A DNA stretch of 34,871 bases from a virus. Below the pieces are notes generated by a model that saw nothing but the letters and a program-made list of their open reading frames with translations, had not been told where the DNA came from and did no database searches. Of the stretch, positions 1 through 34,871 are shown piece by piece; the first letter of the stretch is position 1, and every line of letters starts with the position of its first letter. The DNA lies in the IMG/VR virus record IMGVR_UViG_3300047300_000076, positions 1-34,871 of that record; one strand, written 5' to 3'. Made by a program: the position numbers and the translations under genes.

Positions 1-1178
1 AGTTTGATACATCAAATTCTGTTGTTAAGAGCTATATTTATTTTAAAAATATTGCTGATAGCACTGACAATAGTTCATATTACACAAACATCGTGTCTGC
101 ACCAAGAGATGGAATGATCCATCCAGGGGAAGAGTGGATTAATACTAAATATGAGGTTGTAGATAATATGGTTATCTACCCTCCAGCAAATGTAGATTTT
201 TCGAAGGTATCTATGTTTACAGAATTAATCGTGTCTGTAGACGAAATATCTGAAAAGCCAGTAGCAATAGGCAACTTAGAGTTTTCGTCAATTTGTCTAA
301 ATAATGAAGAGCAAACTCCTATTGGAACTAGATATGGAACTGATGTCTATCCATTTACAGAAAATGGATTCTACTATGACTATAAGAGTAAAAATCCATT
401 TAGTGTATATAAGGGGAGTACCCCATATCTTTATCTAACAAAAACTAGTGGAATAAAGCTACGTGGAATGTTTGATGGTAAAAATGTCAGGGGAATAGAT
501 ATTCCAGTAAACAAAGAAAAAACAAACAATCATAAAATGATTGCTATGCAGATGTTTGCTATGTATGATGATGACTTCTTCCCATATAGCCCAACAGAGG
601 TGTTTGAGATAGTATCAAATACGTCACACCTGAAGTTTTATCTTGAGGCCACACATCCAGACGGCTTGAGAGCAAAAATTTATGCTATTAATGATAAAAC
701 TGGTCAGCTAGAAAATGGAATTGGATACTACATAAATGGAAAGATTGTAAAAGAGCCAATTCTAACTATTAAGCAGTGGGCTTCAATTGGAATTGGTTTA
801 TCAAACCACCTAGACTTTAGCACTACTGGCGGATCAATCAGAATAACAGGTCCACTGCTTGTGAATAACATATCTCACTATAACTCTGTAAGACTTCAGC
901 AGGTGCAGACAGTGTCTATCAGACCATGGTTTACAGTAAAGGAGTCTGGAAGGCTAAAGTTTGACTGGAGATATTGGGAAGGAATCTTTAAATGGTTCGA
1001 GGTTCTAGTGCTATCATCTAGAAATTTCTATGGAGTAGACCCAGCAGACATCTATAGCTCATATGTTGGCACGACCAGACTTATTGTAGACGATAAATCA
1101 ATATTAAGGCTACTTAGAAGCAAGTATCGTACCATTTCAGACTCAACTCCGCAACTTTTTACAGTTAATGCTGTTTAA
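1..1178 (+). CDS. Large fibre/tail-type structural protein, C-terminal part (5' end outside window)
   Basis: The reading frame is open from base 3, so the gene starts left of the window; the GTG at 93 is only an internal valine codon. About 391 residues are visible. They are rich in Asn, Tyr, Ser and aromatic residues, as in beta-rich virion proteins. The stretch around bases 630-880 (HPDGLRAKIYAIND, then IKQWASIGIGLSN, then GSIRITGPLLVNN) looks like a LamG/concanavalin-like beta-sandwich, the fold often used by tail proteins to bind surface glycans. The C-terminus ends with a basic segment (LLRSKYR). It sits directly upstream of the head genes, where one would more often expect terminase. 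Virion surface or fibre role is inferred; the specific function is unknown. Confidence 0.6.
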   Translation, partial: FDTSNSVVKSYIYFKNIADSTDNSSYYTNIVSAPRDGMIHPGEEWINTKYEVVDNMVIYPPANVDFSKVSMFTELIVSVDEISEKPVAIGNLEFSSICLNNEEQTPIGTRYGTDVYPFTENGFYYDYKSKNPFSVYKGSTPYLYLTKTSGIKLRGMFDGKNVRGIDIPVNKEKTNNHKMIAMQMFAMYDDDFFPYSPTEVFEIVSNTSHLKFYLEATHPDGLRAKIYAINDKTGQLENGIGYYINGKIVKEPILTIKQWASIGIGLSNHLDFSTTGGSIRITGPLLVNNISHYNSVRLQQVQTVSIRPWFTVKESGRLKFDWRYWEGIFKWFEVLVLSSRNFYGVDPADIYSSYVGTTRLIVDDKSILRLLRSKYRTISDSTPQLFTVNAV

Positions 1179-1180
1179 TA

Positions 1181-1189
1181 TGGTATACT
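1181..1189 (+). promoter_or_regulatory. Extended -10 promoter (TGGTATACT) for a leaderless gene
   Basis: TGG-TATACT matches an extended -10 (TGn-TATAAT) with one mismatch in the hexamer. The next seven bases lead directly to the ATG at 1197, so transcription would begin at or next to the start codon. No -35 hexamer at normal spacing and no Shine-Dalgarno sequence are seen. Confidence 0.5.
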
Positions 1190-1196
1190 TGTGGTT

Positions 1197-1574
1197 ATGA
1201 ATAATAAAAAACCACGTTTTCCTGGTCAAGTTGGCGAAACCAAGGTTCAGGTTATAGAAGAAAACTTTTCTTTATTTGGAACATATGTTTGGACTAAGCC
1301 AAATGGAAAAGCGTTTACAGATGGCAACGGTAACGCATTGTCAATTGAAGGACTCAAGGATGACAAGGCCAAGATCAAAGAGCTAGCAGATGCTGCTAAA
1401 TACTGGGGGCAACCAGAAGGACGTGCAGTATTCTATCCAAATATGCGGAAGATCTCAGATGAGGAATACTCAGAGCAGGTAGACAGAATGAATCAGGGTC
1501 TTATCCCATCTATGAATGACCTTGGTGCTGTAATCGCTGCTAAGAAAACACTAGAACTTTACGGAGATGAGTAA
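1197..1574 (+). CDS. Small head-module protein of unknown function upstream of portal
   Basis: 125 residues from ATG 1197. I prefer this over the GTG at 1191 because the -10 box TATACT at 1184-1189 is only seven bases upstream, which fits a leaderless transcript starting at the ATG; neither start has a Shine-Dalgarno sequence. The protein is soluble and mixed alpha/beta, with no signal peptide, membrane segment or recognised motif. Its central part has a WTKPNGKAF segment and a helical C-terminus (MNDLGAVIAAKKTLELYG). It overlaps the portal gene by one base (TAATG), so the two are probably translationally coupled. Its position suggests a head-assembly or packaging accessory, but I do not recognise the family. 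Confidence 0.6.
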   Translation: MNNKKPRFPGQVGETKVQVIEENFSLFGTYVWTKPNGKAFTDGNGNALSIEGLKDDKAKIKELADAAKYWGQPEGRAVFYPNMRKISDEEYSEQVDRMNQGLIPSMNDLGAVIAAKKTLELYGDE

Positions 1575-3211
1575 TGTCAGAATACCAGTATCAGATTGGT
1601 GCAAGCCTATCATCAGATGAGCAAGATACAGATATCTTTAAGTCACAAGACCCATTTAACAAGCCATGGGATGATCTAAAATCTTTTACTGGTCTAGAGA
1701 AAAACTTTAAGCGTCGCTCAGATAGGATTTCTAAGCTAAATGATCCATTGCTTCAGAACAGAGTTGTCAATACTGGCATTGACACAACATCTCCAAGATA
1801 TCAAGACTCAGCTCTTGCAATAAGAAGCGGTAAAGATGGAGCACAGTCAAAGGAAATTAATCCAGGTACAGTCTTCAGAAACGGTTATGGAATCTTTGAT
1901 GTTATTACTCCGCCATGGAACCTTTACGAGTTGGCAAACTATTACGACACTTCGTTTGCAAACCATGCAGCTATTGATGCAAAAGTAGAAAATATCGTTG
2001 GCCTTGGATATGACTTTGAGGTCTCAAAGAGAACTATGATGTCTCTAGATTCACAAACAAATGAGAGTGCTCTAGAAAAGGCAAAGAAGCGTATCGAGCG
2101 TATGAAGGTAGAACTTCGTGATTGGCTAGAAAGTTTAAATAGCGATGAGTCATTTACAAATGTGATGATGAAGGTCATGACTGATTTTGAGGCAACTGGA
2201 AACGGATACCTTGAAATTGGTAGAACTGTAAAGGGTGAGATTGGCTATGTTGGACACATTCCATCTACTACCATGCGTGTTCGTAGATTACGTGATGGAT
2301 ATGTTCAGATTATTGGACAGCGTGTGGTTTACTTTAGGAATTTTGGGGCAAACAACCCAAACCCAATTACTGCAGATCCAAGACCAAATGAGATTATTCA
2401 CTTTAAGTCATACTCACCATTAAACACATTCTATGGTGTACCTGATATTATTTCTGCAATTGGTTCATTGCATGGAGATCAGCTAGCATCGCAATATAAC
2501 ATTGATTACTTTACCAACAAGGGTGTCCCTCGCTATGTTGTTACCCTAAAGGGTGCAAAGCTTTCGGAAGATGCAGAAGATAAGATGTTTAGATTCTTGC
2601 AAACAAGTCTTAAGGGGTCTAACCACAGAACACTGTACATTCCCTTGCCTGGAGATTCAGATACTAACAAGGTAGAGTTCAAGATGGAGGCCGTTGAGAC
2701 TGGAACTCAGGAAGCATCATTTAATGAGTACCGCATCCGCAATCGTGACGATATTTTAGTTGCACACCAGGTCCCACTTTCTAAGATTGGTGGAGGAGAC
2801 TCTGCTGCTATTGCTGCTGCCCTTGCACAGGATCGCACTTTTAAAGAACAGGTTGCTAGACCAAGACAAGATGCAATTCAGAAGATGATCAACAAGATGA
2901 TACGTGAAAAGACTGATGTCCTTGAGTTTAAGTTTAATGAGCTAACCCTAACTGACGAAATTGCACAATCGCAGATTCTTGAAAGATACGTTAAGAATAA
3001 GATTATTGTGCCAGACGAGGCTCGTGAAATTCTTGGCATGGGGCCAAGACCAGATGGAGATGGCAGCAAGCCATTAGAGGTAAAGCCAGAGCAGTCTCCA
3101 AATAGCACAGGCAACGATGCAAGAGATGCAGAACGTGCCAACAATGCTTCTGACAGCACAGCGACGGTTGCTGGAAGAAATCCAAAAGGTGAAGGAAGAG
3201 CAAGTCAATAA
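1574..3211 (+). CDS. Phage portal protein (PBSX/HK97-like)
   Basis: 545 residues. Portal proteins form the dodecameric ring at one capsid vertex through which DNA is packaged and ejected and to which the tail attaches. The order of features fits the PBSX/HK97 group: a disordered N-terminal ~90 residues, then ITPPWNLYELANYYDTS and HAAIDAKVENIVGLGYDF, a core with TGNGYLEIGR and IHFKSYSPLNTFYGVPDI, and the region SFNEYRIRNRDDILVAHQVP followed by GGGDSAAIAAALAQDRTFKEQV near the crown. The last ~50 residues are Asn/Ser/Gly/Arg-rich and probably disordered. The length is normal for the family. It starts at ATG 1574 in a one-base overlap with the preceding gene and is followed by a 72-bp promoter region before the protease. 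Confidence 0.9.
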   Translation: MSEYQYQIGASLSSDEQDTDIFKSQDPFNKPWDDLKSFTGLEKNFKRRSDRISKLNDPLLQNRVVNTGIDTTSPRYQDSALAIRSGKDGAQSKEINPGTVFRNGYGIFDVITPPWNLYELANYYDTSFANHAAIDAKVENIVGLGYDFEVSKRTMMSLDSQTNESALEKAKKRIERMKVELRDWLESLNSDESFTNVMMKVMTDFEATGNGYLEIGRTVKGEIGYVGHIPSTTMRVRRLRDGYVQIIGQRVVYFRNFGANNPNPITADPRPNEIIHFKSYSPLNTFYGVPDIISAIGSLHGDQLASQYNIDYFTNKGVPRYVVTLKGAKLSEDAEDKMFRFLQTSLKGSNHRTLYIPLPGDSDTNKVEFKMEAVETGTQEASFNEYRIRNRDDILVAHQVPLSKIGGGDSAAIAAALAQDRTFKEQVARPRQDAIQKMINKMIREKTDVLEFKFNELTLTDEIAQSQILERYVKNKIIVPDEAREILGMGPRPDGDGSKPLEVKPEQSPNSTGNDARDAERANNASDSTATVAGRNPKGEGRASQ

Positions 3212-3216
3212 AAACA

Positions 3217-3244
3217 TGATATAATGTTTTATAATGTTATAAAA
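3217..3244 (+). promoter_or_regulatory. AT-rich promoter cluster with an 18-bp dyad
   Basis: TGATATAAT (3217-3225) is a perfect extended -10. It is followed by a second TATAAT (3230-3235) and by TGT-TATAAA (3235-3243). The last two lie in an inverted repeat, TTTTATAA-TG-TTATAAAA (3227-3244). No -35 hexamer is evident. The dyad could be an operator or a cruciform-prone element controlling the capsid operon; alternatively it is simply overlapping -10 boxes. Confidence 0.4.
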
Positions 3245-3245
3245 A

Positions 3246-3274
3246 CGTAATATTGCAAAAAAGGGCTCTATAAT
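3246..3274 (+). promoter_or_regulatory. Structural-gene promoter: CGTAAT-N8-AAAGGGC-N2-TATAAT
   Basis: A perfect -10 TATAAT (3269-3274) has CGTAAT (3246-3251) at the -35 position with 17-bp spacing and AAAGGGC (3260-3266) two bases upstream of the -10. The same arrangement occurs before the major tail protein at 8890-8918, where 20 of 29 aligned positions are identical. Transcription would start near 3281, leaving about 3 bases before the protease ATG at 3284, which has no Shine-Dalgarno sequence. A second -10-like TATACT (3275-3280) overlaps. Confidence 0.55.
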
Positions 3275-3283
3275 TATACTACA

Positions 3284-4606
3284 ATGACTATTTCTAAGGC
3301 ACAGTGGACGACAGACGGAAATGACATCCGTCTCTCTATGCCACTCTCAAAAGTTGACCAAGAGAAGCGTATTGTTTCTGGCTTTGCCACGCTTGATAAC
3401 ATTGACAAGCAGGCCGATATTGTCACACCAGAGGCAAGCGTAAACGCATTTAAAAAATTCCGTGGCAATATTCGTGAGATGCACCAGCCAATTTCAGTAG
3501 GCAAGATGGTCTCATTTAGAGAAGATAAGTTTTTTGATCCAGAAACCAAAAAGATGTATAACGGCATCTATGTTTCTGCATATATTTCAAAGGGTGCTCA
3601 GGATACTTGGGAAAAGGTTCTTGATGGCACTCTTTCTGGTTTTTCTATCGGCGGTAGAATGAATAAGTGGGATGATGCCTACGATGAGAAGATGGATGCA
3701 AGTATCCGTATTATTAAGGACTATGATCTTGTTGAGTTGTCACTAGTTGACAACCCAGCTAATCAATTTGCCAACATCCTTTCTGTTCAAAAAGTTGACG
3801 GTACAAACGAGGCTTCTGGAATCGCAGTAGATACTGTAATTGAAAATGTATTCTACGACAAAGAAGCTGGCATTGCTATGCTATCAGAAGAAGAGACAAT
3901 GAATAGTCCAGTTTCTGGTGAGCCAATGCAAAATATAGGTTTCGTTGAAAAGAATGACAGCGAAAAATCAGAAATGATAAAATTCTTAGTTGATAGTGCT
4001 AAAGGCATTAGTCTTGCTAAGATGACAAAGGAGGTAAGTCCTATGACAGAAGAGACAACACAAGAAGCAACAGTTGAAAAGACTGATGCAGTTGTTGAAA
4101 ATTCAGAGGTCGCTCCAGAGGCAGAAGTTGTCGCAGATGCTCCAGCAGAAGATGTAGAAAAGTCAGATGCTGTGGAGAAGAGCGATGACAAAGATGAAGA
4201 TGACAAGCCAGGTACTGAGGTCATGGAAGAGTCAGACGATGAGTCTGGCAAAGAAGATGACAAGGAAGAGGCTAAGAAGTCAGATGATGTAGAGGATATT
4301 TCTAAGGCAGTTGCCGAAATGAAGGAATCTGTTACATCAGCCTTTAGCGATCTTGTATCAACAATCAAGTCAATGCAAGAAGAAATTTCAGTATTGACAA
4401 AATCACTCGATTCAGTAAAGAATGAGGTAACTGAGTCAAAGAGTGTATTTAACGAGTTTGGAAAGAGAGTAGATGCAGTAGAAGCAGATACAGCTTTCCG
4501 CAAGTCTGGCGATATCGGCGATATCGTGCAGGAACAGCCTGAGACACAGGTTGAAAAATCAATATGGGGCGGACGTTTCCTCAAAACTGCCGATCTATTC
4601 AGATAA
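3284..4606 (+). CDS. Prohead protease (XkdF/HK97-like) with C-terminal scaffold region
   Basis: 440 residues. The N-terminal ~175 residues resemble prohead serine proteases of the XkdF/HK97 type: VSGFATLDNIDKQADIV, then REMHQPISVGK (candidate catalytic His67), LSGFSIGGRM (candidate nucleophile Ser121) and a VELSLVDNPAN strand, a common signature of the family. Such proteases cleave scaffold and capsid protein during prohead maturation. After a linker (~175-250) the rest is very acidic (runs of Asp, Glu, Lys and Ser, ~255-345) and then predicted coiled coil (~350-410), ending in a basic-aromatic tail (SIWGGRFLKTADLFR), all typical of scaffolding protein. An internal ribosome-binding site allows the scaffold part to be made alone (see 4043). 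The start is ATG 3284, nearly leaderless. Confidence 0.85.
   Translation: MTISKAQWTTDGNDIRLSMPLSKVDQEKRIVSGFATLDNIDKQADIVTPEASVNAFKKFRGNIREMHQPISVGKMVSFREDKFFDPETKKMYNGIYVSAYISKGAQDTWEKVLDGTLSGFSIGGRMNKWDDAYDEKMDASIRIIKDYDLVELSLVDNPANQFANILSVQKVDGTNEASGIAVDTVIENVFYDKEAGIAMLSEEETMNSPVSGEPMQNIGFVEKNDSEKSEMIKFLVDSAKGISLAKMTKEVSPMTEETTQEATVEKTDAVVENSEVAPEAEVVADAPAEDVEKSDAVEKSDDKDEDDKPGTEVMEESDDESGKEDDKEEAKKSDDVEDISKAVAEMKESVTSAFSDLVSTIKSMQEEISVLTKSLDSVKNEVTESKSVFNEFGKRVDAVEADTAFRKSGDIGDIVQEQPETQVEKSIWGGRFLKTADLFR
4027..4035 (+). promoter_or_regulatory. Internal Shine-Dalgarno site inside the protease gene
   Basis: AAAGGAGGT lies seven bases upstream of an in-frame ATG (4043) inside the protease gene. 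It is as strong as the ribosome-binding site of the major capsid gene (AGGAGGT, six bases from its ATG), and it decides the start of the nested scaffold. Confidence 0.6.
4043..4606 (+). CDS. Nested capsid scaffolding protein (same frame as protease C-terminus)
   Basis: 187 residues, identical to residues 254-440 of the protease ORF, starting MTEETTQEATVEK. The start is supported by the strong Shine-Dalgarno AAAGGAGGT at 4027-4035 with ideal spacing. The product is an acidic Glu/Asp/Ser/Lys region, a heptad-like helix (AEMKESVTSAFSDLVST, IKSMQEEISVLTKSLDSVK) and a C-terminal basic-aromatic tail that could bind capsid subunits. In phage lambda the scaffold Nu3 is likewise translated from within protease gene C in the same frame; here the sequence shows the same organisation. 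The major capsid gene follows 20 bases later. The nested start is inferred from sequence and not proven. Confidence 0.6.
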   Translation: MTEETTQEATVEKTDAVVENSEVAPEAEVVADAPAEDVEKSDAVEKSDDKDEDDKPGTEVMEESDDESGKEDDKEEAKKSDDVEDISKAVAEMKESVTSAFSDLVSTIKSMQEEISVLTKSLDSVKNEVTESKSVFNEFGKRVDAVEADTAFRKSGDIGDIVQEQPETQVEKSIWGGRFLKTADLFR

Positions 4607-4626
4607 ATCACTTAGGAGGTGACAAT

Positions 4627-5760
4627 ATGTCGGAAGAAATTAAGAAAAACAATCCAGATGCAGCAGGTGCTGACAGCGGTCTTTACAACGGTGAAGGTGC
4701 ATTCGCATCTGGTTCAACAGCTGGTGCTAACGTTCCAGGCAACTACTCTGATGGTGGTGCTCTTGGCAACATCCCAACAGCTAACTTTGGTGTAACAACT
4801 GGACCTAACGCAGTAAATCCTTCAGGTGAGGCTGGCAGTGGTATCCTACGCCCTGAGCAGGCACGTCGTTTTATCGACTATGTTTGGGACGCAACTGTTC
4901 TTGCAAACGACGGTCGTCGTGTTACAATGAGAGCTAACACCATGGAACTTGAGAAGGTTAACGTTGGTGAGCGTGTTATCCGTGCAGCTGCACAGGCAAA
5001 CGGTGACTACACAAACACTGGTGCTACATTCTCTAAGGTAGAACTTACAACCAAGAAGATTCGTCTTGACTGGGAAGTTTCTGCTGAGGCTCTAGAAGAT
5101 GGTATTGAAGGTGGTGCTCTTGAGGATCACCTAGTACGTCTAATGACCAACGCATTCGCTAACGACATTGAAGACCTTGCCATTAATGGTACAGGTACAG
5201 GTAACGATGCATTCTTGTCAATCATGAATGGTTTCGTTAACAAGGTTAAGAATGATGGAGATGCACACGAAGCTGTTGTTACAGTAGCTGACAATGCATG
5301 GACTCCAGAAGTAATGCAGAAGATTATCTTGGCAATGCCACGTAAGTACCGTGCACTTAAGAACAACCTTAAGTTCTACGCTGGTACTGACGCATTCCAG
5401 GGAATCGTAAAGCACAACGGTACACTTGCTGACGCTATTGCTGAAGCATTCGCTGGTACTCCAGCAGGTACCCCTGCAAACCGTCAGGCTTACCTAGACG
5501 GTGCTGGTCAGACATTTGGTGGTGCTCGCACTACTCGTGTTCTTGGCGTAGATGTTCAGGAAGTTCCATACTACCCAGAAGGCTACGTTGACCTTACATT
5601 CCCTCAGAACCGTGTTTGGGGTATGCAGAGAGACATCACTGTAAACCGTGAATACAAGCCAAAGAAGGACACAATTGAATACACAGTATTCGTCCGCTTT
5701 GGTATTCAGTGGGAAGAGCAGGATGCGGTTGCGTTCGCTGACGCTGCTGCAGATAACTAA
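4627..5760 (+). CDS. Major capsid protein (HK97 fold)
   Basis: 377 residues from ATG 4627, chosen over the upstream in-frame ATG 4564 because AGGAGGT (4614-4620) sits six bases before 4627 and because 4564 lies inside the protease gene. The first ~75 residues are Gly/Ala/Asn-rich and flexible. The rest follows the HK97-fold capsid pattern: an arm and E-loop region (ANDGRRVTMRANTMELEK, GERVIRAAAQ), the spine helix (LEDHLVRLMTNAFANDIEDL followed by AINGTGTG), the A domain (PRKYRALKNNLKFYAGTD) and a final VDLTFPQNRVWGMQRDITV and FVRFGIQWEEQDAVAFA strand pair typical of phage capsids. Arginine is mostly CGT/CGC, unlike tail genes that favour AGA, consistent with very high expression. A hairpin terminator follows. 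Confidence 0.93.
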   Translation: MSEEIKKNNPDAAGADSGLYNGEGAFASGSTAGANVPGNYSDGGALGNIPTANFGVTTGPNAVNPSGEAGSGILRPEQARRFIDYVWDATVLANDGRRVTMRANTMELEKVNVGERVIRAAAQANGDYTNTGATFSKVELTTKKIRLDWEVSAEALEDGIEGGALEDHLVRLMTNAFANDIEDLAINGTGTGNDAFLSIMNGFVNKVKNDGDAHEAVVTVADNAWTPEVMQKIILAMPRKYRALKNNLKFYAGTDAFQGIVKHNGTLADAIAEAFAGTPAGTPANRQAYLDGAGQTFGGARTTRVLGVDVQEVPYYPEGYVDLTFPQNRVWGMQRDITVNREYKPKKDTIEYTVFVRFGIQWEEQDAVAFADAAADN

Positions 5761-5778
5761 TCTGTAAACAGTACCTTT

Positions 5779-5813
5779 TAGGGGGCAGGGGCATCCAAGC
5801 TCCTGCCCCTTAT
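5779..5813 (+). terminator. Hairpin terminator after the major capsid gene
   Basis: GGGGCAGG (5782-5789) pairs perfectly with CCTGCCCC (5802-5809). Further pairs (G5790-T5801, G5791-C5800, G5781-T5810, A5780-T5811, T5779-A5812) extend it to about 13 bp around an 8-base loop. The downstream T-run is weak (TTATCTCAT), as is common for terminators in actinobacteria, so termination may be partial. Confidence 0.7.
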
Positions 5814-5825
5814 CTCATATAATAA

Positions 5826-5834
5826 TGTTATAAT
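5826..5834 (+). promoter_or_regulatory. Extended -10 promoter TGTTATAAT
   Basis: TGT-TATAAT is a perfect extended -10, with another TATAAT just upstream (5818-5823). Transcription would begin near 5841, giving a leader of about 19 bases that carries the Shine-Dalgarno sequence AAGGAGG (5849-5855) of the next gene. The 12-mer ATAATGTTATAA here (5822-5833) also occurs at 3231-3242. Confidence 0.5.
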
Positions 5835-5859
5835 ATACATAGACACCGAAGGAGGAATT

Positions 5860-6318
5860 ATGTCTGAAGATATTAAAAACGAAGATGTAGTCCCAGAAGC
5901 AGTTATAGCAGAAAAGCCAGTTATTGCACCAGAAGTTGCTGATAAGGCAGAAGAAATTGTTGCAGAAATTAAGGCAGAAGCTAAAATTGAAGAGGCACCA
6001 AAGCCAGCAGAAGATGTTATCACTGGAGCATCAGCTCCATCAACCACAGAAAAGCCAGCTCTTGGCTCAGTGGCAGATGGTGTAATTGGCACATCAACAG
6101 CTAAGGCTGCTAAGAAGGCAGCTCCAAAGCCAAAGGTAGAGGAAAAGCGTGATGATGTTGTTGCCCTATATTCTCCAAGAAATCTTCACTGGGAAGGCGT
6201 TGGAAGACTCTCTAAGGGCTTTAACGTTGTATCTAAGGATGCAGCTGAGAAATGGCTTACAAGAGACGGAATCCGCCTAGCTGATCCTAAAGAAGTTGCA
6301 AAGGGATACGGACTATAA
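5860..6318 (+). CDS. Acidic/Ala-rich head-module protein (decoration or connector candidate)
   Basis: 152 residues; ATG 5860 is five bases after AAGGAGG. The N-terminal ~95 residues are low-complexity Ala/Glu/Pro/Lys/Val and probably disordered. The C-terminal ~60 residues form a compact basic-aromatic domain (DDVVALYSPRNLHWEGVG, then GFNVVSKDAAEKWLTRDGI, ending KEVAKGYGL). Similar short C-terminal domains follow capsid genes in many siphoviruses, where they are usually annotated hypothetical or head-associated. Position between the capsid and adaptor genes suggests head decoration or connection, but I cannot assign a function. It overlaps the next gene by one base (TAATG). Confidence 0.65.
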   Translation: MSEDIKNEDVVPEAVIAEKPVIAPEVADKAEEIVAEIKAEAKIEEAPKPAEDVITGASAPSTTEKPALGSVADGVIGTSTAKAAKKAAPKPKVEEKRDDVVALYSPRNLHWEGVGRLSKGFNVVSKDAAEKWLTRDGIRLADPKEVAKGYGL

Positions 6319-7223
6319 TGGAAGTATTGAGGGTTCCACCATTTCCACTAACTACAACATGGGATTTACCAGATCCTAATTACGGCTATATCGTATATGT
6401 TGAGGATTTGGTGGACCACTCAATCGAAGAGTCAACCATTACATCTGACTCAAATGGCAGGGTAGTGTACACGCTACCACTTACAAAGGTACAGTTTGAT
6501 AGACAGTTCCTGATTAGATTTTACGATGCTGAACATGAGCATGTTATTTATGAATCAAATCTAGATATTATTAGACCATACACTGACCCATCACTTCTTG
6601 GAACAACTGCATCAGAGATTGCAGAATACAAAATGCTAGAGCTTGTTGCTAGATCAATTATTGACACAGCAACAGACGGTGGATTCTATAACCACAAGTC
6701 TATATATCAGGTTTCTGGAAATGGGTCTGACTATATTCCAATTTGGAGAGATGCAAACCGTGTGCTAAAGGTATACGAAAATAATGTTTTGGTTTATGAT
6801 GCTGATTCTACTAATAATCAGTTTATCTATAGAGTCACACTTGATAACTCAGCAATTGAGAGGGTAGAGACCGATGCCGTTAATAGGCTAGAATCCCCAA
6901 TCATTAGAGTTCCAGTTGCAAGAGGAGACCTTGCTTTTGGTGTTACAAATCCTGGAAGCTTTCCAGCAAACTATGACTACCTGTTTGTTTTAGACGAAGG
7001 GTATCGTGCCATTCCAGCAGATATCGAATATGCGACAAAGCTCCTTATTGAAGATATTAAATGTGGCAAGCTTGATTATTATCAAAGATACGTCACATCA
7101 TACAACACTGACCAGTTCAGAATTCAATTTGACAAGCAGCTGCTAGAAGGAACAGGTAACGGAATAGTAGACAAGATACTTGAAAAGTATAAGAAGTCTA
7201 TTACTAAAGTCGGAGTACTGTAA
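6318..7223 (+). CDS. Head-to-tail adaptor candidate
   Basis: 301 residues, starting at the TAATG junction. The N-terminal half is beta-rich (TTTWDLPDPNYGYIVYVED, VVYTLPLTKVQFDRQFLIRF), resembling an immunoglobulin-like domain. The C-terminal half has the helical pattern of connector proteins: PADIEYATKLLIEDIKCGKL, then DYYQRYVTSYNTDQFRIQFD and a final helix GNGIVDKILEKYKKSITKVG. Adaptors of this type (HK97 gp6/SPP1 gp15-like) form a ring under the portal. Gene order after capsid and before a stopper-like gene agrees. The extra N-terminal beta domain makes it longer than usual adaptors. The assignment rests on position and secondary-structure pattern. Confidence 0.55.
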   Translation: MEVLRVPPFPLTTTWDLPDPNYGYIVYVEDLVDHSIEESTITSDSNGRVVYTLPLTKVQFDRQFLIRFYDAEHEHVIYESNLDIIRPYTDPSLLGTTASEIAEYKMLELVARSIIDTATDGGFYNHKSIYQVSGNGSDYIPIWRDANRVLKVYENNVLVYDADSTNNQFIYRVTLDNSAIERVETDAVNRLESPIIRVPVARGDLAFGVTNPGSFPANYDYLFVLDEGYRAIPADIEYATKLLIEDIKCGKLDYYQRYVTSYNTDQFRIQFDKQLLEGTGNGIVDKILEKYKKSITKVGVL

Positions 7224-7672
7224 TGGTAGTATGCGAAAAAACTGACTTCGTATTCCCAATGACAGCAGAGGTGTTCTATCCTACTGTAGAGCAGGGTGCA
7301 TACGGCAATGTAAAAAAGTCCTGGATTCACAACAAAACAGTTGCCTGCTATTTTGCATCAGCTGCAGGTGCAGCAAAAGAAGAAGTTATCCCAAATGTAA
7401 ATATCACCAGAGAACTAGTTTTGGTTGGTCGTGTAAAGTCTGACATCAGAGTTAATATGCAGCAGGATGGTCAGGCAATAACTAATATTGTTGTAAGCAA
7501 CATTAAAGATAATCTTGGAAATAATATTTATATGGAAACCTCTGGTGTTCGTGATGGTAAGGCAACCATTTTTGAAATTGCTTCTCAAGAGCCAATCGTT
7601 GGTCCATTTGGATCAGTAGAATACTATAAGGTTGTTTTGAGAAGATCAGAAAACCAGGGGGTAGATGTCTAA
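7223..7672 (+). CDS. Head closure / stopper protein candidate
   Basis: 149 residues, mostly beta strands, with an early segment MTAEVFYPTVEQGAYGNVKK and a closing strand GSVEYYKVVLRRS. The size and beta-barrel character fit head-closure (stopper) proteins of the SPP1 gp16/HK97 gp7 kind, which seal the portal channel after packaging. It is the second of four genes joined by one-base overlaps between the adaptor and the tail terminator, the usual place for the stopper. No catalytic motif or membrane segment is visible. Confidence 0.5.
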   Translation: MVVCEKTDFVFPMTAEVFYPTVEQGAYGNVKKSWIHNKTVACYFASAAGAAKEEVIPNVNITRELVLVGRVKSDIRVNMQQDGQAITNIVVSNIKDNLGNNIYMETSGVRDGKATIFEIASQEPIVGPFGSVEYYKVVLRRSENQGVDV

Positions 7673-8346
7673 TGTCTATTGCAATAACCTGGGATGATAG
7701 AGCATTTAAAAAAGAGATGGATAATCTAATACAGTATTCCATTGGATTCTTGGATGGTGTTAAATCTGGCAAGAACGTATTTTTGAATAATTTGGGTAAG
7801 TCAACAGTAGATGCCCTAAAAGACTTTATAGACTCAATGGCCAGAGTTGATCACCAAATGTTGCACCATGTCTATGAGTGGAATCAGACTGGAAATCCAT
7901 CAGCTAGGCTTTTTGACATTAATTATTCTGTAGTTTCTGGAGGCCTATCCATTAATTCAACACTTAGTCAGTCTAAGGTAGCAGCATCTGGAGCAAGTAG
8001 ACCATTCTACAATAAGGCTTACATAATGGAAAATGGTGTTCCAATCACGATTACTCCAAGAAAAAAAGCACTACGCTTTGAGGTAAATGGAGAAACTGTG
8101 TTTACTAAAAAGCCAGTCACAATTACTAATCCTGGTGGACAAGAGGTACAGGGTGGATTTGAGCAGACAATGACAACATTTTTTAATAGCTATTTTTCTC
8201 AAGCATTTTTAGAAAGAAGCGGTATTAATAAGTATTTGCAGACACCAACACTATATGATAAATATCTGTCAGCTGGCATGAAGGGTGGACGCTCTGTTGG
8301 GTTATCTGCAGGCTATAACTGGATGGCAAAGGCAGGTATTGCATAA
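7672..8346 (+). CDS. Neck / tail-completion protein candidate (HK97 gp10-like)
   Basis: 224 residues. It begins with ITWDDRAFKKEMDNLIQYS, a helix like the start of HK97 gp10-type tail-completion proteins, and has the segment SQSKVAASGASRPFYNKAYIM followed by basic ITPRKKALRF. The C-terminus is Gly-rich. Such proteins act at the head-tail interface. Gene order (adaptor, stopper, this protein, tail terminator, tail tube) is the standard one for long-tailed phages and supports the call more than sequence does. Confidence 0.5.
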   Translation: MSIAITWDDRAFKKEMDNLIQYSIGFLDGVKSGKNVFLNNLGKSTVDALKDFIDSMARVDHQMLHHVYEWNQTGNPSARLFDINYSVVSGGLSINSTLSQSKVAASGASRPFYNKAYIMENGVPITITPRKKALRFEVNGETVFTKKPVTITNPGGQEVQGGFEQTMTTFFNSYFSQAFLERSGINKYLQTPTLYDKYLSAGMKGGRSVGLSAGYNWMAKAGIA

Positions 8347-8894
8347 TGGCAATTTATTATCCACCAGCATTTATTAATGCATATATGCAAGAAAAAATTA
8401 CAGAATATTTTAGGGATAACCCTCTAGATGGTTTTACAGGTGATACGACATTGCCCTTTTTCCCAACTTCGCCAACAGATATTGATACCCTAATGGACCA
8501 ATTCCCAAGCGGTAATGGGCAGTTTGCTGTATATGATCGAATGCTAAAAATGCGTAGAAAGCCATTCCCACATATTAAGTCAGAACAGCTGTTGTATTAT
8601 TTTTATGCTACTGGCCAAAACCCAATACCATTCATTATAGAGGTTGCCCAAAGGGTTCAGGATTTACTAGACAACGAAGATGAATCAGCTCAGGAGCTAA
8701 ATTCTTGGGCAAGAGCAAAACAGTCCTCAGATCAGCCTTTGCGTGGCGATAACAACGAGGTGCTCCCACTACCATTCTTTCATAAGATTAGGATATATCA
8801 GCTAGAAGAGACAAGAGATCTCATAGACTTTGGTACAGCCAGGACCTATGCAGGAAACAAAATAATTATTGATTACGATTGGCATAAATCGTAA
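8346..8894 (+). CDS. Tail terminator protein candidate
   Basis: 182 residues. Mixed alpha/beta with FPHIKSEQLLYYFYATG and FIIEVAQRVQDLLDNEDES, then FFHKIRIYQLEETRDLIDFG and a C-terminal GNKIIIDYDWH strand. A strand-helix-strand protein of this size immediately before the major tail protein is normally the tail terminator, which caps the tail tube and joins it to the neck. Position is the main evidence. It starts at a TAATG overlap, and its stop lies within the promoter of the major tail protein: the -35-like CGTAAT covers its last bases. Confidence 0.55.
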   Translation: MAIYYPPAFINAYMQEKITEYFRDNPLDGFTGDTTLPFFPTSPTDIDTLMDQFPSGNGQFAVYDRMLKMRRKPFPHIKSEQLLYYFYATGQNPIPFIIEVAQRVQDLLDNEDESAQELNSWARAKQSSDQPLRGDNNEVLPLPFFHKIRIYQLEETRDLIDFGTARTYAGNKIIIDYDWHKS

Positions 8895-8918
8895 TTATAT
8901 CATAAAGGGCGGTATACT
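8890..8918 (+). promoter_or_regulatory. Structural-gene promoter: CGTAAT-N8-AAAGGGC-N2-TATACT
   Basis: CGTAAT (8890-8895), AAAGGGC (8904-8910) and TATACT (8913-8918) have exactly the order and spacing seen before the protease gene at 3246-3274. Predicted transcription starts near 8925, giving a leader of about 47 bases. In that leader CTTATT (8941-8946) can pair with AATAAG (8955-8960), just before the ribosome-binding site. Confidence 0.55.
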
Positions 8919-8971
8919 TATAACGAGGAAACGAAGCCCACTTATTCCATAAGAAATAAGAGGTGAAAAAT

Positions 8972-9610
8972 ATGGCATATACACGTGGTACAAGTGCCAA
9001 CATTATTGTTGGTGCAGCAGCCCTCTTCACATACGAAGACGGTGTGCTTACTGATGCAGATCTTCCAGCATATGCAGCTGGTAGCTCGTTTGTAGAGACT
9101 CTACAGACAGGAGCAACAGCTCTTAACAACTGGACATCTGACGATGGATTCCGCAATGTTGGTTACACCAGCAACGGTCTTGAACTACAGTTCCAGCCTG
9201 ACTTCGGTGAAGTACAGGTTGACCAGGTTCTTGACGTAGCCAAGCTTTACAAGCAGGGCATGCAGGTTAACATGAACACTACATTTGCTGAAGCTACACT
9301 AGAAAACCTTCTATTTGCTCTTGCAAGCAAGGACACCAACCTGACTTCAGGTACAGGTATCCAGACTCTGAATCTTTCAGCAGGTGAGCTTGGTGAGTGC
9401 CCAGTAGAGCGTGGTCTAGTTGCAGTTGGTCCTGGTACAGGAGACTGTGCAGCAAATGAGGAAAGAATCTATGTTGCTTACCGTGCACTCTCAATTGAGA
9501 ATGTTACAGTAGCTGCAAAGCGTGACGAAGCTACCCAGTTTGAGGTATCTTTCCGTCTGCTTCCAAATGACTCAGCATCTTACGGCAAGATCGTTGATCG
9601 TACATACTAA
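8972..9610 (+). CDS. Major tail (tube) protein
   Basis: 212 residues. ATG 8972 is preferred to the in-frame GTG 8963 because the Shine-Dalgarno AAGAGGTG (8959-8966) lies five bases before it and overlaps the GTG. The protein has the features of tail-tube subunits: N-terminal TSANIIVGAAALFTYEDG, the strand pattern DDGFRNVGYTSNGLELQFQP with GEVQVDQVLDVAKLYKQG, a helix TLENLLFALA after NMNTTFAEA, and a C-terminal half ending EATQFEVSFRLLPNDSASYG. It is flanked by a promoter shared with the capsid unit and by a strong terminator, and Arg codons are mostly CGT/CGC, all consistent with high expression. The next genes are the chaperones and the tape measure. Confidence 0.85.
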   Translation: MAYTRGTSANIIVGAAALFTYEDGVLTDADLPAYAAGSSFVETLQTGATALNNWTSDDGFRNVGYTSNGLELQFQPDFGEVQVDQVLDVAKLYKQGMQVNMNTTFAEATLENLLFALASKDTNLTSGTGIQTLNLSAGELGECPVERGLVAVGPGTGDCAANEERIYVAYRALSIENVTVAAKRDEATQFEVSFRLLPNDSASYGKIVDRTY

Positions 9611-9625
9611 AAATTAAATATAGAG

Positions 9626-9666
9626 AAGGCTGCCCTGGGAAATATCCTGGGGCAGCTTTATTTTTT
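9626..9666 (+). terminator. Strong intrinsic terminator after the major tail protein
   Basis: GCTGCCCTGGGA (9629-9640) pairs along 12 bp (two G-T pairs) with TCCTGGGGCAGC (9645-9656) around the 4-base loop AATA, extended by three outer pairs. It is followed by TTTATTTTTT (9657-9666). This is a canonical rho-independent terminator. The last T of its tract is also the first base of the next promoter's TGC-TATAAT. Confidence 0.9.
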
Positions 9667-9674
9667 GCTATAAT
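9666..9674 (+). promoter_or_regulatory. Extended -10 promoter TGCTATAAT for a leaderless chaperone gene
   Basis: TGC-TATAAT is a perfect extended -10 directly fused to the preceding terminator. Six bases separate it from ATG 9681, so the first transcribed base should be at or next to the A of the start codon. No Shine-Dalgarno sequence can be present in the transcript. Confidence 0.65.
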
Positions 9675-9680
9675 TAACTA

Positions 9681-10376
9681 ATGGCTACAAGCGTATATAC
9701 AAAAGAAACAGTCTCTACTATCGATGGTATTGAGATTGAGGTATCTCCACTCAAGATTATTTATCTTAGAGAATTTATGGAGTCTTTTCAGCTGCTTAAA
9801 GAAGCCATCAATGATGATATGGCTCTCACCTTTATGTGTGATTGCGTAAGGGTAGCTATGAAGCAGTTTTATCCACAGATAGCTAGTGTTAGAGACGTAG
9901 AAGATAATTTTGATATCAAGACAATACGGAATATACTTAAGGCATCTGCTGGTATTAATATAGATCCAGATGAAGAAGATTTGGCTGAGCAAGCAAAGAA
10001 CGATGAAGAAGGATCTACTTGGGAAACTTTTGATATTGTTCCACTAGAGGCTGAGCTTTTTATGCTTGGAATTTGGAGAGACTTTGAGGACTTAGAAAGG
10101 TCAATCTCCATGCCAGAGCTAAAGGCACTTCTAGATGCTAAACGTGAAAAAGATTATGCAGATAAAAAATTTGCTGCTGCTTTGCAGGGCGTAGACCTAG
10201 ATGAGCAAAGTGGTCGTAAAGAAGAAAATGCCTGGGAAAAGATGAAAGCTAGAGTGTTTAGTGGTGGTAAAGCTAATGACTCAAATGACATATTGGCATA
10301 CCAAGGAGCTAATGCATCAAAGGTTGGCTTTGGAATTGGTATGGGCCTAGGCTATGAAGATTTACGTCAAAATTAG
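9681..10376 (+). CDS. Tail assembly chaperone, long form (GT-like)
   Basis: 231 residues. Residues ~8-95 (IDGIEIEVSPLKIIYLREFM, DCVRVAMKQFYPQ, VEDNFDIKTIRNILKASAG) are paralogous to the next gene. The C-terminal part has the T-domain pattern common in these chaperones: LEAELFMLGIWRDFEDLE, then SISMPELKALLDAKREKDY and DKKFAAALQGVDLDE. These proteins keep the tape measure soluble and guide tube polymerisation. In most siphoviruses the long form (GT) is made by programmed ribosomal frameshifting from the short form; here it is one uninterrupted frame with its own promoter. It is probably leaderless, because TATAAT ends six bases before ATG 9681. Confidence 0.75.
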   Translation: MATSVYTKETVSTIDGIEIEVSPLKIIYLREFMESFQLLKEAINDDMALTFMCDCVRVAMKQFYPQIASVRDVEDNFDIKTIRNILKASAGINIDPDEEDLAEQAKNDEEGSTWETFDIVPLEAELFMLGIWRDFEDLERSISMPELKALLDAKREKDYADKKFAAALQGVDLDEQSGRKEENAWEKMKARVFSGGKANDSNDILAYQGANASKVGFGIGMGLGYEDLRQN

Positions 10377-10386
10377 TCAACCCCTA

Positions 10387-10395
10387 TGATATAAT
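10387..10395 (+). promoter_or_regulatory. Extended -10 promoter TGATATAAT
   Basis: TGA-TATAAT is a perfect extended -10 in the gap between the two chaperone genes. Transcription would begin near 10402, about 30 bases before GTG 10432, with the Shine-Dalgarno AAGGAGG (10421-10427) in the leader. The same 9-mer occurs at 3217-3225 and 23631-23639. Confidence 0.55.
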
Positions 10396-10431
10396 AATAT
10401 AACCACACAGTATATGTTCTAAGGAGGAACA

Positions 10432-10743
10432 GTGTCTACAGAAAAGAAAACAATTACTCTTATTGATGGAACAGAAATAGAAATTAGACCTTTGAAGGTT
10501 TCACTATTGCGTCAGTTTATGAAGAAGTTTGAGGGGCTGCCAAAGGTAGCAGACAATAACGATAAGTCAATGGATCTACTTATTGAATGCGTACAGATTG
10601 CTTTTAAGCAGTATGCACCAGAGATTTCAGAAGACAAGGCAAAGCTTGAGGATAACATAGATTTGCCAACGGTGTACAAGATCATTGAGGAAGCATCAGG
10701 TTCTGAGCTTGCTGGACAAGGATTGAGTTCACTTCAAGGATAA
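10432..10743 (+). CDS. Tail assembly chaperone, short form (G-like)
   Basis: 103 residues from GTG 10432, four bases after a strong Shine-Dalgarno AAGGAGG. It aligns over nearly its full length with the N-terminal ~90 residues of the preceding gene: IDGTEIEIRPLKVSLLRQFM, ECVQIAFKQYAPEIS and LEDNIDLPTVYKIIEEASG correspond to IDGIEIEVSPLKIIYLREFM, DCVRVAMKQFYPQIA and VEDNFDIKTIRNILKASAG. It lacks the T-domain. Around its stop, the -1 frame closes at a TAG at 10755 and the +1 frame at a TGA at 10751, so no frameshifted extension into a T-domain is possible. Located 18 bases before the tape measure gene, the usual place for these chaperones. Confidence 0.75.
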   Translation: MSTEKKTITLIDGTEIEIRPLKVSLLRQFMKKFEGLPKVADNNDKSMDLLIECVQIAFKQYAPEISEDKAKLEDNIDLPTVYKIIEEASGSELAGQGLSSLQG

Positions 10744-10761
10744 CCAGGAGTGAGTAGTTGA

Positions 10762-13700
10762 ATGGCTGATATCCAGTCTAATATCCAAGTTAATATTGAT
10801 ACGTCTAGTGCTCTAGCGTCTATCAAAGCTCTTCAGGGTCAGATATCAGCCTTTCAAAAAGAAATGGCTAGCTCTTCAGCAGCCAATGCACTTGTAGCAA
10901 AGAATCTTCAAAAGGCATTAATAGATGATGTTAATGCAACTGGTAAATTTTCTGCAAGTATAAAAACTGTTACATCAACAACAGATTACTTTACAAGATC
11001 TCTTGAAAAGAATAAGCTCTCACTAGGAGAGTACTTCCGCTATGGAATGGCTTCTAGCAAGAGCTTTTCTCGTATGTTCCAGCACGAGTTTGAAACAATC
11101 AATAAGGTTGCTCGTGAACGTGTCAAGGATTTGCAGACACAATATATTTCTCTTGGCAAGGATGCTTCTGGTGCAACCAAAGCTATTGCTATTAGACCGC
11201 TTGCACTAGACCTTGAAAGTGTTGCCACTAAAGCACAAATGGCTGCACAAAGAACACAGCTATTTAATCAGATCCTAAAGCAAGGATCTACTAATCTTCT
11301 AAACTTTGGTAAGAATACTCAGTGGGCTGGTCGTCAGCTTATGGTTGGTTTTACAATTCCACTTTCTATATTTGGTGCAAAGGCTGCTCAAGAATTTAAA
11401 AAGTTAGAAGAGCAGTCAATTAGATTTAAGCGTGTGTATGGCGATTCTATGACAACGCCAGAGCAAGCTGATGAAATGATTCAGCAACTAAGAACTCTTG
11501 GTCTTGAGTTTACTAAGTATGGAGTTGCCCTAGAGCAAACAATGGAGCTAGCTGCAAATGCTGCTGCAATGGGTAAGACTGGTCAGGATCTTCTTGCACA
11601 GGTTAGCCAAGCAAACGTACTTGGTGTACTTGGTGGGGTAAATCAAGAACAGGCACTCGAAACTACTATATCACTAACCAATGCATTTGGATACAGTGTC
11701 GAACAACTTACAAATAAGGTAAACTTCCTTAACGCAGTAGAAAACCAGACAGTCCTATCTATTGAAGATTTGACAACTGCTATCCCAAAGGCTGGTCCTG
11801 TTGTTCAGCAATTGGGTGGAGACGTAGAAGATCTAGCCTTCTTCATGACAGCAATGAAGGAAGGTGGAATTAATGCATCAGAAGGTGCTAACGCACTAAA
11901 GTCTGGTCTAGCATCTTTGATTAATCCAACAGACAAAGCTTCAAATATGTTGCTTGGTATGGGAATTAACCTTAGAGAGATCGTTTCTCAAAATGAGGGT
12001 AACGTTGCTGGTGTAGTTGTTGAATTTGCAAAGGCACTGGACGCACTTGATCCAACAACAAGAGCACAGGCTATTGAACAACTATTTGGCAAGTTCCAGT
12101 TCTCACGTCTATCTACACTTTTCCAAAATGTAATTGGCGAAGGAACACAGGCTCAAAGAGTCCTAGAGATTACAAACATGACAACTGCACAGCTTGCTGC
12201 AATGTCAAGAAAAGAGCTTGGTCAGGTAGAGCAGTCAGCTCTATACAAGTTCCAAGCTGCTATTGAAAGATTTAATGCTGCCTTGGCACCAGTTGGTGAG
12301 CAGTTCATGAAGATGGTCACACCACTGATTGATTTTGGAACTAGAGTGCTAACTATGTTTGATAATATGTCAGATGGTGCAAAGGGATTTGTTACAGCTC
12401 TGATTGGAATCGTTGGTGGAATTGCTCCAATCTTCATTATGACATTTGGTCTTGTTGCTAACGCAATTGCAAACGGCATGAAGGGATTCTTGTTTATCAA
12501 GAATGCTATTCAGGGTGCCAAGGAACAAACAACAGATCTTGGCCTTCAGACACAATACATGTCTACAGAACAACTAGAGGCAGCAACAATTGCAGCCTCA
12601 CTTGACCAAGTTCACTCAAAACTTATACAGACATTTACTTCCGAAGCAGGAGCGATTGATAGACTTCGTGTAGCACTAGAAAGAGCTGCTGGAGCACAGG
12701 CAAGATTTGGTGGAGCTTCTGTTGCTAGAGGTGCTGCCAAGCCAAAGAATTTTGCAAATGGTGGAATGGTGGTTTCTGGACCTGGTGGTCCAAAGGGAGA
12801 CAAGATTCCTGCAAACCTTTCAGATGGAGAGGTAGTCCTTTCAGCAGAAACAGTTAAGGAAAATCCAGGCATTGTTGGTGCATTGCTAGCAGGCGGTAAG
12901 ATTAAGATTCCTGGTTTTGTTGACGGTGGTATTGCTGGTGAAAGAATGCACAGCAGGCAAGCACCTGGAGGATATGAGCAGGCACACTTCTCTGGATACC
13001 AAGAGCGTACTGGACGTGAAATACTTAGTCTAGCAAAAGAAGGCTCTAATCTCTACTCAGCTATATTTAAAAAGCTAGAAGCTGAAGCACAACACCTAGG
13101 CCTAACAATGGAACAGGTTATGGATCATGTTTTCCAGGCGTATGATAACCGTGTTGTACAAATGTCAGCAAGCCTAAATAATGCATTTGGTCAGTCTGGC
13201 ATCGGTGGTGGCGTAGAGGCAGGTAGAGTTAAGTCAGAGTTCTCTAAGTCTAGAGAACAAGCTCATGGAATGATTGCTTCACAGCTTGAACGAAATGGTG
13301 TTGCACCAGACGAAATTAAGAGTATCCTTACCCAACTGGCAGATCAGGTGGACATGGGATTGTCTCAATTTGGAGACGAAGTTGAGATAACTGGAGAAGA
13401 TCTAGATAATGTCATTACAGCAGCTTACGAGGCTGTTTCAAAGGGCAACGACAAGCTTAAGAAGGCGTATGACGAGCTTTCTGAAATAAGTGGTTTTGCA
13501 TCAACAATTCGCAATGCGAAGGGTGGAAACTCAATCACTAGACTAAGTGCTACTGACAGAACTTCTGCTAGCCCATTCTACAAGGCAGATGCTCAGCGTA
13601 GAAAGAACTTTGAAGCAGGAATAAAGTATTCACAGAATCCAGATGTTTCATTCTTCCCAAGAGTTTCTAAGAGAGAAATTCCAGAAAGATATACCCCTGC

Positions 13701-16700
13701 ATTTGATGCAATTAGACAGCAAAATCCAGAAGCAGCAACCGCTATCATTCAGGAAGAAGATAAGCGTAAGCGTCTAATGATGATTGAGCAAGAGGCTCAC
13801 AAACTTGGCATTCAAATTGCTGAAGCAGCAACTGGTGGTGTGGCTGATGGTATTAGAATGGTTACTGACCAACAGTCTCCATCAAAGGAAGCAGACAAGC
13901 TTGGACGAAATACTGGTCAAGGATATCTAGATGGTGCTAAGTCTAAGGTTGACGATGCAAGAACAGTTGGTGAGCAAACTGGAGATGCTATGGCTAAAGC
14001 TGCAGCATCAAAAGCAAACCTATATGGATCAGTTACTCCAAGTCCAGAGCTTAAGGCTGCAAGAAGAAAATACGGGTCAGTTGACAACATCCCTCCAGCA
14101 GTACTAGAAAAGCTAACGACTGGGCTGACCAATGTTGGAGATGCTACAGAAAAGGCATCAATTAGCATTGGCTCTGTTGCTAATCGTGCTATGGCAGCAT
14201 CTGGTGCACTAAGCTCTGCAGTATTTATGTTACAGGGTTTTGGTATGGATCTTGGTGTATTCGGAGATGCAGTTGGCACATTGTCTAATGCTATGTTTGC
14301 TCTAGCTGCTACAACACAACTTGTAAGCAGAAGCCAAACAATTATGAGTGCACTTAATGTTGCTGGTATCGCTAACCTAAAGGGATTTACTGGATTGTTT
14401 AAAGGTGCAGGCTTCCTTGGAGGTATTAAAAATGTTTTTAGTGCAATTAGTAAGTTTGGTGGGGCACTAACTGGACTATCAAGAGTAATATTTAGATTTA
14501 TTCCATATGTTGGCTGGGCATTCCTAGCCTTTGAAGCATTCCAATTCTTGTCTAAAGAGATAGAGAAGAGCCAGCAAAAGATAACAGGTCTTGGAGATGT
14601 AGCAAGACTAACCGCAGACAAGTTGTCTAAAATTGGAAATGCATTTGGATTTGATCCTGCAAAGCCAACTGACTTTGGAGCAAGAGTTGGAACATCTGAT
14701 AGTAGTGCAGGAACTGGAGACGTTCAGACAGGAAGAGAAAAGTTGCTTTCTGGATACGAAGGAGATACTCCAGAAGACCAGTTTAAGAAGTTTAAAGAAG
14801 ATTATCAGGCAGAAATCAACGGACTAAGTGAGGCAACTACAGAGCAGGCAACTAGAGCACTTTCTAGTACCGCACGTCAGCTATATGCTTCTGGTGCCAC
14901 ACAAGAAGCAGTTGACGCAACCATTAGGGCACTTATTGATTCAGTAGAAGGAAATCCAGAACTTGCAAAGGTAGATGCAGGCAAAATTATTGGAAATGTC
15001 TTTGACCCAACTAAGCCAGAATCTCTTCAGGCAATCAAAGATGCAGCTAAGACATCAGTAGATACGCTAACCTCATCGCTTGATGCCTATCGTAAAGCTA
15101 ATCCTGATATTGGTAAAGATACATCATCTGATCTATTTGGTGGAATGTTTAATTCCCCAGGTGTTGCATATACTCCAGGTTTAGGTGCAGGTGTAGCAAA
15201 CGACGCACCAAAGCCAGAGTTTGATACTAATACAATTAAAGAAATGAATATCTTGGCAGCAGAAACTGCAACATCTGCAGATGCTCTCTATCAAGCATTT
15301 AGTCTTGGGTCAATCGGTGCAGATGAGCTTATGCAATCTGTAGATGGTCTAATATCTCCAATTGAAGCACTTGGAGAAGATGTTCAGGCAAAACTAGTTC
15401 CACTGCTAGTTGATCAGCTAGGACCTACATTTAAAGATCAGACTAAAGATATCAAAAACTATGCAGACGTTCTATATATGGCAAAATATGTCATGGCTGG
15501 TGGGGTCATTACGGAAGAGCAACTCAATAAGATTAAGAGTGGGTCAAGTGCAGTTAGTATTCTGGGTGGTACTTATGGAGATTTGGCAATACAAACTGAA
15601 AATGCTCGCAAGGCTGAAGAAAAGAGACAGGCTGCTGTAGACAATGCTGCTTATGTAAAGGCACAGATTAGTGGTGTGCAGGATCAAATTAACTCATACA
15701 ACATATTGAGAGATGCTGGCTTTAGTGCAGCAGAAGCATTGGCATTTACTAATGATGAAACAATTAGATCTGCAGTTCTTGCTGCTGGGTCTGCTGCTGC
15801 CCTTGGTGATCTAAAGGACAAACTTGTTGAGCTGTCTGGACTTCAGGCAAAGTGGAGTAAGATTAGTGGTGCAGGTGCTGGTGGAAAAAAGAGTCCATTC
15901 CAAGAAGCTGTAGACTCACTTAAGGAGCAAAAGACAACTATTACTAATGCAGCATCTGCATATTCTAAGCTTCGTAAGGCCAACATGAATGTTGCAACTT
16001 CTTGGAAATATGCTAATGATGCAACAGTTGCTGCAGGACTTGCATCTGCAAAGACAACAACACAGATTAAAAAGATTGTTGCTGCTATTAAAGAACTTGA
16101 AAAGCAAACTGCAAAAAATGCATGGGGCAACTTCACTAAGCAAACAGAGGCTGCAAAAACAGCACTCGCTAATCAGTCAAAGATGGCTACTATTCTTGGT
16201 AAGATTGGTGCGTCTGCTGAAGAAATTGACGCACTGATCAATGATGAGAATTTGGCTGCAGGTTTTAAGGCTGGAACTGTAACAGCAAAGCAGCTAGAGG
16301 AAGCACTAAAGAAAATTCGTGCAAATGCAGACATTGAGCTAAAGATAAAGATGGCTACCCCAGAAGGAATGCAGTCTATTTTTGATGATGCCTACAGCAA
16401 GGTTCAAGAAGCTTTCTCAGCTCAAGAGACTCAGATTACACTCGACTTTAAGCTTGGAACAAACCTGAGCGGTGCAAACAAGGATCTTATTAACACTGAT
16501 AAAATTGATAAGGTAATTGCTGATGCAGAAAGTCAGATTGCTGATATCAACTATCAGATTGATGATTACGAAGCAGGTATACAGCAAATTGCATGGCAGG
16601 AAGAGGCTATCAATGATAAGTACGACGCTAGAGGAAAAGCACTAGACAAGATTCAAAGAGTAAATGATGCAATTAGCCGTCAGAATAAGGCTCAGCTAAC

Positions 16701-17778
16701 TATTGCTGATGCACTATCACAAGGTGACATTGCAGCTGCAGCAAAGGCTATTGAAGATGCAAGAGCAGAAGATGCTGCTGCAGCGATTGATGCTCAAAAG
16801 CAAGCATTGGATACTGCTAAGGAGCAAGAGCTTGCTGCACTAACTGATGCACAGGGAAGAACTAGACAGCAGCTAGAGGCATCAATTCTTGAACTAAAGA
16901 AGCAAATCTTTACAATTGAAGAGCAAACACTTGAGCCAGCACAAAAGGCTGCTTCTGAAGCAGCAAAACTTAAGCAGGCAGCAATTGATTCAATTACTGT
17001 TCTTGGTAAAAATAAAGATGAGTGGGAAGCTATCAAGAATAAAATTGATATGGCACGAGTTAATAGTGATAAGTATAAGACTGCCATCAAGAAGGCTCTT
17101 GATCTTGTTACAGACATAGTTGCTAAGTGGAGCGGACTTGATGGTAAGGTCATAACAACAACACATGTAATCAATACTGTAACTAATTCTTCTGGAGGGT
17201 CTGGGGGCTCAGGAGGTTCTGGTGGATCTGGCAACGGCAACAAAGATAATAGTAAAGATGACAATAAGGGCAAGGTTACAACGCCACAGCCATACACAAC
17301 AAAGCGTTATATTGGAAGCACACTTGAAAATGTTCGTGTAACACCAGCACACTATGAGGGTTCAACCTTTGTTAAGGAAAAGGTTGAGATTATTAAGCCA
17401 ACTAAGAAAGCTGGTGGTGGAATGATTAACTGGAAGCCATCTGGCACTGACACAGTTCCTGCAATGCTTACACCTGGAGAATTTGTCATGAAGAAATCAG
17501 CTGTTGGCAAGTATGGTGTTGGGATGATGAAGGCAATTAATAGCGGAAGATTTGTACCAGAAATGTCTGCACCATCAGTAATGAAGCCAGTAGATGTTGG
17601 AACTTCTTCAGTTTCTAATGGTCAAAACTCTATGGTAAACAACAACTCGACAGTGTATAATTATAACCTAAGCGTTAATGTTTCATCTTCTAATGCAGGG
17701 GCACAAGAGATTGCTAACGCTGTTATGGGCAAGATTCGCTCAGTTGATTCACAACGAGTAAGAGGAGTTAGGATTTAA
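10762..17778 (+). CDS. Tape measure protein
   Basis: 2338 residues, the largest gene here. It sets tail length and is ejected with the DNA. Residues ~1-190 are helical. A TP901-type tape-measure core lies at ~195-530 (MELAANAAAMGKTGQDLL, TTAIPKAGPVVQQLGGD, MKEGGINASEGANALKSGL). Hydrophobic segments follow at 542-572 (GFVTALIGIVGGIAPIFIMT), ~1150-1190 and 1242-1263. Long Ala/Lys/Gln helices and coiled coil cover ~1400-2130. A Gly-Ser linker is at ~2144-2158, then a Gly-rich C-terminal domain. The motif (G)xxDxhPAxLxxGExVh appears twice, near 675 (KIPANLSDGEVVLSA) and near 2230 (TVPAMLTPGEFVMKK). By the usual ~0.15 nm per residue, the tail would be about 350 nm. Ribosome-binding site: AGGAG at 10746-10750. 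Confidence 0.95.
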   Translation: MADIQSNIQVNIDTSSALASIKALQGQISAFQKEMASSSAANALVAKNLQKALIDDVNATGKFSASIKTVTSTTDYFTRSLEKNKLSLGEYFRYGMASSKSFSRMFQHEFETINKVARERVKDLQTQYISLGKDASGATKAIAIRPLALDLESVATKAQMAAQRTQLFNQILKQGSTNLLNFGKNTQWAGRQLMVGFTIPLSIFGAKAAQEFKKLEEQSIRFKRVYGDSMTTPEQADEMIQQLRTLGLEFTKYGVALEQTMELAANAAAMGKTGQDLLAQVSQANVLGVLGGVNQEQALETTISLTNAFGYSVEQLTNKVNFLNAVENQTVLSIEDLTTAIPKAGPVVQQLGGDVEDLAFFMTAMKEGGINASEGANALKSGLASLINPTDKASNMLLGMGINLREIVSQNEGNVAGVVVEFAKALDALDPTTRAQAIEQLFGKFQFSRLSTLFQNVIGEGTQAQRVLEITNMTTAQLAAMSRKELGQVEQSALYKFQAAIERFNAALAPVGEQFMKMVTPLIDFGTRVLTMFDNMSDGAKGFVTALIGIVGGIAPIFIMTFGLVANAIANGMKGFLFIKNAIQGAKEQTTDLGLQTQYMSTEQLEAATIAASLDQVHSKLIQTFTSEAGAIDRLRVALERAAGAQARFGGASVARGAAKPKNFANGGMVVSGPGGPKGDKIPANLSDGEVVLSAETVKENPGIVGALLAGGKIKIPGFVDGGIAGERMHSRQAPGGYEQAHFSGYQERTGREILSLAKEGSNLYSAIFKKLEAEAQHLGLTMEQVMDHVFQAYDNRVVQMSASLNNAFGQSGIGGGVEAGRVKSEFSKSREQAHGMIASQLERNGVAPDEIKSILTQLADQVDMGLSQFGDEVEITGEDLDNVITAAYEAVSKGNDKLKKAYDELSEISGFASTIRNAKGGNSITRLSATDRTSASPFYKADAQRRKNFEAGIKYSQNPDVSFFPRVSKREIPERYTPAFDAIRQQNPEAATAIIQEEDKRKRLMMIEQEAHKLGIQIAEAATGGVADGIRMVTDQQSPSKEADKLGRNTGQGYLDGAKSKVDDARTVGEQTGDAMAKAAASKANLYGSVTPSPELKAARRKYGSVDNIPPAVLEKLTTGLTNVGDATEKASISIGSVANRAMAASGALSSAVFMLQGFGMDLGVFGDAVGTLSNAMFALAATTQLVSRSQTIMSALNVAGIANLKGFTGLFKGAGFLGGIKNVFSAISKFGGALTGLSRVIFRFIPYVGWAFLAFEAFQFLSKEIEKSQQKITGLGDVARLTADKLSKIGNAFGFDPAKPTDFGARVGTSDSSAGTGDVQTGREKLLSGYEGDTPEDQFKKFKEDYQAEINGLSEATTEQATRALSSTARQLYASGATQEAVDATIRALIDSVEGNPELAKVDAGKIIGNVFDPTKPESLQAIKDAAKTSVDTLTSSLDAYRKANPDIGKDTSSDLFGGMFNSPGVAYTPGLGAGVANDAPKPEFDTNTIKEMNILAAETATSADALYQAFSLGSIGADELMQSVDGLISPIEALGEDVQAKLVPLLVDQLGPTFKDQTKDIKNYADVLYMAKYVMAGGVITEEQLNKIKSGSSAVSILGGTYGDLAIQTENARKAEEKRQAAVDNAAYVKAQISGVQDQINSYNILRDAGFSAAEALAFTNDETIRSAVLAAGSAAALGDLKDKLVELSGLQAKWSKISGAGAGGKKSPFQEAVDSLKEQKTTITNAASAYSKLRKANMNVATSWKYANDATVAAGLASAKTTTQIKKIVAAIKELEKQTAKNAWGNFTKQTEAAKTALANQSKMATILGKIGASAEEIDALINDENLAAGFKAGTVTAKQLEEALKKIRANADIELKIKMATPEGMQSIFDDAYSKVQEAFSAQETQITLDFKLGTNLSGANKDLINTDKIDKVIADAESQIADINYQIDDYEAGIQQIAWQEEAINDKYDARGKALDKIQRVNDAISRQNKAQLTIADALSQGDIAAAAKAIEDARAEDAAAAIDAQKQALDTAKEQELAALTDAQGRTRQQLEASILELKKQIFTIEEQTLEPAQKAASEAAKLKQAAIDSITVLGKNKDEWEAIKNKIDMARVNSDKYKTAIKKALDLVTDIVAKWSGLDGKVITTTHVINTVTNSSGGSGGSGGSGGSGNGNKDNSKDDNKGKVTTPQPYTTKRYIGSTLENVRVTPAHYEGSTFVKEKVEIIKPTKKAGGGMINWKPSGTDTVPAMLTPGEFVMKKSAVGKYGVGMMKAINSGRFVPEMSAPSVMKPVDVGTSSVSNGQNSMVNNNSTVYNYNLSVNVSSSNAGAQEIANAVMGKIRSVDSQRVRGVRI

Positions 17779-18416
17779 TGTCAACACAGACATATATGAG
17801 CGGTAGGAAGAAATACTCTCGCCCACATGCAATGATGTGGTCCAAGCAGCCTCCACTAATTGTCAATGGAAAGTATGTGCCATACGGACTTGAGGTAAAT
17901 GATGCAGTTACTAGTAATACATCTCAAGCACTTAAAGATCAGTTTTTAATTTTGTCTGATGATAATAGACAACCACTGTCTTTTAAAACAGATAGAATTC
18001 AGACAAGAAAGCGTATGGTTAATGGACAGATGCGTTCATATCATATTGCTGATAAGCTAAACATATCTGTTTCTTGGGACATGCTTCCATCACGAGGTTT
18101 TGCCACATACCCAAATTTTAATTCAGATACTGGTCAGCCTGACCCATCTCTAATTGCAGCACAAATCATTACTACAGATGGTGGTGCTGGCGGTGTTGAC
18201 ATGCTAGATTGGTATGAAAATAATCCAGGCTCATTCTGGGTATATCTATCTTACGATAAGTACAGCGATTTTCCAAAAGATCAGTTTAGATTTGATAGAC
18301 TGGGAGAGTATCCACAAGCACTAGAGATGTACATATCTTCATTTGACTATGAGGTGGTAAAGCGTGGCGGTAACCATGACTTGTGGAACATATCAATCTC
18401 CCTAGAAGAGGTATAA
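17778..18416 (+). CDS. Distal tail / minor tail protein candidate
   Basis: 212 residues, starting at a TAATG overlap with the tape measure gene. Beta-rich, with SKQPPLIVNGKYVPYGLEVN, LSFKTDRIQTRKRMVNG and LNISVSWDMLPSRGFATYP, and a closing MYISSFDYEVVKRGGNHDLW followed by NISISLEEV. The position between tape measure and hub is where long-tailed phages place the distal tail protein, the ring that joins the tube to the tip. The ending with a long two-strand hairpin is reminiscent of tube-like folds. No enzymatic motif is seen. The assignment rests on gene order. Confidence 0.5.
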   Translation: MSTQTYMSGRKKYSRPHAMMWSKQPPLIVNGKYVPYGLEVNDAVTSNTSQALKDQFLILSDDNRQPLSFKTDRIQTRKRMVNGQMRSYHIADKLNISVSWDMLPSRGFATYPNFNSDTGQPDPSLIAAQIITTDGGAGGVDMLDWYENNPGSFWVYLSYDKYSDFPKDQFRFDRLGEYPQALEMYISSFDYEVVKRGGNHDLWNISISLEEV

Positions 18417-21400
18417 TGTTTGGTAATAAAACACTGCTATCACATCTTGAAAAATCTTCAAATGTAAGCATATCTTCTTCTATATTTGCAGAGTGGAACA
18501 TGAACATTCCACAAAATTTTGCTAAGATTGGTAACTATAGATATCGTCCAAACGATACAACATCTATCTACAGGCACATAGTTTCTAGCTATGATAAGTA
18601 TGATGCTGGCAATTTCTACACTGGTGCAACAGATGCAGACGTTACTATTGACGGTGGATTTGATAATTCAGATTTGCCATTGGCATTTACTCAGCCAAAG
18701 GAACAGGTAAAGCTTCTATTCTCACTAGAGGAATGCTTTGGAAAGTTTAGGCCACGCTCTGGCATCAATAAGGCAAAGTATTTTTCTGATCGCTACTTCC
18801 ACTATAGCGATAAAGATATAGCAAAGCGTCCAAGGTATTACATTTCAACAAAGAATGATGCTTTTAAGTACTGGACTTCTGATCGAAATGAAAACGGAAT
18901 TCGTGGAATATCTTATCCAGTAAAGAATGGAAACACAACATCATATCTTATTGACGATGCAGCTCCTTTTATTGTGTATAATGAAAGCATTCCAGCTAAC
19001 AGGATTGTAGTTAAGATGCAAACTCATGTTGGCACAATTAACAAGGGTCCGTTTGTTTCTCAGTCTGGTGGTACCCTTGCTGATCCATTTTATGGTCAGG
19101 AAAATAGTAAAACACCAAATAAGTGGAAGATTCAGTATTTGGATGAAAATGATACATGGGTAGATGCAGTGTCATTCTTGCCAACAGATAAGAGAATTGA
19201 TGGCTCTTCAATTATTGGTCCAGACGGCCACGTTGAGATTTACTATGGACTAACAATCCCAGATGAGTATGCTAATATTTTTAATTATAAGCGTACATTT
19301 GTTTCTAATCAAATGATTCCTACAGATCCTGCCATAGGCTCAGCATATTTGGTTAAGTCTACACAGCAAGATCCTGGCACATTCTATATCTATACATCAG
19401 CAGGGTACAAAACATTTGCTGCAAAGTATGGGTGGACATTGCTAGATTCACAAGTAATTGATTACAGAAACTCAATCAATGTAACTGATTCGAAAGAATA
19501 CTTTGCTGACTCACTAACTGGTAAAAAGAATTATTCAAAGTATCAGCATATCCGTGGATTACGTGTTGCTATAGAACAAATGAACACCAACTCTTCCTCA
19601 TTTGATCTTATTGAGCTATCTCCAAGACTAGTTGTTGATTTTACTGGCATGACAGAGTCAGCCTCTGTTACAAAAAGCTTGTCTGACCTAGGAAACAGCG
19701 GTATGCCAGTAGGACAGCTATTGGCATCAGTTGGAAGCATAAGCCTATTTGACTATAATGAAGTCTTTAATGAAAACAATAAAGATAGCGTTATTGCAAA
19801 ATATCTAGATCAGATCATTAAGTTTTTAATTTATGAAAAGATAACCGATAAAAGTGGCAACCAATATATGGTACCAATTAAAACTATGTATTCTGCAAAC
19901 AGGCCATCAATTTCTGCCACAACCAGAAGCGTAGAGATTGAACTTAGAGATCTTACATTTTGGCTAGAGCAATCAATGGCACCAGAACTATTGCTAGTAG
20001 ACGTTTCAATGAGCGTTGCTGTATCAACACTTCTAGACTCAATAGGTTTTGCTAACTACAAGTTCTTAAGAATAGAGGGAGAGAACGATCTAATAATCCC
20101 ATACTTCTATACTACAAGTGAACAGTCTGTGATGCAAGTTCTTCAAGATATTGCAATTTCTGCACAGGCAGCCATGTTCTTTGATGAAGAGAATAATTTA
20201 GTAATAATGTCTAAAAACTACTTGCTTCCAACATCAACATCTCCAAGAGCTACAGACATGATCTTGAGTGGAGAAAAGACAGACCTAATTGATGCAAATA
20301 TTGAAGATATCTCTATGCAAGATTCAAAGGTGTTTAATGGTGGGGCAGTTAACTTCCAAGAAAAGTACATACAAAGATCTTATGGTTCAATTAAGCAAGC
20401 ATCTATGATTGATAGAAATAAGACATGGATATATAAGCCAGCATTGCTATGGGAGGCCTCTGGCTCTCTGAACACTAAATCACAAAATGGTGAGCTAACA
20501 AATCAGTCAGCATATTCTTTGGCTGCAATACCACTTAACTCAAATCTTTCTAGCGAACCACCAACTGTAGTTAATGGCTCAATAATTAATAATATCCTTG
20601 ATTTTGGAGAGGGCGTATACTTTATCACCAGATACAATGGATACTTCTTTGCCAATGGAGAGATCATTAGGTACGATGCTGTAGAGTATAGTATTTCTGG
20701 GTTGACCTCTCCAGTTTGGATTCAGAGCACACAAGAATACTCAAACTACTTCCAGGAACTAAAGTTTGGTGGCACAATGTTCCCTACTGGTCGTGTTCGT
20801 ATATATTGTGAACCAAAATACGAAACAGTTAATGGTGTAACAAGATTTAAGGATGGTCCAGTTAATAAGCATGGTCGTGGACAGTTTGGCACACAGATTC
20901 AGTCACACGAAGCTGGCCTCAGCTCAACTTGGACAAATTCAGATGGATCAAATCCAACACGTGGATGCAAGATGTCGTTTGCTGACCTACTGTCATTTGA
21001 TGAATCAACCGCACAGGCAAAAAGCAAGTCTTTGACTGTTGGTGCTGCTGGATTGGCAAACTCATCAGTTGCTAATGCAAGTCGTAATGGCATTATAAGA
21101 AACTCGCTAAGCGGTAATTATAAAACTGATGCTCAAATAAATCAGCTAAAAGTTACAGAGGTGGGCACTGTTCAGTCGTCTGCATTAGTTTTTGATGGTC
21201 CAACATTTACAACAGACTTAAAGGCAACTGATCACATTAGCTATATTCCAAAACAGCTTAATAGACCATATTCTCATTTTGGAACTAGGCTACGAATTAT
21301 TGGAAAAGCTGAGAATGGAACTAATAAGCTGCAAACACCAAATGGCTCAATGGGATACTATCAGGATGGTAAGGTTGGTGGTGCATCTGGTGGCCTTGCA

Positions 21401-22678
21401 GTACTGCTAAACTCTCAGACTAATAACGGATACTACTTTGAAATTATGGCACTAACTGGAGATACAGTTCTTGGCGAAGAAGAGGTTGTCTTAAATAATC
21501 TTGTATTTTATAAAATTAAAGCTGATTCATCTGGTAATGCAGTACCAGTTAGACTGTGGTCTGGAATTGCAAATGTCGTGGTAGACTCTGGTAATTTTGC
21601 TGGTCAGTCTAGAATTACTGCACAGCAGAACCCATCTATCTATGATCTAGCAATAGAATATGAGGAAGTAGACAAAAGATCAACCAGAAGATTCTATCTA
21701 TACATAAACAATAAGTGTGTTGCGATTGTTGACGATACAGATCCTCTTCCAGCATATCAAGGTATTGCACCATTTATTCGTGGTACATCTAGAGTAATGT
21801 TCGAAAACATCTATGCCCTATCTAAAAAGTATTCTGTTGATACCACTAGCAGCCTCTCAACTCCACTGAACTCAGTATTTGGAGATTCGTCAGTTGATGT
21901 GTCAGAGTCACTAAGGACCTATGCTCTAAGCGGTGCAGTTCAAAAAACCTATTTGTCAGACATCAATGGACAGCAAGGACCTGGCTATGACATATACTTT
22001 GAAGAGTTCGGAACAATCATGCGTGAGGCTGCATACTTTAATATTAAGTTTGATAAAGCATATCCTGCTCTAAGTGCTAAGATTTCTCCAACATTTGGAA
22101 AGGTTAGAGGCTATACAGTGTCTGGTTTTATGCCAAATGCTTATGGTGCGGAATTCCTAGTGTTTAATCATACAGATACAGTTATCAGTCTTGATGAAAC
22201 TACTGGAAACTATCTTAGAATCCAGGGTGTAACCTTTACACAAAATTCAGACAGAAAGCTAACCCTTGACGACTACTACAAGCACAATAGCGATTTGTCA
22301 AATGTTGACTTTGTAACAACTGGCACAAACTCTCCATTTAAGATGGAAAAGGAATACTTTGATATTCGTGCAAGTCGTGCAACATATGGTACAAACGAAT
22401 TTTCTATCAATGCAAAATATATCCAAAACGAAGACGCTGCACGTGACCTGCTTGGCTGGGTAATTTCAAAAACAATTAAGCCTAGAAAGGCGATTGGTAT
22501 GTCTGTGTTTGCTGGCTCTGTTTTGCAGTTGGGAGATATTGTGCAAATATTCTGGACTAATAATTCTGGTACAGATCAGCTTGTAGATAGAAACAAAAAG
22601 TTTGTAGTTTACAGTACTGAATACAGCATTAGCCCAGATGGACCTAGTACAATTGTTTATGTTAGTGAGGTGTCATAA
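18416..22678 (+). CDS. Large tail hub (Tal-like) protein with inserted lectin-like domain
   Basis: 1420 residues from ATG 18416, chosen over the in-frame GTG 18383 because 18416 makes the TAATG overlap used throughout this phage and has AAGAGGT just upstream. The N-terminus (~1-400) is aromatic and beta-rich. Residues ~505-610 resemble hub proteins (VEIELRDLTFWLEQSMAPEL, STLLDSIGFANYKFL, VMQVLQDIAISAQAAMFFDE). Residues ~929-1135 look like a LamG/concanavalin beta-sandwich (YSHFGTRLRIIGKAENG, GGLAVLLNSQTNNGYYFEIM, RRFYLYINNKCVAIVDDTD). The C-terminal ~75 residues return to a hub-like pattern (FAGSVLQLGDIVQIFW, VVYSTEYSISPDGPSTIVYV). Such a protein would sit at the tail tip and could bind a surface glycan; that is inference. 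Confidence 0.7.
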   Translation: MFGNKTLLSHLEKSSNVSISSSIFAEWNMNIPQNFAKIGNYRYRPNDTTSIYRHIVSSYDKYDAGNFYTGATDADVTIDGGFDNSDLPLAFTQPKEQVKLLFSLEECFGKFRPRSGINKAKYFSDRYFHYSDKDIAKRPRYYISTKNDAFKYWTSDRNENGIRGISYPVKNGNTTSYLIDDAAPFIVYNESIPANRIVVKMQTHVGTINKGPFVSQSGGTLADPFYGQENSKTPNKWKIQYLDENDTWVDAVSFLPTDKRIDGSSIIGPDGHVEIYYGLTIPDEYANIFNYKRTFVSNQMIPTDPAIGSAYLVKSTQQDPGTFYIYTSAGYKTFAAKYGWTLLDSQVIDYRNSINVTDSKEYFADSLTGKKNYSKYQHIRGLRVAIEQMNTNSSSFDLIELSPRLVVDFTGMTESASVTKSLSDLGNSGMPVGQLLASVGSISLFDYNEVFNENNKDSVIAKYLDQIIKFLIYEKITDKSGNQYMVPIKTMYSANRPSISATTRSVEIELRDLTFWLEQSMAPELLLVDVSMSVAVSTLLDSIGFANYKFLRIEGENDLIIPYFYTTSEQSVMQVLQDIAISAQAAMFFDEENNLVIMSKNYLLPTSTSPRATDMILSGEKTDLIDANIEDISMQDSKVFNGGAVNFQEKYIQRSYGSIKQASMIDRNKTWIYKPALLWEASGSLNTKSQNGELTNQSAYSLAAIPLNSNLSSEPPTVVNGSIINNILDFGEGVYFITRYNGYFFANGEIIRYDAVEYSISGLTSPVWIQSTQEYSNYFQELKFGGTMFPTGRVRIYCEPKYETVNGVTRFKDGPVNKHGRGQFGTQIQSHEAGLSSTWTNSDGSNPTRGCKMSFADLLSFDESTAQAKSKSLTVGAAGLANSSVANASRNGIIRNSLSGNYKTDAQINQLKVTEVGTVQSSALVFDGPTFTTDLKATDHISYIPKQLNRPYSHFGTRLRIIGKAENGTNKLQTPNGSMGYYQDGKVGGASGGLAVLLNSQTNNGYYFEIMALTGDTVLGEEEVVLNNLVFYKIKADSSGNAVPVRLWSGIANVVVDSGNFAGQSRITAQQNPSIYDLAIEYEEVDKRSTRRFYLYINNKCVAIVDDTDPLPAYQGIAPFIRGTSRVMFENIYALSKKYSVDTTSSLSTPLNSVFGDSSVDVSESLRTYALSGAVQKTYLSDINGQQGPGYDIYFEEFGTIMREAAYFNIKFDKAYPALSAKISPTFGKVRGYTVSGFMPNAYGAEFLVFNHTDTVISLDETTGNYLRIQGVTFTQNSDRKLTLDDYYKHNSDLSNVDFVTTGTNSPFKMEKEYFDIRASRATYGTNEFSINAKYIQNEDAARDLLGWVISKTIKPRKAIGMSVFAGSVLQLGDIVQIFWTNNSGTDQLVDRNKKFVVYSTEYSISPDGPSTIVYVSEVS

Positions 22679-23646
22679 TGGCAAAAGCTTCAGAATCTGG
22701 CGGAAAGTCAAAGTCTAATTCGGTTGCAAAACCACTGCTACCGCTTTTAAATAATGTTAAGACTGGTGTTCCAGCTTCTCTTAAACCACCGTCACAATCA
22801 GTTAAGTATGCAACTGCTGATTCAGCTAGATACGCAGCACAAGAACAAGCTGCAAAAAATGCAAAAATTTCTCCAACCAATATAGCAGATAGCACTGACA
22901 GAAAACAGCAGGCAGCCCAACTGACAAAGGCAAAAGCAGCACAGGCAGCTTTGTCTAAACTTACTGGCGGACAAAAGCTTAACGATGCAGAAAAAAAGAT
23001 TTTGAACATTAAAAGTCCTGCTAAAAAAGATACAAAGCCAACCACCAAAAAGCCTACAACTAATACAAAAAAGAAAAAGGTTGTAAATAATACCACTGCA
23101 AATTCTGGTAATTCTAGCGGTACTGGTTCGTCTGATAGTACTGATAGTTTTGATGATAATGTGACTGGAGTAGGTTCTGTACCAGATTCTCCATCTCCAA
23201 GCGTAACTCAGGAAGACCCAAAGACATATAAACCAGCTTCCCCAGACCTAATTATGCTTGAAGAAGAAGCATTCCCAGTAGAAGTAATCACAGACCTACT
23301 GTTTGAGGATATTGGTGGGACTGAGATTCTAAATTTTGCTAGACATGACCTAATAAGCGGTATAGATATTAAGTATCAGCAAATATCCAACCTTGCCAAG
23401 ATAGACACTATTTACGGTGGTGCCAATCTAATTGCTCTTCAGAATACATCAGAGCAAGTGTTTAAGAAGTACCCACTAGGAAGATATGACTTTACTCCAG
23501 AAATAACGGATGATCCATCTGGATTTAATAGCCCAGTCTACCTTGACGCAGCAGGAAATTTGGTAGTTGAGTTAAAGAATATTGATAACTCGTATCAGAT
23601 TGAGATTGAGTTCCAATCAGCCAAGACTAATGATATAATATATTGA
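22678..23646 (+). CDS. Tail-tip associated protein with disordered Lys/Ala/Thr-rich N-terminus
   Basis: 322 residues, starting at a TAATG overlap with the hub gene. Residues ~1-190 are low complexity: Ala/Lys/Gln-rich helix, then a Lys-Thr-Pro stretch, then Ser/Thr/Asp/Gly. The C-terminal ~130 residues are ordered, with EVITDLLFEDIGGTEILNFA, RHDLISGIDIKYQQISNLAK and a final ELKNIDNSYQIEIEFQSA strand pair. The ordered part looks like a small structural domain that could attach to the hub. I do not recognise a named family; a minor tail protein is the likely role given its neighbours. The last codons contain an extended -10 sequence (23631-23639). Confidence 0.6.
   Translation: MAKASESGGKSKSNSVAKPLLPLLNNVKTGVPASLKPPSQSVKYATADSARYAAQEQAAKNAKISPTNIADSTDRKQQAAQLTKAKAAQAALSKLTGGQKLNDAEKKILNIKSPAKKDTKPTTKKPTTNTKKKKVVNNTTANSGNSSGTGSSDSTDSFDDNVTGVGSVPDSPSPSVTQEDPKTYKPASPDLIMLEEEAFPVEVITDLLFEDIGGTEILNFARHDLISGIDIKYQQISNLAKIDTIYGGANLIALQNTSEQVFKKYPLGRYDFTPEITDDPSGFNSPVYLDAAGNLVVELKNIDNSYQIEIEFQSAKTNDIIY
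23631..23639 (+). promoter_or_regulatory. Possible internal promoter TGATATAAT
   Basis: A perfect extended -10 lies inside the last codons of the preceding gene, with predicted start near 23646, about 10 bases before ATG 23656. Such a transcript would begin within that gene's Shine-Dalgarno sequence. It may be a chance match in AT-rich coding sequence. Confidence 0.3.
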
Positions 23647-23655
23647 GGTAAAAAC

Positions 23656-25032
23656 ATGATAACCAATAAAGGCCAGCAGCTAATTACAAAGTATATGATA
23701 GGACAGGCAAACTCATATGCTTCGCATATTGCTGTTGGTTGTGGGCCAATGCCATATACCAATCAGTCAACCGTGTCTCAGGCTGAAATTGCACAGCAAA
23801 GGCTAAAGCAAAATCTTGACTTTGAAATGTTCAGGGTTCCAATTACCTCAAGAGGCTATGTCACTGAGGAGTCTGGATCAGCAACAATCTCTGGGGCAAC
23901 TATTGCTAATGGAATTGTGACATATACCACATCTAGCAACAACTTTATAACTGGAGACCGTGTAACTGTTTCAGGAATCACTCCGTCTCAGTTTAATGTA
24001 TCTGATGCGATTATTATTGATTCTTCTCCAACTAGTTTTGCAATCAAAAATGCTGTAACTGGTTCCTATGTTTCAGGCGGTATTGCTAAGACTTACTATA
24101 CAGACATTGTTCTTACAGCAGAGCTGCCAACAGAAGAAAGATATGAGATTACAGAGGTTGGACTATTTTCTGCTCAGTCAAACCCAGATGCAGGATCTTA
24201 TGACAGCAGAACAATATATTCATTTTCTCAAAACGAAAACTGGCAGTATCACGGAACCACTGTAGATCCAATTCCAGTTATCTATACGCCACTAGACACA
24301 AATCAGGCAAACGTGCTAGATGGAACTTATACAGTTAATGGCGTTCCTAAAGATTGTAAGGTTATCCACACAAATGCTGACAACACCTTGTTCGCTAATG
24401 AAAACAGAATTAGAAGATATGAGACTTGCAGATATCTAAATAACATTATTGCAATGCGTGGAAATGTTTCAGATCTATCATATAGTTCAGTTACAAAACG
24501 TATAACGTATAATTCTGGAGATCACATACACCTCAATAATGTTAGATTAAACTTTGACAAAAATTCACCATCTGATGAAATTAGACTTGCTTTCTCTGTA
24601 ATCAACAAGCGAGGCAGCGAACTAGAAAATCCATCAGAGATTAATCTGCTTCTTGAATTTGCGGTATCAGACTCAACAAACTCTGACTCCGCTAAGTTCG
24701 AAGTTCACTTGTCTGCAGCAGACGTTGACTTTACAAATAATAGATATTTTGTGGTTTCTAAAAAGCTTAGTGATCTTGCTACAACAAGAGACTTTTCTTG
24801 GAGCCAGGTAACAAACATTAAGGTTTTTGCATCTGCAAAAGATGTTGATGGAGATGTAACAGATTTGTTCTACATCTGCCTAGACGCTCTAAGACTTGAA
24901 AATACACAAACTATCAATCCGCTTTATGGTATGTCTGGGTACTCTGTTATCAAAACTTCTAGTGGTACAACAATCAAAAAGCTGGAGAATACAACTAACT
25001 ATATTGAGTTTAGGTTTGGCGTAGACATATAA
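23656..25032 (+). CDS. Minor tail / baseplate-like tip protein
   Basis: 458 residues; TTGAGGTA (23643-23650) precedes ATG 23656. The N-terminus (ITNKGQQLITKYMIGQANSY, ASHIAVGCG) is a pattern common in tail-tip proteins of actinobacterial and Gram-positive phages, where a short helix is followed by a beta-sheet. Residues ~76-145 form a self-contained beta insert (ATISGATIANGIVTYTT, GDRVTVSGITPSQFNVSD, FAIKNAVTGSYVSGG), a small domain that recurs in many unrelated phage proteins. The frame then resumes with LTAELPTEERYEITEVGLFS, typical of tail-fibre attachment domains. The C-terminal ~200 residues (YNSGDHIHLNNVRLNFDKNS to YIEFRFGVDI) form another beta-sandwich. Receptor or attachment role is inferred from position. 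Confidence 0.65.
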   Translation: MITNKGQQLITKYMIGQANSYASHIAVGCGPMPYTNQSTVSQAEIAQQRLKQNLDFEMFRVPITSRGYVTEESGSATISGATIANGIVTYTTSSNNFITGDRVTVSGITPSQFNVSDAIIIDSSPTSFAIKNAVTGSYVSGGIAKTYYTDIVLTAELPTEERYEITEVGLFSAQSNPDAGSYDSRTIYSFSQNENWQYHGTTVDPIPVIYTPLDTNQANVLDGTYTVNGVPKDCKVIHTNADNTLFANENRIRRYETCRYLNNIIAMRGNVSDLSYSSVTKRITYNSGDHIHLNNVRLNFDKNSPSDEIRLAFSVINKRGSELENPSEINLLLEFAVSDSTNSDSAKFEVHLSAADVDFTNNRYFVVSKKLSDLATTRDFSWSQVTNIKVFASAKDVDGDVTDLFYICLDALRLENTQTINPLYGMSGYSVIKTSSGTTIKKLENTTNYIEFRFGVDI

Positions 25033-25445
25033 TGGCAAACAAAAAGAACAAGGTTGACAAATTATCTTTGCCACTGGTCAATGCTGAGAATAAATATTTA
25101 GTTAGATATCGTGTAGTTTTAGACAAGACCAAGCCATCAGATTGGTCAAATATTTATGCTATTCCTGCAAAAGCAGTTTCAGTCGTAAATGGAGTTACAA
25201 AGTACACAAATGGCATTATAAATATTGCCTGGGAAAATACAAATGATTTGCCAAAGTATGACATTTTTATAAAGACTACATCTGGTGGAACTTATGTATA
25301 TCATGGAAGTACGATTTCGCCTAATTATACTGTAATTCCCACAACTGGATCAACATACGCTGGGGTATTGGTTCAGGCAGCATCATATGATAGAATAGTA
25401 TCTAGCGTACTAAAAGTTTATGAAGGATCAGACAGCTGGTCTTAA
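25032..25445 (+). CDS. Small fibronectin-III-like tail protein
   Basis: 137 residues, overlapping the previous gene by one base. After a basic N-terminus, the sequence has the strand pattern of a fibronectin type III-like domain: NKYLVRYRVVLDKTKPSDWS, GIINIAWENTNDLPKYDIFI, TYVYHGSTISPNYTVIP and AGVLVQAASYDRI. Such domains are common on tail tips and fibres of Gram-positive phages, where they are thought to bind weakly to cell-surface polymers or act as spacers. No catalytic residues are seen. The fold call is by eye. Confidence 0.55.
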   Translation: MANKKNKVDKLSLPLVNAENKYLVRYRVVLDKTKPSDWSNIYAIPAKAVSVVNGVTKYTNGIINIAWENTNDLPKYDIFIKTTSGGTYVYHGSTISPNYTVIPTTGSTYAGVLVQAASYDRIVSSVLKVYEGSDSWS

Positions 25446-25457
25446 TAGGAGGAAATA

Positions 25458-25904
25458 ATGACAAATATTGTTAGAACACCCAGTGCAGGTCAACCTATTG
25501 ATGCCACCTATCTTCTTGAGTTGGCAAATGCAATTAATAGTCTTGCAGGCAACATCTCTAGCTCACCAACCATGAAACTTACAAGCATCAACACCCCATC
25601 TGCTGGAGTGCAAACTGTCAAAACATCAGAGGCATGTTTTGTCGGTGGATATGTTGAGGTTTCTAGTGGAAACGTAGCAGCTGGTACTGCTGTGAAGTGG
25701 GACTACTCATTCCCATCATACTTTAAGTATCCCCCAATCGTTACTGCAACTCCTATAAGCGTTTCTGGTGCAGACGCTGGGTCTGGAGTAAGCGTAATGA
25801 TTAAGTCTGTTGGTCAGAATCTAGTAAGCGGTACTGTGACATTTTCTGGCACTGGAAGTTTGACTGTAGGACTAAATCTTATTATTATTGGCATACCAAA
25901 CTAA
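25458..25904 (+). CDS. Small tail-tip / fibre protein (possible H-type-lectin-like domain)
   Basis: 148 residues; a strong Shine-Dalgarno (AGGAGG, 25447-25452) precedes ATG 25458. The N-terminal ~40 residues form a helix (ATYLLELANAINSLAGNI) that could trimerise. The C-terminal ~90 residues are beta-rich: CFVGGYVEVSSGNVAAGTAV, WDYSFPSYFKYPPIVTATPI and SGTVTFSGTGSLTVGLNLII. The FKYPPIVTATP segment resembles H-type-lectin/fibre-tip modules, where a similar segment precedes the last strands. It is the last structural gene before the regulatory and replication genes. Virion tip function is inferred; no family is confirmed. Confidence 0.5.
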   Translation: MTNIVRTPSAGQPIDATYLLELANAINSLAGNISSSPTMKLTSINTPSAGVQTVKTSEACFVGGYVEVSSGNVAAGTAVKWDYSFPSYFKYPPIVTATPISVSGADAGSGVSVMIKSVGQNLVSGTVTFSGTGSLTVGLNLIIIGIPN

Positions 25905-25912
25905 GATTGAAA

Positions 25913-26464
25913 ATGGAAAAGAAGCCACATCGTTTGGGGGCTATGTCTCGTGAAGAGTATAACAATGCCCCAGTTATCCCTGGAAGCAAGAAGGTATACT
26001 TTTTGAACGGTGATCTAGTCAGAGTACATCATCTAAATAGATCTAATGGAATCATGTCTGTTTATAACATTATACAAGACAGGATTGAAAGCTGCCTTAT
26101 TAGTGATTTTAAAAAGAATAGAGAGCGAGCATTTACAGTTGGCGAGACTGCTAGTTTAGTTAATCGTCATAAAAAGTATATGCCATCTCTAGTCAGAAGA
26201 GGCATTGTTCCACCTGCTATGGGGTCTCAAAAGGGTGGTAAGACTGGCTGGCAAGTTAGATCTTATTACTCAGAGTCGCAAGTTTTTGAACTTCGTGATA
26301 TACTGGCTTCATACCACATTGGTGGTCCAAGAAAAGACAAGTTAATAACTAACAATATAACTCCGACACGCCAAGAGTTGACAAGGCGTATGGGAGATGG
26401 TATACTAACATATACAAAAACAGAAGATGGCAGATTCATTCCAGTATGGTCTGAGTCTATATAG
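25913..26464 (+). CDS. Helix-turn-helix (MerR/excisionase-like) DNA-binding protein
   Basis: 183 residues from ATG 25913 (a TTG at 25907 is in frame but a poorer start); no good Shine-Dalgarno is seen. The N-terminal ~70 residues contain a small beta domain (KKVYFLNGDLVRVHHLNRSN, GIMSVYNIIQDRIESCLISD). Residues ~73-125 match a MerR-type winged helix: FTVGETASLVNRHKKYMPSL, VRRGIVPPAM, then a GGKTGW turn and SYYSESQVFELRDILASYHI. The rest (NITPTRQELTRRMGDGI) is basic. It lies exactly between the tail and replication modules, and its 3' end carries the promoter of the replication genes, so a role in the switch between transcription programmes is plausible but unproven. Confidence 0.65.
   Translation: MEKKPHRLGAMSREEYNNAPVIPGSKKVYFLNGDLVRVHHLNRSNGIMSVYNIIQDRIESCLISDFKKNRERAFTVGETASLVNRHKKYMPSLVRRGIVPPAMGSQKGGKTGWQVRSYYSESQVFELRDILASYHIGGPRKDKLITNNITPTRQELTRRMGDGILTYTKTEDGRFIPVWSESI
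26378..26406 (+). promoter_or_regulatory. Consensus sigma-70-type promoter for the replication module
   Basis: TTGACA (26378-26383), 17 bp, then TATACT (26401-26406) with TGG directly upstream (extended -10). This is the closest match to the canonical promoter in the window. It lies inside the 3' end of the HTH gene and predicts transcription from about 26413, some 66 bases before ATG 26479. Confidence 0.7.
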
Positions 26465-26478
26465 TAAGGAAAACGGGT

Positions 26479-26682
26479 ATGGAAAACGAAAACACTAAAG
26501 TTGGTGTAACTCTTGGTTACACTTTGAATCTGGGTAATTTCCAGTCATTGAGGATTGACCTTAATGTTATTGATAACAAGCGTGAGGGCGAAAGCATTAA
26601 TGAAGCTTTTGATCGTGTCTACTCTTTCGTAGAGACAAAGCTTGCAGAAAAAGTTACAGAAGCAAAGTCTGAAGTCGAATAA
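26479..26682 (+). CDS. Small conserved-looking phage protein of unknown function
   Basis: 67 residues; AAGGA (26466-26470) lies eight bases before ATG 26479. The sequence reads as three strands and a C-terminal helix: KVGVTLGYTLNLGNFQSLRI, DLNVIDNKREGESINEAFDR and VYSFVETKLAEKVTEAKSEV. Short proteins with the pattern GYThNhGNhxShRhDh followed by an acidic helix are frequent in phages, mostly with no known role. It is the first gene downstream of the replication promoter and is coupled by TAATG to the next gene, so an early function is likely. Confidence 0.6.
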   Translation: MENENTKVGVTLGYTLNLGNFQSLRIDLNVIDNKREGESINEAFDRVYSFVETKLAEKVTEAKSEVE

Positions 26683-26990
26683 TGGCTGAACGCAAAGACC
26701 GCATGGCTTTGCTTAGTCGTTACTCTAAATTGCACACACAGCGATTTGAGCAAAAGCCTACACTAAATTTAAATGTAGAGCAATGGGCTGCAGATGCTCT
26801 CATTGAGTCATATGGTATGCCAGCATGCTATGATTTGTTAGAATATTATTTTTCTGTTGCACAGAATCCCACATGGAAATATTTTGCAAATTATGCACAT
26901 GATATAATTGAAAAACAAGAGCAGCAAAAGATAGACGAACAAGAAAGAAAACAACGTAGAGAAATGGCAAGGAAGTGGCTAAGTGAATAA
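26682..26990 (+). CDS. Small helical protein preceding the helicase; possible helicase accessory
   Basis: 102 residues, all alpha-helical by composition, with LNVEQWAADALIESYGMPAC, YDLLEYYFSVAQNPTWKYFA and a long charged C-terminal helix (EKQEQQKIDEQERKQRREMA). It shares one base with the previous gene, and its 3' end overlaps the helicase start by eight bases. A small helical protein encoded directly upstream of a DnaB-like helicase could be a helicase loader or replication accessory, but I see no ATPase motif and cannot confirm this. Confidence 0.55.
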   Translation: MAERKDRMALLSRYSKLHTQRFEQKPTLNLNVEQWAADALIESYGMPACYDLLEYYFSVAQNPTWKYFANYAHDIIEKQEQQKIDEQERKQRREMARKWLSE

Positions 26991-28203
26991 TACAGAAGCA
27001 AAAGTAATATCAGCCGTACTTGCAGACAAGCAGATGCATGTTCTTCTGCAGGCAAACGTAGAGAATATCTTAAAGACACACAAAGACATCTGGAACTTTA
27101 TTCGTCTATACTTTGAGCAGAATGCATCAGTACCACCAGCATCTTTGGTTGTAGAAAAGTTTCGTGACTTCTCTCCAGTTGATGGTGTTGGTGCAACAAA
27201 GCATCACCTAGAAGAATTACAGTCAGAGTACATGACTGATAGCCTCAAGGATATTATCCGCAATGCTGCAGCTGACGTACAGGCAGACAAAGGCATAGAG
27301 GCACTAGAAGCAATCATCTCAAAGACATCTGAGCTTCGCAAGAACACTGCTGCTATTCGTGATATTGATGCAACTGATCTAGAATCTGCAATCGCATATT
27401 ATGAAAATGTAAAGAAGCAGGCAGAACTTGGCTTGTCTGGAATAAAGACTGGCTTGCCAGGATTTGACAATTACCTACCTGCTGGAATTATGCCAGGACA
27501 ACTTGGCGTTATGCTTGCATATCCAGGTATTGGTAAGTCATGGCTGTCGCTATATTTTGCGGTACAGGCATGGAAGCAGGGCAAGTCACCAATGATTGTG
27601 TCCCTTGAAATGAGTGAGACAGAAGTACGTAACCGTGTATTTGCTATTATGGGTGAAGGGCTTTGGTCACACAGGAAGCTTTCGTCTGGACAAATTGAGA
27701 TTGATGATCTAAAGTCTTGGCACCAAAAACATTTGCAGGGTAAGCCAGAATTCCACATCATCTCAAACGATTCGGGTGGTGAAGTTACTCCATCAGTATT
27801 GCGTGGAAAGATTGATCAGTACAAGCCAGACTTTGTTGTAGTTGACTACCTACAACTCATGAGTCCTAATCAGAAGTCTGATAATGAAACTGTTAGAATG
27901 AAGAACCTATCTCGTGAACTAAAGCTTATGGCAATTGCTGAAGAAGTCCCAATTATTGCAATCTCATCTGCAACACCAGATGATGTTACAAAGCTAGATA
28001 CTGTACCTACTCTTGGCCAGACTGCTTGGTCACGTCAGATTGCGTATGATGCTGACTGGGTACTTGCTTTGGGTCGTGGAACAAATAGTGATATTATTGA
28101 ATGTGTATTCCGAAAAAACCGTAATGGTTTTATGGGAGAGTTTATGGTTCAGGCAGACTTTGACAGAGGCTACTACAGATACAAAGACTTTGAGGATAAC
28201 TAA
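26983..28203 (+). CDS. dnaB: DnaB-like replicative helicase
   Basis: 406 residues from GTG 26983 (AAGGA 26969-26973 upstream). It unwinds DNA ahead of the polymerase as a hexamer. The N-terminal ~140 residues form the helical collar domain. The RecA-like motor follows: Walker A AYPGIGKS (K185, S186), the DnaB signature SLEMSETEVRNR (207-218), Walker B VVVDYLQLM (D288), and later RNLSREL-like KNLSRELKLMAIAEEVPIIA with SRQIAYDADWVLALGRG toward the C-terminus. It is slightly shorter than E. coli DnaB. Its stop overlaps the primase start (TAATG), so helicase and primase are made as a coupled pair of separate proteins. Confidence 0.9.
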   Translation: MNNTEAKVISAVLADKQMHVLLQANVENILKTHKDIWNFIRLYFEQNASVPPASLVVEKFRDFSPVDGVGATKHHLEELQSEYMTDSLKDIIRNAAADVQADKGIEALEAIISKTSELRKNTAAIRDIDATDLESAIAYYENVKKQAELGLSGIKTGLPGFDNYLPAGIMPGQLGVMLAYPGIGKSWLSLYFAVQAWKQGKSPMIVSLEMSETEVRNRVFAIMGEGLWSHRKLSSGQIEIDDLKSWHQKHLQGKPEFHIISNDSGGEVTPSVLRGKIDQYKPDFVVVDYLQLMSPNQKSDNETVRMKNLSRELKLMAIAEEVPIIAISSATPDDVTKLDTVPTLGQTAWSRQIAYDADWVLALGRGTNSDIIECVFRKNRNGFMGEFMVQADFDRGYYRYKDFEDN

Positions 28204-29114
28204 TGTATACGACAGATCAGATTAAAAAGGTTTTGATTGGTTCTGGCATAACTGTAGAAAAAGAAGTTGATACAGACTTTATTATCTTCTGTCCATTTCA
28301 TGCTAATAATCGCACACCTGCTGGCGAAGTAGACAAGAATACTGGAAAGTTTTTTTGCTTCTCATGTCACCATGTTGCAGATCTAGTAGAGGTAGTGATG
28401 CATACTACTGGACGTACATACTTCGAATCCGCACGTTTCATAAAGTCAAGAGAGGGCTTGTCCTCAATAACAAATGATATTGAGAAAAAGCTAATCACTA
28501 TTCCAGACTATGTGCAGTATGACCAGGTGCTAATTAAGCGTCTAAATGTTCAAGCATTAGATTCTCACAGGGCAATGCAGTATTTTGCAGGTCGCTCAAT
28601 TACAGAGGCATCTGTTAAGAAATTCTTGCTAGGCTATTCTGAAAAGCAAGACATGGTAACTATTCCTGTGTCTGCTCCAGATGGAATGGAAGTGGGATTC
28701 GTTGGTAGATCAATTGAGGGTAAGGATTTTAAGAATACTCCTGGCCTACCAAAGTCAAAAGTTTTGTTTAACCTACATAGAGTAAAAACATCGAATAGGG
28801 TATACGTTGTTGAGTCATCATTTGATGCAATTCGACTAGACCAGGTTGGTCTGCCTGCAGTTGCTACACTTGGTGCAAATGTATCAACCAAACAAATAGA
28901 ACTTCTTCGCAAATACTTTAATTCAGTATTTGTTATCGCAGATAACGATGAAGCTGGTGGTAACATGAAAGATAAGATTGTTGAAAATCTTAAGTCCATG
29001 GTCACCGTAATCAAGTTAGATAGCAAATACAAAGATATTGGAGACATGAACGACGAAGACATAAAAAGGCTAGATATGTCATTTGACAAATCAATAATGG
29101 CCATGCTACAATAA
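28203..29114 (+). CDS. dnaG: DnaG-like primase
   Basis: 303 residues. It makes RNA primers for replication. A CHC2-type zinc site is at the N-terminus: C30-P-F-H33 and C52-F-S-C55. The TOPRIM catalytic core follows, with VYVVESSFDAI (E204) and VFVIADNDEAGG (D247, D249), the acidic residues that bind metal. GFVGRSIEGKDFKNTPGLPK, between these parts, matches the usual primase core. It is shorter than bacterial DnaG and lacks the C-terminal helicase-binding domain, as is common in phage primases. It overlaps the helicase gene by one base; a promoter for the next gene lies in its last codons. Confidence 0.9.
   Translation: MYTTDQIKKVLIGSGITVEKEVDTDFIIFCPFHANNRTPAGEVDKNTGKFFCFSCHHVADLVEVVMHTTGRTYFESARFIKSREGLSSITNDIEKKLITIPDYVQYDQVLIKRLNVQALDSHRAMQYFAGRSITEASVKKFLLGYSEKQDMVTIPVSAPDGMEVGFVGRSIEGKDFKNTPGLPKSKVLFNLHRVKTSNRVYVVESSFDAIRLDQVGLPAVATLGANVSTKQIELLRKYFNSVFVIADNDEAGGNMKDKIVENLKSMVTVIKLDSKYKDIGDMNDEDIKRLDMSFDKSIMAMLQ
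29083..29112 (+). promoter_or_regulatory. Consensus-type promoter for the ssDNA-binding protein gene
   Basis: TTGACA (29083-29088), 18 bp, then TACAAT (29107-29112) with TGC directly upstream. It lies inside the 3' end of the primase gene. Predicted start near 29119 gives a leader of about 26 bases carrying AAGGAGA, the ribosome-binding site of the next gene. Confidence 0.6.
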
Positions 29115-29144
29115 TAAACACAAACAAACAATAAGGAGAACACC

Positions 29145-29798
29145 ATGGGTGTAATTAAAGGGCTAAAGGATATCAACGCAATTCTTGATAAGCCAAAATT
29201 TGAAGGTACAGGAACAAAAGTCCGTTGGGTAAAGCTTGCGGATGGTCAGTCTGCAAAGATTCGATTCGTAGAAGAGCTTGATGAGGATTCAGCAAACTAC
29301 TCTGCAGATCGTGGTCTTTCTGTAGTTATTGCACAGCACACTAATCCAAAGGATTACAAGCGTATGGCTGCTTGTACTATGGAGACTGAGGGTCGCTGCT
29401 TTGCATGTGAGATGGCTCGCAAGGAGCCAAAGGCAGGATGGCGTTCAAAGCTTCGCTTTTACTGCAACGTTCTAGTTGAAGACGGCTTGGAGCCAGCATA
29501 TGTTGCTGTATGGTCACAGGGTGTCACTAAGCAATCAGCATTCAATACAATTCGTGAGTACGCACTTGAGACTGGGTCTATCTCTAACCTTGAGTGGAAG
29601 CTAAAGCGTAATGGTCAGGGAACTGAAACCAACTACACTCTTCTTCCAACCAAGCCAGATTCAGAGCCTTTTGCATGGGGCGACTATGAATTCCACAACC
29701 TAGAAAAGGTTGTTCGTGAGGTACCATACCCAGAGCAGGAAGCATTCTACTTTGGATTTGATACTCCATCTGTAACTTCTACCAACGTTGAGTGGTAA
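29145..29798 (+). CDS. Single-stranded DNA-binding protein
   Basis: 217 residues; a strong Shine-Dalgarno (AAGGAGA) precedes ATG 29145. The sequence has the pattern of the phage ssDNA-binding group often placed between primase and polymerase: a basic start (KVRWVKLADGQSAKIRFVEE), a zinc-type Cys cluster (CTMETEGRCFACEMARKEP, then a further Cys in FYCNVLVEDG) and an OB-like half (PAYVAVWSQGVTKQSAFNTI, NLEWKLKRNGQGTETNYTLL). The Cys cluster recalls the zinc site of T4 gp32. A dedicated promoter in the preceding gene fits the high amount of this protein needed at forks. The acidic C-terminal tail of bacterial SSB is absent. Function is assigned by pattern and context. Confidence 0.75.
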   Translation: MGVIKGLKDINAILDKPKFEGTGTKVRWVKLADGQSAKIRFVEELDEDSANYSADRGLSVVIAQHTNPKDYKRMAACTMETEGRCFACEMARKEPKAGWRSKLRFYCNVLVEDGLEPAYVAVWSQGVTKQSAFNTIREYALETGSISNLEWKLKRNGQGTETNYTLLPTKPDSEPFAWGDYEFHNLEKVVREVPYPEQEAFYFGFDTPSVTSTNVEW

Positions 29799-29807
29799 GA
29801 GATATAG

Positions 29808-32800
29808 ATGTCATATATTGGTCTACACGTACACACTCACTATTCACTATTTGATGGCATTGCTACGCCAGAAGAATATGTGGATCGTGCCCTAGAGTTG
29901 GGCATGCCTGCTATCGCAATTACTGACCACGGTTCTCTTTCTGGGCACCGTGAGATGTATCGAATTGCAACTGAGAAGGGCATTAAGCCAATCCTTGGTA
30001 TTGAGGGATACATTACTCAAGATCGTTTTGATCAGCGTAGTAATGATGTTAGAGATGGTCTGCTTGACCTTGTCTATAACCACATTATCATTCTTGCTAA
30101 AAACAAGAAGGGTCTAGAGAATCTAAACAAGCTAAACGAAATTGCTTGGACTGAAGGATTCTTCAAGAAGCCACGTATAGACTATGAGGTGCTAGAGAAG
30201 TACTCAGAGGGACTCATCGTTACCTCTGGGTGCTTGTCTGGTGCACTTGCAAAAGCTATTGAAGCTGAAGAGCTTGCAGAGGCTAAGCGTATTATTGAGT
30301 GGCACAAGCGAGTCTTCAAAGACGACTTCTACATTGAAGTTATGCCACACAATCCTGCAGAGGTTAACAAGCAGTTGCTTGAACTTGCAGATGAATTTGG
30401 TGTAAAGCCTGTTGTAACTCCAGACTGCCACCACTCACACACTGGGCAGAAAGAAATCCAGGAACTTAAGTTAATCCTAAACACTTATAGCAACAAGACA
30501 CAAAAGGATGTTACTTATGAGAAGTCTCTAAAGTATGACAACCTAATGGACCGTTTGGACTACCTATATGGTGCAGACCGTCAGATGTCTTTCCGCAATT
30601 TTGAGATTCACTTGCTATCAGACGAAGAGATGCACAATGCTATGAAGACACAGGGCATTGACCGTGAAGATATGTATGAGTCTACTCGTGAGATTACTAA
30701 TAAGGTTGAAGACTATAATATCAAAGATCACCTAGACCTATTACCAGTGCAGTATCAGAATCCAGACAAAGAGCTTCGTGAGCTTGCTTTGGCAGGACTT
30801 AAAGAGCGTGGCCTAGAGACACAGGAATACCTAGATCGTCTAGAGGAAGAGCTTAAGGTTATTGGAGACAAGAACTTTGGTCCATACTTCCTAGTTGTAC
30901 GATCTATGATTGCATGGGCTAAGAAAGAGGGCATCATGGTAGGACCAGGTCGTGGTTCTGCTGCTGGCTCACTACTTTGCTATGCCCTAGGTATTACAGA
31001 CATTGATCCAATCGTTCATGGCCTACTATTCTTCCGCTTTATTAACCCAGAGCGTAATGACTTCCCAGATATTGATACGGATATCCAAGACTCACGTCGT
31101 GAAGAAGTAAAGGACTATCTGGTTCGTCAGTATAAGCATGTTGCCTCAATTGCAACATTCTTGCAGTTCCGTGGCAAGGGTATGGTTCGTGATATTGCAC
31201 GTACACTAAACGTACCACTAGCAGATGTTAACAAGGTCTTGAAGGTCGTTGATGACTGGGATGACTACTGTACCTCCAAGCAGTCAGCATGGTTCCGTGA
31301 GAAGTATCCTGAGATTGAGACATATGGAGAACTACTCCGTGGTCGCATTCGTGGTACTGGTATTCACGCTGCTGGTGTTGTTACATCTAAGCAACCTATC
31401 TTTAAGTTTGCACCATTGGAGACACGTACATCTCCAGGCAACAAGGAGCGTATCCCAGTTGTGGCGGTAGACATGGAAGAAGCAGAACGTATTGGTCTAA
31501 TTAAGATTGACGCACTTGGTCTAAAGACTCTATCAGTATTGCGTGACACACTTGATATTATTGAAGAACGTCACGATAAGAAGATTGATCTTTTGTCAGT
31601 TGATATGGATGATAAGAATGTTTATCAGATGCTGTCTGATGGATATACTAAGGGCGTATTCCAATGTGAAGCAACACCATATACAAATCTTTTGATTAAG
31701 ATGGGTGTAAAGAACCTAGCAGAACTTGCTGCATCAAATGCTCTAGTTCGCCCAGGTGCTATGAATACTATTGGTAAAGATTACATTGCTCGAAAGCATG
31801 GTCGCCAGAATATTGCATATCACCACACGGTAATGAAGTCATTTACTGCAGAAACCTATGGATGCATTTTATATCAGGAACAGGTTATGCAGGCCTGTGT
31901 TGAGCTAGGCGGTATGTCAATGGCTGAGGCTGATAAGGTTCGTAAGATCATTGGTAAGAAGAAGGATGCTAAAGAGTTTGATCAGTTCAAGGACAAGTTC
32001 GTAGAGGGTGCATCAAGATTTGTTAGCCCTAATGTTGCGATGGAACTATGGACAGACTTTGAGGCTCACGCAGGATACTCATTTAATAAGTCACACGCAG
32101 TAGCATACTCTACACTGTCATACTGGACAGCATGGCTCAAGTATCACTACCCACTAGAGTTTATGTACTCTATCCTAAAGAATGAAAAGGATAAGGATGC
32201 ACGTACAGAGTATCTTATTGAGACAAAGCGTATGGGTATTCCTGTAAAGTTGCCACACGTCAATGATTCAGATGCTGACTTCAAGATTGAGGGCAAGGGT
32301 ATTCGATTTGGGCTAACTGGAATCAAGTATATTTCTGACAATATTGCACAGAAGTATATGGCTGCTCGTCCATTTAACTCATACAAAGAACTTGAGGAGT
32401 TTACCTTTACAAAGGGTAATGGTGTGAATAGTCGTGCACTTCAGGCAATGCGTGTGGTTGGGGCTGCAACGTTCCAAGACAACCCACGTAACGATGATGA
32501 GATTCGTGAAAACCTATATGAGTATCTAAACTTGCCAGAGTTTAATATCTCAGTACCACAGCACTACCATGCCTTTATTAGCGATGTGGAAGAGTTTGAG
32601 GAAAAGGGATCCTTTATCCTGATGGGAATGGTTAAGACTATTAAGCGTGGCAAGGGGTGGTCACGTGTAGAAATTCTAGACAAAACAGGAAGTGTAGGTA
32701 TTTTTGATGAAGAACAGTCTACAATCGAAACTGGAAAGACATATCTTATTTTGGCTAGCGATAATCGCATTACTGAGGCCATCCAGATTGATGAGGTTGG

Positions 32801-33083
32801 TAAGATTGATTCGGCACTTATAAAATACCTTAACTATAAACAACTTCCATATAAGGAAGAAGAGATGTATGTAGTCTCATTTAAGCCACGCATTACTAAG
32901 GCTGGCAAGAAGATGGCTACACTAACACTAGCTGATGCATCTAGAGATTTGCATCCAGTAACAGTATTCCCTACTGCGTTTGCGAAAGCATACATGAAGA
33001 TTCAAGAGGGAACAGCGTATAAATTTGACCTTGGCAAAACTAAGGACGGCACAGTGATAATGGAGGATGTACATGCAATTTGA
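29808..33083 (+). CDS. dnaE: DNA polymerase III alpha subunit (DnaE-like, family C)
   Basis: 1091 residues. Replicative polymerase. The N-terminal PHP domain has H7-V-H9-T-H11 and D40-H41-G. The catalytic acidic residues of family C are visible: PDIDTDI (D421, D423, the second pair in the known motif) and IKIDALGL (D568). Between them GPGRGSAAGSLLCYALGITD is a very characteristic family signature, and GTGIHAAGVV follows. The beta-binding or helix-hairpin-helix region lies near KSHAVAYSTLSYWTAWLKYH. Two OB-like stretches close the protein (~935-990 and ~1025-1091). No exonuclease domain of the PolC type is present. AAGAGAT lies before ATG 29808. It is coupled to the next gene by an 11-base overlap. 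Confidence 0.95.
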   Translation: MSYIGLHVHTHYSLFDGIATPEEYVDRALELGMPAIAITDHGSLSGHREMYRIATEKGIKPILGIEGYITQDRFDQRSNDVRDGLLDLVYNHIIILAKNKKGLENLNKLNEIAWTEGFFKKPRIDYEVLEKYSEGLIVTSGCLSGALAKAIEAEELAEAKRIIEWHKRVFKDDFYIEVMPHNPAEVNKQLLELADEFGVKPVVTPDCHHSHTGQKEIQELKLILNTYSNKTQKDVTYEKSLKYDNLMDRLDYLYGADRQMSFRNFEIHLLSDEEMHNAMKTQGIDREDMYESTREITNKVEDYNIKDHLDLLPVQYQNPDKELRELALAGLKERGLETQEYLDRLEEELKVIGDKNFGPYFLVVRSMIAWAKKEGIMVGPGRGSAAGSLLCYALGITDIDPIVHGLLFFRFINPERNDFPDIDTDIQDSRREEVKDYLVRQYKHVASIATFLQFRGKGMVRDIARTLNVPLADVNKVLKVVDDWDDYCTSKQSAWFREKYPEIETYGELLRGRIRGTGIHAAGVVTSKQPIFKFAPLETRTSPGNKERIPVVAVDMEEAERIGLIKIDALGLKTLSVLRDTLDIIEERHDKKIDLLSVDMDDKNVYQMLSDGYTKGVFQCEATPYTNLLIKMGVKNLAELAASNALVRPGAMNTIGKDYIARKHGRQNIAYHHTVMKSFTAETYGCILYQEQVMQACVELGGMSMAEADKVRKIIGKKKDAKEFDQFKDKFVEGASRFVSPNVAMELWTDFEAHAGYSFNKSHAVAYSTLSYWTAWLKYHYPLEFMYSILKNEKDKDARTEYLIETKRMGIPVKLPHVNDSDADFKIEGKGIRFGLTGIKYISDNIAQKYMAARPFNSYKELEEFTFTKGNGVNSRALQAMRVVGAATFQDNPRNDDEIRENLYEYLNLPEFNISVPQHYHAFISDVEEFEEKGSFILMGMVKTIKRGKGWSRVEILDKTGSVGIFDEEQSTIETGKTYLILASDNRITEAIQIDEVGKIDSALIKYLNYKQLPYKEEEMYVVSFKPRITKAGKKMATLTLADASRDLHPVTVFPTAFAKAYMKIQEGTAYKFDLGKTKDGTVIMEDVHAI

Positions 33084-33393
33084 TGATTGGGCGGAAGAGC
33101 TACACAAGACCGCAGTAGCAAAAGGCTTTTGGCCAGAAGATGTAGATGATATCTTTATCACCAAGCAGCTTATGATGATCGTATCAGAGGCTGTAGAGGT
33201 GATGGAGGCTATCAGAAAGGATAAGGGTGAAGATCAGATTGCTGATGAAATGGCAGATATCCTAATTAGAACCTTTGACCTTTATGCAGGACTTGTTGAG
33301 CATGGCTATACAAGAACATCTCTAGACTATGCCATGGAAAAGAAAACTAGTTTTAATAAGACTAGACCAGAGAAGCACGGAGTAAAGTTCTAA
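33073..33393 (+). CDS. MazG-like nucleotide pyrophosphohydrolase
   Basis: 106 residues from ATG 33073. This is preferred to the in-frame ATG 33067 because TGGAGG (33061-33066) directly abuts 33067 but lies six bases before 33073. The metal-binding pattern of the MazG/all-alpha NTP pyrophosphatase family is present: SEAVEVMEA (E39, E42) and DEMADILIR (E59, D62). These enzymes hydrolyse (d)NTPs to monophosphates and, in phages, may adjust nucleotide pools or host alarmone levels. The start lies inside the end of the polymerase gene, and it is coupled to recA by TAATG, so it belongs to the replication operon. Confidence 0.8.
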   Translation: MQFDDWAEELHKTAVAKGFWPEDVDDIFITKQLMMIVSEAVEVMEAIRKDKGEDQIADEMADILIRTFDLYAGLVEHGYTRTSLDYAMEKKTSFNKTRPEKHGVKF

Positions 33394-34406
33394 TGACAGT
33401 TACAGTAGAAGATGTACTAGCACAGCTTAATCCAAAGCTGAGAAAGAATATCATGGTTGGTGACTCAGTTCCAGCAACAGAGTTTCAGCCTACACCTAGC
33501 TATGGTCTAAATCGTGCATTAAATGGTGGCTTGCCATATGGTCGTCAAGTTCTTATCTGGGGATCAAAGTCATCTGCTAAGTCTTCAGTGTGTCTTCAGA
33601 CAATTGCACTTGCTCAAAAAGAAGGCAAGATCTGTGCCTGGATTGACGCAGAAATGTCATACGATAAGACTTGGGCAGAGCGTTTGGGGGTAGACACCTC
33701 AAAGCTAATTGTATCTCAGGCACGTACAATTAACGATATGGTTGATGTTGGTGTGCAGCTAATGGAGGCAGGAGTAGACATCATTGTTGTAGACTCTATC
33801 ACATCACTACTACCTGCAATATATTTTGAAAAAGACTCTGATGAGCTAAAGCAGCTAGAAAATACCAAGCAGATTGGTGCAGAGGCACGAGACTTTAGCA
33901 ATGCAGTTAAGATGCTTAACTATGCTAATAATAAAGTAAAGCCTACGCTGCTAATTTTTATTAGTCAGTCTCGTAACAATATTAGTGCTATGTATACTAG
34001 CCAGCAGCCTACTGGTGGAACTTCTGTTAAGTTCTACTCATCTACAATCATTAGACTCTTTTCTTCTGAGTCTGATAATCAAGCATTGAAAGGAAAGATT
34101 CATGTTGGAGATAAACTCATTGAAGAAAAAATTGGTAGAAGGGTTCGTTGGGACCTACAGTTCTCTAAAACTTCTCCTGCTTTCCAAGGTGGCGAGTATG
34201 ACTTCTATTTTAGAGGCGATGACGTTGGCGTTGACAGTATTGGTGATCTTGTTGACACAGCAGAGTCACTAGGCATTGTCTCACGTACTGGTGCTTGGTA
34301 TCAGCTAGAAGACGGCACAAAGGTTCAGGGTAGAGATGCTTTCGTGGCAAGGGTAAAGGAAGACCTAGACCTACAGGATTCTATCAAGGCAAAGCTCAAT
34401 GGCTAA
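33393..34406 (+). CDS. recA: RecA-like recombinase
   Basis: 337 residues. It forms filaments on ssDNA and exchanges strands, supporting recombination-dependent replication and repair. Walker A is WGSKSSAKSS (G57 to S64), with Ala62 where bacterial RecA has Gly (GPESSGKT). Walker B is DIIVVDSIT. The L2 DNA-binding loop region reads NNISAMY, then QQPTGGTSVKFYSSTIIRLF. The C-terminal part follows phage RecA (IGRRVRWDLQFSKTSPAF, SIGDLVDTAESLGIVSRTGA). It starts at a TAATG overlap with the MazG-like gene. The length is close to bacterial RecA but the acidic C-terminal tail is missing. Confidence 0.9.
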   Translation: MTVTVEDVLAQLNPKLRKNIMVGDSVPATEFQPTPSYGLNRALNGGLPYGRQVLIWGSKSSAKSSVCLQTIALAQKEGKICAWIDAEMSYDKTWAERLGVDTSKLIVSQARTINDMVDVGVQLMEAGVDIIVVDSITSLLPAIYFEKDSDELKQLENTKQIGAEARDFSNAVKMLNYANNKVKPTLLIFISQSRNNISAMYTSQQPTGGTSVKFYSSTIIRLFSSESDNQALKGKIHVGDKLIEEKIGRRVRWDLQFSKTSPAFQGGEYDFYFRGDDVGVDSIGDLVDTAESLGIVSRTGAWYQLEDGTKVQGRDAFVARVKEDLDLQDSIKAKLNG

Positions 34407-34575
34407 ATACACAGTCTATTCAGGTAAATTCCCATGTCACACATGTAAGGTAGAGGTAACTTCTCTTAGATGCTATCCAGATACTAAAGAACTTACTTGG
34501 ATGTGCAAAGAGGGGCACATTAGCAAGGTTAGTCTAAATACAAAAAAGAAGAAGGACTATGAGCGAGAGAAGTGA
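34399..34575 (+). CDS. Small zinc-ribbon-like protein
   Basis: 58 residues, M-A-K-Y-T-V-Y-S start; the ATG at 34399 overlaps recA by eight bases. Two metal-binding pairs are visible: C13-H-T-C16 and, after a beta-like stretch (VEVTSLRCYPDTKELTW), C36 with H40 (CKEGH). This is a zinc-ribbon arrangement, often seen in small phage nucleic-acid-binding proteins. The rest is a Lys-rich tail (KKKKDYEREK). It overlaps the next gene by 17 bases. Function unknown; operon position suggests a recombination or repair accessory. Confidence 0.6.
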   Translation: MAKYTVYSGKFPCHTCKVEVTSLRCYPDTKELTWMCKEGHISKVSLNTKKKKDYEREK

Positions 34576-34843
34576 GAGTAAGCGTATTGGTGCCAAGCAG
34601 CATAAAAACTCTGGTAGAAATACTAAAAAGGGTGATGCTACGTGGCATAACTTTACTGTTGACTTTAAGGAATACCCAAAAGGCTTTACAGTCAATAAGG
34701 ATAACTGGGCAAAGGCTGTAACAGATGCTATCAAGAACGGCAATGACCCAGCCATCTTTGTTGTTCTAGGCGAGGGTAATCAGAAGGTACGACTTGCTAT
34801 TGTTGAGCTTGAGATACTTGAGCAAATGATTGATGGGGTATAA
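34559..34843 (+). CDS. Holliday junction resolvase candidate (PDDEXK-like)
   Basis: 94 residues, beginning inside the preceding small gene. The layout fits small PDDEXK nucleases of the phage resolvase type: an acidic-basic helix with E3/E6 (SERSESKRIGAKQHK), a basic Gly loop (NSGRNTKKGDATW, D26), the strand VDFKEYPKGFTVN with D35-x-K37, then a helix (NWAKAVTDAIKNGNDP) and strands (AIFVVLGEGNQKVRLAIVEL). In the family, Asp and Asp/Glu-x-Lys form the active site that cuts branched DNA. It follows recA, a natural partner. Other PDDEXK endonucleases are possible, and the Asp-x-Lys instead of Glu-x-Lys lowers certainty. Confidence 0.55.
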   Translation: MSERSESKRIGAKQHKNSGRNTKKGDATWHNFTVDFKEYPKGFTVNKDNWAKAVTDAIKNGNDPAIFVVLGEGNQKVRLAIVELEILEQMIDGV

Positions 34844-34844
34844 T
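34839..34844 (+). promoter_or_regulatory. -10 box TATAAT for a leaderless gene
   Basis: A perfect TATAAT overlaps the stop codon of the resolvase candidate and is separated by six bases from ATG 34851, the same spacing as at 9669-9681. No convincing -35 or TG extension is seen. Confidence 0.5.
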
Positions 34845-34850
34845 AGTAAT

Positions 34851-34871
34851 ATGCAAAAACATGTAAAAGAT
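34851..34871 (+). CDS. Start of a further gene (3' end outside window)
   Basis: ATG 34851 opens a frame reading MQKHVKD up to the window edge. The -10 box six bases upstream suggests a leaderless transcript. Too short to say anything about function; it is likely to belong to the next transcription unit. Confidence 0.35.

Follow-up and report, generated by a model that had tools for sequence, protein, structure and literature searches.

Two promoters in the window (the whole stretch of DNA analyzed, a linear 34,871-base fragment forming a complete IMG/VR record) appear to carry a lineage-specific phage box in place of a −35 element. One lies ahead of the protease and major capsid protein genes and the other ahead of the major tail protein gene. 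Comparison with relatives strongly supports this capsid/tail element as a promoter and shows the box itself, its restriction almost entirely to two promoters, the terminators behind both units, and the lack of a −35 sequence. We consider it fairly probable that the element is phage-specific, that a DNA-binding factor made by the phage reads it, and that its targets are two short units, each ending in a terminator. A preliminary description of this DNA had proposed a phage-specific element common to the capsid and tail-tube units, with CGTAAT at the −35 position. The common element recurs at both places in dozens of relatives and scarcely occurs in the rest of their genomes, whereas the CGTAAT part does not stand.

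Organization of the Two Elements

Genes in the window are ordered as portal (1574–3211), protease, major capsid protein, tail tube protein, and tape measure, followed by replication genes that encode a DnaB-like helicase, primase, DNA polymerase III alpha, and RecA. Matches to PHROG families agree with the identities previously assigned to the genes near both elements, namely protease, major capsid protein, and major tail protein (table 1). The elements are found exactly at 3246–3274 and 8890–8918, are identical at 20 of 29 positions when aligned by eye, and are the sole two matches in the window when up to three mismatches are allowed on both strands (expected number 0.02; two matches never arose in a shuffle). 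With the −10 hexamer set at −12 to −7, the protease–capsid box AAAAAAGGGC spans about −24 to −15. Start sites derived from spacing to the −10 would place the beginning of the protease–capsid transcript near 3281, nearly leaderless with its ATG at 3284, and that of the tail-tube transcript near 8925. Directly before the −10, the tail-tube copy in the window has CGG, not TGn.

The window is from an uncultured freshwater clade of phages whose hosts are presumably actinobacteria. The hints at such a host are a related phage contig carried within an actinobacterial MAG and the presence of WhiB in the phages. The phage contigs studied are incomplete. Two neighbors after the tail tube gene, 9681–10376 and 10432–10743, both match phrog_10504 and look like a duplicated tail chaperone-type gene.

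Table 1. Coordinates of features in the window and of box-like sites in phage Jay2Jay.
Feature	Position	Strand	Remark
CGTAAT, proposed −35, outside the conserved element	3246–3251	+	Absent from family-wide logo
Box AAAAAAGGGC, protease–capsid promoter	3257–3266	+	A-tract and GG nearly invariant in 40 non-redundant relatives
−10 hexamer TATAAT, protease–capsid promoter	3269–3274	+	Invariant in relatives
Head maturation protease, first gene of unit	3284–4606	+	phrog_9427, E 2.6e-116
Major capsid protein	4627–5760	+	phrog_1623, phrog_10; homologs annotated major capsid protein
Terminator-like hairpin closing protease–capsid unit	5779–5812	+	−27 kcal/mol
CGTAAT, proposed −35	8890–8895	+	Overlaps last codons of gene 8346–8894 (AAA TCG TAA)
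Box AAAGGGC, tail-tube promoter	8904–8910	+	A-tract and GG kept in 42 non-redundant relatives
−10 hexamer TATACT, tail-tube promoter	8913–8918	+	TATAMT in nearly all relatives
GAGGAAAC, presumed 5′ end of tail-tube mRNA	8925–8932	+	Invariant in freshwater clade
Major tail (tube) protein, Ig-domain	8972–9610	+	phrog_2175, phrog_885; homologs annotated major tail protein
Terminator closing tail-tube unit	9626–9659	+	Equivalent hairpin in relatives
MerR-like helix-turn-helix protein, candidate box reader	25913–26464	+	Viral HTH/merR fold matches
Jay2Jay TTTGCWT-N17-TAnnnT sites	NC_029098: 21909, 22453, 25842, 28187, 33768		Endonuclease, endolysin, gp51, protease, tail

Conservation of the Box and −10 Hexamer

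Approximately 80 related loci were gathered via the capsid protein, and hundreds more exist. In nearly every relative, an A-tract, GG(G/C), 3–4 bases, and TATAAT or TATACT succeed one another upstream of both the protease and the tail gene. Logos of non-redundant promoters (n = 40 for the protease, n = 42 for the tail gene) position four to five A and then GG at −22 to −16 and show that TATAMT is kept, and over the roughly 80 contigs as a whole the conserved part is A4–6 GG(G/C), 3–4 bp upstream of the −10; further upstream, the same 40 and 42 promoters hold little or no information and nothing resembling a −35. The logos also show that protease promoters lack TGn and that most tail promoters of relatives have it. 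The box of the tail gene is more variable than that of the protease and includes AAACG, AAACC, and AAAGC forms.

Spacing between box and −10 is constant at 3–4 bp although the downstream context differs. At the protease, 9–10 bases separate the −10 from the ATG in 51 of 55 relatives and the mRNA should therefore be nearly leaderless, a type common in mycobacteria (PMC4633059). At the tail gene, GAGGAAAC begins 6–7 bases after the −10 in all aligned relatives, and the tail-tube mRNA probably begins with it. The tail leader of Streptomyces relatives has GAGGAAG instead, followed by a CTAGCC motif. AAAAAGG as a Shine–Dalgarno sequence was ruled out; the box is 18–20 bases before the ATG, with the −10 in between.

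CGTAAT is present at both copies in the window and its nearest relatives, and is conserved family-wide at neither locus. Relatives that share the C-terminus DWHKS use other codons and lack CGTAAT, except for L003. When CGTAAT plus the box was searched collection-wide, only contigs close to the window matched among related phages. Because the sequence is a coding end at the tail gene and is restricted to the closest contigs, it is not a conserved −35.

The Box Is Nearly Confined to Two Short Transcription Units

Across the window and 13 long related contigs, 27 position-weight matches reach at least 17 bits, compared with 0.3 in Markov controls, and most are the protease or tail promoter. In cross-validated rankings of all −10-like sites, the tail promoter comes out on top in 8 of 14 contigs when the box is trained on protease promoters; with training on tail promoters, the protease promoter is first in 11 and within the top three in all 14. 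The pattern AAAAGG-N3/4-TATAMT with a start signal recovers 19 sites in these 14 contigs, 18 of which belong to the protease or major tail gene (2 sites for a reversed-box control), and such exact-pattern counts are conservative where boxes are degenerate. Likewise, among the matches listed in a scan of the viral collection with TAAAAAGG-N3-TATAAT-N2-A were 17 relatives, all with the site at one of the two genes (the protease in 15, the tail gene in 2). The box was rejected as a motif of unrelated phages, since matches in phages other than relatives resemble chance hits or ordinary TTGACA promoters.

The element is absent from 31 genomes of the family to which the MAG with the related phage contig belongs, a family that is a guess at the host. 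In the phage contig inside that MAG, the protease box is a variant, AAACGG, accompanied by TGn. A single further clear promoter of the AAAAAGG type occurs, at G006:12065 and in L200, before a leaderless 262-aa gene (MKSIYDIQ...) whose product looks by eye like a glutathione-peroxidase-type protein. Similarity searches with a single protease-promoter sequence were set aside as too weak in AT-rich freshwater contigs.

These phages have three promoter classes: TTGACA-N17-TATAMT, leaderless TGnTATAAT-N6-ATG, and AAAAAGG. The first class has 42 sites (2 in the control), in agreement with the earlier view that the capsid/tail element is distinct from TTGACA promoters. The leaderless class, TGnTATAAT-N6/7-ATG with no −35, serves many genes (42 exact sites vs. 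1 in the control over ∼1 Mb; examples in the window are 1184–1189 and 9669–9674) and is almost absent in the possible host family. A match to TTGACA-N17-TATACT at 26378–26406 of the window falls within the final part of the MerR-like gene, ahead of the replication genes, and recurs at the same spot in related contigs; coding sequence may account for the recurrence. Behind the capsid gene, 99% of 78 relatives have a strong terminator-like hairpin, and behind the tail gene 98% of 44 do; the corresponding control stretches gave 1% and 5%. With a terminator behind each unit, each AAAAAGG promoter is therefore predicted to drive a short closed unit.

Lineage-Specific Boxes in Relatives

Among isolates, the closest are Streptomyces phages of Stanwilliamsviridae, with proteins less than 60% identical to those of the window. 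Faust, BillNye, Jay2Jay, and LukeCage are like the window in gene order, in having homologous protease, capsid, tail, and MerR-like proteins, in the terminators found behind the capsid gene and behind most tail genes, and in a box common to the same two genes. They are unlike it in the box itself, which is TTTGSCTTT or TTYGCWTSATAA and is located at about −36. In this family, the box that protease and tail genes share is subfamily-specific: ATTTGSCTTT with variants in Loccivirinae, and TTYGCWTSATAA in Boydwoodruffvirinae, where the Karimac group has GCATGATAAT. Across the 133 kb of Jay2Jay, TTYGCWTSATAA occurs exactly twice, at the protease and tail promoters. Trained matrices, which include those sites, give both promoters the top two ranks in all four phages, and a single-sequence search that omits the −10 ranks the tail promoter first in Jay2Jay, third in Faust, and seventh in LukeCage. 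Upstream of the −10, similarity between protease and tail promoters is 7.7, 11.0, and 10.5 within lineages and 5.2–7.2 between them. Searching Jay2Jay for TTTGCWT-N17-TAnnnT with start signals yields five sites, compared with none in the control (table 1), a promoter class that resembles T4 MotA boxes. Loccivirinae also have AAAAGG 19 bases before the protease ATG, like the window. In Rhodococcus phage Trina, both promoters are TGnTATAAT with no obvious shared box.

With a trans-acting factor, one would expect the box to change in parallel at two unlinked promoters. The boxes, each particular to its lineage and placed at the same two genes, fit a trans-acting phage factor that co-evolves with its targets, and they lend indirect backing to the earlier suggestion that such a factor reads the box. 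An alternative is that the promoter was duplicated separately inside each lineage. Relating the box at −22 in the window to the one at about −36 in Streptomyces phages assumes homology of mechanism.

A Candidate Factor and Alternative Explanations

Of the proteins considered, the MerR-like protein encoded at 25913–26464 is the best candidate for the putative factor, possibly together with the phage WhiB. It is present in 13 of 13 related contigs and in all four complete Streptomyces phages examined, and the 127 Streptomyces phage records that have it equal in number those with the protease and capsid genes. A tblastn search had suggested that Rhodococcus relatives lack it, which was overturned by a diverged copy that a profile search detected in Trina. 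Across the freshwater clade, the helix-turn-helix segment hardly varies, and it differs between lineages. Homologs in isolates are annotated as MerR-like, Pfam HTH_17 matches weakly (E 0.14), and good fold matches to an AlphaFold model of modest quality (pLDDT 66) are viral HTH/merR proteins, with no confident match in the PDB. Against this candidate, core status does not establish binding at the box and the predicted model is only moderate. WhiB is encoded by six of six isolates and five large freshwater contigs, and proteins of this type contact region 4 of sigma-A. Because the MerR-like protein and WhiB are both encoded, a two-protein scheme like that of T4 AsiA/MotA is possible.

We propose that host RNA polymerase would read the −10, while a phage-encoded DNA-binding protein would bind AAAAAGG(G/C), directly upstream of the consensus hexamer and with no −35, and recruit or stabilize the polymerase. 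The MerR-like protein may be this binder, and the phage WhiB perhaps loosens the grip of sigma on −35 sites. Acting on the protease–capsid and tail-tube units, presumably late, such a mechanism would cause the two most abundant virion proteins to be made together and strongly. The arrangement suggests that one virus-made switch protein turns on the shell and tail-tube genes together.

In an alternative explanation, host sigma-A polymerase, with the actinobacterial CarD/RbpA, could read AAAAAGG directly as an unusual spacer or extended −10 element, such that no phage factor is required and the box simply makes both promoters strong. The box abuts the extended −10 region, where the protease promoter lacks TGn, and many other promoters of these phages are TGn-containing and have no −35. 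We nevertheless regard this explanation as unlikely. The element is absent from genomes of the guessed host family, hardly any promoters other than these two carry the box, and the differing boxes of Streptomyces phages are unexpected under a conserved host enzyme, although the hosts differ. Phage sigma factors are known from other freshwater actinophages (PMC10202952), and a highly divergent one missed by Pfam could read both box and −10. That is improbable given that sigma-70 regions 2 and 4 (PF04542/PF04545) have no match in 14 related contigs and region 2 (PF04542) has none in six complete isolates, that the −10 matches the host-type TATAAT perfectly, and that spacing from the box varies by one base. 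A search for MotA (PF09158), run without a positive control, had no match either.

The box could also be a repressor operator, or a signal at the RNA level in read-through transcripts, rather than an activating promoter element. In some tail promoters, AAAAGGGC faces a downstream GCCCTTTT, which could form a hairpin or dyad. But the pairing does not exceed that of re-paired controls (8% of shuffles reach it), the protease promoter has no such partner, and the box keeps its distance from the −10 while the start codon of one gene lies ∼45 bases farther away than that of the other, all of which makes this role improbable. Chance or coding similarity of two AT-rich promoters accounts for CGTAAT at the tail gene, yet as an explanation of the whole it is close to nil and is refuted for AAAAAGG: 0.02 occurrences are expected in shuffles, and both loci are conserved in dozens of relatives in noncoding DNA.

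The switching of virion genes in large actinophages is little described, and our literature searches turned up neither promoter nor transcript maps of this phage group. The results amount to a concrete promoter grammar of three classes, a two-promoter regulon, and one candidate regulator. A broader generalization, which we advance tentatively and hold as doubtful, is that the MerR-like protein, core to a large group of actinophages, is an unrecognized activator of virion genes. It would act with host polymerase and with WhiB remodeling sigma region 4, on a lineage-specific box at two or few promoters, and box (at −36 or −22) and protein would have co-evolved. If true, a MerR-like route joins the known ways by which phages redirect host polymerase.

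Comparison with Known Promoter Systems

Middle promoters of T4 pair a host-type −10, often with TGn, with a phage box that replaces the −35 (the MotA box, with AsiA, in sigma appropriation; PMC2988021). The logos indicate that the element in the window is similar in having a host −10 and no sigma-70 −35, and TTTGCTTYA of Streptomyces relatives resembles the MotA box, WWWTGCTTtA. The systems differ in that AAAAAGG is 3–4 bp from the −10 and not near −30, in that the box of Streptomyces relatives is 15 bp from the −10 whereas the MotA box is 12 ± 1 bp from it, and in that the box of the window marks virion genes. The element is also unlike a sigma-70 extended −10 promoter, as TGn is missing from protease promoters and from the tail copy in the window.

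MerR proteins bind between the −35 and −10. Because no −35 is seen, spacers in the window are not of the long 19–20-bp type of this family. BldC, which is MerR-like, recognizes a narrow, AT-rich groove together with a G-C pair (PMC5859096). An A-tract followed by GG, as in the window, is compatible with a BldC-type reading. Lambda-type Q-dependent late promoters have a factor site between the −35 and −10, a placement like that of the box; unlike these promoters, those in the window drive units that each end in their own terminator.
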